Assembly: GCF_009905215.1 (NCBI RefSeq)
Contig: NZ_CP047593.1
Location: 3,228,900-3,292,899 of the forward strand
DNA: 64,000 nt
Reading direction: 5' to 3'
Origin: Tichowtungia aerotolerans
GTDB taxonomy: Bacteria > Verrucomicrobiota > Kiritimatiellia > Kiritimatiellales > Tichowtungiaceae
A model generated the notes under the pieces. It had not been told where the DNA came from. It saw nothing but the letters and a program-made list of their open reading frames with translations, and did no database searches. Each line of letters opens with the position of its first letter. The first letter of the stretch is position 1. This document shows, one piece after another, positions 1-64,000 of the stretch. The position numbers were made by a program, and so were the translations under genes.

Positions 1-2
1 AT

Positions 3-707
3 GACCAGAACTTTGGATGGCTGGATGTGGATTATGATGCCTTCTTTGACTTCGCCGGCAGCGATTCAGTCTGGACGTTCGAGGATTCTTCTCTGGCTGA
101 ATCCGCGTGGGCTACCGATGTTGTTCTGTATATTACCAATGCGCAGAATGCGACCATTCGGTTTGCCATCGACAGCGGTTCAGGCGGAACCGGTCTGAGT
201 GACTCGCAGATCGAAAAGATTTCACTAAACGGCACCCTGCTGACGACAAACGATACGAGCGTGAGCGATGGATATTTGTACATTGCGAACGGAGCAGGAT
301 CAGAGGCTCTGTATAACATGTGGGCTGGTGAGTATGAGCTCACTTCGCCGGAGTCGGATTTGTTGTCTGACCCGGACGGGGACGGCGCAAACAATCTGCT
401 CGAGTATGCTCTGGGCGGCAATCCGACCAACTCGGATGCATCCGCAATTCTTCCGGTATATTCTGTTACCAATCAGAATGGAACGAACTGGCTGGAATAT
501 GTCTATTTTCGTCGTCTGGATGCTGCAGATCGCGGCATCAACTATACGGTTGAAAAAAACAGTAATCTGCTGTCGGTTGAGTCATGGAGCACCAATGGTA
601 TTGCTGAAACAAGTGCGCCTGTGGATGCCGAATTTGAATCCGTTACCAACCGGGTTTCAACAGGAGAGGCTAATGCTCAGTTTATGAAGCTGAATGTGGA
701 GTTTTAA
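3..707 (+). CDS. Secreted beta-strand repeat protein, 3' part only
   Basis: The gene is open at its 5' end: the frame runs unbroken from base 3, so the start lies before the window. The first visible residues (DQNFGWLD) match the end of a repeat module in the next gene (DFGWLD), so this is the tail of a paralogous passenger protein. The last 120 residues or so form the C-terminal domain shared by four other proteins in this window. It has a DPDGDGANNLLEYALGGNP segment with Asp/Asn spacing like thrombospondin type 3 or EF-hand calcium loops, then an aromatic YFRR stretch and a final QFMKLNVEF. Probably exported and surface-associated, but the role is unknown. Likely co-transcribed with the next gene, whose start is 39 bp downstream. 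Confidence 0.75.
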   Translation, partial: DQNFGWLDVDYDAFFDFAGSDSVWTFEDSSLAESAWATDVVLYITNAQNATIRFAIDSGSGGTGLSDSQIEKISLNGTLLTTNDTSVSDGYLYIANGAGSEALYNMWAGEYELTSPESDLLSDPDGDGANNLLEYALGGNPTNSDASAILPVYSVTNQNGTNWLEYVYFRRLDAADRGINYTVEKNSNLLSVESWSTNGIAETSAPVDAEFESVTNRVSTGEANAQFMKLNVEF

Positions 708-746
708 CAGTCTGGTCTGCTGAAGGACAGTGAAAGGAGAGAGGCA

Positions 747-3191
747 ATGAAAAAAAGAATACAGCTAATGAGCTCTGTTTTGTTTGTCGGTCAGATTCTC
801 GGCCTGACGGCAGTTGCGGATTCATTCTGGTCGGTGGATCGTCCCGCCGGGGCGGTGTGGAGTGACGTGAGCAACTGGTCGACCGGGATTCCGGACACGG
901 AAGATCGTGCTAATTTTGTGAACACACAGGCTACTACCTATGATGTCGATGTGGACACGAACGCAGTATTCAAAAAGATTCTGGTGTCTCAGGATTATAA
1001 CTTTACAGGTACCGGGACTATTGAGCTCCAGCCGGCATCGGCGGCTCACTGGGATAAAGTAATTGAGGTGAATCAGGGCGGCGTTTCTCCGGTCTTTAAT
1101 GTGGATGTGATGATCCATCAGACAACAGATTTCGTTCCCCGTATCGCTGTTTATCCGTCATCTGTGATTACATTTAATGAAACACTGACGCTTACAAACT
1201 CAGCCAATGCGTCCCGGCAGACGGACTTTAATGCGGCAGCTGCCACAGGAAGCATTGTGATGAACGGGGATCTTTATAACCACTGCGGAATGCGGTTCGG
1301 AAGCAGCGGTTTGACGACTGTGATCGGCGGCAGCGGAACAACCTATGGTCGAACAGACTCAGGTGCTGCAATTCTTGTAGCCGGGCGGCTGGAATTGAAT
1401 CGTCCTCAGGCCCTGATTAACAGTGTTTTAAAACTGGAAGGAACAACCGTGGTGCTGGGTGCAGATGAGGCGGTGGCGTCCGGGGCGAATGTGGAATTCC
1501 GGGGCGGAACTGTTGTCGCTCAGGGATATGATCAGACGTTCGGACAATTGGATGTGTTCTCTGCCAATGTTGGTATTGATATGGATAGGTCGGATTCTAT
1601 CTGGACGTTTGATGACTCATCGGCTGTCGCCTGGGACGGAGGAACGTTGTCGATCAGCAATGCCGGGAATGCCATTGTGCGTTTTGAGATTGGAAGCGGA
1701 AGCGGTTTGACGGAATCGCAGATCGGGCAGATTAACCTGAACGGAAGTACCTTGTCTTTGGGCGATACAACTGTGTCGAACGGATATCTGTATGTCGCTA
1801 AACCGTACGTTGCAACCGGGGACACTTTCTGGAAAAGCGATGTGGCTTCCGGTGCTGCATGGAGTGACTTTGGAAACTGGACGGCTGGACGCGCGAGCAC
1901 AGCCGGACGTGCCAACTTTGTCAACGATCAGAGTGCGAGCTATGATGTAGATGTCGACATGGATGCCGTAATTAAGAAAATTCTGGTTTCTACTAATTAT
2001 ATCTTTAACGGAACGGGATCCGTTGAACTGCAGCCGGCGTCTTCGTCGCATTGGGATCCGGCCATTGAGGTGAACAGAGCGGATGCTTCTCCGGTCTTCA
2101 ATGCGGATGTGAAGGTAGTTGGATCGACTGACTACGTGATGGATATCCGCAACTCTGGAACACTGACATTTAACGGATCGTTAATGCTGACCAATACGGC
2201 ATACAGCCGGCCCGTTAACTTTAATGCAACCGGCACGACCATTATCAACGGCGACTTCTACAACTACAGCGGTCTTCGTATGGGGTCGAGCGGTACTGTG
2301 ATCATCGGTGGCGACGGTACAACATACGGCACCGGGCCTTTGACGCTGGGGTCCGGCCGGGTGGAACTCAACCGCGCGGGCGCGGTTCTGAACAGTTCCA
2401 TTCTGTTAAGCGGAACAACTGTTTCGTTAGGCGCTCATGACGCGATCGGAACCACTGCTGATATGACGCTGAATGCCGGCGGACTTGAGGCTGCCGGATA
2501 CAATCAGGATTTCGGTTGGCTGGATATCAGCGATAATCAGATATCGTTTGATATGGACGGTTCTGTTTCGGTCTGGACCTTTGCTGACAGTTCTTCGCAG
2601 GGATGGGGTTCCGGAAGTATTGCGATTACGGATGTTGGAAATTCTGTGATTCGTTTTGAGCTCGGCAGCGGAACGGGGCTGACTTCTGCACAGATTGGAC
2701 AGATCCGCATCGACGGCCAGACTCTGACGGTTGGAGATACTACGGTTGAAGACGGATATCTCTACATTACAGCACCTGCCGGCCCGGCCGTATATTATGC
2801 CGGATGGGCCGGATCCTACGGGCTGTCTGAGCCCGAAGCAGATCTGCTGGCTGACCCGGATGGAGACGGAGCAAACAATCTGCTCGAGTATGCTCTGGGC
2901 GGCAATCCGACCGCTGATGATGCTGCGTCAATTCTGCCGGCTTTCGGCATCGTTAATGATGGCGGTGTAAAACGGTTTGAATACCGTTATCTGCGCCGTC
3001 TGGATGCGGTTGATCGCGGCCTGACCTATGAGGCGTTGCGCGACGGAAGTCTGCTCTCCGGAAGCTGGACGAATACAGGTATTACGGAAACATCCGGTGC
3101 TGAGGATGCTGTTTATGAAGCGGTTACCAACAGCATTTCCATGGATGTGGAGGGCGCTCAGTTTATGAAGCTGAATGTGGAGTTTGAATAA
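747..3191 (+). CDS. Secreted two-module beta-strand repeat protein
   Basis: 814 aa with a signal peptide (basic MKKR, hydrophobic core, cleavage near AVADS). Two copies of a module of about 330 aa follow, roughly residues 25-355 and 357-680. Each begins with a Trp-rich WSD..NW..G segment followed by A.FVN, and continues in Gly/Thr/Asn-rich beta-strand repeats like those of autotransporter-associated passenger proteins. Residues from about 682 to the end are the DPDGDG/LLEYALGG C-terminal domain also seen upstream. No catalytic motif is recognised. The good ribosome site GAAAGGAGAGAGG lies just before the ATG. Expected to be extracellular or on the cell surface; structural or binding roles are guesses. 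An intrinsic terminator follows. Confidence 0.8.
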   Translation: MKKRIQLMSSVLFVGQILGLTAVADSFWSVDRPAGAVWSDVSNWSTGIPDTEDRANFVNTQATTYDVDVDTNAVFKKILVSQDYNFTGTGTIELQPASAAHWDKVIEVNQGGVSPVFNVDVMIHQTTDFVPRIAVYPSSVITFNETLTLTNSANASRQTDFNAAAATGSIVMNGDLYNHCGMRFGSSGLTTVIGGSGTTYGRTDSGAAILVAGRLELNRPQALINSVLKLEGTTVVLGADEAVASGANVEFRGGTVVAQGYDQTFGQLDVFSANVGIDMDRSDSIWTFDDSSAVAWDGGTLSISNAGNAIVRFEIGSGSGLTESQIGQINLNGSTLSLGDTTVSNGYLYVAKPYVATGDTFWKSDVASGAAWSDFGNWTAGRASTAGRANFVNDQSASYDVDVDMDAVIKKILVSTNYIFNGTGSVELQPASSSHWDPAIEVNRADASPVFNADVKVVGSTDYVMDIRNSGTLTFNGSLMLTNTAYSRPVNFNATGTTIINGDFYNYSGLRMGSSGTVIIGGDGTTYGTGPLTLGSGRVELNRAGAVLNSSILLSGTTVSLGAHDAIGTTADMTLNAGGLEAAGYNQDFGWLDISDNQISFDMDGSVSVWTFADSSSQGWGSGSIAITDVGNSVIRFELGSGTGLTSAQIGQIRIDGQTLTVGDTTVEDGYLYITAPAGPAVYYAGWAGSYGLSEPEADLLADPDGDGANNLLEYALGGNPTADDAASILPAFGIVNDGGVKRFEYRYLRRLDAVDRGLTYEALRDGSLLSGSWTNTGITETSGAEDAVYEAVTNSISMDVEGAQFMKLNVEFE

Positions 3192-3207
3192 ACATTGAAT
3201 CATACTG

Positions 3208-3244
3208 TCTGCCGTCAGTGAAAATCATTGGCGGCAGATTTTTT
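3208..3244 (+). terminator. Intrinsic terminator, possibly an attenuator
   Basis: A 10-bp stem (arms 3208-3217 and 3229-3238, one G-U pair) with an 11-nt loop is followed directly by six T. It ends the preceding operon. Only 21 bp separate the T run from the next ATG, and the Shine-Dalgarno of that gene starts a few bases after it. There is no room for a promoter downstream, so the next gene must be read through this hairpin or from inside the upstream gene. Confidence 0.75.
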
Positions 3245-3265
3245 ATTAAAGGAGTAGGAATCGGC

Positions 3266-5848
3266 ATGGTTAAGAAAGCAGTACTTTTTAGGGGAGCATC
3301 CTTGTTGTGTCTGACCCTGGCGGGGTGGATCTGTTCTGCTCCGATCTCCGGCCCGGGAGCCAAGGTTGAATCGCTGTCCGGAGCGACCGTGGAGATGTTT
3401 GTTCCCGGTGTGGAAATATTTTCAAACCGCCGGTTCACGCTGGCCGAATGTCCTGACTTTCTGAACGGCATTCCGTTTTTTCAGGAGGACATTAATACGT
3501 CATCGTTTCGGGTTCTGAAGGATGGCGTCATTACCGTGCTGACGCCGGAGTCGGACCACTTTAAGAGTGCACAGTTCCAGGCCTTGGAAACGTCCGGTTT
3601 TACCCGCGTCGAAGAGCCGCCGCTCTTTCAGCTTTTTGGCGATTCTCCTGCCAACAAAGTGCGCATCTACCAGAAGTCCGTAAAAGCCGGCGCAGACTAC
3701 ACGTTCGGTAAGTGGGTGGTTGTGCTCGGTTTTGAAGACGAACAGATTGCGCAGATCAATGCGAAGAAAACCGCGCTGGCCGATGCGTTAAAATCTGCGG
3801 CATCCGGCCCGGGAGCCGGCCTTGAACTGACGGGTGGATATGAGGCGGATTGCGTGGATGTTTTCACGCCCGGTGTGAAGCTGTTTTCCAATCGTGATTT
3901 TGTGCTGAATGAATGTCCCGAATCACTGGCCGGGCAGCTTTTTCTGCGCGGAAATATTAACGGTGATAAATTCAACGTTGTCCGGGACGGCACGCTTACC
4001 GTGCTGACGCCGGAGTCGGATCAATTTAGCAGTGCGCAGGGCGGCGCCCTGATGCAGGAAGGCTTCCAGCGGGTCGCGGAGCCGCAGCTGTTTCAGTTGT
4101 TTGGCGATCTTTCAGCAAACAAAGTCGGCATTTACAGCAAAAAAGTGACGGCCGGCGAACAGTACGCATTTGGAAAATGGACCATCGTGCTTGGGTTTGC
4201 GGTCGCGGAGCCATGGAAGCCAAAGCCGTGGAACGAAAACGAAGGCGAGGTGCTGTATAACGGAATTCAGCTGCCGGAGGTTTGGCCGCCGGAACACATC
4301 GATCCAAGATCCAAAAAACCGATGCCGGTTCCGTACCTGGATTATCCGCCCGAAGTGATTCCGATTGATGTCGGACGGCAGCTGCTGGTCGATGATTTCC
4401 TGATTGAAAAAACCGACCTTCAGCGCACCTTCCACTATCCGGAAAAATATGAAGGCAACCCGGTCCTGAAACCGGAAAATGATTTGGAGGACGGCGCAGG
4501 AAGCGGATGGGCCGGAGCGACTCCTAAGAGCGGTGGACTTTGGTGGGATCCGGACGCACAGCTTTTCAAGCTCTGGTATGAGGCTGGCTGGCTGGGAACA
4601 ATCTGCTATGCAACCAGCAAAGATGGAATCCATTGGGATCGTCCGGAAACGGATGTGCTGTCCGGCTATAATCAGGTTCTGCCGTTTGGGCTGAAGCCGG
4701 ACTCATGGACCGTTGTCCGCGACTGGTGGACCAAAGATCCGGACGCAAAATATAAAATTTTTGTACGCGGTCCCGGCGGAAAGCCGGAAGGCGCCATGTG
4801 CTTCGAGTCTCCCGATGGAATTCATTTCGGAGACTACACCATGAGCGGTGTAATGGGCGACCGCAGTACGATGTTCTACAACCCGTTCCGTAAAAAATGG
4901 GTGTACAGCCTGCGCAGTTCTTTCCGGGGAAGATCCCGTCATTACTGGGAAGCCGATGATTTTATCGACGGTTGCAAATGGCCGGACTTTGACTTGAAAG
5001 GGGCAAGCTGGGAAAAAGGACAGCCGGTGATCTGGGCAGCATCGGACGAGCTGGATCCTGAAGATGTCGAGGTGAAACAAGGCACACAGCTCTACAATCT
5101 CGATGCGGTGGCATACGAAAGCATCATGCTCGGCTTCTATCAGATCTGGCGCGGGCCGCACAATCATCAATGCTTCGGTGTTCCGAAAATCACGGAGCTG
5201 AATTTTGCGTACAGCCGCGACGGATTCCACTGGGCGCGCCCGGACCGCAACACGGCCATTGAATCGAGTCGTGAAGCGGGGACGTGGGACCGCGGCTATG
5301 TGCAGTCGCTCGGGAATATCTGTGTGCTGCGCGGCGATAAAATCTGGTTTTATTACAGCGGCTTTGCCGGAGATGAAAGCCGGCCGAAAGGCGGCATGTA
5401 TGCCAACAGCGCGATGGGATTGGCCACTTTGCGCCGCGACGGATTTGCATCCATGGATACCCGCTTGAGCGGCGAACTGCTGACGCGTCCGGTTACCTTT
5501 TCCGGAAAATATCTGTTTGTGAACGCCGATGTGCCGGATGGATCGCTTCAGGCGGACGTGCTGGATCAGAATGGAAACGTGGTTGCAGAGACCGTTGCGT
5601 TTACAGGCGACAGCACCATTCAGATGATGTCGCTGAGTAACGGCAGTGATCTATCGGCGCTGGAGGGGCAGCCGGTCCGCTTCCGCTTTAAGCTGGATAA
5701 CGGCGCGCTCTATTCGTTCTGGGTCAGCAAAGATGAGTCCGGTCGAAGCGACGGCTATGTCGCGGGCGGCGGCCCCGGCTATGATGGCGGGATCGATACG
5801 GTTGGCGCGGCGGCTCTGTCGGCAGAAAAAGAATTTTCGAACCGATAA
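3266..5848 (+). CDS. Secreted GH32-like beta-propeller protein with two LFQLFGD modules
   Basis: 860 aa. The ATG at 3266 is chosen because GGAGTAGGA lies just upstream and a signal peptide (MVKK, then a hydrophobic stretch to CSAP) follows; an in-frame ATG at 3218 lies in the terminator loop. Residues about 41-157 and 193-312 are two copies of an unnamed module: PGV.LFSNR.F at its start, VLTPESD in the middle, then LFQLFGD..ANKV and FGKW.VVLGF. From about 363 to 745 comes a five-bladed-propeller-like domain (IDVGRQLLVDDFLI, GGLWWDP..FKLWYEAGW, YATSKDGIHW) of the GH32/GH43-like type common in planctomycete secretomes. The last 110 residues look like a beta-sandwich. The glycosidase role is inferred from family resemblance and the substrate is unknown. 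Confidence 0.75.
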   Translation: MVKKAVLFRGASLLCLTLAGWICSAPISGPGAKVESLSGATVEMFVPGVEIFSNRRFTLAECPDFLNGIPFFQEDINTSSFRVLKDGVITVLTPESDHFKSAQFQALETSGFTRVEEPPLFQLFGDSPANKVRIYQKSVKAGADYTFGKWVVVLGFEDEQIAQINAKKTALADALKSAASGPGAGLELTGGYEADCVDVFTPGVKLFSNRDFVLNECPESLAGQLFLRGNINGDKFNVVRDGTLTVLTPESDQFSSAQGGALMQEGFQRVAEPQLFQLFGDLSANKVGIYSKKVTAGEQYAFGKWTIVLGFAVAEPWKPKPWNENEGEVLYNGIQLPEVWPPEHIDPRSKKPMPVPYLDYPPEVIPIDVGRQLLVDDFLIEKTDLQRTFHYPEKYEGNPVLKPENDLEDGAGSGWAGATPKSGGLWWDPDAQLFKLWYEAGWLGTICYATSKDGIHWDRPETDVLSGYNQVLPFGLKPDSWTVVRDWWTKDPDAKYKIFVRGPGGKPEGAMCFESPDGIHFGDYTMSGVMGDRSTMFYNPFRKKWVYSLRSSFRGRSRHYWEADDFIDGCKWPDFDLKGASWEKGQPVIWAASDELDPEDVEVKQGTQLYNLDAVAYESIMLGFYQIWRGPHNHQCFGVPKITELNFAYSRDGFHWARPDRNTAIESSREAGTWDRGYVQSLGNICVLRGDKIWFYYSGFAGDESRPKGGMYANSAMGLATLRRDGFASMDTRLSGELLTRPVTFSGKYLFVNADVPDGSLQADVLDQNGNVVAETVAFTGDSTIQMMSLSNGSDLSALEGQPVRFRFKLDNGALYSFWVSKDESGRSDGYVAGGGPGYDGGIDTVGAAALSAEKEFSNR

Positions 5849-5857
5849 GAGGCGTTC

Positions 5858-8797
5858 GTGAAATGGCTGGCTGTACTGTTCGTTCTTTTTAATCCGCCGG
5901 AGTTTTACAACAACTACTGGCAGGCGAACGTACAGCCCGGTGCGGTCTGGAGTGATGCCGCCAACTGGAGCCGCGGGATACCGGGGCTTCGGGATCGCGC
6001 TGTCTTTCTGTATCCGCAGAGTGCAACGGATGATGTGATCGTTGACTCATCAGTGCAACCCAAGAAGATTCTGGTGTCGCGCAGAACCGTCTTCGTCGGC
6101 GAGGGAATCATTACGGTTCAGCCGGATTCCGCAGCGCATTGGGACATGGCGATTGAAGTCAATCAGGCTGCGGCCGAAGCCGTCTTCGATTGCGATGTCA
6201 CCGTTCTTGGAACGACCGACTATGTTTCCGATGTTCGGAACTACGGCACACTGACATTCAACGGACCGCTCACACTCACGAACACCGCGTACAGCCGCCC
6301 GGTAAATTTTAATGCTCCGGGAACGACCGTCATTAACGGCGACTTGCAGAATCATTGCGGAATACGTGTCGCGTCCTCAACCGTTCGCATTGATGGCCGC
6401 GGCACAACAACCGGATACGGAAGCCTGCTGATGAGAGGAGGGCGGCTGGAACTGAGCCGTGAAAATGCGCTGGCTCCCGGTACTGCTGTGAATTTTGACA
6501 GCGGGACCATTGCTGCCAATGGAGCCCATCAGCATCTGGGAGTTCTCGACATTGCGGACAACAATGTTGTTCTGGATCTGACCGGATCGGCTTCTGTTGT
6601 TACATTTTCAGACTCGTCCGGTGCCGGCTGGGGCAGCGGCAGGCTGATCATTACGAACGAGGCGAGCGCAGTGGTTCGTTTTGCCGGAAGCGGGTTGACA
6701 TCAAGCCAGATCGGGCAGGTTGTAGGTGCGGATGCTGTGCGGACGAACGGATATCTCTACCTGACGTCGCTGAGCCGAAGCAATCAGCTCTCCGGTGCCG
6801 GAGCAGAAATCAGTGTGCTGAGCGACGATGACGGCATCGGCCGTTTTTTTGCGGGCGTAAAACTTTTTTCGGATCGTTCCTACACGTTGACGGAAGAGGT
6901 TCCTGATTTTTTAGCGGGCAGCCTGTTTTTGAGAAGCAGCATCACGACCGTTTCCGTAGAGGTTGTCAAAAGTGGAATTTTGACTGTGCTGACGCCAGAG
7001 TCGCAGCAGTATTTCAGCTCCCGCGTTGAAGACGTGGAAGCGCTGGGTTTTATTCGCATCACCGCGCCGGAACTGTTTCAGCTGTTCGGCGATCTGTCCG
7101 CTAATAAAGTGCGGGTGTATCAGAAACATGTTGAGGTTGGAGAACAGTATGATTTTGGCAAATGGACCGTGGTCCTCGGGTTTTCCGATGCCTGGAACTG
7201 TGAGTGGTCCGATTCCCGCACGTTGTATAACGGGATTCGTTTGCCGGGCATCTGGCCTCCGGAAGACATCAATCCGTCGTCAACAGCGCCTATGCCGGTT
7301 CCGTATTTGGAGAAGGTTCCGACGGTGATTCCGATCGACGTCGGCCGCCAGCTGTTCGTGGATGATTTTCTGATCGAGGAAACCGATCTGGTTCGAACAT
7401 TTCATTATCCTGAAAAATACGCCGGAAATCCCGTGCTGAGTCCGGAGACGGAATTAGAACTCGATCCAATCAGCGGGCTGGCAGTTGCCGCCCCGAAGAG
7501 CGGTGGTCTTTGGTGGGATCCGGATGAACAGATTTTTAAACTGTGGTACGAGGCGGGCTGGCTGAGAACCATTTGCTATGCGGAGAGCACCAACGGGATT
7601 GACTGGGTTCGTCCGGATCTGGGCGGTAATTCAAATCAGGTTTTGCCGGCCGGGCTGAGGACGGACTCATGGACCGTGGTCCGCGATTGGTGGACGGACG
7701 ATCCTGATTCAAACTATAAAATTTTTGTGCGTGGACCCGGCGGTTCGGCGCTGGGTGCCATGTGTTTTGAGTCGCCGGACGGATTGACGTTTGGCGACTA
7801 CACCATGAGTGGCGTAATGGGTGACCGCAGCACCATGTTTTATAATCCGTTCCGCCGGAAATGGGTGTTCAGTCTGCGGGCGTCCTTTGCCGGACGCGGA
7901 CGGGCGCGGCACTATCGGGAGGCTGATGATTTCATCAGCGGAAGCCAGTGGGATGCTCAGAATCTGGACGGTAGCGACTGGCAGTATGGACAGCCGGTTG
8001 TCTGGACCGGAGCGGATCAGCTCGATCCGCCGGATCCGGATATAGGGCTTACTCCGCAACTCTACAATCTGGATGCCGTGGCGTACGAAAGCATCATGCT
8101 CGGTTTCTATCAGATCTGGCGGGGACCGAATAATGAAGACTGTCTCGGCGTTCCAAAAATCACCGAATTGAATTTTGCCTACAGCCGTGATGGATTCCAT
8201 TGGGACCGTCCGGACCGCACCACAGCCATTGCGTCGAGTCGCGAAGCCGGAACATGGGATCGAGGCTACGTGCAGTCGCTCGGCAACATCTGTGTGCTGC
8301 GAGGTGATGAAATCTGGTTTTACTACACCGGATTCGCCGGCGACGAAAGCCGGCCTGCCAGCGGGATGTACGCCAACGGGGCGATGGGGCTGGCAACGCT
8401 GCGTCGCGATGGGTTTGCATCGATGGATGCTGCGCAGAGCGGAGCGCTGCTCACGCGTCCGCTCACTTTTTCCGGCAGTCATCTGTTTGTGAATGCCGAT
8501 GTTTCGAATGGATCACTTCGCGCGGATGTGCTGGATCAGAGTGGAGCCGTGATTGCGCAAAGTGTTTTGTTTGAAGGTGACAGCACTATTCACAGGATGG
8601 ACGGCATCGATCTGTCTGCGTTGTCCGGGCAGTCGGTGCGCTTCCGCTTTACTGTTGAAAACGGCGCGCTCTATTCATTCTGGGTCAGTCCGGATGAAAC
8701 CGGCCGAAGCGACGGCTACGTTGCCGGCGGTGGTCCAGGCCACACAGGTCCAACCGATACGGTTGGGGTGGGATCTTTAATGGGGTTTGAAGAGTGA
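5858..8797 (+). CDS. Fusion of passenger module, LFQLFGD module and GH32-like propeller
   Basis: 979 aa from a GTG start at 5858; AAGAGG overlapping the previous stop codon is the ribosome site, and the gap is 9 bp, so translation is probably coupled. Residues 1-310 are a beta-strand passenger module like those of the 747 gene (AVWSD..NWS.G at the start, TLTFNG..LTNTAYSRPVNFNA inside). Residues 327-445 are one LFQLFGD module. From about 489 onward the GH32-like propeller and C-terminal sandwich are closely similar to the preceding gene. It therefore joins parts found separately in the two genes upstream. The N-terminal hydrophobic stretch is short (MKWLAVLFVLF), so the signal peptide is less certain than in its neighbours. 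Confidence 0.75.
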   Translation: MKWLAVLFVLFNPPEFYNNYWQANVQPGAVWSDAANWSRGIPGLRDRAVFLYPQSATDDVIVDSSVQPKKILVSRRTVFVGEGIITVQPDSAAHWDMAIEVNQAAAEAVFDCDVTVLGTTDYVSDVRNYGTLTFNGPLTLTNTAYSRPVNFNAPGTTVINGDLQNHCGIRVASSTVRIDGRGTTTGYGSLLMRGGRLELSRENALAPGTAVNFDSGTIAANGAHQHLGVLDIADNNVVLDLTGSASVVTFSDSSGAGWGSGRLIITNEASAVVRFAGSGLTSSQIGQVVGADAVRTNGYLYLTSLSRSNQLSGAGAEISVLSDDDGIGRFFAGVKLFSDRSYTLTEEVPDFLAGSLFLRSSITTVSVEVVKSGILTVLTPESQQYFSSRVEDVEALGFIRITAPELFQLFGDLSANKVRVYQKHVEVGEQYDFGKWTVVLGFSDAWNCEWSDSRTLYNGIRLPGIWPPEDINPSSTAPMPVPYLEKVPTVIPIDVGRQLFVDDFLIEETDLVRTFHYPEKYAGNPVLSPETELELDPISGLAVAAPKSGGLWWDPDEQIFKLWYEAGWLRTICYAESTNGIDWVRPDLGGNSNQVLPAGLRTDSWTVVRDWWTDDPDSNYKIFVRGPGGSALGAMCFESPDGLTFGDYTMSGVMGDRSTMFYNPFRRKWVFSLRASFAGRGRARHYREADDFISGSQWDAQNLDGSDWQYGQPVVWTGADQLDPPDPDIGLTPQLYNLDAVAYESIMLGFYQIWRGPNNEDCLGVPKITELNFAYSRDGFHWDRPDRTTAIASSREAGTWDRGYVQSLGNICVLRGDEIWFYYTGFAGDESRPASGMYANGAMGLATLRRDGFASMDAAQSGALLTRPLTFSGSHLFVNADVSNGSLRADVLDQSGAVIAQSVLFEGDSTIHRMDGIDLSALSGQSVRFRFTVENGALYSFWVSPDETGRSDGYVAGGGPGHTGPTDTVGVGSLMGFEE

Positions 8798-9162
8798 GAG
8801 CCGTACTGATGCCAAGGGGATTCCGTTCCTTCGAGAACTCACTTAAGTAACGGTTTAACCTTTTTTTGCCAGTTCGGGTTATGCGGTATGTTTGCTGTAA
8901 TATGCTATTTCTTGTTAATATTCCCTATTGTGGAATTTGCTGGCTGTATTGCATACTTTTTCTCGGTTTTTGAACCAAGACGCTGGCGCAAACGCTCTCA
9001 GGGAACGACGGTTCAGGGAGACAAAGAAATACATGTTTTTGTGTAAATTATGCCAGTTGGATGTTTATACGTTTCTATGGGTTGAATTTTGTGTGAGCAG
9101 TCTGTTACATTAGAAAAATCTGCTGTGTTTAGTGTATGTAACCTTATCGTGGAATATTTGAG
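8798..9162 (+). other. Intergenic gap, 365 bp
   Basis: An AT-rich stretch between the propeller genes and the TPR/Exb operon. I see no convincing coding sequence, structured RNA or strong terminator. The only supported element is the promoter-like pair near its right end. A 61-codon frame at 8928-9113 lacks a ribosome site and recognisable content. Confidence 0.5.
9082..9111 (+). promoter_or_regulatory. Candidate promoter of the TPR/Exb operon
   Basis: TTGAAT (9082-9087) and TACATT (9106-9111) are separated by 18 bp and lie about 50 bp before the first gene of an eight-gene run. The match is fair and the position is right, but it is a pattern match only. Confidence 0.35.
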
Positions 9163-12100
9163 ATGCATTTTTATCCGAGTAAAAAAAATAAAGTAATGCG
9201 GTGGGTAATTGGAGTGGCTGTTTCAGTTTTAGCTGCAATGGCCGTTGCAGAAAGTCCGATGGAGAAAATGCGTGCGGATCAGCTGGTTAAAGAGGCTGAT
9301 TTCCTTCTGAACAGCGGAGATACTGACGCTGCGATCCCTTACCTGGATGCTTATCTGGAGCGGATGAAGGATGTCGAGGAAATCCGAGTAAGTGCCATGA
9401 AGCAGGATATTCGCTTCAAACTGGCGAAGATTTTCCTGAAAGACAATCTTTCCGGGCGTGCATTGGAGTATCTGAAGGATTATGTGGCAAACCGTCCTGC
9501 GCCCGAATGGCATGAAGCGACGAAACTTTTAGTGGTTTCCTTTTTGGAAGAGCGGGAATTCGAGGCGTGCGTAAGTGCTGCGACCAACGCATTGGCTGGA
9601 CCGCCGGAAGATGTGCGCGCAGCTTTGGATAAAGCCGCGAAAGAAGCTGCGGCGGAAAGCAACCCCAGTGGATACGAATTCGATGAGTATGGGGAGCTGA
9701 TTCAGAAAGGTGATTCTGCTGTTCAGAAAGAGGCCGAAGGGGATTCTTCAGGATATTCGGTCGAGGATCTGGTTGTTCTGAACATGGCTTTAGGACAGGC
9801 TTACACAGAGTTGGGACGGGTTGATGACAGTCTCGAGCCGTTTTCGTATGTGGTCAAATATATGGATGATCCGGTTCGAAAAGGGTTTGCCATTATGCAG
9901 GTGGTTAACGGTCTGGTCGAAAAGAAGGACTTCAAGTCTCTTACAGCATGGATTCCCGAACTGTATCGCACGGATGCCCGTTATGATATTCGCGTGAATA
10001 TGGCTTTGATGAATGCAGCCACGGCTCTTTCTGATGCGAAAGAATATGACAGCGCCTTGCCGCTTTTTCGCATGATTCTTCCTCGGCAGGAGTTGATTGC
10101 TCATCAGGACAAACGGCTGCGGGAGTTGCGGATTGAGGCCGGACTGATTGCTCCGGAGGTTGATCCTGCGGAACATGAAAAACTTTCCTCGAAAGACACG
10201 TTGTTTGGTAAGAGTTACGGCGTTACAGAGGAAACCTTTGTTGAGCGTGGAGATGAAGACAGTATTGAAAAGCCCCCGGAACTCATCGAGCTCGAACAGC
10301 TGGTGGAAACCATCAAAAGCATGCCGCCATATGAAAATGAGGCTGTTTATCGTAATGCCTATCTTTATGACGAGGTGAATCGTCCCTGGGAAGCTGTTCG
10401 TTTCTTTGATCGAATTTACAAGGAAGACCCGGTCAGCGATCTGGGAAAACGTTCTTTTTATGAAGTGATTCGTCTGTTGCTGGATCCTTTAAAGGAAATT
10501 GATGAAGCCGAGCCGAGAGCCTTGGAATATCTGTCTCAGGAGAGGGAAGGACTGGTTCCCCGGCAGATTGCTTATTTGCTGTGCGGAAATTACCAGCAGA
10601 ATCAGCTTCCGGAAAAGGTCAAGGGTCTCTTGCCGATTATTACAGCATTTGTTCCGGATGACAGTACGGTTATTCAGAAGTACGAGTGCGAACTGTATTA
10701 CATGCAGGCTGTTGCAGATCTGGTGATGATGGAATATGAACGGGCAGTGGCATCCTTCCAGAAAATTTTGGATGATTTTCCGGAGTCTCACCAGCAGGAG
10801 AATGCGACTTATTGGCATGCTGCGTCATTGATTTTTCTCCAGAAATTTGAAGAGGCGCTGCCTGAGTTCGAAGCATATTTAGAGAAATATCCGGAAGGAA
10901 CGTGGTGTGCTTCTGCGGTTTTCCAGATCGGAACCTGCTATTTCGGAATGGAAGATCTGGAGAAGGCCAAACAGTATTTCTCCCGGGTTACGGAGACGTA
11001 TCCTGATGCGTCGGTTTGTTCAGACGCATATAACCTGCACGGAGACATTCTTGGATCAGAAGGGTTGCTGGACGAAGCCATCAGCGATTATGCCAATGCA
11101 TTTGTAAAGGCACAAAGCCCGTCTCAGGCCAAATATTCAACGTTCCAGATGGCTCGTGTTTACGAAGCCGAAGACCGCTACGATGAAATCCTGCGTGTGG
11201 TCGGTAATTATCTTGATGCTTATGGCGATGATGCAGATATTGCAGAAGGCATTTTCTGGGTTGGTAAAACGAAGGTGAATCAAGGGAAGGTTGATGAAGC
11301 CGTTCAATCTTATTTTGATGCCATTATCGAATATGGAACTGATTTGGAACAAACCGGCGTTGATTCAATGATCGATGGATTGGTTCATCTGGCCAGGACC
11401 AGTCTGAATGATACTCAGCGCCAGTCGCTCAAGCAAAAACTGAAGGATGTTCAGAAGGAAACCGACAGCCAGACTCTCAGCCTTCGGTTAAGAGCCACGG
11501 TCGCTCAGATTGATGGGACGGAAAAAGAGCTGGGGCAGACGCTGATTCAAGAGCTTGCGGACCTGAACGATGCCGCACCTCCTGTTTTATCGGCCATTTC
11601 AGATGCTTCCTTTGGACTGGAAGACTATTCCCGTGCGGAAGAGATTCTGGATGTATTCCTGAAGAAATTTGAAGATTCGGAGTTTATGCGTCCGGCGTTT
11701 AAACTGCGGGGATATGATCTTTATAAAAAAGGGGAGTATGACGCTGCGCTAGCCCTGATTGATGATGCCCAGGCTCGATACGGAACAGATTATGATGTTG
11801 CGTGGGCCCAGATTTTGAAAGGTCGCTGTTTGGCCGCGCTGAAGCGTTATGACGAAGCTGTAGATGCTCTGACTTCTGTGATGAACGTTCCGGGATGGCG
11901 CGGAGAATCTTATGCAGAGGCTGTTTATCGCTTGGGAGAAGTCGAGGAAGCCGCAGGAGACCTGTTGAAGGCGCATGGATGGTATCAGCGTGCATATTTC
12001 CAGTACAAAGGTTATGCGGATGGATTCTGGGCAGCGGAGGGGTACCTTGGCAGTGCCCGCTGCCTGAGTGCACTGGGATACTCGAAGGAGGCCCGCAATA

Positions 12101-12264
12101 CCTATCGGGGAATGCTCTTCAATAAGTACGTAAACGACCTGCCTCAATGTCAGGTTGCCAGAGAGGCTCTGGGACCGGACGAGTCTCGCGAAATTTATGA
12201 GATGATTGCTTCGGGAGTGGTTACGAACTTCACAGTCACTTTGGATCTTGAGGAAGGCGAATGA
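9163..12264 (+). CDS. Giant periplasmic TPR-repeat protein
   Basis: 1033 aa with an N-terminal signal sequence (KKNKVMRWVIGVAVSVLAA, cleavage near AVAES). The rest is alpha-helical with many tetratricopeptide-type repeats, for example segments around residues 515-640 with A..FQ..LDDFPES and AL.EFEAYLEKYPEG, the spacing seen in BamD/YbgF-like repeats. Being followed by a second TPR protein, ExbB, two ExbD and a TonB-position protein, it is probably the periplasmic scaffold or substrate partner of that proton-driven complex. Comparable TPR-Exb clusters occur in Planctomycetes and Verrucomicrobia. Its stop codon overlaps the next start (ATGA). An in-frame ATG at 9196 is an alternative start closer to the signal-peptide core. 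Confidence 0.8.
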   Translation: MHFYPSKKNKVMRWVIGVAVSVLAAMAVAESPMEKMRADQLVKEADFLLNSGDTDAAIPYLDAYLERMKDVEEIRVSAMKQDIRFKLAKIFLKDNLSGRALEYLKDYVANRPAPEWHEATKLLVVSFLEEREFEACVSAATNALAGPPEDVRAALDKAAKEAAAESNPSGYEFDEYGELIQKGDSAVQKEAEGDSSGYSVEDLVVLNMALGQAYTELGRVDDSLEPFSYVVKYMDDPVRKGFAIMQVVNGLVEKKDFKSLTAWIPELYRTDARYDIRVNMALMNAATALSDAKEYDSALPLFRMILPRQELIAHQDKRLRELRIEAGLIAPEVDPAEHEKLSSKDTLFGKSYGVTEETFVERGDEDSIEKPPELIELEQLVETIKSMPPYENEAVYRNAYLYDEVNRPWEAVRFFDRIYKEDPVSDLGKRSFYEVIRLLLDPLKEIDEAEPRALEYLSQEREGLVPRQIAYLLCGNYQQNQLPEKVKGLLPIITAFVPDDSTVIQKYECELYYMQAVADLVMMEYERAVASFQKILDDFPESHQQENATYWHAASLIFLQKFEEALPEFEAYLEKYPEGTWCASAVFQIGTCYFGMEDLEKAKQYFSRVTETYPDASVCSDAYNLHGDILGSEGLLDEAISDYANAFVKAQSPSQAKYSTFQMARVYEAEDRYDEILRVVGNYLDAYGDDADIAEGIFWVGKTKVNQGKVDEAVQSYFDAIIEYGTDLEQTGVDSMIDGLVHLARTSLNDTQRQSLKQKLKDVQKETDSQTLSLRLRATVAQIDGTEKELGQTLIQELADLNDAAPPVLSAISDASFGLEDYSRAEEILDVFLKKFEDSEFMRPAFKLRGYDLYKKGEYDAALALIDDAQARYGTDYDVAWAQILKGRCLAALKRYDEAVDALTSVMNVPGWRGESYAEAVYRLGEVEEAAGDLLKAHGWYQRAYFQYKGYADGFWAAEGYLGSARCLSALGYSKEARNTYRGMLFNKYVNDLPQCQVAREALGPDESREIYEMIASGVVTNFTVTLDLEEGE

Positions 12265-13097
12265 TGAAACGGATTGTAATTTTGCTGACATCTGTACTGT
12301 GCTGTCTGGCGTCAGCTCAGGAGTCCCGGACGCTGAATGCCAAACTGAATCGAGCGGATGGAAAAGCTTTTCGCGTGATTTTGGAAGACTGTGACGGCAC
12401 CCATCTGACCTATAGCCTCGAGAGCGGGCGTGAATCCAAAACGCTTCCTCTCGTGGATATCAAAGAGCTGGAGATTCAGCTTCCGAAACTGAGCCTTGAT
12501 GCCCTGCAGGCAAAACTTGTTGCAGCGGAATATGCCGAGGTTGTTTCTGCATTGGAGCCGGTTGTCGGTGGAGCCGGTATTTATATGGTGGTTCCCAACA
12601 ACGCGGTGTCTCTGTATGCTCTGCTGACTAAAGCATATTTGCGTAATGGCGATATTGAAAAAGCCAGAGGTTCGGCCGAACAGTTGAAGGCTGTTTCCGA
12701 TGCTGCAGTGAAAAAGCAGGCGCTGGCAACGATTGCACAGTGTGTTCTGGAGGCGGGGGAGCTGGATGAGGCCGGGAGGCTGATTGGCGAGCTGAGCGAT
12801 CCCGTGGCAAAACTCTATTTAACCGCGCGTTTGCAGCGGGCGGCAGGGCAGAGTAAAGAGGCAATACAGACAGTCATCGATCTGATCGCCTCTTATCCCA
12901 ACGACCACAATTGGATGCCGCAGACAGAATATCTGGATGCCCAGCTTTATTTGGATCTGGGAATGCCGGATTCTGCCGCTGAAGTGGCCCATCAGGTGAT
13001 GGTCCTTTATCCGAGGTCTGAATTTAAGGTCGAAGCGCAGAAGCTTCTGGAAGAGATCAACCGGTTAACCGAAGAAGAGTCCGTACAGGCGGAATGA
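12261..13097 (+). CDS. Second exported TPR protein of the Exb cluster
   Basis: 278 aa, overlapping the upstream stop by 4 bp with GAGGAAGGCG as ribosome site; a second ATG at 12264 is equally usable. Signal peptide MMKRIVILLTSVLCCLASA. Residues 20-75 form a small beta domain (LNRADGKAFRVILEDCDG..LTYSLESG) like the SHD1-type start of the 15963 gene. The remainder is TPR-like helices with a closing VLYPRSEFKVEAQKLLEEIN. Likely periplasmic and part of the same envelope complex. No specific function is known. Confidence 0.7.
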   Translation: MMKRIVILLTSVLCCLASAQESRTLNAKLNRADGKAFRVILEDCDGTHLTYSLESGRESKTLPLVDIKELEIQLPKLSLDALQAKLVAAEYAEVVSALEPVVGGAGIYMVVPNNAVSLYALLTKAYLRNGDIEKARGSAEQLKAVSDAAVKKQALATIAQCVLEAGELDEAGRLIGELSDPVAKLYLTARLQRAAGQSKEAIQTVIDLIASYPNDHNWMPQTEYLDAQLYLDLGMPDSAAEVAHQVMVLYPRSEFKVEAQKLLEEINRLTEEESVQAE

Positions 13098-13111
13098 GAA
13101 TGGAGGAAACG

Positions 13112-13885
13112 ATGAAGAAGACAGGAATTGCAATCATGGTGCTGCTTGGAGCGGCAGGGGTGGTCTTTGGGCAGGAGGCGGCTCCGGAAGCTGCGGCGCT
13201 GACGACCGAGAACGCCACGCTGTGGCAGTTGATCAAAACCGGTGGTATCACCATGATTCCTCTGGGGATCCTCTCCTTTGCGATGGTGACCTTCATCGTG
13301 CAGAACTTTTTCTCCCTGCGTGAAAAGACCCTGCTGCACACTGAAATGCTTCCGGAGCTTCTCGAGATGATGCTCTCCAAGAAGGTTCGTCATGCGCTGA
13401 TCTACTGCCGCAAGCATCCCTCCATGTTCACCAACACCTTTGCCGCCGGACTTGAGCGCTGCATGAAAGGTGAAGTCAGCTTTGATAAAGTACATGAAGC
13501 GGTTGAAGAAGCCTCGGTTGAACAGATGACCCAGCTGATGAAACCGATCGACTATCTCTCCATCATCGGTGCAACATCCCCGATGCTCGGGCTGCTCGGT
13601 ACCGTTATGGGTATGATCAAGGCCTTCCAGACCATGGGAACACAGGGAATGGGTAAACCGGAAGTGCTCGCCGGGAACATCGGTGAGGCTCTGATCACCA
13701 CCGCGACCGGACTGATCATCGCGATTCCGGCGATGGCCTTCTTCTTCTACTTCAAAAAGCGTTTCGACAAAACCCTGGCCACCCTCGGCCGTAACCTCAG
13801 CTACCTGTTCGATGCTCTCGAAACCGGAGAGAAACCGCTGACGTTTATGGATGTGGAAGCGCTTGAACAAATGGGTGATGAATAG
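13112..13885 (+). CDS. exbB: ExbB/TolQ/MotA-family proton channel
   Basis: 257 aa. The ATG at 13112 is preferred over 13094 because GGAGG (13102-13106) sits at the right distance. After a signal-like N-terminus and an Ala/Glu-rich linker come a first membrane helix (about 45-65), a cytoplasmic loop, and the two conserved helices with TSPMLGLLGTVMGMI and GNIGEALITTATGLIIAIPA, the hallmark of ExbB/TolQ. With ExbD it forms the inner-membrane motor that turns proton flow into work on the envelope. The N-terminal signal-peptide extension is common in ExbB proteins of this phylum group. Operon position between TPR and ExbD genes supports the call. Confidence 0.92.
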   Translation: MKKTGIAIMVLLGAAGVVFGQEAAPEAAALTTENATLWQLIKTGGITMIPLGILSFAMVTFIVQNFFSLREKTLLHTEMLPELLEMMLSKKVRHALIYCRKHPSMFTNTFAAGLERCMKGEVSFDKVHEAVEEASVEQMTQLMKPIDYLSIIGATSPMLGLLGTVMGMIKAFQTMGTQGMGKPEVLAGNIGEALITTATGLIIAIPAMAFFFYFKKRFDKTLATLGRNLSYLFDALETGEKPLTFMDVEALEQMGDE

Positions 13886-13913
13886 TGTCTGAGCCTTCTG
13901 ACGGGAAAGAACC

Positions 13914-14327
13914 ATGAAAATTCATGCCAAAAGAAATGACGATGAAGTTGCCGTCGACATGTCGCCCATGATCGATCTGGTGTTTCTTCTGCTGATCTTT
14001 TTTCTGGTGGCTTCAGCGGTGATCAAGATCGACAAGGTTCCGATTGAAGTGCCTTCGGCGGTTTACGCGAAGGTTCCGGAAGACGAAACGGGTCGTTTTG
14101 CGATCACGGTGAATGCAGACGATGAGATGTTCATTGGACCGGCCTCGGATCTGGTTGCACTGGAAGAGCTCACCGACCGGTTGAGGTCGGAGATCGAGGC
14201 GGACCCGGAGCTGCGGATCGTCATCCGGGCGGACAAGCAGGTGAAATACGGCGCGAATGAGAAGATCATGGAGGCCTGTGCGGAAGCGGGGGCGAACGAC
14301 CTGATCTTTGCGGCCTTTGAGGAATAG
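13914..14327 (+). CDS. exbD: ExbD/TolR-family protein (first copy)
   Basis: 137 aa. One membrane helix near the N-terminus contains the family signature MIDLVFLLLIFFLVAS, whose Asp is the proton-carrying residue of ExbD. A periplasmic domain with IVIRADKQVKYGANEKIMEAC follows, the usual ExbD ending. Works with ExbB. Shares the fold and length of the next gene but is clearly diverged, so the two probably form a hetero-dimeric peptidoglycan-side arm. Confidence 0.9.
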   Translation: MKIHAKRNDDEVAVDMSPMIDLVFLLLIFFLVASAVIKIDKVPIEVPSAVYAKVPEDETGRFAITVNADDEMFIGPASDLVALEELTDRLRSEIEADPELRIVIRADKQVKYGANEKIMEACAEAGANDLIFAAFEE

Positions 14328-14347
14328 ATGTTTAGCAGGAGAGAGAC

Positions 14348-14788
14348 GTGAATTTAAGCAAGCGAAACAATGCAGGAGAAGCGAAGATGGAGCTTCAGAT
14401 CGCGCCGTTGATTGACGTGGTGTTCCTGCTGCTCATCTATTTTATGGTCACCGCCTCGCTGATCAAAAAAGAAGGAGATATCTCCTTCGTATTGCCGGCA
14501 AACATTCCGGCCGAAGAAATGGTGAATGTTCCGGTCGAGCTGTTGATTGAAATCACCTCAGACGGAACCGTTATGGCCGAGGGGCTTCGTTTCGCGGCGG
14601 AGGATCGGGTGCTGACCGATCTGACGACGCAGGTTGTCGGCCTGAAGGAAATCGCCAAATCTCAGCAGTCTCCGTTTGCTGTTAATCTTTTGCCGGATCG
14701 CGAAGCTTTTCACGTTCGAGTGATTGATGTGATGGACGCCTGTGCCGCTGCCGGCGTTAAGAATCTAAGTTTCAGTAAAAGCATGTAG
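14348..14788 (+). CDS. exbD: ExbD/TolR-family protein (second copy)
   Basis: 146 aa from a GTG at 14348 with AGGAGAGAG just upstream. Signature helix LIDVVFLLLIYFMVTASL with the conserved Asp, then a periplasmic domain ending in VIDVMDACAAAGVKNLSF. The second ExbD of the cluster; duplicated exbD genes behind one exbB are frequent in Planctomycetes and Verrucomicrobia. Confidence 0.9.
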   Translation: MNLSKRNNAGEAKMELQIAPLIDVVFLLLIYFMVTASLIKKEGDISFVLPANIPAEEMVNVPVELLIEITSDGTVMAEGLRFAAEDRVLTDLTTQVVGLKEIAKSQQSPFAVNLLPDREAFHVRVIDVMDACAAAGVKNLSFSKSM

Positions 14789-14796
14789 GGGTTGTC

Positions 14797-15945
14797 TTGA
14801 AAAAGGTTGTAAAAAGAACAAAGGGTTTGATCAAAGGTCGGTCGCCGGCCGTGTTGGTCAGTGCGGCAATTCATGCGGCTTTGCTGCTGAGCGCCGGAGT
14901 TTTTGTGGTGTTTCAGATTGTGGACAGAAAAGAAGTTCAGTTTGTTCCTCACAAGGTGGAACGTCCGAAAATGAAGCTTAAAAAACTTCGCGTTAAGGTT
15001 AAGCAGACGGTCAAGCCGCGGAAAACCACGGAACGAATCACGTCCTCCCGGCGCTCCAATATTATGCCGGACATTCAGTTGCCGAAAATGAGCAGCATGG
15101 GGTCCGGTCTGGATGAAGGAATCGGCGGATTCCAGATGATGGCTGATCTCTCCCAGATGGGCCTGATGGGAACCGATCGCTCTGTTGGGAACGACTTCGA
15201 GGGGACTTATTATTATCTGATGCTGAAACGTAATGGAACACCATATCCCGGCATGAGTAATGAAGCGGGAGCTCGGGATCCTATTCATGGAGAGATGGCC
15301 AAGGTGATTAAAGAGTTTCTGAGCAGTGGATGGGACCCCAAGGTTTTTGATCCATTCTGGCGATCCCCGAAAAAACTGTATGCCACACAGATTTTTGTGC
15401 CTCCGGTCAGTTCCACTCTGGCTCCGGAAAAGTTTGGAGATACGGATCGTACCCATGAAGCAGCGTTCTGGGTGGCGCATTACAAGGGAGAAATCGGACA
15501 TAAAACCGGTGGTCGATTCCGTTTTTGGGGCATTGGTGATGACATCATGTTTGTTCGTCTGAATGGAAAAATCGTTCTGGATGCCGGTTGGACGAATGTT
15601 CATGAAGCGGACTGGTCCGGGTGGCGCAGCAGTGCGAAAGAGCACCGGAAGTATCAGATCAGTCATACTTTGTACCGGGTTGGCGATTGGTTCGAATTAA
15701 AGCCGGGTGAAACGATGGATATGGAAGTGTTGATCGGCGAGGTTCCCGGTGGAGGATATATGGCGTTGCTGATGGTCCAGGAAGAAGGCGTTGAGTATCC
15801 GGAACGAGACCTTTCAACTGGCGGGCCGCTGCTTCCTGTTTTTAAAACAATGGAGACGCCGGAGCATCTAATTGATGAAATGATGTACACCCTGCCTAGT
15901 GGGCATGTCGACCTTTACGGCGGCCCGATTTTCAGTGCCCATTGA
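14797..15945 (+). CDS. TonB-position protein with PA14-like periplasmic domain
   Basis: 382 aa from a TTG at 14797 (TAGGGG upstream). One N-terminal membrane helix (about 20-45), then a Lys/Arg-rich stretch (RPKMKLKKLRVKVK and onward to about 90) as in TonB linkers, then a Met/Gly-rich segment (residues about 88-130). Residues 140-340 do not look like the TonB C-terminal fold. They carry GGRFRFWGIGDDIMFVRLNG followed by VLDAGW, which resembles a PA14 sugar- or protein-binding domain. It stands where tonB or tolA is expected, so it probably couples the ExbB/ExbD motor to an outer target. Whether it contacts a TonB-dependent receptor cannot be told from the sequence. Confidence 0.65.
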   Translation: MKKVVKRTKGLIKGRSPAVLVSAAIHAALLLSAGVFVVFQIVDRKEVQFVPHKVERPKMKLKKLRVKVKQTVKPRKTTERITSSRRSNIMPDIQLPKMSSMGSGLDEGIGGFQMMADLSQMGLMGTDRSVGNDFEGTYYYLMLKRNGTPYPGMSNEAGARDPIHGEMAKVIKEFLSSGWDPKVFDPFWRSPKKLYATQIFVPPVSSTLAPEKFGDTDRTHEAAFWVAHYKGEIGHKTGGRFRFWGIGDDIMFVRLNGKIVLDAGWTNVHEADWSGWRSSAKEHRKYQISHTLYRVGDWFELKPGETMDMEVLIGEVPGGGYMALLMVQEEGVEYPERDLSTGGPLLPVFKTMETPEHLIDEMMYTLPSGHVDLYGGPIFSAH

Positions 15946-15962
15946 TTTTCTGGAATGATATC

Positions 15963-16730
15963 ATGAAAAAAATCTATTTTATTCTGGCGGTTTTATGCAT
16001 CTGCGTAACAGCAGGGAAAGCGTATGAGCTGCGTGACTGGGAAGATGTTGATGGAAACCGCTTTAAAGGACGTTTTGTCCGAGAACTGTTTGGTAAACTG
16101 ACGATTGAAGATGATGAAGGAAATCAGTCGACGTTTGAGATCGCGGACCTTTCTGATATGGATAAAAAATATATTCGGGTAATGATTCCTCCTAAGGTCG
16201 AAGTGGTTGTTCGGGCGGAAACAAAGCGGTTGCCCAAACGTCCGGCGGACTTGACCCGGGATGATATTGAAGATGTCTATTGGCTCTCTGCCGACATTAC
16301 GAAGAAAAGCCAGCGACCGTTTACCAGTCGATTGAATGTAGAGGCATTTCTGGTCGCTGACGAATATGAAGGTGATAATTATATCCTTCTCGGGCGTTTT
16401 GAAGACAGTTTCCTGCTGCTCGAAGAAAAGGATTATGGTTATACCTATAAGAGCCCAAAAGTTCAGTGCACGTTGTTCAGTCAGCTGAGTACTGGAGAGC
16501 GTAAGGGTGAATTGTATAAGGGGCATATTTTCATTATTACTTCCCAGCAAGGCGATGTCGTGTTTACGCATTCCAGTCTTCCAAAATGGATGCAGGAGCC
16601 GGAAATGATTGAAAAACTTCGGGATCTTTCAGTTCGTGGCGCGCCATCGGTGCGTAGTCGGCATTTCAATAAAGAGGGCGAGAAAGTGCATCCTCCACAA
16701 CCGCGATACTGCCCGATTACCACAAATTAA
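15963..16730 (+). CDS. Exported SHD1-like protein, last of the Exb cluster
   Basis: 255 aa from the ATG at 15963. An in-frame start at 15942 overlaps the upstream gene but would put a polar extension before the signal peptide MKKIYFILAVLCICVTAGKA. Residues 22-75 form a small beta domain (LRDWEDVDGNRFKGRF then FEIADLSDMDKKYI) of the SLA1-homology-1 type often attached to secreted PVC proteins. The middle and C-terminal parts are not recognised. Probably a periplasmic accessory of the same complex. Confidence 0.65.
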   Translation: MKKIYFILAVLCICVTAGKAYELRDWEDVDGNRFKGRFVRELFGKLTIEDDEGNQSTFEIADLSDMDKKYIRVMIPPKVEVVVRAETKRLPKRPADLTRDDIEDVYWLSADITKKSQRPFTSRLNVEAFLVADEYEGDNYILLGRFEDSFLLLEEKDYGYTYKSPKVQCTLFSQLSTGERKGELYKGHIFIITSQQGDVVFTHSSLPKWMQEPEMIEKLRDLSVRGAPSVRSRHFNKEGEKVHPPQPRYCPITTN

Positions 16731-16758
16731 CGACCTGAAGACAGCCGGAGAATATAAC

Positions 16759-17196
16759 TTGAAACTTCTGATTAAACCTCACAACGAAACCGCCCGTGAA
16801 TTTTATGCGGAGCATGGTCACTTCCATGATGGCGATGCCGGGCTGGATCTGTATGTGCTTGAAGATATTACTTTTGAGCCGGGCGAAACCAAACTGATCA
16901 AGCTTGGGGTTTCCTGCGAACCGGATGACGGACGGGCTTATTATCTTTTTCCGCGTTCCAGTATTTCGAAAACGCCATTACGCATGTCGAATTCCATCGG
17001 CCTGATTGATGGCGGCTACCGCGGCGAGATCATGGCGTCCTGCGATAACATCAAAGATTACACCTTTACTGCTGAAAAAGGGCAGCGGCTCTTCCAGTTG
17101 GTTGCGACGGACAGCTCGCCCATTCATTATGAGTTGGTTGATGATCTGTCCGAAACCACTCGAGGTTCGGGCGGTTTCGGAAGTACCGGGATATAA
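16759..17196 (+). CDS. dut: Deoxyuridine 5'-triphosphate nucleotidohydrolase
   Basis: 145 aa from a TTG at 16759, chosen because GGAG lies 8 bp upstream and the protein then has normal dUTPase length; a start near 16609 would overlap the preceding gene in another frame. All five trimeric-dUTPase motifs are visible: GDAGLDL, PRSSIS, IGLIDGGYRGEI, KGQRLFQLV and the C-terminal RGSGGFGSTG arm. Hydrolyses dUTP to dUMP and PPi, keeping uracil out of DNA. Its stop codon directly abuts the stop codon of the convergent gene. Confidence 0.92.
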   Translation: MKLLIKPHNETAREFYAEHGHFHDGDAGLDLYVLEDITFEPGETKLIKLGVSCEPDDGRAYYLFPRSSISKTPLRMSNSIGLIDGGYRGEIMASCDNIKDYTFTAEKGQRLFQLVATDSSPIHYELVDDLSETTRGSGGFGSTGI

Positions 17197-18906
17197 TTAT
17201 TTTGTTCTGGCTTCTACAGTTTCCTGTCGTTGCCGCAGGATTGCTTTGGAGGTAGCACATAAATACGGATCGCGGTAAGGAATTGCGCGGCGCTCATGGT
17301 TTCTTTCAATCATTGAAAAACCTGAAAGCTCTGCTTGTGTTGGCGAGGCGACGGTGCCATTGCCCATGTTGTGGCCGGGTTCCGTTTCGGCGATAAGAAA
17401 TCCAGCCTTGCGCATGGCTCCGCGCACAGGAGCGGCCGACGAATAAGTCAGCAGTACTCCGTTAGGCTTGATCACGCGATGCAGTTGTTTGAAAAAGTCG
17501 ACAGTCCACAGTTCGGGACAATGCTGCGATGAAAACGGGTCATGGAAAATAATATCAAAAGAATGATCTTTCAGAGCCTGAATCAGCCAGCGTGCGTCGC
17601 CCCAGTGGAGTGAGATTGATGAATGATGACTGCTGAAGGATGACTGTTGCAGCAGTCCGGAGAGAACCGTTTTCCAGTCAACCGGGTCTGTTTCCAATGT
17701 CTGGAAATGTTCGGCCGCCGCGCGAACAACTCGTTTGTCCATTTCCAAAGCGGTAATTTCCAGTTGATGTTCTGCTGTTTTTGCAGTGGCACAAAACGCT
17801 GCAAGTGAATTGTTGCCGAGCCCAAAACAGACATCCAGAAGTCTGATGTCCTGCGTTTTGATTTTTTCTTTCAGTCTGGCCGGAGCGACAAATTTTTGTC
17901 CTGCCTCCAGCCGTGCGCCAGTCTTTGTGTGATAGTGCTCTTTCCAATCTTCGGAGAAAAAAGTAACCGATCCATCCTCTGTGATCACCGGAGTTGCTGA
18001 AATTCGAGATTCTGTTCGTTCGGCTTTAAGCAGGTCTCCCTGGGAGATTTGACGACACGTCATCTGTTGAATCACGTAGTCCAGAAACTGACCTTTTTCG
18101 AGATGCCAGTGCGGGGCAATCAATTGATCATCCGGCGTATCGGTTGTAATTCGCATCACCGGAATTTCGGCGGGAATCCGGCGCAGAAAATCCATCAACC
18201 CTTCCGCATATTCCCAGTGGTTGAGAAGCGGGAACGGGGTCGCGGCATACTGCTCTGCCAGTTGCGTACCTTTCATCACATGCAGGTTGTGGATTTTGAT
18301 TCCGGAGATTGGAAGTTTTGCCAACTCGTCGGCGGTATTTTTCCAATCCTTTGAAATTTCTCCGGGAAGCCCAAGAATGACGTGTACAGCGACGTGGATG
18401 TTGTGTCCCGCCAGCTTGAGGATGGCCTGTTTGCTGCAGCCCCAGTCGTGACCGCGGAGGATCCGCTTCAGTGTGTCATCGTTGGCAGTCTGCACGCCGA
18501 GCTCCACCCAGACCTCCGTTTGTTTTTTGAGTGTGTCCAGAAATTCGAGTGCTTCGGCCGGCAGGCAGTCGGGGCGCGTTCCAATGCTGACCGCTTCAAA
18601 TTCGAATTTTTTCAAACATTGGAAAAGGATGCTTTGCTGGTCGGGATCAGTCAGGTCGGCAGTGAAGGCCTGAATGTAGAGCATGAATTTTTTTGCGCGG
18701 TAGCGGCGGCGAGCAAAGCGGATGGCTTCTTCGGCCTGTTCGAGTGGACTGTCCTGCCGCTGTGTCTGCTGGGCTCGTGATCCGTTTTCGGCGCAGAACG
18801 CGCAGCGTCCATGCGGACAGCTTCCGGCAATTTCGACCGGAATGCGAAAGAGCGGTTCTCCATAGCGCTCAATCATCCACGGCTTATATTGAACAAAAGA
18901 AGTCAT
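17197..18906 (-). CDS. Radical SAM (TIGR01212/YhcC-YtqA type) fused to MnmD-like methyltransferase
   Basis: 569 aa. Residues 1-300 are a radical SAM domain of the TIGR01212 family: cluster cysteines C30, C35 and C38 (CPHGRCAFC, an unusually short CX4CX2C), FTADLTDPDQQ, VWVELGVQTAND, LPGEISKDW and IKIHNLHVMKGTQLA. Residues 300-569 are a Rossmann methyltransferase of the MnmC-N/MnmD type: LLDVCFGLGNNSLAA for SAM binding and FHDPFSSQHCPELWT as active-site strand. In Bacillus, the TIGR01212 protein YtqA (MnmL) and a separate methyltransferase act in sequence on tRNA wobble uridine, so the fusion probably does both steps (inference). It overlaps the upstream kinase gene by 4 bp. Three copies of the dispersed palindrome lie inside. 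Confidence 0.85.
   Translation of the reverse strand: MTSFVQYKPWMIERYGEPLFRIPVEIAGSCPHGRCAFCAENGSRAQQTQRQDSPLEQAEEAIRFARRRYRAKKFMLYIQAFTADLTDPDQQSILFQCLKKFEFEAVSIGTRPDCLPAEALEFLDTLKKQTEVWVELGVQTANDDTLKRILRGHDWGCSKQAILKLAGHNIHVAVHVILGLPGEISKDWKNTADELAKLPISGIKIHNLHVMKGTQLAEQYAATPFPLLNHWEYAEGLMDFLRRIPAEIPVMRITTDTPDDQLIAPHWHLEKGQFLDYVIQQMTCRQISQGDLLKAERTESRISATPVITEDGSVTFFSEDWKEHYHTKTGARLEAGQKFVAPARLKEKIKTQDIRLLDVCFGLGNNSLAAFCATAKTAEHQLEITALEMDKRVVRAAAEHFQTLETDPVDWKTVLSGLLQQSSFSSHHSSISLHWGDARWLIQALKDHSFDIIFHDPFSSQHCPELWTVDFFKQLHRVIKPNGVLLTYSSAAPVRGAMRKAGFLIAETEPGHNMGNGTVASPTQAELSGFSMIERNHERRAIPYRDPYLCATSKAILRQRQETVEARTK
17691..17707. repeat. Dispersed palindrome, variant
   Basis: TTTCCAA-TGT-CTGGAAA, one mismatch to the perfect form, inside the radical SAM/methyltransferase fusion. 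Encodes HFQTLE on the minus strand. Confidence 0.7.
18339..18357. repeat. Dispersed palindrome, weak variant
   Basis: TTTTCCAA-TCC-TTTGAAAT, inside the same fusion gene, read as ISKDWK on the minus strand. Confidence 0.5.
18609..18625. repeat. Dispersed palindrome, variant
   Basis: TTTTCAA-ACA-TTGGAAA, one mismatch, same gene, encoding LFQCLKK on the minus strand. Confidence 0.7.
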
Positions 18907-19811
18907 GAGATCTGGATTTTCGGAATCAGTTCAGCGATTTGTTCCGGTTTAACAACTCCGGGCTCGACGTTCATCGCATTGGAGGTGCCGCAGGCGAGGC
19001 CGAAGGCAAAAGCCTCGGGCAGGGCGCTGCCTTTGGCGAGGGCAAAGGAAATCCCGGCGCTGACCGAATCACCGCTTCCGATTGGATTGAACGCTTTGAT
19101 CTGCGGGATTGAATAGCGGTAAACATTGTTTGGGGTCACCAGCATGGCTGAATCTTTTCCCTGTGTAATCCCTACGGCTCCGGCTCCGTGGGCAATCAGT
19201 TCGCGGGCCTGTTCGAGCGGGTCATAGGTGTCTTTAACCGTCATGGACAGCTCTTCAGTGTTAAGCTTAACGACGGATGGGCGATGAGAAAGAGTGGCGA
19301 GCAGCGGAGTTTTGGAGCTGTCGACCAGTACTTTGTCGCCGTTGGTGCACGCCATAAGTTCTGCATAGATCTCCTGCGGAACATGCGGCGGCAGATTGCC
19401 GCAAAAGACAATGCGGTCAAAGTCGGCTTGAATGCGTCCGAAGGTCTGGATAAAAGTTTTCCAGTCCCTGGACGATGGCGGTGGATTTTCTTCGACCAGC
19501 TCAGTGCAGCTGCCGTCTTCATCCGAAAGAAGTGTCTGACAGATGCGGGTTTCGGCCCCGGTGTCGACCCAGTTGCACTCGAAATCTTCTGTTTCCAGAA
19601 GCTTCTGGACTGTTTCGCCGTTGGCACCGCCGGCAAAGCTGAGCATGACGGAGTCTGCGCCGAGAATGCTAAGCACTCGCGCAGTGTTGGTTGCTTTGCC
19701 GCTGGCTGCAACCGATACTTTGAGAGCGCGGTTGACTTCGCCGGGACGGAAGCTTTTGTATTCAATGGTTCGCTGAAGGGCGGGGAAAAATCCGCAACAC
19801 AGAATTTTCAT
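18903..19811 (-). CDS. PfkB-family sugar kinase (1-phosphofructokinase/tagatose-6-phosphate kinase type)
   Basis: 302 aa. N-terminal NP-like start CCGFFPALQRTIEY, ASGKATNTARVLSILG (sugar-binding GG/GK region), and the C-terminal anion-hole and catalytic segment NPIGSGDSVSAGI with the catalytic Asp present. This matches the FruK/LacC branch rather than ribokinase. Predicted to phosphorylate a sugar phosphate with ATP in the cytoplasm; the exact substrate is unclear. It is the middle gene of a three-gene minus-strand operon, 15 bp after the amidohydrolase and overlapping the radical SAM gene, which may point to salvage of a SAM-derived sugar. Confidence 0.8.
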   Translation of the reverse strand: MKILCCGFFPALQRTIEYKSFRPGEVNRALKVSVAASGKATNTARVLSILGADSVMLSFAGGANGETVQKLLETEDFECNWVDTGAETRICQTLLSDEDGSCTELVEENPPPSSRDWKTFIQTFGRIQADFDRIVFCGNLPPHVPQEIYAELMACTNGDKVLVDSSKTPLLATLSHRPSVVKLNTEELSMTVKDTYDPLEQARELIAHGAGAVGITQGKDSAMLVTPNNVYRYSIPQIKAFNPIGSGDSVSAGISFALAKGSALPEAFAFGLACGTSNAMNVEPGVVKPEQIAELIPKIQIS

Positions 19812-19826
19812 AATAGTCTTTGTGGG

Positions 19827-21077
19827 TTACCGGCGGAACTTTTCTCTGAATTCGCGCCCTTTGGCGATGATTTCCTCTTCGCCGGGTACGTGGTGATTCT
19901 GCATCAGGATTTTTCCGTCACAGATGACCGTGTTGACACAGCAGCTGTCGGCACTGTACACCATGTCGGCGATCAGCTGATGCCCCGGAACCAAACGTTC
20001 GTTGTCAAGGTTGACCAGCATCAGGTCGGCCAGTGCACCTTCCTGAATAATGCCGCTGTTGAGTCCGAACATTTCAGCGGCGGCTCTTGTTCCGGAATGC
20101 CAAGCCACCGTGGCCGGCAGGGCGGTCGGGTCACCGGTAAAGTGCTTTTCGAGCAGCGCGGCAATCTTGATCTCCTCGATCATGCATAGATTGTTGTTCG
20201 AGGCGGCGCCATCGGTGCCGATGGCAATCTGTATTCCCGCCGCCTGCGCTTCGGTGAAGCGGAATTTTCCAGAGCAGAGTTTCATGTTCGAGGTGGGGCA
20301 GTGCAGTGCTTTAACGCCGCGTTCAGCCAGCAGTTCCATTTCGCTTTGGTTCAGCCACACACAGTGGGCGGCAGTTAGATTCGGGCCCAGAAGGCCGAGG
20401 CGGTCGAGGTATTCCGGAGGACGTATGCCGTACAGTTTCAGGCAGTCCTCGACTTCTTTTTCGGTCTCACTCAGGTGAGTGTGAATCATCAGTCCGTGTT
20501 CAGATGCGAACTCTGAGCACCAGATGAGGGCTTCTTTCGAAACCGTGTAGAGAGCATGCGGACCGAGTTGGAACTGAATGCGGTCGCTGTAGCGTTTGCT
20601 TTCGTTCAGCAGTTGTTTTGCCTGTTCGATATTGGCATCACGGCGGTCTGCATTGTTCATGTCAATGAAAACCGCTCCGAGCGCTGCGCGCATGCCCATC
20701 TCTTCCACGGCACGGGCGGTTCCATGAAAATGCCAGTACATGTCGTTAAAGAATGTTGTTCCGGACTTGATCATTTCCAGACAGGCCAGCCGGGCGCCGT
20801 GATAAACATCGTCTTCCGTGATGCCGGCTTCGAGCGGCCAGATGTGTTCGTTGAGCCACTCAAACAGTTCCAGGTCATCGGCGTAGCTGCGCATGTATGC
20901 CATCGCAGCATGATGATGCGCATTATGGAAGGTCGGCAGAACCGCCTTGTTGCTTCCGTCAATGACGGTCTCTGCACTTTTTTCTTTGCAGTCGCCGATC
21001 GTTTCAATCACGTTGCCGTTGATGAACACATCCGTTGTTAAATCGTTGTGCTGCACGCCTTGAATTAAAATACTCAT
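19827..21077 (-). CDS. Amidohydrolase, MTA/SAH deaminase type
   Basis: 416 aa, full length for the SsnA/MtaD group of the amidohydrolase superfamily. Metal ligands are in place: NAHHHAAM (HxH pair), MIHTHLSETEKEV, LTAAHCVWL and AIGTDGAASNNN. The LHCPTSNMKLCSG segment is typical of methylthioadenosine/S-adenosylhomocysteine deaminases. Predicted to deaminate an adenine nucleoside such as SAH, MTA or 5'-deoxyadenosine in the cytoplasm. Related chlorohydrolase or guanine-deaminase activities cannot be excluded. First gene of the operon leading to the radical SAM/methyltransferase fusion, whose by-products would be its substrates. Confidence 0.85.
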   Translation of the reverse strand: MSILIQGVQHNDLTTDVFINGNVIETIGDCKEKSAETVIDGSNKAVLPTFHNAHHHAAMAYMRSYADDLELFEWLNEHIWPLEAGITEDDVYHGARLACLEMIKSGTTFFNDMYWHFHGTARAVEEMGMRAALGAVFIDMNNADRRDANIEQAKQLLNESKRYSDRIQFQLGPHALYTVSKEALIWCSEFASEHGLMIHTHLSETEKEVEDCLKLYGIRPPEYLDRLGLLGPNLTAAHCVWLNQSEMELLAERGVKALHCPTSNMKLCSGKFRFTEAQAAGIQIAIGTDGAASNNNLCMIEEIKIAALLEKHFTGDPTALPATVAWHSGTRAAAEMFGLNSGIIQEGALADLMLVNLDNERLVPGHQLIADMVYSADSCCVNTVICDGKILMQNHHVPGEEEIIAKGREFREKFRR

Positions 21078-21083
21078 TTTTCA

Positions 21084-21112
21084 GATTGTAAGAATGATAT
21101 CGTTTTTAGCAA
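21084..21112 (-). promoter_or_regulatory. Candidate promoter for the amidohydrolase operon
   Basis: On the minus strand TTGCTA (21107-21112) and ACAATC (21084-21089) are 17 bp apart, a few bases before the amidohydrolase ATG. The -10 match is moderate, and placement so close to the start would leave a very short leader. Confidence 0.3.
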
Positions 21113-21161
21113 TGCAGCTTTTACCCTAAACAGGGATAATTCATTGTTTATTCAAAATGGT

Positions 21162-21953
21162 TCAGGAGGTTGATCCTGTTCGATAGCCGGCGAGATCCAG
21201 CGTAATATACCGGTAGCCGAGAGCCTGCAGCTTGACCAGCAGTTGCCCTCGGCAAGCCAGAATCTTTTCAAATTCTTCAGGATTGAGTTCGATTCGGCAG
21301 AGGTCTCCATGGTGCCGTACCCGGTATTGAGAAAAGCCCCATGATCTTAAAAATTCCTCGGCCCGTTCCACATTAGACATTTTTTTTAAGCTAATTGGCG
21401 TTCCGGTCGGAAACCGGGATCCGAGGCAGGCGAACGAAGCTTTTTCGGCGGTGGGCAACCCGCGAAGTTTGCTGAGAACTCGCACTTCCTTTTTATAAAG
21501 TCCGACGTCCTGAAGCGGAGCGATTACCTGATGGGCATCCGCGGCTTTTGCGCCGGGACGGAAATCGCCCTTATCATCTTCAATGGCTCCATAGGCCAGC
21601 GTTTTTATGCCGGTTTCACGAATAATGGTTTCCATCGTGTTGAATAATTCGTTTTTACAATGAAAACAGCGGTCTCCTTTGTTTGCCAGATAGGAGGGAT
21701 TGAGGTGTTCCTGGGTCTGAATGATATGAAGATTCCAGCCGCGCTGGCCGGCCAGTTTTGTGGCGTCCTTTAGTTCTCGGCGTGGCAGAGACGGAGAGTC
21801 GGCAATGACAATCCATGCCTTGTCCCCAAGGGCTTCGTGCGCGACATCTGCCAGATAGGTCGAGTCAACTCCGCCGGAATAGGCGACTGCAATTTGTTTG
21901 CAGTCGGCCAACCGGGCCAGCAACTGGTTTTCCTTTTGTTTTTCTGCTGTCAT
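21162..21953 (-). CDS. larE: LarE-type ATP-dependent sacrificial sulfur transferase
   Basis: 263 aa from the ATG at 21953; the frame extends further upstream to 22082 but that would overlap fumC and add a non-conserved leader. PP-loop signature AYSGGVDSTYLA near residue 25, GDRCFHCKNELF, and ASFACLGSRFPTG, where the Cys corresponds to the sulfur-donating Cys of Lactiplantibacillus LarE. LarE adds sulfur to the pyridinium precursor of the nickel-pincer cofactor of lactate racemase. larA, larB and larC are not in the window. Some LarE-like proteins outside lar operons have other roles, so the physiological partner is open. Confidence 0.85.
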   Translation of the reverse strand: MTAEKQKENQLLARLADCKQIAVAYSGGVDSTYLADVAHEALGDKAWIVIADSPSLPRRELKDATKLAGQRGWNLHIIQTQEHLNPSYLANKGDRCFHCKNELFNTMETIIRETGIKTLAYGAIEDDKGDFRPGAKAADAHQVIAPLQDVGLYKKEVRVLSKLRGLPTAEKASFACLGSRFPTGTPISLKKMSNVERAEEFLRSWGFSQYRVRHHGDLCRIELNPEEFEKILACRGQLLVKLQALGYRYITLDLAGYRTGSTS

Positions 21954-22035
21954 GCGCTGAATTCTAGCATACATGACTAAAATAGGTATATTTTTGTGCG
22001 AAAAACCGGATAGCTGCAAAGATGTTTTTCTGAGG

Positions 22036-23409
22036 TTAACTGGCAGGTCCGGTTGAGTTGGCAAGCAGGGTGCTGAATTCACCTTCAGAAATCAGTTCTT
22101 TTTCGCGGACCAGTTCCGCCAGTGTTTTGCCGCTGCGCAGCGATTCTTTGACCAGAACAGCAACCTGATCGTACCCCAGAACTGGATTGAGGATGGTCGG
22201 CAGACCTGCGCTGCGCTCAAAATATTTCCGGCATACATCTTCATTGGCGGTGATGCCGCTTACGCATTTCCGGTTTAGCGCAATGCAGGTCCGAATCAGA
22301 ATCGTAATCGATTTCACGATATTGGTTCCGGTGACCGGCATATGAGTGTTCAGTTCCAGCTGGCCGGCGGCACAGGCGGCGGCAACGGCTGCGTCGTTGC
22401 CGATCACCTGCATGCAGGCCATGTTGGCGGCTTCGCAGATGCTCGGGTTGATTTTCCCCGGCATGATCGACGAGCCCGGCTCGACCGGCGGCAGATTGAT
22501 TTCGCCGAGGCCGGTGTTGGGGCCGGAACTGAGCAGCCGCAGGTCGTTGACGATTTTATTCAGGTCAATTGCCAGCATTTTCAGTGCGCTGGAAAATGCC
22601 GCCATGTCCGTCAGGAACTGAGTGATTTCAATGCCGTTTTCAGCGACACGGTATTCCTGGCCGGTGGCCTGATTCAGAGCAGAAATCACTTTGCCGCGAA
22701 ACGCGGCGGAGGTATTGACGCCGGTGCCGATCGCATTGCCGCCGACGCCGAGCTCCATCAGACTCATGCAGGCGAAGGCAATTCGTTTTTCCGCTTTGCG
22801 CAGGGCGTTGGCCCAGGCCGCAAATTCCTGACCGAGCGTGACCGGAACCGCGTCCTGAAGATGAGTACGGCCGCTTTTCCGAACCTTGGAAAATTCGTCG
22901 GCCTTTTTTTCCAAACCCTGGAAAAGTTCATCGAGTGCAGCCAGCAGCGTGCCGGTCAGGTCGACAGACACAACGCGGATGGCAGACGGGAAGATGTTGT
23001 TGGTGGACTGGCCTTTGTTAATGTCGTCATTCGGATGGACCGTCCGGTCGCCGAGTTTCCCTCCGAGCTCTTTGCCGGCGATGTTGGCAAGGACTTCGTT
23101 GACGTTCATGTTGCTCGACGTGCCGCTTCCGGCCTGAAAGACATCAATGGGAAACTGATCGTCGTATTTTCCGCTCAGCACATCGCCGCAGGCGTCGGCA
23201 ATCGCTACGGCTTTTTCGACCGGCAGCAACCCGAGTTCGGCATTGGCGGCCGCGCAGGCCTGCTTCAGCTTGACCATGGCGTAAATCAGTTCGATAGGCA
23301 GCGGTTCGCCGGCAGAGTCAAAATTGGCCATGGAGCGCGCGGTATGGATGCCATAGAGCGCATCATCCGGCACATCGAGTTTTCCGAGGGAGTCTTGTTC
23401 TGTTCTCAT
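22036..23409 (-). CDS. fumC: Class II fumarate hydratase
   Basis: 457 aa, normal for FumC. N-terminal RTEQDSLGKLDVPDDALYG, SGRTHLQDAVPVTLGQEF, and the superfamily signature GSSIMPGKINP are all present. It interconverts fumarate and malate in the TCA cycle; the family also includes aspartate ammonia-lyase, but the DSLG start and overall order favour FumC. Two copies of the dispersed palindrome lie close together inside the gene (22875-22893 and 22907-22925). Confidence 0.9.
   Translation of the reverse strand: MRTEQDSLGKLDVPDDALYGIHTARSMANFDSAGEPLPIELIYAMVKLKQACAAANAELGLLPVEKAVAIADACGDVLSGKYDDQFPIDVFQAGSGTSSNMNVNEVLANIAGKELGGKLGDRTVHPNDDINKGQSTNNIFPSAIRVVSVDLTGTLLAALDELFQGLEKKADEFSKVRKSGRTHLQDAVPVTLGQEFAAWANALRKAEKRIAFACMSLMELGVGGNAIGTGVNTSAAFRGKVISALNQATGQEYRVAENGIEITQFLTDMAAFSSALKMLAIDLNKIVNDLRLLSSGPNTGLGEINLPPVEPGSSIMPGKINPSICEAANMACMQVIGNDAAVAAACAAGQLELNTHMPVTGTNIVKSITILIRTCIALNRKCVSGITANEDVCRKYFERSAGLPTILNPVLGYDQVAVLVKESLRSGKTLAELVREKELISEGEFSTLLANSTGPAS
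22875..22893. repeat. Dispersed palindrome, variant in fumC
   Basis: TTTTCCGA-ACC-TTGGAAAA, one mismatch across 16 arm bases. Confidence 0.75.
22907..22925. repeat. Dispersed palindrome, second copy in fumC
   Basis: TTTTCCAA-ACC-CTGGAAAA, one mismatch, only 13 bp after the first fumC copy. Encodes LFQGLEKK on the minus strand. Confidence 0.75.
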
Positions 23410-23473
23410 ACCGGACAGTTTTAACGATCCGCGCCGGGAAAGAACACGAAAAAGTTGAACGGATGAGATTCTT

Positions 23474-23743
23474 TTAGCGTTCGGTCAGCGCTTCATAGAG
23501 TCCGATCAGCAGAATGAATGCCCCGAAAGCTCCCAGAATAATCAGGGCAACAGGCGAAAAGTGCTGTTGAAAGAAGTGAAAGGCCATGTGGAACGTAAAG
23601 ACATAGGTGATCAACAGGCCCATCTTTGATCCCCGGGCAAGCAGGCAGATGGTTGCAATGGCAAGAACGATGAGCACTTCCCAGATCGGGATTTCCAAGG
23701 TGTCAGCTTGTATTGCGTTGTAAAGCTTCGCCATTTTGTCCAT
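23474..23743 (-). CDS. Small three-helix membrane protein
   Basis: 89 aa with three hydrophobic segments (about residues 20-36, 42-58 and 65-83) and a final ALTER. Not recognised. It follows recN by only 4 bp and precedes fumC by 64 bp on the same strand, so it probably shares their transcript. The start with M at 23743 has AAGGAG close upstream on the minus strand. Confidence 0.6.
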   Translation of the reverse strand: MDKMAKLYNAIQADTLEIPIWEVLIVLAIATICLLARGSKMGLLITYVFTFHMAFHFFQQHFSPVALIILGAFGAFILLIGLYEALTER

Positions 23744-23747
23744 GTGC

Positions 23748-25415
23748 TTACTCCTTTTGGTTTGCCAGCAGTTCGCCTGCGTGCTGCAGGGTCACGTTGG
23801 TTAAATCCTTTCCGCCGAGCATGCGCGCGACTTCTTCGGTACGCGCGGTGTCTTCGAGCAGGTTGATTTCCGTATAGGTGCGTTCATTGCGCACGCTTTT
23901 GGAGACGGCAAAATGGGTGCTTCCGCAGGCGGCGACCTGCGGCAGGTGGGTGATGGTGATCAGCTGATGCGTTTTGCCGACCTGCGCCAGTTTTTTGCCG
24001 ACTGCGTTGGCAATTTCGCCGCCGACGTTGGCGTCGATCTCGTCAAAGACGAGCAGGGGAATGCGGTCGTGGCGGGCGAGTACGGCTTTAACGGCCAGCA
24101 TGACGCGTGAGATTTCACCGCTCGACGCAATCATGCGCAGCGGGCGCATCGATTCGCCCGCATTGGGCGCAAAACCGAATTCGATTTCATCCATGCCCGA
24201 CGCGGTCGGGTCGCATTCCATCAGCTGCACTTCAAAAAGTCCGTGTTCGAAGCCAAGATCGCGCAGCTCGGCGGTGATGGCGTCGGCCAGTTTGACGGCG
24301 GCTTTCTGTCGCCTGTTGCTCAGAGCTAATCCGGCCTGTTCGGTTTCGACGAGCGCGGCGGCGCGTTCTGCTTCGATTTCTGCCCGTTGCTCGTCGCGAC
24401 TCTGGAGGTCGCGCAGTCGCTCTTTCCATGTGTCGAGCAGTTCGAGGATTTCGGAAACGGTCGGCGCGTACTTGCGTTTGAGACTGCGATAGAGGGCGAC
24501 GCGCTCTTCGAGAAACTGCATGCGGTCCGGTCCGGCGGAGATATCGCTGCCGGTTTCCTGGATGATCGCCGAGATTTCCTGTGCGGTACGTAGAGCCCCT
24601 TCGAGCTCTTCGGCCCAGTTGGCGGCTTCGGGAATGTATTTTTCGAGTTGAGAGCAGGCGCGGCGGGCGGCGGAGAGTCCTTCGAAGGCGGAGTATTCGC
24701 CTTCGGTCAACCCGCCGGCAGCGGTCTGGGCCAGTTCGAGGATGTTCTGGGCGTTGGCGATCTGTTCGTGTTCCTGGCGGGTTTCCTCTTCGTCCTCTTC
24801 TGAAACCTTGGCGTCTTCGATTTCCTTGATGCGCCATGTGAGCAGGTCGATCTGTTCTTCGAGGTCGGAATTGTCGACATTGGCCAGTTCGCGGAGGCGG
24901 TTTTCCAAACCTTGGAAAACCCGGTATTTTTTACGGTAGTCGGCGCGTGCAGGTCCGAGCTCGCCGAATGCATCGAGAATATCCATCTGGGCGTCGGTTC
25001 GAAGCAGGGACTGGTGGTCGTAAGGGCCGTGCATATCGACGAGCACATCGCCGAGCGCTTTAAGAACGTTCAGTGTAACCGGCGAGTCGTTGACCCAGTT
25101 TTTGGAGCTGTTTTCGGTGATGGTGCGGCGGATGATCAGCTGTCCATCTTCGCAGGGGGCCATGCCTAGCTCGTCGAGCACCGCATCGACATCTTGGGGC
25201 CGGGCCAGTTCGAAACAGGCCTCGATGCCGCAGGAGCTTTCGCCGGTGCGGATCATACTTTTGTCGGCCCGGTCTCCGAGCAGCAGGCGCAAGGCCCCGA
25301 TGAGCAGGGATTTTCCGGCTCCGGTTTCGCCGGTGATGACGTTGAGTCCCTTTTGAAATTCAATCGAAAGGGAATCGACCAGCGCAAGATTTCGAATGGT
25401 TAAGCGACTCAGCAT
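23748..25415 (-). CDS. recN: DNA repair ATPase RecN
   Basis: 555 aa when read from the ATG at 25415, giving the usual RecN beginning MLSRLTIRNLALVDSL; further in-frame starts up to 25454 exist and none has a clear ribosome site. SMC-like layout: Walker A GETGAGKS, long coiled coil (about residues 150-370), ABC signature SSGEISRVMLA and Walker B LLVFDEIDANVGG. RecN works in recombinational repair of double-strand breaks. A perfect copy of the dispersed 19-bp palindrome is inside the coding sequence. The divergent upstream region holds a separate palindrome at 25495-25508. Confidence 0.9.
   Translation of the reverse strand: MLSRLTIRNLALVDSLSIEFQKGLNVITGETGAGKSLLIGALRLLLGDRADKSMIRTGESSCGIEACFELARPQDVDAVLDELGMAPCEDGQLIIRRTITENSSKNWVNDSPVTLNVLKALGDVLVDMHGPYDHQSLLRTDAQMDILDAFGELGPARADYRKKYRVFQGLENRLRELANVDNSDLEEQIDLLTWRIKEIEDAKVSEEDEEETRQEHEQIANAQNILELAQTAAGGLTEGEYSAFEGLSAARRACSQLEKYIPEAANWAEELEGALRTAQEISAIIQETGSDISAGPDRMQFLEERVALYRSLKRKYAPTVSEILELLDTWKERLRDLQSRDEQRAEIEAERAAALVETEQAGLALSNRRQKAAVKLADAITAELRDLGFEHGLFEVQLMECDPTASGMDEIEFGFAPNAGESMRPLRMIASSGEISRVMLAVKAVLARHDRIPLLVFDEIDANVGGEIANAVGKKLAQVGKTHQLITITHLPQVAACGSTHFAVSKSVRNERTYTEINLLEDTARTEEVARMLGGKDLTNVTLQHAGELLANQKE
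24901..24919. repeat. Dispersed palindrome, perfect copy in recN
   Basis: TTTTCCAA-ACC-TTGGAAAA, all 16 arm bases match. Encodes VFQGLEN on the minus strand. Confidence 0.9.
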
Positions 25416-25494
25416 GTTGCGGCGCATCATTTCAGTTTCCGGCATTTTCGACAAGTCTGTGATTTTCGAAAACGGTTCGGATTTTTCTGAATGA

Positions 25495-25508
25495 TTACCA
25501 TTTGGTAA
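25495..25508. promoter_or_regulatory. Palindrome in the recN divergent promoter region
   Basis: TTACCA-TT-TGGTAA is a perfect 6-bp inverted repeat in the intergenic region between recN and the divergent PEP-CTERM gene. It ends 6 bp before the candidate -35 of the latter. It has the size and placement of a repressor operator. recN is often under SOS control, so a LexA-type site is one possibility, but the motif matches no LexA box I can name with certainty. Confidence 0.4.
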
Positions 25509-25514
25509 CCCTTT

Positions 25515-25544
25515 TTGACGTCTGAAAAGAATGGCTGGTATGTT
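25515..25544 (+). promoter_or_regulatory. Candidate promoter of the PEP-CTERM gene
   Basis: TTGACG (25515-25520) and TATGTT (25539-25544) with an 18-bp spacer, followed by GGAGGAG at 25561 and the ATG at 25572. A good sigma-70-like arrangement. Confidence 0.5.
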
Positions 25545-25571
25545 TTGTCAGATTCTAAACGGAGGAGTTTT

Positions 25572-26186
25572 ATGACCGATGAAAACAAAATGAAGGCCGG
25601 AGTGGCGCTGGCGCTGGGCGTGTTGGCAGAAGCGGAAGCGGATATTGTTTATTTTCAGCCGAATCTGGATGCGTCCGGCGAAGGATTGTTCGGAACGTCT
25701 ATTAAAATCGATCCATTTAACCAGACGGCGGGTCTGTCGCCGGACGATGGTTCTCTTATGGTCAACTATTGGTGCTGGGGAATCTATCTGCAGGGATACG
25801 ACCAAACCGATGAATCTGGGAATGTCGGCGAGTTTTTGTCTGCGGTCGTTTCACCAAACGACACGGTTTCTGCCGCAGATGATTTTACGGACTATTTCTG
25901 GACGTCGCAGCGGGAGGCCACTCCCGTAGAGTATTATTGGGGGTTCCGGGTTTCGAACACGAACAGTCCGACCGTGTATAATTACGGATATGTTCATCTC
26001 AGTGCGTATTATCAGGATAATATGTGCTATTTGACATTACATGATGCGGCTTATGAATCGGAAGCGGGAACGCCGATTACGGTCGGGGCCGTTCCCGAGC
26101 CGGCGACCGGGTCGTTAATCATAATGAGTATTTTGCTGATTGGCGTGTTCCGAAAGATTAAGTTCCGTATCTATGGGAATCGGTAA
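25572..26186 (+). CDS. PEP-CTERM sorting-domain protein
   Basis: 204 aa from the ATG at 25572, fixed by the strong GGAGGAG site. A weak N-terminal export signal (KMKAGVALALGVLAEAEA) is followed by a beta-rich body. The C-terminus has the exosortase signal: VPEPATG, a hydrophobic helix and a basic tail (RKIKFRIYGNR). PEP-CTERM proteins are exported and processed by an exosortase, and are linked to extracellular polymer in biofilm-forming bacteria. No exosortase is in the window. The gene overlaps the next one, a GT41 glycosyltransferase, by 14 bp. Confidence 0.8.
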   Translation: MTDENKMKAGVALALGVLAEAEADIVYFQPNLDASGEGLFGTSIKIDPFNQTAGLSPDDGSLMVNYWCWGIYLQGYDQTDESGNVGEFLSAVVSPNDTVSAADDFTDYFWTSQREATPVEYYWGFRVSNTNSPTVYNYGYVHLSAYYQDNMCYLTLHDAAYESEAGTPITVGAVPEPATGSLIIMSILLIGVFRKIKFRIYGNR

Positions 26187-27822
26187 TCAGAATCCTCTAT
26201 GGAAACATGAAGGTTTCAGCTGTCCAGAAGAGGCTGCTGAAGCGTTTGCGCTTGAGTGCCAAAAGGAACCCGAAAATTCGGATGCTTTTTTCCGAATGGG
26301 AACGGCTTTGGAAGCCGCCGGAGAATTTGACGGCGCCATTCGTTCCTTTCAGCATGCGCGGCGGCTTTGTGCCGATCATGTGAGAGCCACGCTGGCTGGC
26401 TGCTATCTGCTGCTGCGGTTCAATCGTCAGGCGGATCTGAGAAACTGGATCAAGACCAGCCCGCTGTTGCAGTCGCATGCGGAAATACAGACCATTTATG
26501 CAGAGACCTACCTGAACTGCGGGGATTATGCCGAGTGCATTGCTTTCTTGGAAAAACGGCCCGAGCTGCTGCGCAATCCCAGAACTGCCGCCGTTCAGAT
26601 CCGGGCGATGGTGTACGATCCGGCGGCGACTGCGGAAACGCTGTATAACGCGGCAACGCGCTGGGCGTCTATGCACGCCGCTGTTGAACCGCTGCCCTCC
26701 GTCATTCGGAAAGACGACCCGGGCCGCCGGCTGCGGGTCGGCTTTGTCGGAACGCGGATGAGTCTGCACAATTCCAGTACGCATTTGCTCAACCTGCTGC
26801 GGCACACGGATAAATCGCAGTTTGAGACTGCCATTTATTCGGACACTCCGGGTTGTGATACGCGTACCGATGAACTGCGGGCTGTCGCAGATCTGTGGCG
26901 CGATATTCATAAAAAAAGCGATCGGGAAGCTGCCGAACAGATCCGGACGGATGAGATCGACATTCTGATCGAGCTGCATGAATTTTCTAACGATGCGCGG
27001 CTTCAGATTTTTGCGTACAAACCGGCCCCGGTTCAGGTTCACTGGTATGCGAATGCAACAACAACCGGTATTTCCGGCATTGAATGGCGCATTACCAGTC
27101 GAACGGCCGATCCGCCGGAAAACGATGTTTTCAGCTCTGAAAAACCGCTCTATGTGTCCTCGTATTATCTGTATTCGCCATCTCCGATGGCGCAGAACAC
27201 GAAATGGAACACCGCAACGCCGTCGCAGAAAAACGAGTATATCACATTCGGCGCAATTCATCACTTTGCAAAATACAATCCGCAGGTTCTTAACGCCTGG
27301 CGGCAGATTCTCGAACAGCTGCCGGAAGCGCGTCTTCTGATCGGGCGCAGCGACCTGCAGACAACGACGGCCCAATCCATGCTCCGGGAGTATTTCAAAA
27401 AGCATGGGATTGATCCGCAGCGGGTGGATCTGGAAGGCAATCCAGACAAAATCGCGTCCCTCGAAATCTTCAACCGTATCGATATTGTGCTCGATTCATT
27501 CCCCTTCAACGGAGCTGCCACAACCAGCGACACTCTTTGGATGGGTGTTCCGCTGATTACGCTGAAGGGAACGCGCACTGCATCGCGGCGCGCAGCGGAA
27601 CAGCTGCAGCTTTGCGGCCATCCGGAGTGGATTGCCGAATCGGTTGATGAATACGTTGAAAAGGCCGTGGCGCTGGCCCGGGATTTCCAAGGTTTAGAAA
27701 CAGCGCGCCGGAAGCTGCACGACGAGTTCGCTGCCTCGCCGATCTGCGATCATGCCTGCACTGCTTCACACATTTTTGCAGTGCTTCGCTTTGCGTGGTA
27801 TCAAGCCAGTGAGAGATCATGA
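26173..27822 (+). CDS. TPR-containing O-GlcNAc-transferase-like glycosyltransferase (GT41/SPINDLY)
   Basis: 549 aa from the ATG at 26173, inside the end of the preceding gene. Residues 1-120 are TPR-like helices (AFFRMGTALEAAGEFDGAI). The GT41 catalytic half has RLRVGFVGTRMSLHNSS, PAPVQVHWYANATTTGI, ITSRTADPP, YITFGAIHHFAKYNP and the donor-site region LDSFPFNGAATTSDTLWMGVPLITLKG. Predicted to transfer a sugar from a nucleotide sugar to Ser/Thr in proteins, in the cytoplasm. Overlap with the PEP-CTERM gene hints that this protein is its acceptor (inference). The palindrome variant at 27684 lies near the 3' end. Confidence 0.85.
   Translation: MGIGNQNPLWKHEGFSCPEEAAEAFALECQKEPENSDAFFRMGTALEAAGEFDGAIRSFQHARRLCADHVRATLAGCYLLLRFNRQADLRNWIKTSPLLQSHAEIQTIYAETYLNCGDYAECIAFLEKRPELLRNPRTAAVQIRAMVYDPAATAETLYNAATRWASMHAAVEPLPSVIRKDDPGRRLRVGFVGTRMSLHNSSTHLLNLLRHTDKSQFETAIYSDTPGCDTRTDELRAVADLWRDIHKKSDREAAEQIRTDEIDILIELHEFSNDARLQIFAYKPAPVQVHWYANATTTGISGIEWRITSRTADPPENDVFSSEKPLYVSSYYLYSPSPMAQNTKWNTATPSQKNEYITFGAIHHFAKYNPQVLNAWRQILEQLPEARLLIGRSDLQTTTAQSMLREYFKKHGIDPQRVDLEGNPDKIASLEIFNRIDIVLDSFPFNGAATTSDTLWMGVPLITLKGTRTASRRAAEQLQLCGHPEWIAESVDEYVEKAVALARDFQGLETARRKLHDEFAASPICDHACTASHIFAVLRFAWYQASERS
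27684..27700. repeat. Dispersed palindrome, variant in GT41 gene
   Basis: TTTCCAA-GGT-TTAGAAA, one mismatch. Encodes DFQGLET. Confidence 0.7.
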
Positions 27823-27825
27823 ATC

Positions 27826-28497
27826 ATGAATATTCTGGTTGTGGAAGATAATCTGGAAATGAGCCGCAGTATTGCCGACCTGTTGGGTATGGAGGGGCAT
27901 ACAGTTTTTGAGGCGCATACGTTTCAGGAGGCTCTGGCCAATGTGAAGCACAGTATCATGCTGGTACTGCTCGATGTGATGCTTCCTGACGGACGCGGGG
28001 AGCACTTGATTGGCCAACTGAAAAGCGAGGGGCGTAACCCGCATGTGATTATGTTGACCGCACTCTCGGATATGGCCAGCAAGCGGCTTTGCTACGAAGC
28101 AGGGGCAGATGATTATATCACCAAACCATTCGAGTTGATGGAGCTTCTCTTCAAGGTCAACGCGATTCAGCAGCGGGAGACATCCAATTCGTTCCTGAAA
28201 ATCGGCGCGCTGAAAATCGATCGGGTTTCCGGGGAAATGCATTATGGGAAAAAGTATGTCGTACTTCCGCCCAGCCAATTCCGTTTGCTGGATGCGCTGT
28301 ATCGGAAATACCTGCTCTCAGAGTCGCTGAACCCCGAAGAAATCGGCGCGCATGAATCCCGGATGGGAGTCGATGTCCGCCGACGGGTCCGTTCGCTGGT
28401 GACCCGGACCCGCAACAGCATTCGGGAAGTCGGATGTGAAAGCGTGAATATCCGGTCAAACTACGGTGAGGGCTATTCGTTGGAAATCCGCGGGTAA
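27826..28497 (+). CDS. OmpR/PhoB-type response regulator
   Basis: 223 aa. Receiver domain with acidic pair ED at residues 7-8, phospho-acceptor D50 (VLLDVMLPDG), conserved Thr (IMLTALSD) and Lys (YITKPFE). Residues 125-223 form a winged-helix domain ending in the typical VRSLVTRTRNSI and NYGEGYSLEIRG. It starts 3 bp after the glycosyltransferase and is followed 6 bp later by its kinase. It may control envelope or glycan genes, but no target site is evident. Confidence 0.88.
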   Translation: MNILVVEDNLEMSRSIADLLGMEGHTVFEAHTFQEALANVKHSIMLVLLDVMLPDGRGEHLIGQLKSEGRNPHVIMLTALSDMASKRLCYEAGADDYITKPFELMELLFKVNAIQQRETSNSFLKIGALKIDRVSGEMHYGKKYVVLPPSQFRLLDALYRKYLLSESLNPEEIGAHESRMGVDVRRRVRSLVTRTRNSIREVGCESVNIRSNYGEGYSLEIRG

Positions 28498-28503
28498 ATC
28501 GGG

Positions 28504-30297
28504 ATGAAGCGCAGTGAACCCATTCGGAACGTTGCGGTGAGTATCGGGTTTCTCGTGCTTTTCTTCGCAATTCCTATGCTTGTTTTCCGGGGTGTGCGGA
28601 CTCTGGATTCCGCTGTGTCGAAGCGCGTTTCAGTCGCGGAAGAGCCGTTAACAATCGACTCCGATTTTGCAGACCGGCTGCATCCGCTGGTCTTGCCGAA
28701 AGTTCAGGAACAATCACTTTGTTTCAGTATCGCCAACCAGAGCGATGAAACCCTGGCTTTATCGATCGGGAACCTGTCTTTTCCGCATCAGGTTTTTGTA
28801 GATGGCAGGCTGTTATTTCAAAACCTGAATCCTGAAGCTCCGCAGTATGACGTTGCGATGCGATGCAAGGACATCCAGATTGCTCCGCATTCTCCACTGC
28901 TGCAATATTGTATTGAGGGGGCTGGCGTAAATGGAGTGAGGGCCTATTTAGGACGCAACGCAATTGTTCATTTGCAGCAGCGAGTCGCCGTAGAGTTGAA
29001 CAGTTTTCTGTCGCTCGTGGTTCTGGCGCTGGGACTGCTGAACCTGATTGTTTCCGCTGTTCACCGGAACCTCAACCGGCTCAGTGGTGCAGTGCTGCTG
29101 GTTTTTATTTTCTGCGTGCTGAAAATCTCAGTCACGGACTCGTCGCCGATTGCCTCCATGATTTTTCCGGTTGCCGCAGAAACGTTTCCTATATGGGATT
29201 TTGCAACCACGTTCGGCTTTTCCCTTTCTCTGTTCCTGATTTATTCCCTGTTCTTCGATGTGCAGCCCCGCCGGGTTTTCTATCCCGCGCTCGGCGGCTA
29301 CACCGTGATCATGCTGGTCAACTTTGCCGTCACCACTCTTTCGAAGGGCGAGGTAGTTCTGCTGCCGATTGTCCTTCTCTACCGCGTACTGCTCTTCGTC
29401 TGGATTCTCGGGTTTGCTGTACTGGCCCGCAAACCGTTCAGCAAAAGCATTTTCCTGATGCATGCGGTTTCGGACGGACTCATCATCTATTACGTCTATC
29501 TGCAAAGCCATCCTGAAGCCGCCAGTTCACTCGCGTTTTATGTGGACCTCGCATTCCTCGGTTTCTCCGTGCAGTTCCTGTTTGCCCTCATCCTGTTTTT
29601 CAGCCGCACCTTCATCCAGTCGCGGGACTACAACCGGCTGCTGATGCTGCGCGGGCTCGAACACGACCTGAAAATTCCGCTCTCCATCATCAAGCTCAAC
29701 CACCAGATGATCCGGCGCTACAGTCTGCGGGATGACGATGAAAACGGCCTGCGGTTTTCGAGAGCGATCGACCGGGTGCTTTCTGACTTTGACGGAATGT
29801 TCCAGAATCTGCGATATCATTTGGAAAATCAGTCACCGGTGCGCAAAACCCGCACGGAGCTGTCAGTGCTTTTCCAGGCCTTGGAAGAAGACTTTCGGGC
29901 CGTCTGCTCCCTCCGGAACGCCGTGCTCGATGTGGAGGTTTCCGAGCCGTCACCGGTTGCCGCTATTGATCCCGATATCCTCAAGCGTATTCTCCACAAC
30001 CTGCTCGACAATGCCTTCAAGCACACCACTGCCAGTCCGCGCGTTTCGCTGCATGCGAAAGAACGCTTCGGGAAAGTCGTCATCACCGTTCATGACAACG
30101 GCGAAGGAATGACCGACAGCGAATGCCGCAAATCGGTCCGGCTCTTTCATAAAGCCGATCCTGCCCGCGGCACGCCCGGCCTCGGCCTTGGCCTGCATGT
30201 CGTTCGTAACCTGATCCGCCGGAACTGCGGCACCATGGAAATCAAAAGCCGAAAAGGCGAGGGCACGACCATCACGGTTACGTTGTCGAATGCCTGA
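28504..30297 (+). CDS. 7TM-type sensor histidine kinase
   Basis: 597 aa. One N-terminal membrane helix, a periplasmic beta-rich domain (about 40-165), then seven closely spaced membrane helices (about 165-375) resembling 7TMR-DISM receptors. A HisKA box with H387 (LEHDLKIPLSIIKLN) follows, then a HATPase domain: N box LHNLLDNAFKHT, G1 VHDNGEGM and G2 GTPGLGLGLHV. Autophosphorylates and passes phosphate to the regulator just upstream. DISM-type periplasmic domains often bind carbohydrates, which would suit the region, but the ligand is unknown. Confidence 0.85.
   Translation: MKRSEPIRNVAVSIGFLVLFFAIPMLVFRGVRTLDSAVSKRVSVAEEPLTIDSDFADRLHPLVLPKVQEQSLCFSIANQSDETLALSIGNLSFPHQVFVDGRLLFQNLNPEAPQYDVAMRCKDIQIAPHSPLLQYCIEGAGVNGVRAYLGRNAIVHLQQRVAVELNSFLSLVVLALGLLNLIVSAVHRNLNRLSGAVLLVFIFCVLKISVTDSSPIASMIFPVAAETFPIWDFATTFGFSLSLFLIYSLFFDVQPRRVFYPALGGYTVIMLVNFAVTTLSKGEVVLLPIVLLYRVLLFVWILGFAVLARKPFSKSIFLMHAVSDGLIIYYVYLQSHPEAASSLAFYVDLAFLGFSVQFLFALILFFSRTFIQSRDYNRLLMLRGLEHDLKIPLSIIKLNHQMIRRYSLRDDDENGLRFSRAIDRVLSDFDGMFQNLRYHLENQSPVRKTRTELSVLFQALEEDFRAVCSLRNAVLDVEVSEPSPVAAIDPDILKRILHNLLDNAFKHTTASPRVSLHAKERFGKVVITVHDNGEGMTDSECRKSVRLFHKADPARGTPGLGLGLHVVRNLIRRNCGTMEIKSRKGEGTTITVTLSNA
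29870..29888. repeat. Dispersed palindrome, variant in histidine kinase
   Basis: TTTTCCAG-GCC-TTGGAAGA, two mismatches. Encodes LFQALEED. Confidence 0.6.
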
Positions 30298-30320
30298 CCC
30301 TTCATTTCATGGACCAGGAC

Positions 30321-30337
30321 TTCCAACCATCGGAAAA
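30321..30337. repeat. Dispersed palindrome, variant, intergenic
   Basis: TTCCAA-CCA-TCGGAAAA, just after the kinase stop codon and 12 bp before the perfect intergenic copy. Confidence 0.6.
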
Positions 30338-30349
30338 ATTCGGTAGAAA

Positions 30350-30368
30350 TTTTCCAACCTTTGGAAAA
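30350..30368. repeat. Dispersed palindrome, perfect copy, intergenic
   Basis: TTTTCCAA-CCT-TTGGAAAA, perfect, ending 14 bp before the antiporter start codon. The only perfect copy outside coding sequence, paired with the variant at 30321. Confidence 0.9.
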
Positions 30369-30382
30369 ACAGGAGTTTGGGG

Positions 30383-31627
30383 ATGGCCGTAAGTTTGGCG
30401 GAATTGATTTTGATCGGGCTTTTGGCGGACTGGCTTTTTCGTAAATGCCGGCTGCCGGGACTGATTGGACTGCTGCTACTCGGAATCGTGGCTGGACCTT
30501 GTGTGCTGAATGTGCTGGCTCCCGATTTCCGGGCGATTTCCAAAGACCTGCGCCTGATGGCGCTGATTGTAATCCTGTTGCGCGCCGGATTTGAGTTGAG
30601 CCGCGACGCGCTGGAAAAAGCCGGCTGGCGGACCATTGCTCTGTCCTGTGTGCCGGGTATTTTTGAGGGCGTCACGATCACGTTGCTCGGTCCGCGTTTT
30701 CTGCCCCTGACCACGCTGGAAGCTGCCATGCTCGGGTTTATCATTGCAGCCGTGTCGCCAGCCGTCGTGGTTCCGCTGATGATTCGTTTTATCGAAGAAA
30801 AGCGCGGCGCCCAAAAAGCGATTCCAACGATGGTTCTTGCTGCTGCGTCTCTCGACGATGTTGTTGCGATTACCATTTTTACGGTTTTGTTGGGGCTGTA
30901 CGGGGGGGAGTCCGTCCGTATCGGCAGTGCGCTGGGTGGGATTCCGGTGAGTATTCTGCTGGGGATTGGTGCCGGTTTGCTGACGGGCTGGATTCTTTTG
31001 AAGCTGTTTGAAAAGTTCAATCCGCGTGCCACGAAACGAACGTTGATTGTGGTCGGGGTTTCGATTCTTCTGGTTCGTGTTCAGCAGCTGCTGGATGGAC
31101 ATATTCCATTTGCCGCGCTGCTGGCCGTGATGGCGTTGGGATTCCTGATTCTGGAAAAACGGGAGCATATGGCGCACGAACTTTCCTCCAAGCTTGGGAA
31201 AATCTGGGTGTTTGCCTCGATCCTTCTTTTTACGCTGGTTGGCGCACAGGTTGATATTTCGGTGGCGGTTCAGGCCGGGCTGGCCGGGCTGGCGCTGATT
31301 GTTTGCGGAGTAATGATGCGCAGCGCCGGTGTTTTGCTGTGCCTTGCCGGCAGTTCTTTGACAACGGGCGAGCGCCTGTTTGTTACCGTTGCATACTGGC
31401 CGAAAGCCACTGTGCAGGCAGCCATCGGGGCGGTACCGCTGGGGTTGATGAGCCAGCTCGGCCGTAACCAGGCTCCCGGGGAGATTATTTTGGCCGTTGC
31501 TGTGATGAGCATTCTCTTTACCGCGCCGATCGGCGCCGCCGTTACCTCCTGGGCCGGACACCGCTTCCTGTCTGTCGATACGGATGAACACGCCGCCTTC
31601 GATGCCGCCCGCGAGAGTGAGGCCTGA
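30383..31627 (+). CDS. Na+(K+)/H+ antiporter, CPA family
   Basis: 414 aa from the ATG at 30383 with AGGAG 7 bp upstream. About 12 hydrophobic helices. Conserved parts include LADWLFRKCRLPGLIGLLLLGIVAGP at the start (shown in two parts: LADWLFRKCRLPG and LLLLGIVAGP), LGFIIAAVSPAVVVPLM, and ASLDDVVAI with the Asp pair expected of the ion-binding helix. Predicted to exchange a monovalent cation for protons in the inner membrane, plausible in a marine organism. Two palindromes lie in the short gap between it and the kinase gene. Confidence 0.82.
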   Translation: MAVSLAELILIGLLADWLFRKCRLPGLIGLLLLGIVAGPCVLNVLAPDFRAISKDLRLMALIVILLRAGFELSRDALEKAGWRTIALSCVPGIFEGVTITLLGPRFLPLTTLEAAMLGFIIAAVSPAVVVPLMIRFIEEKRGAQKAIPTMVLAAASLDDVVAITIFTVLLGLYGGESVRIGSALGGIPVSILLGIGAGLLTGWILLKLFEKFNPRATKRTLIVVGVSILLVRVQQLLDGHIPFAALLAVMALGFLILEKREHMAHELSSKLGKIWVFASILLFTLVGAQVDISVAVQAGLAGLALIVCGVMMRSAGVLLCLAGSSLTTGERLFVTVAYWPKATVQAAIGAVPLGLMSQLGRNQAPGEIILAVAVMSILFTAPIGAAVTSWAGHRFLSVDTDEHAAFDAARESEA

Positions 31628-31633
31628 TGGAGG

Positions 31634-31657
31634 CCGGCTTAGACATGCCGGATTTTT
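31634..31657 (+). terminator. Weak intrinsic terminator after the antiporter gene
   Basis: CCGGC (31634-31638) pairs with GCCGG (31647-31651) across an 8-nt loop, followed by ATTTTTG. The stem is short but position and T run fit a terminator. Confidence 0.45.
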
Positions 31658-31663
31658 GTTGAC

Positions 31664-31703
31664 TCGAATTGTTAATTTTTGCATCAATAAATAATCAATT
31701 CGA
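31664..31703. promoter_or_regulatory. Inverted repeat upstream of the six-hairpin glycosidase
   Basis: TCGAATTG (31664-31671) and CAATTCGA (31696-31703) form perfect 8-bp arms 24 bp apart, about 30 bp before the ATG of the glycosidase gene. TTGACT at 31659 could be a -35. The layout suits a repressor or activator binding as two half sites. Confidence 0.4.
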
Positions 31704-31733
31704 ATTCGGAGGGCTTCTGGAGATGGTATTGCA

Positions 31734-33875
31734 ATGAAATTTATTTTACGGCTGTTTTTATGCATGGGAGCTCTGCGGGTTTCTGCTGGGGAACACAGCG
31801 TGGCGGCAGATTCTGTTGTGCGCATTCCTTACGCGCAGGATCTGAACGAGGAGATGCTCTATTACGTTTTTGAGTGGGGCGATGGAACGGTTGCTCCGAG
31901 TTCGATCAAGCGTTCCGGGATTCATGGTTTCATGGAGCATCAATATATGTCTCCCGGAACATATCAGGGGCGCTTCTGTGCTATCAGTGTCGGGGGGCAG
32001 CAAAGTGAGTGGACGCCGTTTGCGGTTGAGGTGACCGGAGCAGCACAGGAGTCCTCTCCTGTGATCGGTCGGTCCGGTGCGTGGTCCAGTGCTGTGCCGA
32101 AAGAATACTGGGAGCGTCAGGTCTGTGAGCTGAAGCTTGACGGCCTGTATGCGCTTGATCAGTTGCATATAAACTCAGCGACAAACTTCCCGTCGCATTT
32201 CCGAATCGAATATTCCATCAACGGCGGAAAAAACTGGTACAAACTCAATACAGCACAATGTTTCTTTTTTCCGAACATTGGAAAAAAGGATGCCGTGTTT
32301 TCATTTAACGGTGTGGTCGCCAATGCCGTGCGGCTGCTGACCACTCGTATGGAACCGGGCAAAGGGGTTTCTATCGGCGGAATGAAGCTGACGGGCAGCA
32401 AGGAGTTTCTTTTTGACTGCTCGGAGCGTGGAACGACCATTGCCGCACTGAATAACCTCTGGTACGCCTATGGAAGCGCCATTAATGAAGTGCATCTGGA
32501 TTATGCCAGTTCGGGGCAGAGCAAACGGCCGTTCGAATGCGGTGTAAGCTATCTTGGGAATGCGGAATGGATGGCGTGGGATGCACTGGAATTCAGCTGG
32601 ACTGACGCCGATGAACTGCAGGAGCTGCGCGATAAGTGGCTTGATTATCCCATGGATGAAGATGGATATGTCTGGGCCTGTCCGGGCGATCCGCGTCATT
32701 TGTTTCATAATCGTCATTACGACAACAATGCCACTTATATTAACGGTGTTGTCCATTACTTCCTGCAGACCGGCGATGATGATTTTATGAATCATATCTG
32801 TTCCGCAACAGAATTAACGAATCTGCACAAAGCCCGGCTGGCAATGCTTTATCAGCTGGAACAGCTAGGCGGCACCAACGGGGTGCTGACGATTCCTGAT
32901 CCTGAAGTGCAGGGAACGGTTTCTTCGAAGTCAGGAAATTACTGGGATTATTATAAGTTCGGTCATCAGTCAGCTTTTGATAATGCAGAATTTTATCGCT
33001 CTCTGCTGAGTCTGGCAAAACTGGAACGACACTTTGAAAATGACGAAAAAGCTGCAGAATACGAAGCGTTGGCGGCGACGGTCAAAGAAACGTTCAACCA
33101 GCTGTTCTGGGACGAAGAGGCCGGGCGCTACGTCGGATGGATTGATGTTCATGGCGTCAAACACGATTTTGGGTTCACGTTTGTTAACCAGCATATTCTC
33201 AGTTGCGGGCTGGCGGACAAAAAACACGCACGTCGGGTGCTCGACTGGCTGGATGGCAAACGCATTGTGAAGGGAGACACTTCGGTCGGGAAAGATATTT
33301 ATCATTTCGGTCTCGGAGCGCGTGCCAACACGGTGGATATGGCGACCGAACCGGGGCTGGTTGAAACGTGGGGCGGAGCTCTGGATCCGGATGAGGAGGG
33401 CAGGTACGGCCTTTCGATGCAGAACGGCGGATCCATTTTCTATACATCCTATTATGATCTGCATTCACGCCTGCGCTATGAAGGAATCGGTAATGCCATG
33501 AAGCGGCTGGACGGCATTGTGGATGAATTTGAAAAAGATGAACTGCGCCGTGTGCCGAGCAACCATGTCGGCCACACGCTGATTGCCGGTGTACTGCTCT
33601 GTTTCCCCGAGAGCGGGATTGTGCCTATGTTTTATGTGGATGGAATTATGGGGATTACCCCGGATTTCAACGGGTTGAAGATTCGGCCGAACCTGCCTTC
33701 TGACTGGGATTGGGCTTCTGTGAAAAGCTACTGGTTCCGAGGAAAAGAATATTCGATTCGCGCTGACCGGGCGGTGACACTGCCGCGGATCCAGAAGAAT
33801 CAAATCACAGTGCCGGCTGACGGCACGTTTGTTCTGACGTCAGAGGGAATTGTTTCTGTTATGGAGGAACACTGA
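31734..33875 (+). CDS. Secreted six-hairpin glycosidase with PKD-like and F5/8C-like domains
   Basis: 713 aa with a signal peptide (KFILRLFLCMGALRVSAG). Residues 25-105 look like a PKD domain (FEWGDGTVAP...HQYMSPGTY). Residues 110-230 resemble a discoidin/F5-8C carbohydrate-binding domain (LDGLYALDQLHI, HFRIEYSINGGKNW). Residues about 240-690 form an (alpha/alpha)6-type catalytic region with acidic/aromatic stretches such as YWDYYKFGHQSAFDNAEFYRS, split here as YWDYYKFGHQ and DNAEFYRS, and LFWDEEAGRYVGW. This fits six-hairpin glycosidases (GH63/GH78/GH94-like); the exact family is unsure. Probably acts outside the cytoplasm on a polysaccharide. Overlaps the next start by one base. Confidence 0.65.
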   Translation: MKFILRLFLCMGALRVSAGEHSVAADSVVRIPYAQDLNEEMLYYVFEWGDGTVAPSSIKRSGIHGFMEHQYMSPGTYQGRFCAISVGGQQSEWTPFAVEVTGAAQESSPVIGRSGAWSSAVPKEYWERQVCELKLDGLYALDQLHINSATNFPSHFRIEYSINGGKNWYKLNTAQCFFFPNIGKKDAVFSFNGVVANAVRLLTTRMEPGKGVSIGGMKLTGSKEFLFDCSERGTTIAALNNLWYAYGSAINEVHLDYASSGQSKRPFECGVSYLGNAEWMAWDALEFSWTDADELQELRDKWLDYPMDEDGYVWACPGDPRHLFHNRHYDNNATYINGVVHYFLQTGDDDFMNHICSATELTNLHKARLAMLYQLEQLGGTNGVLTIPDPEVQGTVSSKSGNYWDYYKFGHQSAFDNAEFYRSLLSLAKLERHFENDEKAAEYEALAATVKETFNQLFWDEEAGRYVGWIDVHGVKHDFGFTFVNQHILSCGLADKKHARRVLDWLDGKRIVKGDTSVGKDIYHFGLGARANTVDMATEPGLVETWGGALDPDEEGRYGLSMQNGGSIFYTSYYDLHSRLRYEGIGNAMKRLDGIVDEFEKDELRRVPSNHVGHTLIAGVLLCFPESGIVPMFYVDGIMGITPDFNGLKIRPNLPSDWDWASVKSYWFRGKEYSIRADRAVTLPRIQKNQITVPADGTFVLTSEGIVSVMEEH
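32267..32285. repeat. Dispersed palindrome, variant in six-hairpin glycosidase
   Basis: TTTTCCGA-ACA-TTGGAAAA, one mismatch. Encodes FFPNIGKK, a frame different from the FQGLE copies. Confidence 0.75.
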
Positions 33876-34555
33876 TGCGTAAATTGTTTTTAATCGTTTT
33901 ACTGACGACCGGATTCCTTTCTGCGGAAGAACTTCCTGTGTGGTTTGATACCTTTCAGGCTCCTCTTGAAAGCCAGTCGGGATGGCAGACATTTCGTGCG
34001 GCTTATGCCCTGGAATTTGGGGAAGACCATTCTCTGGCCGGGGACGGCTTTATGAAGGTGAAGGTGAAGTTCACCTCGCAGGTGCGTGAGGCGATCCTGA
34101 TCTGGCGCTTTCCTGATGTCCAAATGAAAAAATTCCGGCTGCGGGTGAAGCTTCCGAAGGACGCCCAGGATGTGTTTTTGCGCATGGTGACAAATGATAC
34201 CCAAGGTGATGCGGCATTCTTTAAGCCATGGGTCGACGGCAATACGACAGTGGAACTGCCGCTTAATACCGCGGAAGGGAAAAAGGTTCAAAAGGCATCG
34301 CCGTTGCCGACTGATAATTGGGTAACCTATGAAGTCACCATGCCGGACGATATTTTTGTTGAGCAGAAAAAACAGAAGTCGGGTCATCCGGTGGAGGACT
34401 TTGCTTTGATGAACACCGGCCGCGACTCCCTGAATCTCAGCGCGGAAAGCCGACCGGCTACGGAGGCGTTTTTTATTTCCTTTGTCGTTCCGGAATATTC
34501 ACCGCTGTTCGGTCGGGAGCTTGAGTTTATGGTTGATTCCGCTGAGATATATTGA
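33875..34555 (+). CDS. Exported jelly-roll-like hypothetical protein
   Basis: 226 aa with signal peptide MRKLFLIVLLTTGFLSAEE. The body is beta-rich (DTFQAPLESQSGWQTF, FMKVKVKF, MKKFRLRVKLP), in the style of concanavalin or carbohydrate-binding sandwiches. No family recognised with confidence. It overlaps the glycosidase gene by one base and precedes a sulfatase, so a substrate-binding or accessory role in the same pathway is likely. Confidence 0.55.
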   Translation: MRKLFLIVLLTTGFLSAEELPVWFDTFQAPLESQSGWQTFRAAYALEFGEDHSLAGDGFMKVKVKFTSQVREAILIWRFPDVQMKKFRLRVKLPKDAQDVFLRMVTNDTQGDAAFFKPWVDGNTTVELPLNTAEGKKVQKASPLPTDNWVTYEVTMPDDIFVEQKKQKSGHPVEDFALMNTGRDSLNLSAESRPATEAFFISFVVPEYSPLFGRELEFMVDSAEIY

Positions 34556-34629
34556 TTTTTCCAATGTTTTGAACCGTTTGATTTAAAGATCTCTGGCTTC
34601 GAAGCAAAAGCGCTAAAAGAAGAGCTGAC

Positions 34630-36246
34630 ATGAAAAAATGGATTATTTTACTGTTGTTGGCCTGCATTCAACTTGCAGTCGGCAAACCTAATATTCTGCT
34701 GGTGATTGCTGACGATATGGGGTTTTCCGACCTTGGCTGCTACGGCGGAGAAATCAGAACGCCAAATATTGATCAGCTGGCGACTGAGGGCGTGCGGTTT
34801 ACGCAGTTCTATAATTGTGCGCGCTGCTGGCCGACCCGTTCATCCATTATGACCGGATATTACGCGGTTCAAACCGGAGCGGACCCCAACAGCGGGCCCG
34901 GCAACTATGTGAAGTGGACGACACCGCTGCCGCAGCTCATGAATGCTGCCGGGTATCGCACCTATCATTCCGGGAAATGGCATGTGCAGGCGACGGACTG
35001 CAACTCGGCCAACTCTGCCGGATTCGACCGCGCGTATGATGAAGCTCAGGGCTGGCTTTATTATACACCGTTTTATCATGCGCTTGATGGGAAGATGCTT
35101 CCTCAGCCGAAGCCGGAAGATGGCTACTTCATGGATCGGGCCATCGGAAATTATATGCTGGAATTCCTGAATGAGCATTACGAACAGCACGCCGACCAGC
35201 CGTTTTTTGCCTACATGTCTTTTCTCGGACCGCATTATCCGCTGAAAGCGCCAAAGGAATATGTCGATAAATACGATGGTGTTTATGATGAAGGATGGGA
35301 TGTTGTCCGCAAGCGCCGCTTTGAAAAACAGCAAACGCTCGGTTTCCCGAAAGAGTGGACGCTGTCAGCGCCGGAACCTTATGTGGTTTCTCCGCATTCG
35401 CCGCAGACGGATGAGGCTCGGGTGGCTCAGAATGAAAAAATGGGCTTTGAGGATGTCTATCAATACACTCCGTGGGAAGCACTCTCCGCCAAACAGAAAA
35501 AGGAACAGGCCGACAAGATGGAGATTCACGCGGCAATGGTGGACCATCTTGACCATCAGGTGGGGCGTGTTATTTCATTGCTCGAAGAGAAAGGTCAGCT
35601 TGATAACACGATCGTCTTATTTCTCTCCGACAACGGCGCCGACTGTACCCAGATGCTGCCCGGCGTTCAGATGAAGAAAGAACTGGCGTTTCATCATGAT
35701 AACAGTGCGCGCTGGGGCAGCGAAAACACTGCGCTGGCTTTGGGGCCGGTGTGGGCGGGCGTCTGTAACACACCGTTCCGCCGTCATAAAATCTGGACGC
35801 ATGAGGGCGGCGTTTCCACGCCGTTGATTGTACGGTGGCCGAAAGGTTTGACGTTGAAACCGGGCGGTTTTACTTCGGTTCCCGGTCATGTGATCGATTT
35901 TATCCCGACCTTCCTGCAGGCGGCCGGAGCTTCTGTGAAACCTCCGGCCGCCGAAGCGCCTCCGTTCCCGGGAAAGAGTCTGCTGCCGGTTTTTCAAGGG
36001 TTGGAAATTCCGCGCGATTTCATTTATTTCAAACACGTAGACAACCGGGCATTCATCAGCGGAAAATGGAAGATTGTTTCCTCCGGCATCGATAACAACG
36101 AATGGGAGCTGTTTGACCTTGAAGAGGACCGCACTGAAATGAATAATTTGCGAAGCAGCAATTTCGAAACGCTGCGTGAGCTGGTTCTCGAATGGGAAAA
36201 TACCGATGCCCTGTTTCGAAAACAGGGCGGCTATTCAGGAAACTGA
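34630..36246 (+). CDS. Secreted sulfatase (FGly type, CWPTR)
   Basis: 538 aa with signal peptide to AVG/KPN. Arylsulfatase signature: PNILLVIADDMGFSDLGCYGG with metal-binding DD, then the formylglycine site C66-WPTR and SIMTGYY. LFLSDNGAD is the second metal site and GKWK occurs near the end. Cys must be converted to formylglycine by FGE or anSME, not found here. Removes sulfate esters from glycans in the periplasm or outside. The gene starts a run of sulfatases. A palindrome variant sits at 35990-36008. About 70 bp separate it from the previous gene. Confidence 0.9.
   Translation: MKKWIILLLLACIQLAVGKPNILLVIADDMGFSDLGCYGGEIRTPNIDQLATEGVRFTQFYNCARCWPTRSSIMTGYYAVQTGADPNSGPGNYVKWTTPLPQLMNAAGYRTYHSGKWHVQATDCNSANSAGFDRAYDEAQGWLYYTPFYHALDGKMLPQPKPEDGYFMDRAIGNYMLEFLNEHYEQHADQPFFAYMSFLGPHYPLKAPKEYVDKYDGVYDEGWDVVRKRRFEKQQTLGFPKEWTLSAPEPYVVSPHSPQTDEARVAQNEKMGFEDVYQYTPWEALSAKQKKEQADKMEIHAAMVDHLDHQVGRVISLLEEKGQLDNTIVLFLSDNGADCTQMLPGVQMKKELAFHHDNSARWGSENTALALGPVWAGVCNTPFRRHKIWTHEGGVSTPLIVRWPKGLTLKPGGFTSVPGHVIDFIPTFLQAAGASVKPPAAEAPPFPGKSLLPVFQGLEIPRDFIYFKHVDNRAFISGKWKIVSSGIDNNEWELFDLEEDRTEMNNLRSSNFETLRELVLEWENTDALFRKQGGYSGN
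35990..36008. repeat. Dispersed palindrome, variant in sulfatase
   Basis: TTTTTCAA-GGG-TTGGAAAT, two mismatches in 16 arm bases. Encodes VFQGLEI. Confidence 0.65.
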
Positions 36247-36535
36247 TGATATTTCTGAGCCACGGTCGACTGGTTTCTATGTTGTAGATTTGAACCGGGC
36301 GGGCTGATTCGGAAAGCTTTAGCCATCTGTTCCTTTTTATTAACAGTGCGGAAGTTCTGATGCAGGAAGCCGATGATTCTTGAAGCGTTTTCTGATGTTC
36401 TTAGGCTGGTAGCCGTAAAGTGTGTTTTTAAGCAATTACATCAGCTCTGTTAAAGCTTCTAAAAATAGCGGGGGTATGTATCTTCAGTGATTAGTCAGGC
36501 GGATCCCGGGGCTGTTGTTACTGAGATTGAACGAT
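36247..36535 (+). other. Intergenic gap, 289 bp
   Basis: Lies between a sulfatase and an AraC gene. No coding sequence, clear promoter or hairpin terminator was identified. Confidence 0.4.
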
Positions 36536-37372
36536 ATGGCGAAAAAACCTTACGCGTATTATAAAGATTATTATATGGAGAAGATAGAATTTCTCCAGCA
36601 GGATCATTTTTTGCTTAAGGCTTACCGTACTGTCCGTGAAGGGGATATGGATATTTTTTCGGTAACTAGCGATTTCTACTCGATTGTGCTGCCGGTTGTC
36701 GGAAAGGGTGATTTTTTTCAGTGTAACCAGTCATTTTTGTTACATCACGATACGGTTGGTATCCGTTGGCCGAATGAGCCTTACAATTTCAAAAAGAAAG
36801 AAAATGCTCCGTTTGAAGTGTTCGTTTTTTACTTTACCAATAAAGTTGCTCCCCTATGGAATCGTTTGTTCACGAAGCCGTGTATCGGTTTCCATCTGAC
36901 GAACGGGATCGAGATTGTCGCGCTGACGAAGGATTTTTTTACGCTGGCGCTGCGTGTCGAAGGAGATCGACAGGCGGAACTTTGCGATTATTTTTCTGAA
37001 TTTTTGTTGCGAACTATTGCATCCAGTCGATGTGAAGAAAAGAACTCAAGGAATGATGCGCGGCTGCCTCATGTGGTTCAGTATATGGAAGAGCAGTTCC
37101 AGAATATCAGGAGTGCGGAAGCTGTGGCTGAACACTTCGGCATGAGTCGCGGAACGCTGTATAATATTTTTAAAGGCAGTTCGTACGAGTCGCCCAGAAA
37201 GTTTTTGCGCCGGCTGAAAATTAACGCTGCCGTGTATCTGCTTCGTCAGCGATCCTGGACCTTGCAGGATATTGCCGAAGAACTGGGGTATGAAACCGTT
37301 GACAGTTTTTCGAAGGCATTCAAGTGCGTGCAGGGAGTTTCTCCCAGTGTTTATCGGAAAGTGTCTGAATAG
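36536..37372 (+). CDS. AraC-family transcriptional regulator (first)
   Basis: 278 aa from the ATG at 36536. The N-terminal 160 residues are a cupin-like sensing domain (FYSIVLPVVGKGDFF). The C-terminal 100 residues hold two helix-turn-helix motifs, AEAVAEHFGMSRGTLYNIFKG and the second (split here) LQDIAEELGYETVDSF, SKAFKCVQGVSP, with the AraC-family ending. Sits between two sulfatase genes and probably responds to a sugar from the degraded glycan. Confidence 0.85.
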   Translation: MAKKPYAYYKDYYMEKIEFLQQDHFLLKAYRTVREGDMDIFSVTSDFYSIVLPVVGKGDFFQCNQSFLLHHDTVGIRWPNEPYNFKKKENAPFEVFVFYFTNKVAPLWNRLFTKPCIGFHLTNGIEIVALTKDFFTLALRVEGDRQAELCDYFSEFLLRTIASSRCEEKNSRNDARLPHVVQYMEEQFQNIRSAEAVAEHFGMSRGTLYNIFKGSSYESPRKFLRRLKINAAVYLLRQRSWTLQDIAEELGYETVDSFSKAFKCVQGVSPSVYRKVSE

Positions 37373-37631
37373 CGTTTTAAAAGCCTGGTTGGCATGGCGG
37401 CGGTAAAAAAACGCACAGCTTTCAGTTGTTCTCAGGGAAATGACTTCAGTTTTTCCGGCTCTGCTTCGGCGGTAATCGGAAGGGCGTCCATTTGCATTAG
37501 ATGAACAAATCTTCTGTTTTTCTAAACACAAGGCCGTTCAAAATCTCTTCGTCTGTGCAGATAATCGAATCTCCAATAGGGCAGAAAAGATCTGTGCCGA
37601 TTCGTTCAGTATTTCAGTTTGGTTTTATATA
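37373..37631 (+). other. Intergenic gap before the second sulfatase
   Basis: 259 bp with no coding evidence. A TATAAT at 37628-37633 overlaps the ATG at 37632 of the next gene, which would be odd for a promoter unless the true start is downstream or the message is nearly leaderless. No ribosome site is visible before that ATG. Confidence 0.35.
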
Positions 37632-39278
37632 ATGGCAAATTTGATCGTCGGAATTTTTAGAAAATGGACCGGATATGCTCTGGTTTTATTCGGGGGCATT
37701 CAGTGTGCTGCGAATCAGGTTTCGCCGAATATTGTGGTGATTCTGGCAGATGATCTGGGCTATTCCGATCTAGGCTGTTACGGGGCGGAAATTCACACCC
37801 CGAATCTCGATTCTCTTGCGAAGGATGGGGTTCTGTTCACTCACTTTTACAATGCGGCCCGTTGCTGTCCGTCGCGTGCATCGATTCTGACGGGTCTCTA
37901 TCCGCATCAGGCGGGAGTTGGCTCAATGACGGGCCGGGAGGCCAGCAATGAGGCGGTCCCGGCCTATCAGGGATCTCTTCGTCAGGACTGCGTGACGCTT
38001 GGCGAGGTTATGAAACTCAACGGATATTACACAATTTCTTCCGGCAAGTGGCATGTCGGGGAAGAGAGTCCGGAGATGATGCCCTTCAGCCGCGGGTTTG
38101 AGCGGTCGTTTTTTACGCCGGGCGGGGCCGGAAGCTATTATTCAGTGGGGTGGGCGAACGGTGCGCTCAAACCCTTTACGCTGGATGGAGTCGAGTCGCT
38201 TCCTTGGGACGGATTCTATGACACCGATGCGGTTTTTGATTTCACCATTCGCTTCCTTCGCGAGCGTCCCGCAGACTCCCCGTTCTTCGCCTATGTGACG
38301 CCCCGGGCTCCCCATTGGCCGCTGCATGCCAAACCGGAAGACATTGCCAAATACAAGGGCGTCTATGATTGCGGGTGGGATGCAATCCGTGCCCGGAGGT
38401 ATGAAAAGCAGGTTGAGCTGGGACTGGTTTCCAAACATTGGAAACCTGCACCGCGCAGTGACGGGGATGGCGTAGTGCCTGCCTGGGAAACCCTGTCGCC
38501 GGACAGGCAGCGGGAAATGGCTGCAAAAATGGAGGTCTATGCCGCCCAGGTTGACTGTCTGGATCAGAACGTCGGGAAGCTGGTGGCGTTTCTGAAAGAG
38601 GAAAAACAGTTCAGGAATACGCTGATTCTGTTCCTGTCGGACAATGGCGCGTGTGCCGAGCCGGCCAACAAGCCGTTCGGGCAGGATTGGAAAAACGGCA
38701 ACGGCGGGCCGGTCGGTTCTGCGTCTTCATTTGAAAGTTACGGCCGCTGCTGGGCCGAGGTGAGCAATACGCCGTTCCGCTTCTGGAAATGGAAGGCGCA
38801 TGAGGGCGGGATCTCGACTCCGCTGATTGCCTCCTGGCCGCAGGGAATTTCTGCAAAGGGATCTGTCTGCCGCCAGCCGGGGCATCTCGTGGATGTGATG
38901 GCAACCTGCCTGGATCTGTGCGATGGAACCTATCCGCAAACCTACAAGGGAAATGAAATTCAGCCGATGGAGGGGATTTCGTTTTCCCCGGTTTTCCAGG
39001 GCGGGCAGCGGGAGGACCCCGAGGTTCTCGCCTGGGAGCATTTTGCGAACCGGGGGATTCTATGCGGCAAATGGAAACTGGTGTCGCAAACCGATGACAA
39101 CTGGACGCATGCAAAGCCCGGGCCGTGGGAGCTTTACAATCTCGACGACGACCGAACGGAAAGCAGCGATCTGGCGAAGCAGATGCCCGAAAAGGTGGCG
39201 GAACTGGTCTCGCGATATGATGAATGGGCGAAGCGGGTCGGAGTGGTCGGAAACACGGCGGATTGGCGGCAGCAGTAG
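37632..39278 (+). CDS. Secreted sulfatase (FGly type, CCPSR)
   Basis: 548 aa. Signal sequence near the N-terminus (WTGYALVLFGGIQCAA). Arylsulfatase motifs: PNIVVILADDLGYSDLGCYG, formylglycine site C78-CPSRASILTG, GKWHVG, FLSDNGA. Close in type to the 34630 gene but clearly distinct. Hydrolyses sulfate esters on exported or extracellular glycan. A perfect 17-bp palindrome copy lies within (38428-38444), encoding VSKHWK. The start is uncertain because no ribosome site precedes it. Confidence 0.9.
   Translation: MANLIVGIFRKWTGYALVLFGGIQCAANQVSPNIVVILADDLGYSDLGCYGAEIHTPNLDSLAKDGVLFTHFYNAARCCPSRASILTGLYPHQAGVGSMTGREASNEAVPAYQGSLRQDCVTLGEVMKLNGYYTISSGKWHVGEESPEMMPFSRGFERSFFTPGGAGSYYSVGWANGALKPFTLDGVESLPWDGFYDTDAVFDFTIRFLRERPADSPFFAYVTPRAPHWPLHAKPEDIAKYKGVYDCGWDAIRARRYEKQVELGLVSKHWKPAPRSDGDGVVPAWETLSPDRQREMAAKMEVYAAQVDCLDQNVGKLVAFLKEEKQFRNTLILFLSDNGACAEPANKPFGQDWKNGNGGPVGSASSFESYGRCWAEVSNTPFRFWKWKAHEGGISTPLIASWPQGISAKGSVCRQPGHLVDVMATCLDLCDGTYPQTYKGNEIQPMEGISFSPVFQGGQREDPEVLAWEHFANRGILCGKWKLVSQTDDNWTHAKPGPWELYNLDDDRTESSDLAKQMPEKVAELVSRYDEWAKRVGVVGNTADWRQQ
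38428..38444. repeat. Dispersed palindrome, perfect 17-bp copy in sulfatase
   Basis: TTTCCAA-ACA-TTGGAAA, perfect over the inner 14 arm bases, extended by GG/CC pairs outside. Encodes VSKHWK. Confidence 0.85.
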
Positions 39279-39370
39279 GCGAGAGATTGGTAGGAAGACG
39301 CATTGTCAGCTTGGCGGTGTGCGCGGTTCGATGGGTCTTTAAAGTGAGATAAGAAAACAGGAGAAGACGA

Positions 39371-40774
39371 ATGAGAAGAGTTTTAGCGCTGACGTTGTGT
39401 CTGATGTCGGCCCTGAATCTGGCGGCGGAAATCGTGGTGAGTGATTCCTTTGACGGGATGCGGTCCGGACAGACTTTTGACGGCAGAAAAACCGAAACGG
39501 GTGATGCCGTTTGGCGGGATCTGAGGAATCAGACTTCAACCGGGCGCGGACGGGTGGAGGTTTCGGCCAAAGACCAGCAGGCGTATATTGTGCGAAAGGG
39601 TTTGGATGGCGCCCGCACTCTCTCGGTTGGATTGAATCTGAACCATGCGGATGTGTCTGCTCCGTTTGGCGGTGTGTATCTGGCGATGATGGATAATGGC
39701 GGTGCCCAATTGTTTGCAAACGCCAAGCGGGATATCATTTCGGTTCGTTTGGTGACCACCGGTCCACACGCCGGAAAGCTGCAGTTGAGAATTTTCGATC
39801 AGGGCGCAGGTGCCATTGTCGCGAAGTTGAGTGTCCCGGGAACCCTCAACGAGTCGGATGATCTGACTTTGTTTCTAAATTATGATCCGGCAAATCTACG
39901 CGTGGATGCCAAGCTGGTCGATCCGTCGGCCGGAACCTCGTTGACTGTTTCGCACGCGCTTTCGCCTCAGCAGGCGGAGAGTCTTCAGTTTGATTCGTAT
40001 GGATTCGGTGTGGTCGGCTATAAATCCGGGACGGTTTTGCTGGATGACTTTTTGTTGGAGAGCACCGATGCAGCGCTTCCCACAGCGGTGTCCTTAAAGA
40101 CGCTTCTTCACGGAGAGCCGCTTGACGTCTATCTCTGTGCCGGGCAGAGCAATATGCAGGGGGCCCGCTCTGAAAAGTCCCTGCTGCCGACGGAGCTTCA
40201 GGTTGTTCAGGAAAATGTCTTTGTTTTTGACGGAACGGTTTGGCGGCGGCTGGAGCCGTCGGAACGGGGGTTTGGTCCGGAAATCTCCTTTGCGTATGAG
40301 ATGCAGAAGCGGCTGAATAAACCGATCGGAATCATCAAATTCAGCAAGGGGGGCACCAGTCTGGCCGTCGATTGGAATCCGGAAGATTCATCATCGCTTT
40401 ACGCCCAATTGAAAACGCGGGTGGATGCTGCCCGCAAGTCGCAGCCGATTTGCGTCAAGGAAATGATTTGGATGCAGGGAGAGCGCGACTCCCGTGATGC
40501 GGCAATGGCCGCCGCATATAAACAGAATCTTGAAAACCTGATCCGGACTGCACGCTGTGATTTCGGCAATTCAGAGATGTCGGTGGTGGCGGGACGGGTG
40601 AATCCGCTTTTTCCGTTTGTGGATCAGGTTCGGTTGGCTCAGGAAACATGCGGGTTGCCGGGGTATACCTTCATTGATTGTGACGACCTGGAGAAATACG
40701 AGGATAACCTGCACTACAAGACTTGCTCTGTGGTCGAGATGGGGCGTCGGTTCGCGGCGAAGACGGGCAGTTGA
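39371..40774 (+). CDS. Secreted SASA/CE6-type carbohydrate esterase with beta-sandwich domain
   Basis: 467 aa with signal peptide (RRVLALTLCLMSALNLAA) and an AGGAG site. Residues 20-235 are a concanavalin-like beta domain (SDSFDG, DFLLEST at its end), related to modules in the 55566 gene. Residues 250-467 are a SASA (DUF303) esterase with nucleophile S260 in AGQSNMQG, IKFSKGGTSL, IWMQGERD and a C-terminal DCDDLE..EDNLHY holding the Asp/His pair. Predicted to remove acetyl groups from sialic acid or other sugars so that sulfatases and glycosidases can act. Confidence 0.8.
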   Translation: MRRVLALTLCLMSALNLAAEIVVSDSFDGMRSGQTFDGRKTETGDAVWRDLRNQTSTGRGRVEVSAKDQQAYIVRKGLDGARTLSVGLNLNHADVSAPFGGVYLAMMDNGGAQLFANAKRDIISVRLVTTGPHAGKLQLRIFDQGAGAIVAKLSVPGTLNESDDLTLFLNYDPANLRVDAKLVDPSAGTSLTVSHALSPQQAESLQFDSYGFGVVGYKSGTVLLDDFLLESTDAALPTAVSLKTLLHGEPLDVYLCAGQSNMQGARSEKSLLPTELQVVQENVFVFDGTVWRRLEPSERGFGPEISFAYEMQKRLNKPIGIIKFSKGGTSLAVDWNPEDSSSLYAQLKTRVDAARKSQPICVKEMIWMQGERDSRDAAMAAAYKQNLENLIRTARCDFGNSEMSVVAGRVNPLFPFVDQVRLAQETCGLPGYTFIDCDDLEKYEDNLHYKTCSVVEMGRRFAAKTGS

Positions 40775-40909
40775 GTTAGACGTAATCGTTGGTCGTTTTG
40801 TTGGCGCGCGCGCATCAAGTGTAAATTTTTTGATAATAACATGAATGTTTGATGATCGTATTATGTTTGCGGTCAGATGGCGAAAAGAGAAGGTAAACAG
40901 GAGAGAATG

Positions 40910-42454
40910 ATGAAGAGATATATGTATATTCTTGTTGCGGCGCTGTGCGCATTGGCAGCTGTTGTCAACGCTCAGTCAAATGCCGTATGGATAGGACGGG
41001 ACGGAGGCGATTCGGACTTCAGCAATACAAACAGTTGGTTTGCATGGCCTGCGACCAACACGCCTTATGAAGTGCAGTCCATTGACGTTACCTTTTTCCG
41101 GGGGGATGGAGTCCCTGATTATCCATGGGCCACGAATGTGGTGTTGTCGGAAGACTATACAGTTGGTGCCTTGAGGTTCCAGAAAGGCGGGGACCAGAAC
41201 AATCCGGGGGCGTCATATCGTTTTTCCAGCGAGGGTGCGAATACATATACCTTAATGATCGACGGTGTCGCGAGCGGTAAGGAAAACGCGATCATTCATG
41301 CGACGAGTGAATCCGATGAAGATCAGGTATTTGAGTGCGATGTTACCCTGAAAACGGCTGGTGATGCCAATGCAGAGCACATTTCATCCGGCAAGAACGC
41401 TGCCGGGGGAGACCTGACCTTTGCAGGGAAGCTGACTACCGACGCCGGGGGTACGGGGCTTGGAGTGAAGACCTACGTCGGCGACATTATTTTTGCCGGA
41501 GATATTGATACAAACGGTAAGCTTTGGAAATTCCAAAAACTCGTATCCGGAGAGTTTCGTTTTGCCGGCAGCGGAGTTTGGTCCGGCATTGGGACTGTGC
41601 AGGTGTGGTCCGACGTGAAAATCCTTTTGGATCGCGATACGACCGACAGTACCGGCTTTGGACCGCAGTTCCTGCAGGCCTACGGCGGCAGTGTCATCGA
41701 GCTGGGTAATGATGAGCAGATGAGGGATTGGATTGAATACCACTACGGTTCGGGGACTGCAAAGCCCGCTACGTTGGATCTGAACGGTCACACAGAAACA
41801 CTGAAGGGATTGAAATTCGGTGGTACAACGGGCGGCGGATGCCTTGACATGGGCGAGGGCGGTGTCTTGCGTTTAACAACTCAGAACAGTGCAGCGACAT
41901 GGGGTACGCTGACCATTACAAACTGGAATGCCGGATCGGATCATATCTATGTTGACGGCGGATCGTTCAGTGCGACTCAGCTCGCCGGAATCAAGTTTGA
42001 TGAATACGCAGATGACGGCGCCAAAGTGGTGGACGGCGAGCTGCTGCCCGTCGGTGACTGGATGATGGGCGGATTCACCAATTGGATTGCTGAGTATAGT
42101 CTGACCGCTGGTGATGACGCTGCGGATTCCGACCCGGACGGCGACGGTGTTGTCAATCTGGATGAATACGGTTTTGGCGGCGATCCGACCAACAGCGCAG
42201 TAACCGGTACGCTGCCGGTTTTCGAAATCAACGGCAGCACGCTGGACATTATCTATGTTGAACGTACGAGTGCCTACAGAGGAATCAGCTACAGCGTTGA
42301 GCAGACTCCGGACCTTGTTTCTACGGCGTGGACCGCAAACGGCATTTCGCTGGTTGGCGAGTCGGCTGAAGTGGACGGCTTCAAAACCGTTACCAATCAG
42401 GTTTCGACCGATGCTGCGGTTAAATTCCTGAACGTGGTTATCGAACAGGATTAA
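40910..42454 (+). CDS. Secreted beta-strand repeat protein with DPDGDG C-terminal domain
   Basis: 514 aa from the ATG at 40910, 6 bp after AGGAG. Signal peptide MKRYMYILVAALCALAAVVNA. A passenger-like body begins with NAVWIGRDGGDSDFSNTNSW and runs as Gly/Thr/Asp-rich beta strands. The C-terminal 120 residues are the shared domain: DSDPDGDGVVNLDEYGFGGDP, then GISYSVEQTPDL and a closing KFLNVVIEQD. No enzymatic motif. Likely extracellular. An intrinsic terminator follows directly. Confidence 0.75.
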   Translation: MKRYMYILVAALCALAAVVNAQSNAVWIGRDGGDSDFSNTNSWFAWPATNTPYEVQSIDVTFFRGDGVPDYPWATNVVLSEDYTVGALRFQKGGDQNNPGASYRFSSEGANTYTLMIDGVASGKENAIIHATSESDEDQVFECDVTLKTAGDANAEHISSGKNAAGGDLTFAGKLTTDAGGTGLGVKTYVGDIIFAGDIDTNGKLWKFQKLVSGEFRFAGSGVWSGIGTVQVWSDVKILLDRDTTDSTGFGPQFLQAYGGSVIELGNDEQMRDWIEYHYGSGTAKPATLDLNGHTETLKGLKFGGTTGGGCLDMGEGGVLRLTTQNSAATWGTLTITNWNAGSDHIYVDGGSFSATQLAGIKFDEYADDGAKVVDGELLPVGDWMMGGFTNWIAEYSLTAGDDAADSDPDGDGVVNLDEYGFGGDPTNSAVTGTLPVFEINGSTLDIIYVERTSAYRGISYSVEQTPDLVSTAWTANGISLVGESAEVDGFKTVTNQVSTDAAVKFLNVVIEQD

Positions 42455-42467
42455 CTGTTTGTTTCTG

Positions 42468-42504
42468 AAAACGCCCGGTCGGTTCATGCCTGCCGGGCGT
42501 TTTT
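42468..42504 (+). terminator. Strong intrinsic terminator
   Basis: AAAACGCCCGG (42468-42478) pairs perfectly with CCGGGCGTTTT (42493-42503) around a 14-nt loop and ends in five T. It closes the repeat-protein transcript. Confidence 0.9.
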
Positions 42505-42538
42505 ACAGATCCCTTGATGGGATTTAAAGGTCGGTTGC

Positions 42539-42913
42539 ATGAAAAAGGTTATTTTCGAAATCGGTCTGTATTTGATTTGCACATCTTCATTGCGTGCTCA
42601 AACGCTTTCTGAACAGTTTGACTGGGGTAGCGGTGTTGATGGGCGTGTGATAATTTCAGAGAGACAGTCCATTGGAGGCCAGGCTGTTCAGGCTGGTGAT
42701 GTTTCATGGCTATGCAATATTGGTAGAGCGGTATTCTGCGGGGACTTCAACGGAGACGGATACTGGGATATCGGGTTGCGTAATAAATCTACAGAACAGA
42801 TCGAAATCTGTTTTGCCGATACAGAAGGAACACTGTCTTTCGGAAAGTTGCAAACAATTGATGCTGCATCGTCCGGCGCGGAATATACAGTTCTGGCCGT
42901 TGATGCCCTCTAA
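42539..42913 (+). pseudogene. Truncated exported FG-GAP protein
   Basis: 124 aa with a signal peptide (KKVIFEIGLYLICTSSLRAQ). It then has a short beta start (LSEQFDWGSGVDG..GDVSW) like the beginning of the 55566-gene modules, and one FG-GAP/VCBS-like calcium repeat (GDFNGDGYWDIGLRN). FG-GAP proteins normally carry several such repeats in a propeller; here the frame ends after one. It looks like the 5' remnant of a larger gene, though a real small secreted protein cannot be excluded. Confidence 0.5.
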
Positions 42914-42969
42914 AACTATCGGAAATAAAAAACGCTTCATAATTATCGTTTTGTTGATACTATTTTCTC

Positions 42970-44460
42970 ATGAAGAAGAGAGTTGTTCCTTTCGTTCTGG
43001 GAGCCTTCGGTTTAGGAGCATGGTGCGCTTCCGCCGCGCCTGATTCCCCGAAACAGCCGAATGTCCTGCTGTTTATGATCGATGATATGAAGCCGTTGAT
43101 GGGCTGCTACGGAGACCGAACGGCGCAGACTCCGAACATGGATGCCCTGGCATCACGCGGAGCCATGTTTGAACGCGCGGCCTGCCAGATTTCGCTCTGC
43201 GCTCCGAGCCGGGCTTCGATTCTCTCGGGCTTACGTCCAGATACGATCGAGTGCTATGTGAACGGCGATCAATTTCGTAAAACCTGTCCGGAAGCTGTGA
43301 CACTGCCTCAGGCGTTTGAAAAAGCGGGGTATCATACGGTTTCGATCGGTAAAGTATACGACGCCCGCAACCGCGATCCCGGTGGCTGGTCCGAAGAAAT
43401 GATGCCCAGCTCCGAGAAGGATATTTATGCGCTGGATGCAAACGATCAGCTCTATCACGACAATAGTAAACGCTATAATGCCGCCACTCTCCAGGAGAGA
43501 CAGCATCTGTCGCGTGTCGGTCCGGCGTACGAAGAAGCGGATCTTGACGAGTCCGAATACTGGGACGGTCAGGTGGCTGAAAAGACGGTAGAAACCCTGC
43601 ATCGCATCAAGGATAAACCATTCTTTCTGGCGGTCGGGTTCATCAAGCCGCACCTGCCGTTTGCCTGTCCGGAAAAATACTGGGATCTCTATGATCGCGC
43701 CGGCATTCCGTTGCCGTCCAATCCCGACAAGCCGACCGAAAACGTAGTCGAATTGGCGTATCATGAAGGATTTGAACTGCGGCAGTATGACGGCATTCCA
43801 AAGCAGGGAAAGCTGGATGAAGATCTGGCGCGCACGCTGATCCACGGTTATTACGCCTGCGCTTCGTTTGCTGATGCAATGGTCGGACGTGTGCTGGACG
43901 AACTCGATGTGCTGGGCCTGACGGATAATACGATTGTCGTGCTGATGGGCGACCACGGCTGGCATCTGGGCGATAAAGAAATCTGGTGCAAGTTTACCGC
44001 GTTCCAGCAGTCTTCCGTTGTGCCGCTGATTGTGGTTGATCCGCGCCGCGCCGGCGGCGGGCGGGTGCGAGGCATGGTGGAGCTCGTGGATATCTATCCG
44101 ACCCTGTGCGAGCTGTCCGGTGTAAAACCGGCGGACGGGATTGAAGGCCGCAGTTTTGTTCCGCTTCTGAGCGGCTTTTCCAAACCTTGGAAAAAAGCGG
44201 TCTTCGCAGAAGCGGGTCGCGGGGGAGGCTGGAAAGAGTATATCGGCACCTCCATGCGCACGGACCGCTACAACTACATTGAATGGCGCCATCGCAAAAA
44301 AGGAACGCTGCGCGCTCAGGAGTTGTACGATCTCAAAAAAGATCCGCTTGAAATGAAAAATCTGGCCGGCAATCCGGAATACAGAGAACGGATCGAACGC
44401 CTCGCCGGACAGATGCAGGCCGGATGGAAAGAATCGTTGCCGAAAGAGGTATCCCGGTGA
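42970..44460 (+). CDS. Secreted sulfatase, iduronate-2-sulfatase-like (CAPSR)
   Basis: 496 aa with signal peptide (MKKRVVPFVLGAFGLGAWCASA). Sulfatase motifs: PNVLLFMIDDMKPLMGCYG, formylglycine C77-APSRASILSG, GKVYD, and LMGDHGWHLGDKEIWCK. The MIDDMKP and GDHGWHLG forms are typical of the iduronate-2-sulfatase branch, which acts on heparan- or dermatan-like uronic acid sulfates. No clear ribosome site precedes the ATG. A perfect 19-bp palindrome copy is inside (44176-44194). The stop overlaps the next GTG start by 4 bp, so the pair is co-translated. Confidence 0.9.
   Translation: MKKRVVPFVLGAFGLGAWCASAAPDSPKQPNVLLFMIDDMKPLMGCYGDRTAQTPNMDALASRGAMFERAACQISLCAPSRASILSGLRPDTIECYVNGDQFRKTCPEAVTLPQAFEKAGYHTVSIGKVYDARNRDPGGWSEEMMPSSEKDIYALDANDQLYHDNSKRYNAATLQERQHLSRVGPAYEEADLDESEYWDGQVAEKTVETLHRIKDKPFFLAVGFIKPHLPFACPEKYWDLYDRAGIPLPSNPDKPTENVVELAYHEGFELRQYDGIPKQGKLDEDLARTLIHGYYACASFADAMVGRVLDELDVLGLTDNTIVVLMGDHGWHLGDKEIWCKFTAFQQSSVVPLIVVDPRRAGGGRVRGMVELVDIYPTLCELSGVKPADGIEGRSFVPLLSGFSKPWKKAVFAEAGRGGGWKEYIGTSMRTDRYNYIEWRHRKKGTLRAQELYDLKKDPLEMKNLAGNPEYRERIERLAGQMQAGWKESLPKEVSR
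44176..44194. repeat. Dispersed palindrome, perfect copy in sulfatase
   Basis: TTTTCCAA-ACC-TTGGAAAA, perfect. Encodes FSKPWKK. Confidence 0.9.
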
Positions 44461-45998
44461 AAAAAGATTTTGTTGGAATATTGTTTTTCGTTTTTGCTGT
44501 ACTGGGGCAGGCAGCATCGGCTGCTCCGAACATTGTATTTATTATTGCTGATGATCTCGGCTTTTCGGATCTTGGCTGTTACGGCGGCGAAGCGGCTACG
44601 CCGAACCTTGACCGGCTGGCAGAGCAGGGCGTTCGTTTTTCGCAGTTTTATAACTGCGGCAAATGTGAACCGACCCGCGCGGCGCTGATGACCGGCCACC
44701 GCAACACCCCGGAAATCGGATTTTACGGCGAGCGGGCCCAGAGTTTTCTGCCAGCGGTGCTCAAGGCGGATGGCTATCGCACGATGCTTTCCGGAAAATG
44801 GCATGTTGCGGGTCACCCGATGGATCGTGGCTTCGACCGTTTCTTCGGCATGGAGGAAGGCGCGTGCAATTATTACACCGGCTCGGGGCGGATCAAGCTG
44901 GACCGCGAACCGTTTGAAATTCCGGAGGGATTTTATACGACCGATGCATTCACCGACTATGCGTTGAAATTTCTCGACGAGGCAAAACAGCGGGACGACG
45001 CGCAGCCTTTCTTTCTTTATCTCGCCTATAACGCTCCGCACGATCCACTGCAGATGCATCAGGAAGAGGTTGAAAAGTATCACGGGAAATATATGAACGG
45101 CTGGCACGAAACCAAACTGCGCCGCCTTCAGAATGTTCGTCGTCTCGGGCTGGTTCCAGAGTCCACCGCAAAAACCGACTGGCCGCAGAACCTGCCTCGC
45201 TGGCCGTCTCTGAGCGATAGACAGAAGAAAGCCGAAGACCTGCGCATGGCGACTTATACCGCAATGATCGACCGGATGGATCAGAACATCGGCCGGGTTT
45301 TCCAATGGTTGGAAAAAAACGGGGAACGGGAGAATACGCTGATTGTGTTTGTCAGCGATAACGGCGCCAATCCGTTCGACCGGGGTTCGCAGCAAATGGC
45401 TAAAAAAGGAATTCCGCCGGGCGGGCCGGATTCCCGTTGGTCGCTGGGTACGGCGTGGGCGCATGTCTGCAACACGCCGTTTCGCCTGTATAAACGAAAC
45501 CAGCACGAAGGCGGAATTTGTGCGCCGATGATTTTATGCGGTCCGGGAGTCGAGTATAAGTCCGGTTCCATCTGCAGCCTGCCGGTGCACGTGCTCGATT
45601 TCATGCCGACATTTCATTCAATCGCGGGAGGGGTCGGCATTCCGGCGGGAGCTGAGGGGACCGATCTTTCCAACCTTTGGAAAACCGGAGCGAAGAACCG
45701 GAACTATGAAATGATGGGCTACATGATCGATCACCGCTATATCCGCCGCAACGACTGGAAGCTGGTGTCTGTCGACGGCCAGCCGTGGGAGTTGTTCAAT
45801 CTCGGCACCGATCGTTCTGAAACAAAAGATGTGATTACAGGATATCCGGAAAAAGCGGACGAGCTGAAAAACGCATGGGAGGCGTGGTATGCGGGTTTTT
45901 CAGATAAACGGTTTGAAGAGCAAAAAGGCACCGGAGCAAACGGACGCATGGGCGATAAAGGTTCCGGCGCGCAGTACCACCCTGTGGCTTTGAAGTAA
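44457..45998 (+). CDS. Secreted sulfatase (FGly type, CEPTR)
   Basis: 513 aa from a GTG at 44457, chosen because AGAGG is well placed and a clean signal peptide follows (KKDFVGILFFVFAVLGQAASA). Arylsulfatase motifs: PNIVFIIADDLGFSDLGCYGG, C70-EPTRAALMTG, GKWHV and FVSDNGA. It is translationally coupled to the previous sulfatase, suggesting consecutive desulfation steps on one glycan. Two copies of the palindrome, 45298-45316 (perfect) and 45667-45683 (17 bp), lie within and fall in different reading frames (FQWLE and SNLWK). Confidence 0.9.
   Translation: MKKDFVGILFFVFAVLGQAASAAPNIVFIIADDLGFSDLGCYGGEAATPNLDRLAEQGVRFSQFYNCGKCEPTRAALMTGHRNTPEIGFYGERAQSFLPAVLKADGYRTMLSGKWHVAGHPMDRGFDRFFGMEEGACNYYTGSGRIKLDREPFEIPEGFYTTDAFTDYALKFLDEAKQRDDAQPFFLYLAYNAPHDPLQMHQEEVEKYHGKYMNGWHETKLRRLQNVRRLGLVPESTAKTDWPQNLPRWPSLSDRQKKAEDLRMATYTAMIDRMDQNIGRVFQWLEKNGERENTLIVFVSDNGANPFDRGSQQMAKKGIPPGGPDSRWSLGTAWAHVCNTPFRLYKRNQHEGGICAPMILCGPGVEYKSGSICSLPVHVLDFMPTFHSIAGGVGIPAGAEGTDLSNLWKTGAKNRNYEMMGYMIDHRYIRRNDWKLVSVDGQPWELFNLGTDRSETKDVITGYPEKADELKNAWEAWYAGFSDKRFEEQKGTGANGRMGDKGSGAQYHPVALK
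45298..45316. repeat. Dispersed palindrome, perfect copy in sulfatase
   Basis: TTTTCCAA-TGG-TTGGAAAA, perfect. Encodes VFQWLEKN. Confidence 0.9.
45667..45683. repeat. Dispersed palindrome, perfect 17-bp copy in sulfatase
   Basis: TTTCCAA-CCT-TTGGAAA, perfect over 14 arm bases. Encodes LSNLWKT, a frame different from the copy 370 bp upstream in the same gene. Confidence 0.85.
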
Positions 45999-46017
45999 TG
46001 TTTGAAGGAGTAATGAA

Positions 46018-46719
46018 ATGAGAAAAATTAAGAACATGGTTTTAATCGCAATAATGGCCGCGGCTTTTTCTGCCGGAGCGGCGGGCAAACATCTTTTTAT
46101 CCTGTCCGGCCAGTCGAACATGCAGGGTCTCGATCCGCAGATTTCGTTTGTTCCTGCTGTTGAAGAGGAGTTCGGGAAAGACAATGTGATTGTGGTGAAG
46201 GACGCCATGGGCGGGCAGCCGATCCTGCGCTGGTATAAACAGTTTAAAGCGCCCGACGGAACCTCGCCGGCAAAAACCGGAGACCTTTACGACCGGCTGA
46301 TGGAAAAAGTGAATGCCGCCATCGACGGAGAACGCCTGAAGAGTGTGACGTTCATCTGGATGCAGGGCGAACGCGATGCCCGCGAGAAAAACGGTGATGT
46401 GTATGCCGAAAGCCTGCGCGGCCTACGCGATCAGCTGGCCGCAGACCTTGATCTCGATGATCTCAATTTTGTGATCGGCCGCATCAGCGATTTTGATATG
46501 ACCAATCGGCGCTATCCCCACTGGACCAAGGTTCGTGAAGCGCAGGTGGAGGTTGCCGATTCCTGTCCGCGCGCGGTATGGGTTGACTGCGACGATCTGA
46601 ACAGCGGGTTGAATTCAAAGGGTCGGGATGTCAAAGACGACCTGCATATGTCCATTGAGGGCTATAAAATACTTGGCCAACGCTTTGCGGATGCCGCCAT
46701 TGAACTGATTCAGGAATAG
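46018..46719 (+). CDS. Secreted SASA-type acetyl esterase
   Basis: 233 aa, close to a minimal SASA domain. Signal peptide to SAGAAG, nucleophile S33 in LSGQSNMQG, FIWMQGERDA, and the Asp/His pair in DDLHMS near the C-terminus. Lacks the extra beta domain of the 39371 esterase. Starts 19 bp after the sulfatase gene and probably deacetylates the same glycan. Confidence 0.85.
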   Translation: MRKIKNMVLIAIMAAAFSAGAAGKHLFILSGQSNMQGLDPQISFVPAVEEEFGKDNVIVVKDAMGGQPILRWYKQFKAPDGTSPAKTGDLYDRLMEKVNAAIDGERLKSVTFIWMQGERDAREKNGDVYAESLRGLRDQLAADLDLDDLNFVIGRISDFDMTNRRYPHWTKVREAQVEVADSCPRAVWVDCDDLNSGLNSKGRDVKDDLHMSIEGYKILGQRFADAAIELIQE

Positions 46720-46729
46720 ACCCGAAGCC

Positions 46730-46963
46730 ATGAATGTTTTGATTTTTTTGCTGATGGCTGTGAGCTGTGTCGCTTTCGGATCAACAGTGACGACGGCGGA
46801 GTGGAGTTCCGATGCGGATTCCCCGGTGGATGTGGATGGTGTGTACACGCATCTGATTAATCTCGACCCGACGGCGGACAATCTCATCGTCAACAGCCAC
46901 GAGCTGGTTCCCAGTGTCGGAGTCACCAACAACTATACGATTTACCGGGGTTCCAGTGGTTGA
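46730..46963 (+). pseudogene. Short exported fragment, probably truncated
   Basis: 77 aa with a signal peptide (NVLIFLLMAVSCVAFG) and a TAEWSSDADSP start similar in style to the AEW starts of the shared N-terminal module. The frame then stops at YTIYRGSSG, and the sequence after it is occupied by a convergent AraC gene. Most simply the 5' stub of a larger secreted protein; possibly a genuine small protein. Confidence 0.4.
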
Positions 46964-46982
46964 GAATTTGCGAAGGTGGGGA

Positions 46983-47891
46983 TTAGTGGTTTTTTTGGGT
47001 TTCCCGCCAGCGGGATGGCGTGGTGCCTGTGTGCAGGCGGAAACTTTTATAAAAATGTTTATCGTTGCTGTAACCGCAAGTGAGGGCGATGTATTCGACT
47101 TTATATGAGGTGGTTCGTAGCAGTTCCTTAGCTCGTTCGAGTTTCAGGTGAACCAAAAAGTTTTTTGCTGGCATGCCGGTTTCCCTCAGGCAGGCTTGGC
47201 GCAGAGTATTTTGGTTGACATCCATTTTTTTTGCAAGTTCGGTCGTTCCTGGGCATTGATAATCCATTTGTTCGAGTGTTTGCCTTATTTGTCTGGAGTA
47301 GGAGTGTTCTTCTGGTGCCTTTCCAACTTGGTTGATCTCGCAGATTGTTTCAGCAATTGCGGTGATTCGATTGATAAAAAAGTAAGGGTTGTGCGTTTTT
47401 TTTGTCGGCAGGGCTTTCATGATTTCCTGCATGAGATTTCGGATGCGATCTGGCGCATTTCTGACGACAGGATTGTCTGGGCCGTGTCCGATACTGCGCA
47501 TGAAATCTCCGGCTTTTTTTCCATTAAAAGATACAAACATCGACTGATAAAAAGCCCCCTCTAATATGGTCTGGAGGCTGGTGTGCATGCAGTATAAGTC
47601 TCCGGAGTGCACGGTCTGAGGGGGGGATTTGTCAGTGATATATGTCAATTCACCTTTCAGCATGTAAACGAACCCATAGTGTACAGGGAGAAAGGTTCCT
47701 TGTTTTGGCAAGTTTGTGACAATGGATGAATTGATAAAATAGAGATCGTTGTTAAACGGATTTTGCATCTGGAATTCCCCTGCGTTGCTGTGTGTTGAAG
47801 GTGCGGTTAGGTTTTTGATTGTCGGGCATTTGCCCGAATATTTCACAAAGAGAGATGAAAAACCATGCCTGAATTCATACAATCCACCCAT
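46983..47891 (-). CDS. AraC-family transcriptional regulator (second)
   Basis: 302 aa. Cupin-like N-terminal region (LPVHYGFVYMLKGELTYI, HSGDLYCMH). C-terminal double helix-turn-helix: TTELAKKMDVNQNTLRQAC and YIALTCGYSNDKHFYKSF, then HTGTTPSRWRE. A later in-frame ATG at 47768 would remove the first 41 residues; the ATG at 47891 has GGA at suitable distance. Faces the repeat-protein gene at 48216 across a 320-bp gap, which is its most likely target. Confidence 0.82.
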   Translation of the reverse strand: MGGLYEFRHGFSSLFVKYSGKCPTIKNLTAPSTHSNAGEFQMQNPFNNDLYFINSSIVTNLPKQGTFLPVHYGFVYMLKGELTYITDKSPPQTVHSGDLYCMHTSLQTILEGAFYQSMFVSFNGKKAGDFMRSIGHGPDNPVVRNAPDRIRNLMQEIMKALPTKKTHNPYFFINRITAIAETICEINQVGKAPEEHSYSRQIRQTLEQMDYQCPGTTELAKKMDVNQNTLRQACLRETGMPAKNFLVHLKLERAKELLRTTSYKVEYIALTCGYSNDKHFYKSFRLHTGTTPSRWRETQKNH

Positions 47892-48215
47892 GTAAATCCA
47901 GAGAGATTGCGATAGGTTTCAGCGTGGCGGGTATCGGTGGGTTTGACCGGTAAGTCAAGCGGGTTCAGGCTGGGGAAATGCCTCTCGGTTAAAATAATCC
48001 CGGCATTTTTTATTGCCGAAACGGCAGCAGTAATTTCAGGGCCTGAACTGTGGACGACTCGGCGAGTGTTTGCGCGGGCATGAGTTAAGCCGCAAGTCAA
48101 GTGTAGCGGTTTATGATACTTTCTGGAAAGATGAATACCCTTTTCGTGTTGGTTTCAGGATGACCTAAAGTCAGGATGGAGGAGTTGTTATTCTGAATTG
48201 AAAGAAAGGGAAAAG
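47892..48215 (+). other. Intergenic gap between AraC gene and repeat-protein gene
   Basis: 324 bp between divergent genes. A minus-strand frame at 47843-48100 overlaps the start of the AraC gene and has no ribosome site or recognised family; it may be decayed coding sequence. A ribosome-site-like AAAGGG lies just before the 48216 gene. No promoter is clear. Confidence 0.4.
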
Positions 48216-49772
48216 ATGATGAGAAATAAGATAAAAATTATGTGGCAAATAGTTTTCATGCTTGTTGGAAGCAACGCTTTTTCTGCTTCGCTGGCGGAGT
48301 GGAATTCCGACGGCTACAACCTGAATGGAGGTTTTGCCAGTCATCCGAACTGGTATGCCGCAAACGCTGCGGAAGGTGTGGATGCCGGTCAGGCTGTTGC
48401 GAAACTCGATGAAACCAAGTTTTCTGCCTCCTATTATGCTGATACGGCTCGAATGACGTATAAGCTGCAGAATATTATCAGCATGGACACGAGCCGTTAT
48501 ATAGAGGTGTTTATTGCGCCGGGTGAAGACCGTCGTTTGAGCATTACCAACATTTCATTTAACTTATACACTCCGGATACTGGATCGGGACATGTTGCCG
48601 TGCGTTCGAGCCTGGATGCTTTTAGCTCTGATATTGCAGTGGAAGAACTGACCCTAGGCGGCAATAACAGGGTGAATGTAGATCTCAGCTCATTCTCGGG
48701 ATTCAGCAGAGTAGATTCTCTCGTTGAATTTCGCATTTATCTGTGGGGGGCTACTGGCGCACAAACTGCATGGCTTCAGAACAGTTCAGGAGGGAATTCG
48801 ATTCAGATTGACGGTGCGGTTGTTTTGAAGCCTTTGGCGGAATGGAATTCTGACGGTTACAATCTGAATGGAGGGTTTGCCAGTCATCCGAACTGGTATG
48901 CCACTAACGTTGTGGAGGGTGTGGATGCCGGTCAGGCTGTTGCGAAACTCGATGAAACCAAGTTTTCTGCCTCCTATTATGCTGATACGGCTCGAATGAC
49001 ATATAAGCTGCAGAATACTTCTGATATGGATACCAATCGGTACATACAGGTGTTTATTGCGCCGGATGCCGACCGGCGTTTAAGCATTACAAGTATTTCG
49101 CTCAGTCTATATAGCTCAGCGGCCGGAGCAGGACATGTTGCCGTGCGTTCGAGTCTGGATGCTTTCGGTTCTGATATCGCGGTGGAAGAACTGATCCTCG
49201 ACAGCAATAATAGGGTGAATGTGGATTTCCTCTCTTTTCCTGAGTTTAACAGTGTAGGTTCTTGTGTTGAATTTCGCATTTACCTGTGGGGGGCTGCCGG
49301 CGCACAAACCGCATGGCTTCAGAACGGTTCTGAAGGGAATTCAATTCAGATTGACGGGACTACTGATTATAAACCCAACTATTCCAATTGGATTCAAACA
49401 TTTTCAGTCGGAGATGCGACTAATTATACAGACAATGCCGACGGTGATCGGCTCGATAACCTTTCCGAATATGCACTTGGCGGAGATCCGGGTAACCCGG
49501 ACGACTCTCCATCGATTTTTCCAATGTTTGGAAAAACCCAAGAGGGAGAGTTTATGGAATATGTTTATCGACGCCGGTCTGATTATGAAACGCGGGGATT
49601 GGGATATTCCGTTGAGCTGACGGACAACCTGATTTCCAATGTTTGGGAATCTGCGGTTGATGTAGAGGTCGGTATAGGGACGGTGGATGAGGGATTTGAG
49701 TCGGTAACCAACCGAATTCCAATGGTCGGAAAATCCCGGCAGATGATTCGTTTGCTCATAGAAATGGAATAA
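48216..49772 (+). CDS. Secreted protein with two LAEW..EFRIYLWGA modules
   Basis: 518 aa from ATG 48216 (or 48219), after AAAGGG. Signal peptide ends near NAFSAS. Two tandem copies of a module of about 181 residues follow. Each starts LAEWNSDGYNLNGGF, has MTYKLQN, VAVRSSLDAF and FRIYLWGATGAQTAW (or AAGAQTAW), and ends in SIQIDG. The C-terminal 120 residues are the shared domain (DNADGDRLDNLSEYALGGDP, YRRRSDYE). The module recurs in the GH89, GH20 and 59774 proteins, so it may bind glycan or cell surface. Copies are nearly identical in DNA over about 100 bp. Three palindrome copies lie in the 3' part. Confidence 0.75.
   Translation: MMRNKIKIMWQIVFMLVGSNAFSASLAEWNSDGYNLNGGFASHPNWYAANAAEGVDAGQAVAKLDETKFSASYYADTARMTYKLQNIISMDTSRYIEVFIAPGEDRRLSITNISFNLYTPDTGSGHVAVRSSLDAFSSDIAVEELTLGGNNRVNVDLSSFSGFSRVDSLVEFRIYLWGATGAQTAWLQNSSGGNSIQIDGAVVLKPLAEWNSDGYNLNGGFASHPNWYATNVVEGVDAGQAVAKLDETKFSASYYADTARMTYKLQNTSDMDTNRYIQVFIAPDADRRLSITSISLSLYSSAAGAGHVAVRSSLDAFGSDIAVEELILDSNNRVNVDFLSFPEFNSVGSCVEFRIYLWGAAGAQTAWLQNGSEGNSIQIDGTTDYKPNYSNWIQTFSVGDATNYTDNADGDRLDNLSEYALGGDPGNPDDSPSIFPMFGKTQEGEFMEYVYRRRSDYETRGLGYSVELTDNLISNVWESAVDVEVGIGTVDEGFESVTNRIPMVGKSRQMIRLLIEME
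48375..48474 (+). repeat. Internal tandem duplication, copy 1
   Basis: Bases 48375-48474 match 48918-49017 with one difference (48458/49001), a spacing of 543 bp or 181 codons. This is the best-conserved part of two tandem protein modules and shows recent duplication or gene conversion. Confidence 0.85.
48918..49017 (+). repeat. Internal tandem duplication, copy 2
   Basis: Second copy of the block at 48375-48474, identical except for one base. Confidence 0.85.
49517..49535. repeat. Dispersed palindrome, perfect copy in repeat-protein gene
   Basis: TTTTCCAA-TGT-TTGGAAAA, perfect. Encodes IFPMFGKT. Confidence 0.9.
49633..49649. repeat. Dispersed palindrome, variant in repeat-protein gene
   Basis: TTTCCAA-TGT-TTGGGAA, one mismatch, about 115 bp after the perfect copy; a poorer third copy (ATTCCAA-TGG-TCGGAAA) follows at 49716-49732. 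Confidence 0.7.
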
Positions 49773-49840
49773 GGATTGATTGATTTTGCGTTGCTGGCGG
49801 AGAGCCGGCTTAGAACTAGACATTGATAAGGAAGTATTGA

Positions 49841-52800
49841 ATGAAAATGCGTGTGGTTTCTGTCCTGCTGGTACAGATGGGATTATTGGCTTTGTTTGCG
49901 GGTGTGAGTGCGGAACAGCTGGCGGCTTGGAGCGCCGAGTCGCTGTCTGGCGGATTTAGCGTGCATCCGCGGTGGAACGTATCAGTGGCTGGGCCGGGAG
50001 TTGATGCTTCTAATTCTTTTGCGCAATTGGACGGGCGTTTAACGAATACAACCTATTATTCGCATCCGCACTTTATGACCTATTATCTTCAAAATACGGG
50101 TCAGATGCAGGAGGATCGCTATATTCAGGTTTTTCTGGCTCCCCGAAATGGCGCAGAGCTGGCTCTTGGCAGCATTTCATTCAATGTTTATTCCTCCCGA
50201 AACGGTGCGAAGAAAGCTGCGGTTCGGTTTAGTGCGGACCAATTTTCTGCCAATCTTGTAGAAGTTAATCTGCTTCCCTCAACGCATAATTGCGTCCGGA
50301 TAGGACTGGAAGATTTTCCAGAGATGAATAGCATAAGCCAGCCGGTTGAATTCCGGTTGTATTTGTGGGATTCTCAGGGCGCTCAGGTGGGAGTGTTGAA
50401 AGATGCTCCCGACAGAACTCCCGCTATCGAAATCTGCGGGACTGTGAACAACACGGAATCTTTACAGACAAATGATGTTGTAAGGGCTGCCAAGGCAGTC
50501 TTGGAGCGAAACTTCGGTTCGTTTGCGGACAGAGTCCTCCTGAAGTGGAAAGAGGGCATTGGCCCGAATTCTTCGACGGCGTTTCAGTTTGAATCCACCA
50601 ACGGCGTGTTAACGGTTTGGGGAGAAACGTCCCTTGCGTTGTGTAGCGGAGTCAGTTGGTACTTGAAACATTATGCGAATTCTCAGGTTTGCCGGATTAC
50701 AGGTGTGAATAATCTGCCGGATAGTCTGCCGGATGCATCTTTTGAAGAGCATGTCTCTCCATACCATTACGTCAGTATGTACAATTATTGCACGTTTGGT
50801 TATTCGATGCCTTGGTGGGACTGGAGCCGGTGGGAGCAGGAGATTGACTGGATGGCGTTGAACGGAGTGAACCATCCTCTTGCCATGGTGGGAGCGGAAG
50901 CGGTTTGGATCCACACGTTGGAACAATTTGGTTATACGCACGATGAAGCAAAGGAGTATGTCTGCGGTCCTGCGCATCTTCCCTGGTTTTTGATGGGAAA
51001 TCTGGAAGAGGTCGGAGGTCCGTTGCCGGAATCGTGGATTAATCAGCGCATTGAATTACAGAAAAAAATAATCGAGCGGATGCATGAACTTGGCATGTCT
51101 CCTGTTTTGCAAGGGTATGTGGGGTTGGTTCCAACAACATTTTCCGAGAGATATCCTGACGCTCCGATTACGCATCAGGGACAATGGTTCGGGATGGAAC
51201 GTCCCAGTGTTTTGGATCCTAGATCAGAGCTGTTTAAGGAGATTGCGGCGGTATGGTATGAGGAGAGTGAAAAACTGTTTGGTTCCGTTAAATATTATGC
51301 CGGTGATTTGTTTCATGAGGGAGGTATTCGAAAAGGGGCGGACCTGAAAAAATATGCCGAAGCAATTCAAGGTGCAATGCTTGCTGCAAATCCTGATTCG
51401 GTTTGGGAATTGCAGGGGTGGGGCAACAATCCGTCCGGATATCTGTTGGAAGGATGCGATCCATCGCATACATTGATCGTTTCACTGGGAGAGGATTATT
51501 TCCGTAACTGGGAAAAGCGTAAAGGATTTGGCGAATTTCCGTGGGTATGGACTTATATTCTGAACTACGGTGGAAATGTCGGATTGCACGGACGCCTGGA
51601 TTGGATTGCCGAAGAACCTCCGTTAGTTCTGGAAAACGAAAACGTCGGAAAGTTTCTTAAGGGAATCGGTCAGACTTCGGAAGGAACATTATGTAATCCT
51701 GTCGTGAACGACCTCTTGTCTGATATGGTTTGGAGAAAGACGGCTCCGGATATGGCGAATTGGCTGGATGGTTATATTTGTCGACGTTATGGGCAAATTC
51801 TTCCTGCGGCTCAGAAAGCCTGGAAATTGCTTTATCATTCCTCCTATGGAAGTTATGGGCAGCAGGGAAACCGGGAAGGGAACCGGCGCACGCCGGAGTC
51901 GATATTTTGTGCTCGTCCTAGGTTGTCACCGCCTTTACGCGGAGCCTCTCTTCCCGGCCGGTTACGGCGGTATTATGATGTCAGAATGACAGCCCAGGCT
52001 GCTCGGCTGCTCTATGAGTGCTCCGACCGGTATTCTCACAGTGATGCGTATCGATATGATCTTGTGGATGTGACTAGGCAGGCCCTGTGCGATTTTGCAT
52101 TGACTCTGTTTGGAGATATGTCTCGGGCGATTGATGAGAAGAACGACGTTGAGTTTGAAAAAAACAGTGGATTGTTCTTAGAACTGTTAAGCGATCAGGA
52201 CCGGTTGCTTAAAACGCGCGATGAATTTTTGTTGGGTCGGTGGATTGATGATGCCCGTTCATGGGGGAAGGATTCCAGAGAACAAGATTTCTTTGAATAT
52301 AATGCCCGCATGCTGGTAACCACTTGGTATCCGTTTAAAGGAATCTTAAACGACTATTCGCACCGGGAGTGGTCTGGTCTGTTAGATGGGTTTTACAGGA
52401 AACGGTGGGAACTTTTCCAATCGTGGGGTGCTGCAAAAATTCGAGGTGAAAATCCTCCGGACCCGGATTATGTGGCATTAGAGCTGGGCTGGTTGAAAGG
52501 GCGCGAGACATACCCTTCGGTGGCTTCAGGGGATGAAGTTCAGGAAGTGGGTCGTATTTTAGACAGGTGGGAAACCTTGCTGATGGATGTCCCGCAGCCT
52601 TTTTATCGTGCCCGCTCTTCGAATGATTTTTGTGGAGCCTGGTATTATCGGGATAAAACTGGGGAGCGATCGCTTTATTGTGCGGACTTCCAGCCGGACG
52701 GAATGCTCGTGGTGCATGCGGAAGAGCTTGGCAGCGTACAGAAGTTTAAATGGAAATATGAGGAGGAAGACGGGAGCGCTGTAGTATATGACAACGAAGG

Positions 52801-52903
52801 TCAGGAAGTTGAGCGTTGCTACTTAGGTGGTCACAACACGCTTTTGTTTTCAGTTGCCTCAAAAGGCCCGGCTACGCAAAAGGCTGAAGATCAACGTTGG
52901 TAA
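49841..52903 (+). CDS. Secreted GH89 alpha-N-acetylglucosaminidase with N-terminal module
   Basis: 1020 aa with a signal peptide (RVVSVLLVQMGLLALFAGVSA). Residues 28-205 are one copy of the module seen in the 48216 protein (LAAWSAESLSGGF, FRLYLWDSQGAQ). Residues 210-900 or so are a GH89 NAGLU enzyme: YNYCTFGYSMPWWDW, WMALNGVNHPLAMVG, YYAGDLFHEGG (E493) and IGQTSEGT (E614), the two Glu aligning by context with the catalytic pair of human NAGLU. It removes alpha-linked GlcNAc, as found in heparan sulfate and some mucin glycans. Stands between a repeat protein carrying its N-terminal module and a sulfatase. Confidence 0.9.
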   Translation: MKMRVVSVLLVQMGLLALFAGVSAEQLAAWSAESLSGGFSVHPRWNVSVAGPGVDASNSFAQLDGRLTNTTYYSHPHFMTYYLQNTGQMQEDRYIQVFLAPRNGAELALGSISFNVYSSRNGAKKAAVRFSADQFSANLVEVNLLPSTHNCVRIGLEDFPEMNSISQPVEFRLYLWDSQGAQVGVLKDAPDRTPAIEICGTVNNTESLQTNDVVRAAKAVLERNFGSFADRVLLKWKEGIGPNSSTAFQFESTNGVLTVWGETSLALCSGVSWYLKHYANSQVCRITGVNNLPDSLPDASFEEHVSPYHYVSMYNYCTFGYSMPWWDWSRWEQEIDWMALNGVNHPLAMVGAEAVWIHTLEQFGYTHDEAKEYVCGPAHLPWFLMGNLEEVGGPLPESWINQRIELQKKIIERMHELGMSPVLQGYVGLVPTTFSERYPDAPITHQGQWFGMERPSVLDPRSELFKEIAAVWYEESEKLFGSVKYYAGDLFHEGGIRKGADLKKYAEAIQGAMLAANPDSVWELQGWGNNPSGYLLEGCDPSHTLIVSLGEDYFRNWEKRKGFGEFPWVWTYILNYGGNVGLHGRLDWIAEEPPLVLENENVGKFLKGIGQTSEGTLCNPVVNDLLSDMVWRKTAPDMANWLDGYICRRYGQILPAAQKAWKLLYHSSYGSYGQQGNREGNRRTPESIFCARPRLSPPLRGASLPGRLRRYYDVRMTAQAARLLYECSDRYSHSDAYRYDLVDVTRQALCDFALTLFGDMSRAIDEKNDVEFEKNSGLFLELLSDQDRLLKTRDEFLLGRWIDDARSWGKDSREQDFFEYNARMLVTTWYPFKGILNDYSHREWSGLLDGFYRKRWELFQSWGAAKIRGENPPDPDYVALELGWLKGRETYPSVASGDEVQEVGRILDRWETLLMDVPQPFYRARSSNDFCGAWYYRDKTGERSLYCADFQPDGMLVVHAEELGSVQKFKWKYEEEDGSAVVYDNEGQEVERCYLGGHNTLLFSVASKGPATQKAEDQRW

Positions 52904-52938
52904 TAGTGCCCGTAGCAGATATTTGAAGGGAATTTGAT

Positions 52939-54486
52939 ATGAAGCGGAGGGATTTTATAGGGATAGGTTCGATAGCTGGGGTTGCGTGTGCTGCAAAGAG
53001 GACGAATACGTTCGGTTTTTCAACTGGCGGGAACGATGAACGCCCCGATGTTCTGTTGATTATGCCAGATCAAATGCGCGGCGATTGTTTGTCGGCTCTG
53101 AGCCATCCTGTAGTAAGGACGCCGACTCTGAATAAACTCGCGTCTGAGGGCGCCTTGTTTGAACGGGCGTATGCAACGGTTCCATCTTGTATTCCCGCAC
53201 GATATGCAATGTTGACCGGTTTGTCCCCGCAAAGTAGCGGTGTGGTGGGGTTTGCTGCAAAAACAATCACGACGCCGACTCTCCCTGACGTGTTGGCCAG
53301 TCATGGGTATTCCACGGTGCTTGTTGGGCGGAATATGCATCAAAAGAAGGAGAGTGGTACTTGTGGATATCAAAAAAATATCTTGGGTTCCACTTATGTA
53401 AGCAATGATGAATACGACCGTTTTCTGAGGCGGGAAGCTCCGGAAAGCGGAGGAATCAGAAAACTTATTCGTTCGTCCGGTAACGATGTTAATCTGTGGT
53501 TGGCCAGTTCGTGGCCGCTGAATGATGATTTGCATCCGACGACATGGACCGTTGCGCGGTCTAAAGACGTTATTCGCAATGAGTCGCCAGATAAGCCGCT
53601 CTTCCTGACGACTTCATTTTATTCGCCGCACCCTCCATTGTTTTCGCCAAAAAAATATTTTAATCGGCACATGGCTTCGATATTGCCGGGGCCGGCTAGG
53701 GGGGATTGGGTGGATTGGGATGCAGTACCTTCAGAAGGCACACCACCCTACACCCGCATATGGTTTTCCGGCGAGCGATGCAGGCGTGCACAGGCCGGTT
53801 ATTTCGGTTTGATCGAGCAGATCGATACGGAAATTGACTCGTTAATCCGACAGTTCAAAGAGCGAAGCGAAAAAGCTGGAAGACCGTGGGTGATTGTTTT
53901 TACAAGCGATCATGGTGAAATGCTCTTTGATCATGGATATTTCAGGAAATGTGAACCCTATCAAGGGGCTGCAAATATCCCGTTTATCATTGCAGCCTCT
54001 CCAGAGATGGGATTAGAGCATGGATTACGGAATCGGCAGCCGGTTTGCCTTGAAGATATTATGCCGACGGTTTTGGCTTTGGCCGGCGTGCGGGCTCCAT
54101 CCTGTGTCGATGGCACGAACCTGGTTCCCGTCTTGAGAGGCAAGCGTCAAAACATCCGTGAAGTGCTTCATTTTGAGCACGCCAGATGTTACAGCGATGA
54201 GCAGGAGTTTCATGCTTTAACGGATGGTCGGTATAAATATATTTGGCGCCCTGCCACGGGAAGAGAGCAACTCTTTGACCTTGATCATGATCCTTCTGAA
54301 ATAAACGACCTTTCTCTGGCCGATAGTTCCACCGAACAGCTTGAAATGTGGAGAAAACGGCTGATAAAAAGACTTGAGGGCCGCCCGGAAGGATTTGTGC
54401 AGAATGGAGAACTCGTTACGGGTCGGCCGTATCCGCCGCTGAACCGGACGACTCCTCTATTTGAGAATGAGGCATCCACAAGGTGA
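52939..54486 (+). CDS. Tat-exported sulfatase (FGly type, CIPAR)
   Basis: 515 aa with a twin-arginine signal (MKRRDFIGIGSIAG). Tat export sets it and its paralogue at 63506 apart from the four other sulfatases here. Motifs: PDVLLIMPDQMRGDC, formylglycine C84-IPARYAMLTGLSP, FTSDHGEMLFDHG. Of the S1 family, branch with MPDQMRGD; substrate not deducible. Starting exactly at the C84 codon, 137 bp are identical to the paralogue at the window end. Confidence 0.9.
   Translation: MKRRDFIGIGSIAGVACAAKRTNTFGFSTGGNDERPDVLLIMPDQMRGDCLSALSHPVVRTPTLNKLASEGALFERAYATVPSCIPARYAMLTGLSPQSSGVVGFAAKTITTPTLPDVLASHGYSTVLVGRNMHQKKESGTCGYQKNILGSTYVSNDEYDRFLRREAPESGGIRKLIRSSGNDVNLWLASSWPLNDDLHPTTWTVARSKDVIRNESPDKPLFLTTSFYSPHPPLFSPKKYFNRHMASILPGPARGDWVDWDAVPSEGTPPYTRIWFSGERCRRAQAGYFGLIEQIDTEIDSLIRQFKERSEKAGRPWVIVFTSDHGEMLFDHGYFRKCEPYQGAANIPFIIAASPEMGLEHGLRNRQPVCLEDIMPTVLALAGVRAPSCVDGTNLVPVLRGKRQNIREVLHFEHARCYSDEQEFHALTDGRYKYIWRPATGREQLFDLDHDPSEINDLSLADSSTEQLEMWRKRLIKRLEGRPEGFVQNGELVTGRPYPPLNRTTPLFENEASTR
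53188..53324 (+). repeat. Identical block shared by two sulfatase genes, copy 1
   Basis: 137 bp identical to 63752-63888. It begins at the catalytic Cys codon. Flanking sequence of the two genes is clearly diverged, so the block looks like gene conversion. Confidence 0.85.
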
Positions 54487-54552
54487 GGCCTGTGGGGCTT
54501 TCTTTTTGGTCAATATTTCAGCTGCGTTTTTCTAAGTCGCTGTCAGTGAGGC

Positions 54553-55395
54553 TTACTTGGCAGAAGCAGATTGCTTCTTTCGAAATTTCAGAGGGGATAT
54601 TCCAATCTCTTTTTTAAAAGCCCGGCAGAAAATTGCCGGGGATGAAAATCCCGATTGGTAGGCGATTTCGCTGACTGTCAGGCGGGTGCGGAGCAGCAGT
54701 TTGATGGCATGGTTGATTCGTACACTGTGTACGTAATGTCCCAGCGAAATTCCCATGGCGTTTTTAAACTGTGTACGCAGGTGGCTCACCGAAAATGCAC
54801 AGTGTCTGGCCAGGTCATCCAGCGTGAACGGTTCGTCCAGATGCTGATGGATGTAGGTGTTGATTTTTGCAATGACGATTTGCCCGGTGCTGGGAGAAAC
54901 CGGGTGTGCCGCCTTTCCGATTGCCAGTTCGTAAAGGATGCATGAAAGCATGGTTGCGGTTTTTTGCGCGGCCCCGGTGTGGTAGGCTGTCAGGAGTTCC
55001 CGTAACGAGGATCGCATCAGCTCCGATATGGATACTGACTGCTGAAAGGCTCCGAATGGATGGGTTTCTGCCAGCTCGAACGAGATGAACAGCCATTCGA
55101 TTTCCTGCGACGGCGGCGCGTAATAGTGCTGCTGGAACGGCAGGATCAGCAGTGCCTGGTTTTCCTGAACATTGTAATGGTTGTTATCAACAAACAGGGA
55201 GCCGCTTCCTGTGATGAAAAAGATGAGAACATAGCGATGGTGCACCGTGTTTTTGTAATCGGAGGGACGAAGGGTCGTGCGGGTGAAAACCAGAATATTG
55301 TTAGGCAGCTCCAGCGGCGCCTCATAAGAAATGCCGTTGTAGGCATCGCGGTTGGTCACGAACAGCTGCGCAAGCTTCTGGATATTAGGTTTCAT
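54553..55395 (-). CDS. AraC-family transcriptional regulator (third)
   Basis: 280 aa. Cupin N-terminal domain (YVLIFFITGSGSLFVDNNHY, NQALLILPFQQHYYAPPSQ) and C-terminal double helix-turn-helix (DDLARHCAFSVSHLRTQF; VSEIAYQSGFSSPAIFCRAF, KKEIGISPLKFR). Divergent from the 55566 gene; the 170-bp gap holds repeated GCAAA motifs, probably its own operator. A second copy of that gap lies upstream of 59774, so this regulator probably controls both. Confidence 0.88.
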   Translation of the reverse strand: MKPNIQKLAQLFVTNRDAYNGISYEAPLELPNNILVFTRTTLRPSDYKNTVHHRYVLIFFITGSGSLFVDNNHYNVQENQALLILPFQQHYYAPPSQEIEWLFISFELAETHPFGAFQQSVSISELMRSSLRELLTAYHTGAAQKTATMLSCILYELAIGKAAHPVSPSTGQIVIAKINTYIHQHLDEPFTLDDLARHCAFSVSHLRTQFKNAMGISLGHYVHSVRINHAIKLLLRTRLTVSEIAYQSGFSSPAIFCRAFKKEIGISPLKFRKKQSASAK

Positions 55396-55417
55396 GGGCC
55401 AATGATGGGGTATGGCA

Positions 55418-55550
55418 GTCGAAATTGCAAATAAAAGTGTGCAAAGTGCAAATGTTATGTTATTTAATTTATCTTTTTGACTGGGATAATGGTTTGAAAA
55501 TTAAGAGCGGGTTTGCGGGGATAGAGAGCCTCTGAAGCAGCTCTGGAAAA
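55418..55550 (+). repeat. Duplicated regulatory segment, copy 1 (AraC-55566 gap)
   Basis: Bases 55418-55520 match 59628-59730 with two differences in 103 bp. Similarity continues with small gaps to about 55550/59758. It contains the GCAAA repeats, a GATAAT at 55485-55490, and the leader up to the ribosome site of the downstream gene. The segment lies between the AraC gene and the start of the repeat-protein gene. Confidence 0.9.
55427..55452 (+). promoter_or_regulatory. Candidate AraC operator with direct GCAAA repeats
   Basis: GCAAA occurs at 55427, 55441 and 55448 in the same orientation, spaced 14 and 7 bp. Direct repeats are the usual form of AraC-family sites. The likely -10 (GATAAT, 55485-55490) has no good -35, which fits an activator-dependent promoter. 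The same arrangement is kept at 59637-59662 in the second copy. Confidence 0.5.
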
Positions 55551-55565
55551 TGAAGGAGTGATAAA

Positions 55566-57332
55566 ATGTATACGAAAATAACAACAGTTGTCGGATGGCT
55601 GGCGATGGCCTGCCTGAGCTTTGGCGGTACCGTTGTGCTGCAGGACGATTTTTCGTTCGGCAGCGGAGACCGGTCCGCCATTGCAGACGGGGACCTGGTG
55701 GAGGGAACCCTGATTCAGGACGGGGATGTGGCATGGTCGAAAGCCCAGTGGGCCCGCCCCATGGAGTTTCATCAAACGGCCGGTGGAGACCAAGTGATGG
55801 CTGGTGTTGTCGGCAAAGGCGGCGGGCAGATGTCGGTTCCTTTTGACGCAGGCAGTGTGTCGGGAATTATGACCGCGTCCGTGAATGCCAAACTGACGGA
55901 TATGATGAAAAATGCTTATACGCCCGGCTTTTCGATTTCTTTTACTACTGCTACCTCTGATTTGTCGGTTAATGCAAAAACAGCAGATTCGCTTTCGATG
56001 CGCTTTGATCCGTTTTCCGGCGTGATACAGGTTCGAACCGGATATGCCGCGGATTCGACCGAGAATCCGGTTTTGATCGGCTCAAGCACGTTTGCAAATT
56101 ACAACAGCAACAATGTTGTGAACCTTTCTCTCTCCTACAACACCATTTCCGGCGAGATCAATGCAACGGTGACGGATACGGTTACCGACGAAAGCGCAGC
56201 CTTCACCCAGACCCTGTCGGTATCGGATTTCCTGATTATTACCAATATGGATACGGTTGCTCTGGAGGTAACGACGTTTAACAATCCGTACACAGGGTCA
56301 ACCCCGGCGTATTTTGACGATTTTGAGGTGAGCGTTGCGTATATGGATACTACCTTCCTTCAGGATAATTTTTCGTTCGGCAGCGGTGAGCGGTCTGCTG
56401 TTACCAATGGTTCTCTGGTTGACGGAACAACCCTCCAGTATGGGCACGTGGCGTGGGAAACGGCCCACGGGGCCCGTCCCATGCAGTTCTTTGAAACGAC
56501 GGGCGGGAAGCAGGTCATGGCCGGTATTCCCGGGAAATCCGGAGGGCAGATGGCTGTGCCGTATAACTTTGGCAGTGTCACCGGACTCGTGAGCGCTTCC
56601 GTGGATGCCAAATTGACGGATATGGTCAAAGATGCTTGGACTCCCGGCTTTTCGATTTCCTTTACCACGGCTACGGATGCCTTATCTGTCAGTGCCAAGA
56701 CCGCAGATTCGCTTTCCATGCGCTTCAATCCGTTTACAGGCCTGGTTCAGGTCCGAACCGGTTACTCGGAAGATTCGACCGTGAGCCCGGTTATGATCGG
56801 GGGAGGCACCTTTGAGAACTATAACAGCAACAACATTGTAAAGCTCAAGCTTTCCTATGCCGCCGACTCCGGGGAGATTATTGCAACCGTTTCGGATACG
56901 GTTACGGGGGACAGTTATACGTATACCAAAACCCTCGCAGAGACCAATCAGCTGAATCTGGCGAACATGAATACAGTGGCTCTGGAAATGACGACGTTTG
57001 ACAGCACCTATACGGGATCGGAACCGGCATATTTTGACGACTTTCAGGTTCAGATTCCCGGCAGCATTATCAATCCCCGGATTGTTTCCATGGAGATGGC
57101 GTCGGACAGCCTGCTCAAACTGGTTGTGGCTCTCGACGGTGCAGACCCGGACAGCTTCTTGCCGGTTCGGTGCGATGATCTGGTGTCCGGATCATGGGCT
57201 TCCGTGGCGCATGCAGACAGTGTCAGCAATTCGCTGGTTTTCACCAATCTTTCCTATGCAACCGTAGAGGGCACAAACCATCTTATTTATGTGTCGGCTA
57301 CAAATTCATCGGCCTTCTTCACGGTTGAGTAA
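55566..57332 (+). CDS. Secreted two-module beta-sandwich repeat protein
   Basis: 588 aa with a signal peptide (YTKITTVVGWLAMACLSFGG) and AAGGAG ribosome site. Two copies of a module of 240 residues, offset exactly 720 bp: each starts with QD(D/N)FSFGSG(D/E)RSA, has TPGFSISFTTAT, ADSLSMRF, VQVRTGY and ends PAYFDDF. The fold looks like a concanavalin-type sandwich. The last 90 residues differ from the DPDGDG domain of the other repeat proteins. No catalytic motif seen. Possibly a glycan-binding surface protein controlled by the divergent AraC regulator. Confidence 0.72.
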   Translation: MYTKITTVVGWLAMACLSFGGTVVLQDDFSFGSGDRSAIADGDLVEGTLIQDGDVAWSKAQWARPMEFHQTAGGDQVMAGVVGKGGGQMSVPFDAGSVSGIMTASVNAKLTDMMKNAYTPGFSISFTTATSDLSVNAKTADSLSMRFDPFSGVIQVRTGYAADSTENPVLIGSSTFANYNSNNVVNLSLSYNTISGEINATVTDTVTDESAAFTQTLSVSDFLIITNMDTVALEVTTFNNPYTGSTPAYFDDFEVSVAYMDTTFLQDNFSFGSGERSAVTNGSLVDGTTLQYGHVAWETAHGARPMQFFETTGGKQVMAGIPGKSGGQMAVPYNFGSVTGLVSASVDAKLTDMVKDAWTPGFSISFTTATDALSVSAKTADSLSMRFNPFTGLVQVRTGYSEDSTVSPVMIGGGTFENYNSNNIVKLKLSYAADSGEIIATVSDTVTGDSYTYTKTLAETNQLNLANMNTVALEMTTFDSTYTGSEPAYFDDFQVQIPGSIINPRIVSMEMASDSLLKLVVALDGADPDSFLPVRCDDLVSGSWASVAHADSVSNSLVFTNLSYATVEGTNHLIYVSATNSSAFFTVE

Positions 57333-57341
57333 CTCCTTGAA

Positions 57342-57375
57342 AACCTGCCGGAGGTTTAAAACTCTCCGGTAGGTT
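57342..57375 (+). terminator. Hairpin after the 55566 gene
   Basis: AACCTGCCGGAG (57342-57353) pairs with CTCCGGTAGGTT (57364-57375), 12 bp with one G-U, 10-nt loop. Only three T follow, so termination may be weak and part of the transcript may run on into the GH20 gene. Confidence 0.6.
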
Positions 57376-57423
57376 TGTACCGGCGGAGTGTCGGGTGAAA
57401 ATGAAAAAGTAGTGATGTGTGTA

Positions 57424-59526
57424 ATGAGAAATATCCATAAGTCGATGATCTGTATGCTCGCGAGTCTGATGATTCCGGTGCTGGCATTTTCTGAGTTTGA
57501 GGACCGCCTGAAGGAATTGATTCCGGTTCCCAAGACTGTTTCGGTTCAGGAGCAGATCGTTGCGATTCCGGCCGCGTCTGACGTGCTGCAGATCGTCGAT
57601 CCGAAAGTAGCCGCGTTTCGCAGTGCTGTGGAGATGATTCGTGTTCGGCTTCAGCAGGGTCAGCAGCGTTTTTCCGTTGTTGATGAATCTGCGGGCGGCT
57701 CCACTGTGCTGATGTTTCAGAAAGATGACGGGCTGGCTCCTGAGGAATACCGGCTGGTTGTTTCGCAGAACGGCATGGTCGTATCGGCGGCTGACGAGAA
57801 AGGGATTGCATGGGCCGGGGTGACGCTGGAGCAGCTGCTGGGGTCTCTCCGTTCCGGTGATTCGCTTCCGGAGATGACGCTTGCGGACCGGCCGGATCAG
57901 GCGTACCGGGGAATTATGATTGATGTGGCCCGGCAGCCGCATCCGATCGGGGTGATCCGCGATGTGGTTCAGCTCTGCCGCTGGTATAAACTCGGTTATC
58001 TGCACATTCACTTTACCGATTCTCAGCTGTGGACACTGCCTTCGACAAAGTATCCCGCGCTGTCCGCCGAGAACACTACTTATACCAAACGTGAGCTCGA
58101 AGAGCTGGAGGCGTTTGCCCGGTCTATGGGTGTCACCATTGTTCCGGAGTTCGATGTGCCGGGTCACAGCTATGCGCTGATCCGGCTGATGCCGGAGCTC
58201 GGAACCCGAACCGCCGCGCGCGGGCGCCCTGTGCTGGATGTGTTAAGTGATAGAACTTATGAGGTTCTCGATGACCTGATCGGTGAACTTTGCGAAATTT
58301 TTGAGTCCACTCCGTACATTCATCTGGGTGCGGATGAAGTGAAGCGCGAAAAAGAGATCTGGCCGCAGATGGAAGGCTATAACCTCTTCCTGCAGAAGAA
58401 CGGGCTTGCGGATGTCGAGGAGCTGTACCGTTATTTTGTGCGCAGGGTCTCGCTGCTGATTTCAGCTCACGGGAAGACCCCGGTCGCATGGGAGGGCGTC
58501 GCTGCGGAAGGGAATCCAGCCATGCCGCCGGAGCTCACGATGATGTCGTATGAGTGCTATTATGAAATGCCTGGGGCATATATTGAAAATGGGCACAATG
58601 TTATTAATACCACCTGGGTTCCGCTGTATATCACCAATCGTCGTCATCCGGACCTGACGGCAATCTACGATTGGGAACTCAGTCAATGGGGACACTGGTG
58701 GCCGAAGTCGGCCGCGAAGGACGGGCTGTCCGTAAAGCCGACCGACCGGATTCTGGGCGGTCAGATTTGTGCGTGGGAGCTTCCGGCGGCACTGGAAATC
58801 AAACTGCTGCGCAACCGTGCCGGTGTTCTGGGTGAGCGGTTGTGGAACGATCGGCGGTCTCTTTCTGCAGAAGAGTGCATTGGTGCGGTCGAAGGGTTGA
58901 CGGAAACATTTGTCAAAACGCATACGCTGAGCCCGGTAACCCGGGAGGCGTTGAGCCAAGCGAAGGATTCGTCCGAGCCGCCGGTCTTTCAGGAAAAGAT
59001 GATGGACCGTTTTGAGGGGTCGGATATTCGCAACTGGCAGGTTGGCGGTGCCGGAACGGGCGTGGCGCTGACGAGCGATGTTGTTTACTCCGGCAACGAA
59101 AGCCTAGCGGTGCAGTTCAGTACGCCGGGAAAGGGAACGCACAATATCAGCCTGTGGACCCGTCTGGATGATATTCAGGTTGCCGGGGTGGAATATCATT
59201 TTCTGGCAGCAACGGATACGGGTGCCGGGGCCGTTTATACAAAAGTGCGCATGCGTTCCAAAAAACCGCAGAAGCAGTATGCGTTGAAGTTTTATTCCGA
59301 ACTCTTCAAACAGAAGTTGCCGGTTTATCCGTCTGCATCGCTGGAGAGTGCTGCATGGCAGATCTATGATACATCGCTGCCAGGTGACGTTTCCAAGGTT
59401 TTGCCGGAAGGGGATGTGTTGCCGGCGCCGGTGGTTGACCGGCTGGAAATTCTGATTCGTGTAACGACAGAAACTGCACAAACGGGCACGATCTATCTAG
59501 ATGACCTGAAGATCACTACTCCTTAA
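57424..59526 (+). CDS. Secreted GH20 beta-N-acetylhexosaminidase
   Basis: 700 aa from the ATG at 57424, the start giving a compact signal peptide (RNIHKSMICMLASLMIPVLAFS); a GTG at 57388 with GGCGGAG upstream is an alternative. Residues 25-150 are the GH20b-like domain. The catalytic barrel (about 150-490) has YRGIMIDVARQPHP, LGYLHIHFTDSQLWTLPS, VPEFDVPGHSYAL and the Asp-Glu pair in HLGADEVKRE (about residues 303-304). Residues 520-700 form a beta-sandwich (MDRFEGSDI...IYLDDLKI). Removes terminal beta-GlcNAc or GalNAc. The neighbouring sulfatases suggest sulfated substrates. Confidence 0.9.
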   Translation: MRNIHKSMICMLASLMIPVLAFSEFEDRLKELIPVPKTVSVQEQIVAIPAASDVLQIVDPKVAAFRSAVEMIRVRLQQGQQRFSVVDESAGGSTVLMFQKDDGLAPEEYRLVVSQNGMVVSAADEKGIAWAGVTLEQLLGSLRSGDSLPEMTLADRPDQAYRGIMIDVARQPHPIGVIRDVVQLCRWYKLGYLHIHFTDSQLWTLPSTKYPALSAENTTYTKRELEELEAFARSMGVTIVPEFDVPGHSYALIRLMPELGTRTAARGRPVLDVLSDRTYEVLDDLIGELCEIFESTPYIHLGADEVKREKEIWPQMEGYNLFLQKNGLADVEELYRYFVRRVSLLISAHGKTPVAWEGVAAEGNPAMPPELTMMSYECYYEMPGAYIENGHNVINTTWVPLYITNRRHPDLTAIYDWELSQWGHWWPKSAAKDGLSVKPTDRILGGQICAWELPAALEIKLLRNRAGVLGERLWNDRRSLSAEECIGAVEGLTETFVKTHTLSPVTREALSQAKDSSEPPVFQEKMMDRFEGSDIRNWQVGGAGTGVALTSDVVYSGNESLAVQFSTPGKGTHNISLWTRLDDIQVAGVEYHFLAATDTGAGAVYTKVRMRSKKPQKQYALKFYSELFKQKLPVYPSASLESAAWQIYDTSLPGDVSKVLPEGDVLPAPVVDRLEILIRVTTETAQTGTIYLDDLKITTP

Positions 59527-59544
59527 AATATATAGAGAAAACGT

Positions 59545-59630
59545 ATGATACAGCTGAGTACATTGGACTGGTCCATCATCGGCATGTTTTTTGTCGTTGT
59601 GATTGGCCTCGGGATGCCTAGCCTTGTGTC
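59545..59630 (+). pseudogene. Truncated sodium:solute symporter, N-terminal remnant
   Basis: About 28 codons resemble the start of SSS-family symporters (LSTLDWSIIGMFFVVVIGLG), with ATG 18 bp after the GH20 stop. The frame then runs into the copied regulatory segment and ends at 59757. The join lies at 59628. It looks like a transporter gene cut off when the segment arrived. The remnant is short, so the family call is tentative. Confidence 0.5.
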
Positions 59631-59758
59631 GAAATTGCAAATAAAAGTGAGCAAAGTGCAAATGTTATGTTATTTAATTTATCTTTTTGACTGGGATAAT
59701 AGTTTGAAAATTAAGAGCGGGTTTGCGGGGACAGGAGCCTCTGAACCAGCTCTGTAAA
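59628..59758 (+). repeat. Duplicated regulatory segment, copy 2
   Basis: Copy of 55418-55550. It joins the symporter remnant at its left end and leads into the 59774 gene on its right. The GCAAA repeats and the GATAAT box are kept. The only changes in the first 103 bp are T to A at 59650 and G to A at 59701. Confidence 0.9.
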
Positions 59759-59773
59759 AAGAGGACGGGAAAT

Positions 59774-61348
59774 ATGAATATATACATTACAAATAAGGTT
59801 GGAAAACTGGCAGGTTTGATCTGTTTATTACTGATGACAGTGCCTTCCGGTTTTGGGGAACTCCTTGTGACGTGGAGTACCGAAGGATTAAATGGAGGGT
59901 TTGCTGCTAATTCTGTGTGGAACACAGACTTTGCGCACGGCGGAATGGTCAGTAATCAAACGGTTGCAACGCTGGATGGAAGTGACTGGTCGGCAGCGGC
60001 GGCAGGCATGACCGGGTCGCCTCAAAATAATCCAGCTCTTTCTTCAGGCCGATATATGAAGATCATTATTACCCCGGAGGATGGCCAGTCGGTAACATTA
60101 ACGAATATGATGATGAATATTTATTCTGAAACTGCCACGGATCGGGGGTATGAGGGATCTGTTAAAGTTGCATTGCGCTCCAGTATAGACAACTTTTCCA
60201 GTAACATTGGAGGTGCTGATTATATTACGTTGACACGAGGGGAGGATAATTCAGTTTCGTGGGAGTTGGGGGCAAACTTTAATAGACTTGAATCTTCAAT
60301 AGAATTTCGGGTGTATCTGTGGGGGGCCACAACATGGGGGCTGGCCTATCCAAAAGATGTTTCTGGAAATAATGCCATCTCTGTTTATGGAACAACGGCA
60401 CCAGAATATACAATCGCATCATGGAGTACTGATGGATTGAGCGGAGGGTTTGTTGATAATCCTGTGTGGAACTCGGACTTCGTGCATGACGGGGTGGCCA
60501 GCAATCAAACGTTCGCGTCGTTGGATGGAAGCGACTGGTCTGCGGCGGCGAAAAAAATGACAGGGGCTCCTCAAAATAACCCGGCTTTATCAGCCTCTCG
60601 GTATATGAAAATGGTTATGACCCCGCTGGGGCAAAAAATTACGTTTTCGAGCATATTAATGAATATCTACTCGCAGACCAATACGGTGGATGGTTCTGAT
60701 GGAGCGGTGAAAATCGCATTGCGTTCCAGTGTAGATAATTTTTCCAACAATATAGGCGGTGAGAATTACATTACGTTAACAAGGGGCCAGAACAATAAGG
60801 TTACTTGGATTTTGGATTCCAGTTTCAGCGAAATTGAATCGCCGATTGAATTTCGGGTTTATCTCTGGGGGGCCGTAAGTTGGGGGATCGCATACCCTTT
60901 AGATTCGGGAACAGATGCAATTTCAGTTTACGGGATAACCTCTCCGGGATCTTTTTCCAGTTATGCAGATTGGGCCAATCAATGGGGCGGAACCAACATA
61001 ATTGGTTCTGAAGTTGCCGATTACGATGGCGACGGGGTAAACAATCTTTACGAGTACGGACTAGGCGGGGATCCGACCGATGAGTTAGTTCAAGGAACAT
61101 CCCCCCAGTTTGACATTCTGGCTTTGGATGGAACCAATGTGTGTAATTATGTTTATCCGCAGCGGTCTGGTTACCCGAATGGACTGGCTTATTCCCTTGC
61201 TGTGTCAACAAATCTCTTAGGAAATTGGGAAACCAATGCGGGATACCAGGTGACGGGGACGAATGTGACGGGTGGAGTATTGGATTTTGTTACCAATACT
61301 TTAGATACCGTGAATAAACAGAAATTCATTCGTCTGATTATTGAGTAA
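59774..61348 (+). CDS. Secreted protein with two W-S-GL-GGF modules
   Basis: 524 aa from the ATG at 59774, after GAGG. Signal peptide to PSGFGE. Two copies of the module shared with the 48216 protein, offset 549 bp: TWSTEGLNGGF and SWSTDGLSGGF starts, LDGSDWSAAA, VKVALRSSIDNFSSNIGG (or VKIALRSSVDNFSNNIGG) and EFRVYLWGA. The C-terminal domain has DYDGDGVNNLYEYGLGGDP and a closing KFIRLIIE. Its promoter region is the copied segment at 59628-59758, so it is probably under the 54553 AraC regulator. Confidence 0.75.
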   Translation: MNIYITNKVGKLAGLICLLLMTVPSGFGELLVTWSTEGLNGGFAANSVWNTDFAHGGMVSNQTVATLDGSDWSAAAAGMTGSPQNNPALSSGRYMKIIITPEDGQSVTLTNMMMNIYSETATDRGYEGSVKVALRSSIDNFSSNIGGADYITLTRGEDNSVSWELGANFNRLESSIEFRVYLWGATTWGLAYPKDVSGNNAISVYGTTAPEYTIASWSTDGLSGGFVDNPVWNSDFVHDGVASNQTFASLDGSDWSAAAKKMTGAPQNNPALSASRYMKMVMTPLGQKITFSSILMNIYSQTNTVDGSDGAVKIALRSSVDNFSNNIGGENYITLTRGQNNKVTWILDSSFSEIESPIEFRVYLWGAVSWGIAYPLDSGTDAISVYGITSPGSFSSYADWANQWGGTNIIGSEVADYDGDGVNNLYEYGLGGDPTDELVQGTSPQFDILALDGTNVCNYVYPQRSGYPNGLAYSLAVSTNLLGNWETNAGYQVTGTNVTGGVLDFVTNTLDTVNKQKFIRLIIE

Positions 61349-61372
61349 AATTTTTCCGTCAAGGGCTCGTCC

Positions 61373-61394
61373 TCCCTCGTCCTTTGACGAGGGA
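61373..61394 (+). terminator. Perfect hairpin between repeat protein and GH20 gene
   Basis: TCCCTCGTC (61373-61381) and GACGAGGGA (61386-61394) form a 9-bp stem with a 4-nt loop. No T run follows, so it may be an mRNA stabiliser or processing signal instead of a classical terminator. Confidence 0.45.
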
Positions 61395-61445
61395 CACATT
61401 CAGCCCCGAGACAAACTACGGATTGGTGACAGTGATAGGTGGGAT

Positions 61446-63491
61446 ATGAAGAAGATATTAATAGCGGGAATGATTGTCGTGACAGCGATCTCTTTCAGAT
61501 GTCAGGCGGATCTTTTGGCAGAATGGCATACTTCTGGTCTGCCCGGTGGTTTTAAGTTGAATTCAGTGTGGAAGCCTGTGGTCGCGGCAAGAATCGATAA
61601 GAATAAGAGCCGGATCAAGCTAGATGAGACGAAGCTTAAAACAGGATACGGTAGACACGCTTCTCGGATGACCTTTTTTTCTCAAAATACCGGTTCTTTA
61701 GCCATAAATCGTTATTTGCAACTTCAGATCGCTCCTGTTCCCGGGGCAACGATGGCTCTGGACAGATTGGTTTTAAATGTTAAATCAGCGGTTGGGGATG
61801 GTGCTGAAAAAATCGCTGTGAGATCCAGTGTGGATAACTTTTCAAAAAACTTGCTAGCTACCGATCTGGTTCGAGGGGAAGAGAAAACCATTCGTTTAGA
61901 GCTCGCTGAGTTTGATGGTATAGAATCTGTTGTTGAATTTAGAATTTATTTTTGGAGGGCGACCAAGTGGGGATGTGGATATCTGGAGGATTTAACAACA
62001 GGGGAAGGTGCTGTCCAGATTTTCGGGAAAGTCAACTCGACAACCAATGATGCTGTGTTATTGCAATCTGATGTTGGCGTGAGCCAGCACAGCTTAATTC
62101 CTTGGCCGAAAGAAATATCATTTGGTTCTGGGATGTTGGAGGTGAAAAGTGGAACGAGCATCTGTATTCAAAATAACAAAATCCAGCCGTTAGCTGAAGT
62201 TTTCCAAAAAGAGTTGGCTCATTTGTTTGGATTGGATTTGGCAATTATAAGAAAGGTAGGGTCTCGCGGCGATGTGTTACTTGAGATTGATCCGATGCTG
62301 GAAGAGACTCAGTACCGGATTATAATAAATGATCAGGTGGTTGTAAAAGGGGGGAGTTATTCAGCTCTGGCATTCGGGACTGTAACCGTGGGGCAGTTGA
62401 TGGAGCAGGAAAAAGCCGGCGGTTCTGTTCAGCTTTCGAAGGCTGTCATAACCGATTCTCCCGATTGTTCGTATCGAGGTCTAATGGTTGATTTGGCAAG
62501 AAAATGGCATCCTGTGGATGCGGTCAAACAACTTGTTGATTTATGTCGCTGGTATAAAATCAATTATCTCCACCTTCATTTCACAGATAATCAATCGTGG
62601 ACTTTACCTTCAAAAATTCAACCAATGGTTTCGACGCCGGCAAGACATTATACTTTTAGTGAATTGTATGAGTTGGAACATTATGCAAGTTCACGTGGCG
62701 TTACAATTGTTCCAGAGATAGACGTTCCAGGGCACTCCCGAGCTTTAATTCAGGCATTGCCGGATTATGTGGCAATTAGTCATCAGCCATGGTCGGCCAT
62801 TTCCGCAGGTCGAGAAGAAGCCTATGATTTGTTGGATGAATTGATTGGTGAAGTGTGTGAAATCTTTTCTTCTACCCCTTATTTTCATATTGGTGCAGAT
62901 GAAGTGAAATTTGAGGAGTGGGAGAGGGATGAGTTCGCTATGGAATATATGAAAAAGAACGGCATAGAAGACCTTCACGATTTATATCACCATTTCATTG
63001 TCCGGATGAATGAAATTGTAAAGAGTCACGGGAAGCAAACGATTGTTTGGGAGGGATTTAAGTTGGGGGGGCGGACTGATATTCCGAAGGATGTCATTGT
63101 AATGCCGTTCGAGTCATATTACGAAGATCCACGACAGCTTGCTCAGGAAGGATATACCATCATTAATACCAGTTGGAAGCCTCTTTATATTGTCAATAAG
63201 CGTCGGTGGAGTCCCGAAGAGATCTATCAGTGGAATATTTACCGGTGGGAAAATTGGAGTTCAAAATCACTTGCCATAAATGGTCTGGAAGTGTCTGAGA
63301 AGGCTAATGTGATTGGTGCGCAAATTTGCGCTTGGGAACAGTCGGCAGAAGCAGAAATTCCAAGCATACGAAAACGTCTAGCTGCACTGAGTGAACGAGT
63401 CTGGAATATTTATCCTTCCAAGCCAGTCGAGGATTTCCTGTCTCGGCTTGATGTGTTGGATCACCGTTTTTCTTTATTAAATAATCAATAA
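61446..63491 (+). CDS. Secreted GH20 beta-N-acetylhexosaminidase with N-terminal module
   Basis: 681 aa from the ATG at 61446 (AGGTGGGAT upstream); earlier in-frame starts read through the hairpin and lack a signal peptide. Signal peptide KKILIAGMIVVTAISFRCQA. Residues 22-205 are one copy of the shared module (LLAEWHTSGLPGGF, VRSSVDNFSKN, EFRIYFWRA). The GH20 domain follows: YRGLMVDLARKWHP, INYLHLHFTDNQSWTLPS, VPEIDVPGHSRAL and catalytic Asp-Glu in HIGADEVKFE (about residue 484). It ends soon after the barrel, without the sandwich of the first GH20 enzyme. Acts on terminal beta-N-acetylhexosamine. Confidence 0.9.
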   Translation: MKKILIAGMIVVTAISFRCQADLLAEWHTSGLPGGFKLNSVWKPVVAARIDKNKSRIKLDETKLKTGYGRHASRMTFFSQNTGSLAINRYLQLQIAPVPGATMALDRLVLNVKSAVGDGAEKIAVRSSVDNFSKNLLATDLVRGEEKTIRLELAEFDGIESVVEFRIYFWRATKWGCGYLEDLTTGEGAVQIFGKVNSTTNDAVLLQSDVGVSQHSLIPWPKEISFGSGMLEVKSGTSICIQNNKIQPLAEVFQKELAHLFGLDLAIIRKVGSRGDVLLEIDPMLEETQYRIIINDQVVVKGGSYSALAFGTVTVGQLMEQEKAGGSVQLSKAVITDSPDCSYRGLMVDLARKWHPVDAVKQLVDLCRWYKINYLHLHFTDNQSWTLPSKIQPMVSTPARHYTFSELYELEHYASSRGVTIVPEIDVPGHSRALIQALPDYVAISHQPWSAISAGREEAYDLLDELIGEVCEIFSSTPYFHIGADEVKFEEWERDEFAMEYMKKNGIEDLHDLYHHFIVRMNEIVKSHGKQTIVWEGFKLGGRTDIPKDVIVMPFESYYEDPRQLAQEGYTIINTSWKPLYIVNKRRWSPEEIYQWNIYRWENWSSKSLAINGLEVSEKANVIGAQICAWEQSAEAEIPSIRKRLAALSERVWNIYPSKPVEDFLSRLDVLDHRFSLLNNQ

Positions 63492-63505
63492 CAAAGGAAC
63501 ATGTT

Positions 63506-64000
63506 ATGCAAAGAAGAGATTTTGTAAAAACAGGTTCTGTTGCAGGGTTGGTGTATGCGGTAGGAGGGGATGTTTTTGGGGGTGTTGCGGGTAGGAGCAA
63601 TAGACAGCCCAATATTCTACTGATTATGCCGGACCAGATGCGTGGCGATTGTTTGTCGGTTCTGAGTCATCCTGTGGTAAAGACGCCGACTTTGGATAAG
63701 CTCGCGTCTGATGGAGTCCTGTTTGAACGAGCGTATGCAACGGTTCCATCCTGTATTCCCGCACGATATGCAATGTTGACCGGTTTGTCCCCGCAAAGTA
63801 GCGGTGTGGTGGGGTTTGCTGCAAAAACAATCACGACGCCGACTCTCCCTGACGTGTTGGCCAGTCATGGGTATTCCACGGTGCTTGTCGGACGGAATAT
63901 GCATCAAAGGCCGGAGAGTGGAACCTGCGGATATCAAAAGAACATCTTGGGCTCCACCTATGAAGAAAATGATGACTACGACCGTTTTCTGAGGCGAGAA
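63506..64000 (+). CDS. Tat-exported sulfatase (CIPAR), 5' part only
   Basis: Partial: the frame stays open to the last base, 165 codons visible. ATG at 63506 preceded by AAAGGAAC. Twin-arginine signal MQRRDFVKTGSVAG, then PNILLIMPDQMRGDC and formylglycine site CIPARYAMLTGLSP, as in the 52939 gene. It continues past GRNMHQ and is clearly the paralogue, with 137 bp identical from the catalytic Cys codon on. Confidence 0.88.
   Translation, partial: MQRRDFVKTGSVAGLVYAVGGDVFGGVAGRSNRQPNILLIMPDQMRGDCLSVLSHPVVKTPTLDKLASDGVLFERAYATVPSCIPARYAMLTGLSPQSSGVVGFAAKTITTPTLPDVLASHGYSTVLVGRNMHQRPESGTCGYQKNILGSTYEENDDYDRFLRRE
63752..63888 (+). repeat. Identical block shared by two sulfatase genes, copy 2
   Basis: Identical to 53188-53324; see that copy. 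The Cys codon of the CIPAR site opens the block. Confidence 0.85.

Follow-up and report, generated by a model that had tools for sequence, protein, structure and literature searches.

The window analysed here is a stretch of 64,000 nucleotides from Tichowtungia aerotolerans, whose genome is a single contig of 3.88 Mb and 98.4% complete. On its minus strand lies an uninterrupted reading frame, with its ATG at 18906 and a stop codon ending at 17197, which encodes a radical SAM domain and a methyltransferase domain in one polypeptide. The features of this gene and its upstream neighbour are as follows.

17197..18906, minus strand: MnmL-MnmD fusion gene, complete ORF including the stop, 569 aa; TIGR01212 and PF05430 matched in a single chain
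18028..18894, minus strand: radical SAM domain of the MnmL/YtqA type, residues 5-293; TIGR01212 profile match
18793..18819, minus strand: iron-sulfur cysteine motif CPHGRCAFC, residues 30-38, with the shortened spacing CX4CX2C; read from the sequence
17386..17958, minus strand: MnmC2/MnmD-like methyltransferase domain, residues 317-507; NF033855, PF05430 and fold
17821..17826, minus strand: Phe361-Gly362, counterpart of Phe67-Gly68 of E. coli MnmC (SAM binding); domain alignment
17743..17745, minus strand: Glu388, counterpart of Glu101 of E. coli MnmC (SAM ribose); domain alignment
17539..17541, minus strand: Asp456, counterpart of Asp178 of E. coli MnmC (proposed methyl-transfer base); domain alignment
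18903..19811, minus strand: PfkB-type hexose kinase, upstream neighbour, sharing an ATGA overlap with the fusion gene; TIGR03168, 217.2 bits (cut-off 216.4)

The initial annotation had described a TIGR01212 radical SAM domain joined to an MnmC-N/MnmD-like methyltransferase, and this was borne out by one intact ORF that matched both profiles. TIGR01212 scored 228.8 bits over residues 5-293 (curated cut-off 180) and PF05430 scored 81.5 bits over residues 419-510 (gathering cut-off 22), so that both thresholds were passed. The MnmC2 equivalog profile NF033855 matched residues 317-507 with 102.9 bits (E 2e-29) and missed its curated cut-off of 136; for this reason the C-terminal domain is filed here as PF05430/MnmD-like and not as a certified MnmC2 equivalog. 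The same profile matched 28 of 29 fusions at 1e-8, with a best E of 1.6e-35. This best score probably corresponds to about 123 bits, in which case no fusion among the 29 would pass the cut-off of 136. The top PDB sequence match was 3vyw, the MnmC2 of Aquifex aeolicus (E 5e-24), and PF06962, the family of MnmM, was not among the profile matches of the window protein.

An AlphaFold2 model of the fusion protein, built from 29 aligned sequences, had a mean pLDDT of 88.5 and a pTM of 0.88. Within the N-terminal domain, model confidence was lowest in the cysteine region (pLDDT about 66-77, residues 21-50). We compared the two halves with known structures using VIA-align. The best match of the methyltransferase half was 3vyw_D (Z 26.9, rmsd 2.7, 256 aligned, model residues 302-568), and the C-terminal half is thus of the MnmC2/MnmD type by its predicted fold too. 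For the radical SAM half, the best match was Elp3 8asw_C (Z 24.5, rmsd 2.7, 274 aligned, model residues 12-291), and a second Elp3 structure, 6ia8, gave Z 22.8. Elp3 thus resembles this half in predicted fold (Z 18.6-24.5) and acts on U34, the base on which the fusion is also predicted to act, although sequence identity is low (17-22%). Elp3 makes cm5U using acetyl-CoA and carries an acetyltransferase domain.

For E. coli MnmC, PMC3648344 describes a SAM loop lined by Phe67, Gly68 and Gly70, and two charged residues in the SAM site, Glu101 and Asp178, of which Asp178 is likely the base. We followed the counterparts of these residues through 152 fused rows, a number in which the same genome may be counted more than once because several of its loci were met. 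The Phe-Gly pair was kept in all 152 rows (repeats included). On the same basis, the Glu101 counterpart was Glu in 144 rows, Asp in five and Gly in three, and the Asp178 counterpart was Asp in 149 and Glu in three. The initial annotation had also considered that the C-terminal domain might belong to another methyltransferase family; sequence, predicted fold and the conserved SAM-site residues all assign it to MnmC2/MnmD.

Three rows on long branches, L047 (G307), L058 (G279) and L216 (G300), carry Gly at the Glu101 counterpart and Glu at the Asp178 counterpart; judging from these substitutions, the second, methylating step was possibly lost there. In four fused rows from Campylobacterota, Glu is replaced by Asp and the PELW part is gone. 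Both kinds of decay would suit an explanation in which the radical SAM half is an MnmL, the methyltransferase half is weak or lost, and nm5U is the end product. For the window protein we consider this very improbable, since it keeps all of the key residues and matches PF05430 at the 81.5 bits given above.

The three cysteines of the N-terminal domain, C30-PHGR-C35-AF-C38, were invariant in the 29 alignment rows. The spacing between the first and second cysteines was 10 residues in 111 of the 152 fused rows, four in 24, nine in 12 and 11 in four, and one row was truncated; L216 comes without an N-terminus and without the full motif. The 24 rows with the spacing of four comprise 22 from the genus clade of the window and two Lentisphaeria loci (L136 and L138). 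Thus, the CX4CX2C motif noted in the initial annotation is present as stated, but it is not a mark of the fusion, being confined to the genus clade and these two loci. Because L136 lies far from the window's genus on the radical SAM tree, the loop was probably shortened to CX4CX2C at least twice, in separate events.

The PfkB kinase upstream is probably co-transcribed with the fusion gene, and there is no known functional link between them. It adjoins the fusion at each of the five additional loci compared within the genus and at none of the 21 compared elsewhere; we dropped it as support from the gene neighbourhood, its conservation being limited to the genus. Two genes upstream of the fusion, at window positions 19827-21077, lies an amidohydrolase that resembles 5'-deoxyadenosine/SAH deaminases. 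Such an enzyme would fit as a partner of a radical SAM protein. It was set aside because none of the NCBIfam cut-offs shown was reached and none of the other loci compared has it next to the fusion.

The substrate of the proposed pathway can be made in the host. MnmG (766.8 bits, cut-off 524.85), MnmE (362.2 bits, cut-off 252.6) and MnmA (329.3 bits, cut-off 236.95) are all over their cut-offs in the genome, and the host is therefore able to produce cmnm5U as well as thiolated cmnm5U. MnmM gave no match in the host genome at 1e-6. The absence of an MnmC oxidase domain, which the initial annotation had proposed to check, was confirmed at the curated cut-off: MnmC1 (TIGR03197) gave 13 weak matches, the best at 30.3 bits against a cut-off of 174.2, and these were short FAD-binding stretches, each covering 31-60 of 400 positions. 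MnmL is given as an alternative to MnmC for nm5s2U in a review (PMC12548931).

The two-domain chain is conserved across the genus and the order with 46-74% identity. In a search of 58 genomes, 31 (the host included) gave one match spanning at least 520 of the 569 residues, two of these 31 rows carrying one stop inside the matched stretch. Nine of the 58 had no match to the fusion protein at E 0.001, and some of the further matches were fragmentary or came from remotely related radical SAM proteins. When viral contigs were scanned with the fusion alignment, 38 pattern matches and no relatives came up.

To describe the distribution in the phylum, 288 genomes of at least 90% completeness were profile-searched for TIGR01212, PF05430, MnmM and MnmC1, and a fusion was scored where TIGR01212 and PF05430 matched in an ORF of the same length. 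TIGR01212 was over its cut-off in 76 of the 288 genomes, with one further weak match. The fusion was found in 57 of the 288; this domain-architecture search, which had been suggested beforehand, shows that the fusion is common in the phylum and not peculiar to one genome. The other MnmL genomes among the 76 were six whose PF05430 domain lies in a gene of its own (255-326 aa), four with MnmM, four with a long ORF and no PF05430 match at 1e-6, and five with a short ORF and neither a PF05430 match nor MnmM. PF05430 itself occurred in 81 genomes: besides the 57 fused and six separate cases, there were five with an over-cut-off MnmC1, 11 in which the domain lies in ORFs of 677-867 aa, G287 (one partial MnmC-like match) and G224. 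MnmM was found in 46 of the 288 genomes and an over-cut-off MnmC1 in five.

None of the 57 fusion genomes carried MnmM (9.1 expected if independent, genome-level P 1.4e-5), and none carried an over-cut-off MnmC1. At the family level, the fusion was found in 12 families and MnmM in eight, with an overlap of zero where 1.4-1.6 would be expected (P about 0.15-0.19); the exclusion of MnmM by the fusion is therefore weak once kinship is counted. MnmD-type domains and MnmL are tied together far more closely. Setting aside MnmC and the Tgt-size ORFs, 64 of the 288 genomes have a domain of the MnmD type, and MnmL occurred in 63 of these 64 compared with 13 of the 224 others, counts that are also inflated by kinship. 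Where the MnmD-type gene was unfused, MnmL was found in the same genome in six of seven cases, and kinship inflates this figure too.

Other arrangements of oxidase and methyltransferase were also seen. In L182:547-2190 (G259), MnmM (NF053511, 188.7 bits, cut-off 135) is fused to an MnmC1/ThiO-type FAD oxidase; judged by its domains, this chain is a counterpart of MnmC that uses the alternative methyltransferase. In L183, L184 and L196, an oxidase gene of the MnmC1/ThiO kind immediately precedes mnmM.

A wider scan was made with one genome per species, and the best 80 of at least 593 matching stretches were considered. Among these best 80 loci, fusions were found in Kiritimatiellota and Lentisphaerota, in Desulfobulbales (Desulfogranum, Desulforhopalus and Desulfobulbus records) and in Campylobacterota (Sulfurospirillum, Sulfurovum and Malaciobacter records). 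Pontiella sulfatireligans, Victivallis vadensis and Desulfogranum mediterraneum are cultured carriers among them. Single records among the same 80 were labelled Spirochaetia, Gemmatimonadetes, planctomycete, Spartobacteria and Termititenax, labels that may be in error where they belong to MAGs. A further 19 genomes with the fusion, of which 13 bear labels of other phyla and six of Kiritimatiellota or Lentisphaerota, yielded neither MnmM nor an over-cut-off MnmC1. However, two Campylobacterota fusion genomes, of a Sulfurovum MAG (L221) and Malaciobacter halophilus (L222), carry stand-alone MnmC1-like oxidases with scores slightly below the cut-off of 174.2 (169.6 and 153.2 bits, respectively), and the methyltransferase half of their fusions is altered. 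These oxidases speak against a strict either-or rule, and the two organisms may have another route besides the radical SAM step.

Trees of the two domains were built quickly, with SH-aLRT as the only support measure, from 66 fused representatives at 72% identity; L215 was added to the radical SAM tree, and L165, a split copy, was omitted. In the radical SAM tree (85 rows), a branch with 99% SH-aLRT support parts five stand-alone MnmL rows of families f37 and f58 from a clade of 79 rows, 67 of them fused and 12 stand-alone. Of the five genomes behind the f37/f58 rows, four gave a match to MnmM. Among the 12 stand-alone rows within the clade, the five of family f18 and that of G204 belong to genomes in which the MnmD-type gene stands apart, and no methyltransferase partner was found for the other six (four tested genome-wide, two within the locus). 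The placement of the MnmM-partnered and MnmD-partnered rows thus indicates that the MnmL subfamily broadly tracks the type of methyltransferase. A total of five changes between the fused and stand-alone labels were needed on the radical SAM tree and three on the methyltransferase tree, and the nesting of stand-alone MnmL rows among fused rows would suggest splits or losses.

The co-occurrence and the radical SAM tree also bear on a different explanation. Here the methyltransferase half would indeed be an MnmD, its radical SAM partner would have another role at U34 or close to it, and MnmEG would supply the nm5U for methylation by its ammonium route. E. coli YhcC, a member of TIGR01212, shares 32% identity over 266 residues with the window's radical SAM domain and differs from the fusion in standing alone and in its CX11CX2C motif. 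Since E. coli has YhcC alongside MnmC, membership of TIGR01212 cannot by itself prove the MnmL reaction. MnmEG with ammonium can yield nm5U directly (PMC9976899), and the five of 76 MnmL-bearing genomes with neither a PF05430 match nor MnmM are consistent with another role as well. However, YhcC sits on a long separate branch of the radical SAM tree, MnmL is present in 63 of 64 MnmD-type genomes, and the unfused pair occurs together in six of seven. On balance, we regard this explanation as unlikely, if worth keeping in mind.

In the methyltransferase tree (82 rows), a branch with 100% support parts the domain of MnmC (five rows) from the fused, stand-alone and Tgt-linked domains, and another branch, also at 100%, unites the Tgt-linked domains. 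The latter belong to chains in which Tgt, the queuosine transglycosylase, is joined to an MnmC2-like domain, so that two wobble-position enzymes share a polypeptide: L178:1764-3797 (G121; TIGR00430, 423.4 bits), L177 (G133), L179 (G140), L180 (G147) and L181 (G167). These are five of the 11 ORFs of 677-867 aa, the number inspected, one of them by family scan. In two related contigs (L173:4361-5927 and L174:4393-5897), a stand-alone MnmL lies right after queH, the gene of epoxyqueuosine reductase (PF02677, about 200 bits), and no MnmD-type domain was found within either locus.

The Tgt fusions in other genomes of the phylum and the two MnmL genes beside queH suggest that the queuosine pathway may draw on such parts as well, and it could be argued from them that the target of the window's protein is a different RNA or a different position. 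We give this little credence. Both halves of the protein match U34 families, the radical SAM half is matched in fold by Elp3, itself a U34 enzyme, and the Tgt-linked domains are set apart by their own 100% branch.

Taken together, profile matches, predicted structure and comparison with known enzymes lead us to the reading, with a probability of roughly three in four, that the fusion is a bifunctional tRNA enzyme which would carry cmnm5U34 through nm5U34 to mnm5U34 and stand in for E. coli MnmC. Both reactions, their order and any channelling of the intermediate are inferred. MnmE and MnmG would attach the carboxymethylaminomethyl group to the wobble base U34. The N-terminal domain would then hold a [4Fe-4S] cluster through Cys30, Cys35 and Cys38, use it with SAM to produce a 5'-deoxyadenosyl radical, and, as expected from the MnmL family, strip the carboxymethyl part to leave nm5U34. 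In our view, the likely target of the radical is a hydrogen of the CH2 that stems from glycine, and the oxidised product would then hydrolyse apart. With a second SAM, the C-terminal MnmD-type domain would methylate the free amine to give mnm5U34, or mnm5s2U34 where MnmA has thiolated the base; its likeness to MnmC2 and the conserved SAM-site residues point to this step. Linkage would hold both steps on one protein.

The proposed enzyme combines features of several known systems. In B. subtilis, MnmL (YtqA) converts cmnm5 to nm5, and the SAM methyltransferase MnmM (YtqB) acts next. The fusion is like this pair in the order of its parts, a TIGR01212 radical SAM protein for the first step and a SAM methyltransferase for the second; it differs in that the B. 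subtilis enzymes are two proteins and the methyltransferase is of family PF06962, which is absent from the host genome. E. coli MnmC resembles the fusion in carrying both steps in one chain and in its PF05430 methyltransferase (33% identity over 79 residues), whereas its first step is performed by a C-terminal FAD oxidase (MnmC1) and that of the fusion would be performed by an N-terminal radical SAM domain. The two active sites of E. coli MnmC lie about 45 A from each other (PMC3648344). The MnmD, or stand-alone MnmC2, of Aquifex aeolicus (3vyw) is the top match of the C-terminal domain in both sequence and fold and is itself unfused.

The abstract of Jaroch et al. 2024 reportedly mentions MnmL, an MnmL-MnmM operon and 'the occurrence of fusion proteins', and the fusion may thus already be in print. 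Since its parts are known and fusion proteins are reportedly mentioned in that work, we regard it as a variant architecture of known kinds, of modest novelty. A missing first-step enzyme for organisms with an orphan mnmC(m) is predicted in Cho et al. 2023, and by its domain content the fusion is a strong candidate for this enzyme. Our broader proposal, which we hold with somewhat more belief than doubt, is that the MnmL-MnmD fusion, together with the separate MnmL/MnmD pair, forms a third general solution for mnm5U34 beside MnmC and MnmL + MnmM, that it supplies the enzyme of Cho et al. 2023, and that its loop was shortened to CX4CX2C twice independently with function kept.

For the Kiritimatiellota, Lentisphaerota and Desulfobulbales lineages at least, the fusion thus provides a candidate, and the methyltransferase partner is hardly in doubt because it lies in the same chain. 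It also offers an experimental handle, that is, one gene with two predicted activities which would be separable by changing the cysteines or Asp456.

Follow-up and report, generated by a model that had tools for sequence, protein, structure and literature searches.

Likely duplication of a putative AraC-dependent promoter within a polysaccharide-degradation locus of Tichowtungia aerotolerans

We analyzed a stretch of 64,000 nucleotides from the genome of Tichowtungia aerotolerans (the window) and the genes that follow directly past its end. The locus is a sugar-degradation gene cluster, in which S48, NAGLU, and sulfatase A (sulA) are followed by an AraC-family regulator on the opposite strand, the segment op, P55, GH20A, a symporter stub, the segment op', P59, GH20B, and sulfatase B (sulB) (Table 1). 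Past the window, an intact sodium:solute symporter starts 101 bp behind sulfatase B, and more sulfatases come after it. The co-occurrence of NAGLU, SGSH-like sulfatases, and GH20 families suggests that the cluster degrades a sulfated N-acetylhexosamine glycan, e.g., heparan sulfate. No match to P55 was found in Pfam or NCBIfam.

Table 1 Features of the locus. Positions are those of the window; the prefix L019 marks the numbering of the neighboring locus that extends past position 64000.
Feature	Position	Strand	Basis or remark
Sulfatase A (sulA)	52939-54486		
AraC-family regulator, 280 aa, divergent from P55	54553-55395	-	Pfam HTH_AraC 3.8e-22, HTH_18 4.1e-22, AraC_binding 2e-10
op, promoter/operator-like segment, copy 1	55418-55553	+	identity to op', two copies genome-wide
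Predicted AraC site in op, TGCAAA-N15-TGCAAA enclosing a third GCAAA	55426-55452	+	sequence; predicted binding
Extended -10-like element TGGGATAAT in op	55482-55490	+	sequence; putative function
P55, secreted protein with a 720-bp internal duplication	55566-57332	+	
GH20A, family 20 glycoside hydrolase, complete	57424-59526	+	Pfam Glyco_hydro_20 1.5e-50; likely start, longest frame from 57388
Sodium:solute symporter 5' stub, 24 codons, broken off before op'	59545-59616	+	66.7% aa identity to codons 1-24 of the intact symporter
op', promoter/operator-like segment, copy 2	59628-59762	+	identity to op, two copies genome-wide
Predicted AraC site in op'	59636-59662	+	sequence; predicted binding
Extended -10-like element TGGGATAAT in op'	59692-59700	+	sequence; putative function
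P59, secreted two-repeat protein, related to S48	59774-61348	+	32% over 545 aa to S48 (48198)
GH20B, family 20 glycoside hydrolase	61446-63491	+	Pfam 1.2e-63; likely start, longest frame from 61341
Sulfatase B (sulB)	63506-65041 (L019:406-1941)	+	window ends at 64000
GH20A-like C-terminal relic, 14 codons, between sulfatase B and the intact symporter	L019:1985-2026		
Intact symporter of the stub's family	65143-67041 (L019:2043-3941)	as sulfatase B	Pfam SSF 4.8e-34

S48, P55, and P59 share a layout of two tandem domain copies of about 180-240 aa each. At the DNA level, the two copies are 84% identical in S48 (48292-49357), 71% in P55 (55638-57049), and 69% in P59 (59873-60939). The repeat domain of these three proteins had no Pfam match; the S48/P59-type domain also makes up the N-terminus of NAGLU and GH20B.

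We compared GC3 across the locus using percentiles from a sample of 194 genes in 400 kb of this genome. Two AT-rich modules of similar design (two-repeat secreted protein, enzyme, and sulfatase) lie inside a cluster of ordinary composition. Values are low in P59 (0.446, 5th percentile), GH20B (0.408, 3rd percentile), and sulB (9th percentile), as well as in AraC-b, S48, NAGLU, and sulA (5th-10th percentile). In contrast, the group of ordinary composition spans the 47th-88th percentile overall and comprises AraC (0.616, 57th percentile), P55 (47th), GH20A (60th), the symporter (86th), and the sulfatases behind it. The low GC3 of the genes at the 3rd-10th percentile suggests a foreign origin but does not prove it. 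The module formed by AraC-b, S48, NAGLU, and sulA (46983-54486) has its own AraC gene. Just ahead of it ends a 77-codon frame with a signal-peptide-like start (46730-46963), which matched no family and is possibly a truncated secreted-protein gene at the left edge of the module.

The segments op and op' lie 4.2 kb apart and are 94.9% identical across 136 bp (E 8e-57 in a search against the window). Their ungapped core, the first 107 bp, is 97% identical with three differences. Beyond the core, op' is one base short, and the similarity fades at the ribosome-binding site. The preliminary description had rightly noticed the segment twice, although it gave the repeat a core of 103 bp with two differences. 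op spans nearly the whole intergenic region between AraC and P55, and op' ends just before the start codon of P59. In the entire 3.88-Mb genome, op and op' are the sole copies, and all remaining matches have E > 0.07. Nothing like op was found in the genomes of 57 relatives or in plasmid and phage collections, and an Rfam search of the segment returned nothing above threshold. A mobile or common intergenic repeat without a regulatory role would fit the position of both copies in non-coding DNA, but such an element is highly improbable given two copies only, no Rfam family, no occurrence in the relatives, plasmids, and phages, and an open reading frame directly behind each copy. The idea of a common repeat unrelated to AraC genes is contradicted by the copy number. 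An error of assembly is scarcely credible: nothing but the repeat itself speaks for it, whereas the genome is a single 3.88-Mb contig, the copies differ at several positions, and their flanks are unlike.

Both copies carry the features that had been described for them, namely three GCAAA boxes (55427, 55441, and 55448 in op; 59637, 59651, and 59658 in op') and a GATAAT (55485 and 59695). Neither copy has a good -35 when spacings of 15 to 19 are considered. The outer two boxes are exactly 21 bp apart in each copy. AraC-type activators usually bind direct half-sites 21 bp apart, and op has direct repeats at about this distance beside a weak -35. The regulator has an N-terminal ligand-binding domain (AraC_binding, PF02311) and a C-terminal double helix-turn-helix domain (HTH_18 and two HTH_AraC stretches). 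In this respect, the arrangement resembles an araBAD-like system of an AraC/XylS activator, with a divergent regulator gene that has its own ligand-binding domain and 21-bp-spaced direct repeats just upstream of a weak -35. It differs from such a system in its motif, TGCAAAT, and in that two copies of one promoter appear to share a single regulator. The exact three-box pattern had no further match genome-wide, and the triple GCAAA was absent from the intergenic region of an AraC paralogue (39%, locus L037). Judged by its layout, op would be an activator-dependent promoter placed between the divergent AraC gene and its target, with predicted binding and activity.

At the left join of op', a symporter-like frame starting at 59545 is broken off, as the preliminary description had stated. 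The likeness to symporters extends through codon 24 (59616) and is gone before op' starts at 59628. That description took the promoter to have been gained at the cost of the transporter, a part that does not hold, since an intact gene follows sulfatase B in the same direction. This gene is complete, and at E <= 1e-30 the genome has no other of its kind. We counted the differences between the stub and other symporters over 54 bases and found 17 to the cluster's own symporter and 12 and 15 to two Pontiella-type symporters. Third codon positions carry 9-11 of the differences in each comparison (one-sided P 0.002-0.008 versus an even spread), in a small sample of 54-72 bases. The stub therefore looks like part of a gene that worked until recently, and it does not resemble the intact symporter more than it does those of Pontiella, which indicates that a second symporter was lost. 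By its sequence, the stub is evidently what remains of that second symporter, not of the only one. The two symporters had apparently diverged already before the truncation, as far as so small a sample can suggest.

A counterpart of this joint lies at the other end of the module. The GH20-like relic precedes the intact symporter, so the event was larger than the copying of a promoter. The two GH20-tail/symporter-head junctions (from 59485 on and from L019:1985 on) are identical at 84 of 110 bases (76%). op'-P59-GH20B-sulB is therefore flanked by two versions of one junction, both of which are cut short towards the module. In the GH20 relic, six of the nine differences are at third codon positions (P 0.04). 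Because of this third-position bias, the relics on both sides look recently truncated, albeit in a small sample. Searches at the thresholds used recovered neither the body of the lost symporter nor that of the lost GH20-like gene from the rest of the genome.

The op pair has 3% substitutions compared with about 22% at the junction pair (Fisher P 1.6e-5). Since the op copies are 97% identical and the flanking junctions only 76%, no single simple duplication explains everything; op' is a younger copy, or was homogenised, or is under strong constraint. This difference bears on a tandem duplication reaching from op to codon 24 of the symporter, with an intermediate of op-P55-GH20A-symporter stub followed by op'-P55'-GH20A'-symporter, in which P59-GH20B-sulB later replaced all of P55'-GH20A' but the last codons. 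One such event would account at once for the joint of stub and op' and for the second pair of GH20 tail and symporter, and illegitimate duplications of this type with promoter capture are documented in E. coli (PMC11111574). We nevertheless consider it unlikely: divergence is 24% between the junction copies and 3% within the op pair, the stub is at least as similar to the Pontiella symporters as to the cluster's own symporter, and its differences favor third positions, as in a gene that was functional until recently.

Homogenisation within the locus is visible in the sulfatases. sulA and sulB are 92% identical overall, with alternating tracts of 98-100% and 82-87% identity, and their homology ends sharply at 54470/65034. 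The longest identical run, 214 bp, was reached in none of 2000 permutations. The mosaic is, on the sequence evidence, attributable to gene conversion, with the two sulfatase genes acting as direct repeats at a distance of 10.6 kb. The alternating tracts are those of gene conversion between paralogues in one locus, whereas for op/op', which group with the homogenised tracts, conversion is just one possible explanation. It is rather doubtful that the conversion homogenising the sulfatases also keeps op and op' alike, so that one AraC is held over two polysaccharide operons by concerted promoter evolution. If true, the regulatory link would be kept by recombination as well as selection.

Conversion would also be needed if a deletion fused two neighboring operons. 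op' would then always have been the promoter of the P59 unit, its own AraC and most of the first symporter would have been deleted, and conversion would keep op and op' alike. In agreement with this, op' starts where, judged by copy 1, an AraC start codon would be only 23 bp away, both flanking relics look recently truncated, and gene conversion is active elsewhere in the locus. This too seems improbable, because no relic of a second AraC was seen. Moreover, P55 and P59 have no similarity detectable by sequence comparison and differ in composition, so the AraC-P55 and P59 units are not simple paralogues.

Our preferred interpretation, with a probability of roughly 0.55 for its working and origin together, is that op is an AraC-dependent promoter and that its copy op' rewires an AT-rich, foreign-looking module at a rearranged GH20/symporter junction; promoter duplication by itself is likely. 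op would be the promoter region of the AraC-P55-GH20A unit. AraC would bind the direct TGCAAAT repeats, which are 21 bp apart and immediately precede the weak -35 region, and would recruit RNA polymerase to the TGGGATAAT element. The second copy now precedes P59-GH20B-sulB; the intact symporter and additional sulfatases come next in the same orientation, and the operon may extend into these. Given the near-identical op' before P59-GH20B-sulB, both units are probably activated by a single AraC protein. Recombination within the locus likely put P59-GH20B-sulB and a copy of op between a pair of paralogous GH20-tail/symporter-head junctions, so that one symporter and one GH20-like gene were truncated while a complete symporter survived downstream. 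The op copies would either stem from a recent duplication or be older, with gene conversion keeping them similar. As for the direction and order of events, op' may have arisen by tandem duplication or as a local copy, or may be an old promoter kept by conversion.

The promoter capture put forward in the preliminary description is supported in part, without the transporter cost: a copy of a resident, putative promoter, found nowhere else in the genome, precedes a module of different composition and ends just before the P59 start, as would be expected of promoter capture. There is ample documentation of promoters captured through deletions or tandem duplications (PMC11111574), so this kind of event is already known. 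As in the published cases, a resident promoter stands before a different, apparently foreign gene, and a neighboring gene is truncated at the joint. Unlike in those cases, the promoter is retained at both sites, a specific regulator (AraC) is involved, the copied segment is bounded by new joints at either end, and the event itself is deduced instead of observed. We interpret the locus as an ordinary promoter duplication that indicates no new mechanism. As a natural example, it lets one read how an existing regulator can come to govern an enzyme module newly acquired by a polysaccharide-degradation locus, with the joints, the relics, and the contrast in composition preserved.

Neither the 346 genomes of the class nor a symporter scan contained a relative with this synteny or the ancestral order. 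No close counterpart of AraC, P55, or GH20A was found in the same 346 genomes, and a scan for GH20A in 84,980 species genomes, based on short exact peptides that reach close relatives only, found no relative. Elsewhere in the class, the genes around GH20B and sulfatase homologues did not share the module. In the two nearest of the 80 loci returned by the symporter scan, those of Pontiella sulfatireligans and Pontiellaceae B12227 (82-83%), the genes around the symporter are ordered differently.

An 80% match of the stub region at L019:2427 was dismissed as chance, as it lies inside the intact symporter and not at its start. At the stub/op' joint, GTCGAAA is a candidate shared microhomology. The filler of about 42 bp from sulfatase B to the GH20 relic (L019:1943-1984) contains a 20-bp near-palindrome around ATTATAATGG, and this filler may include a promoter for the symporter.
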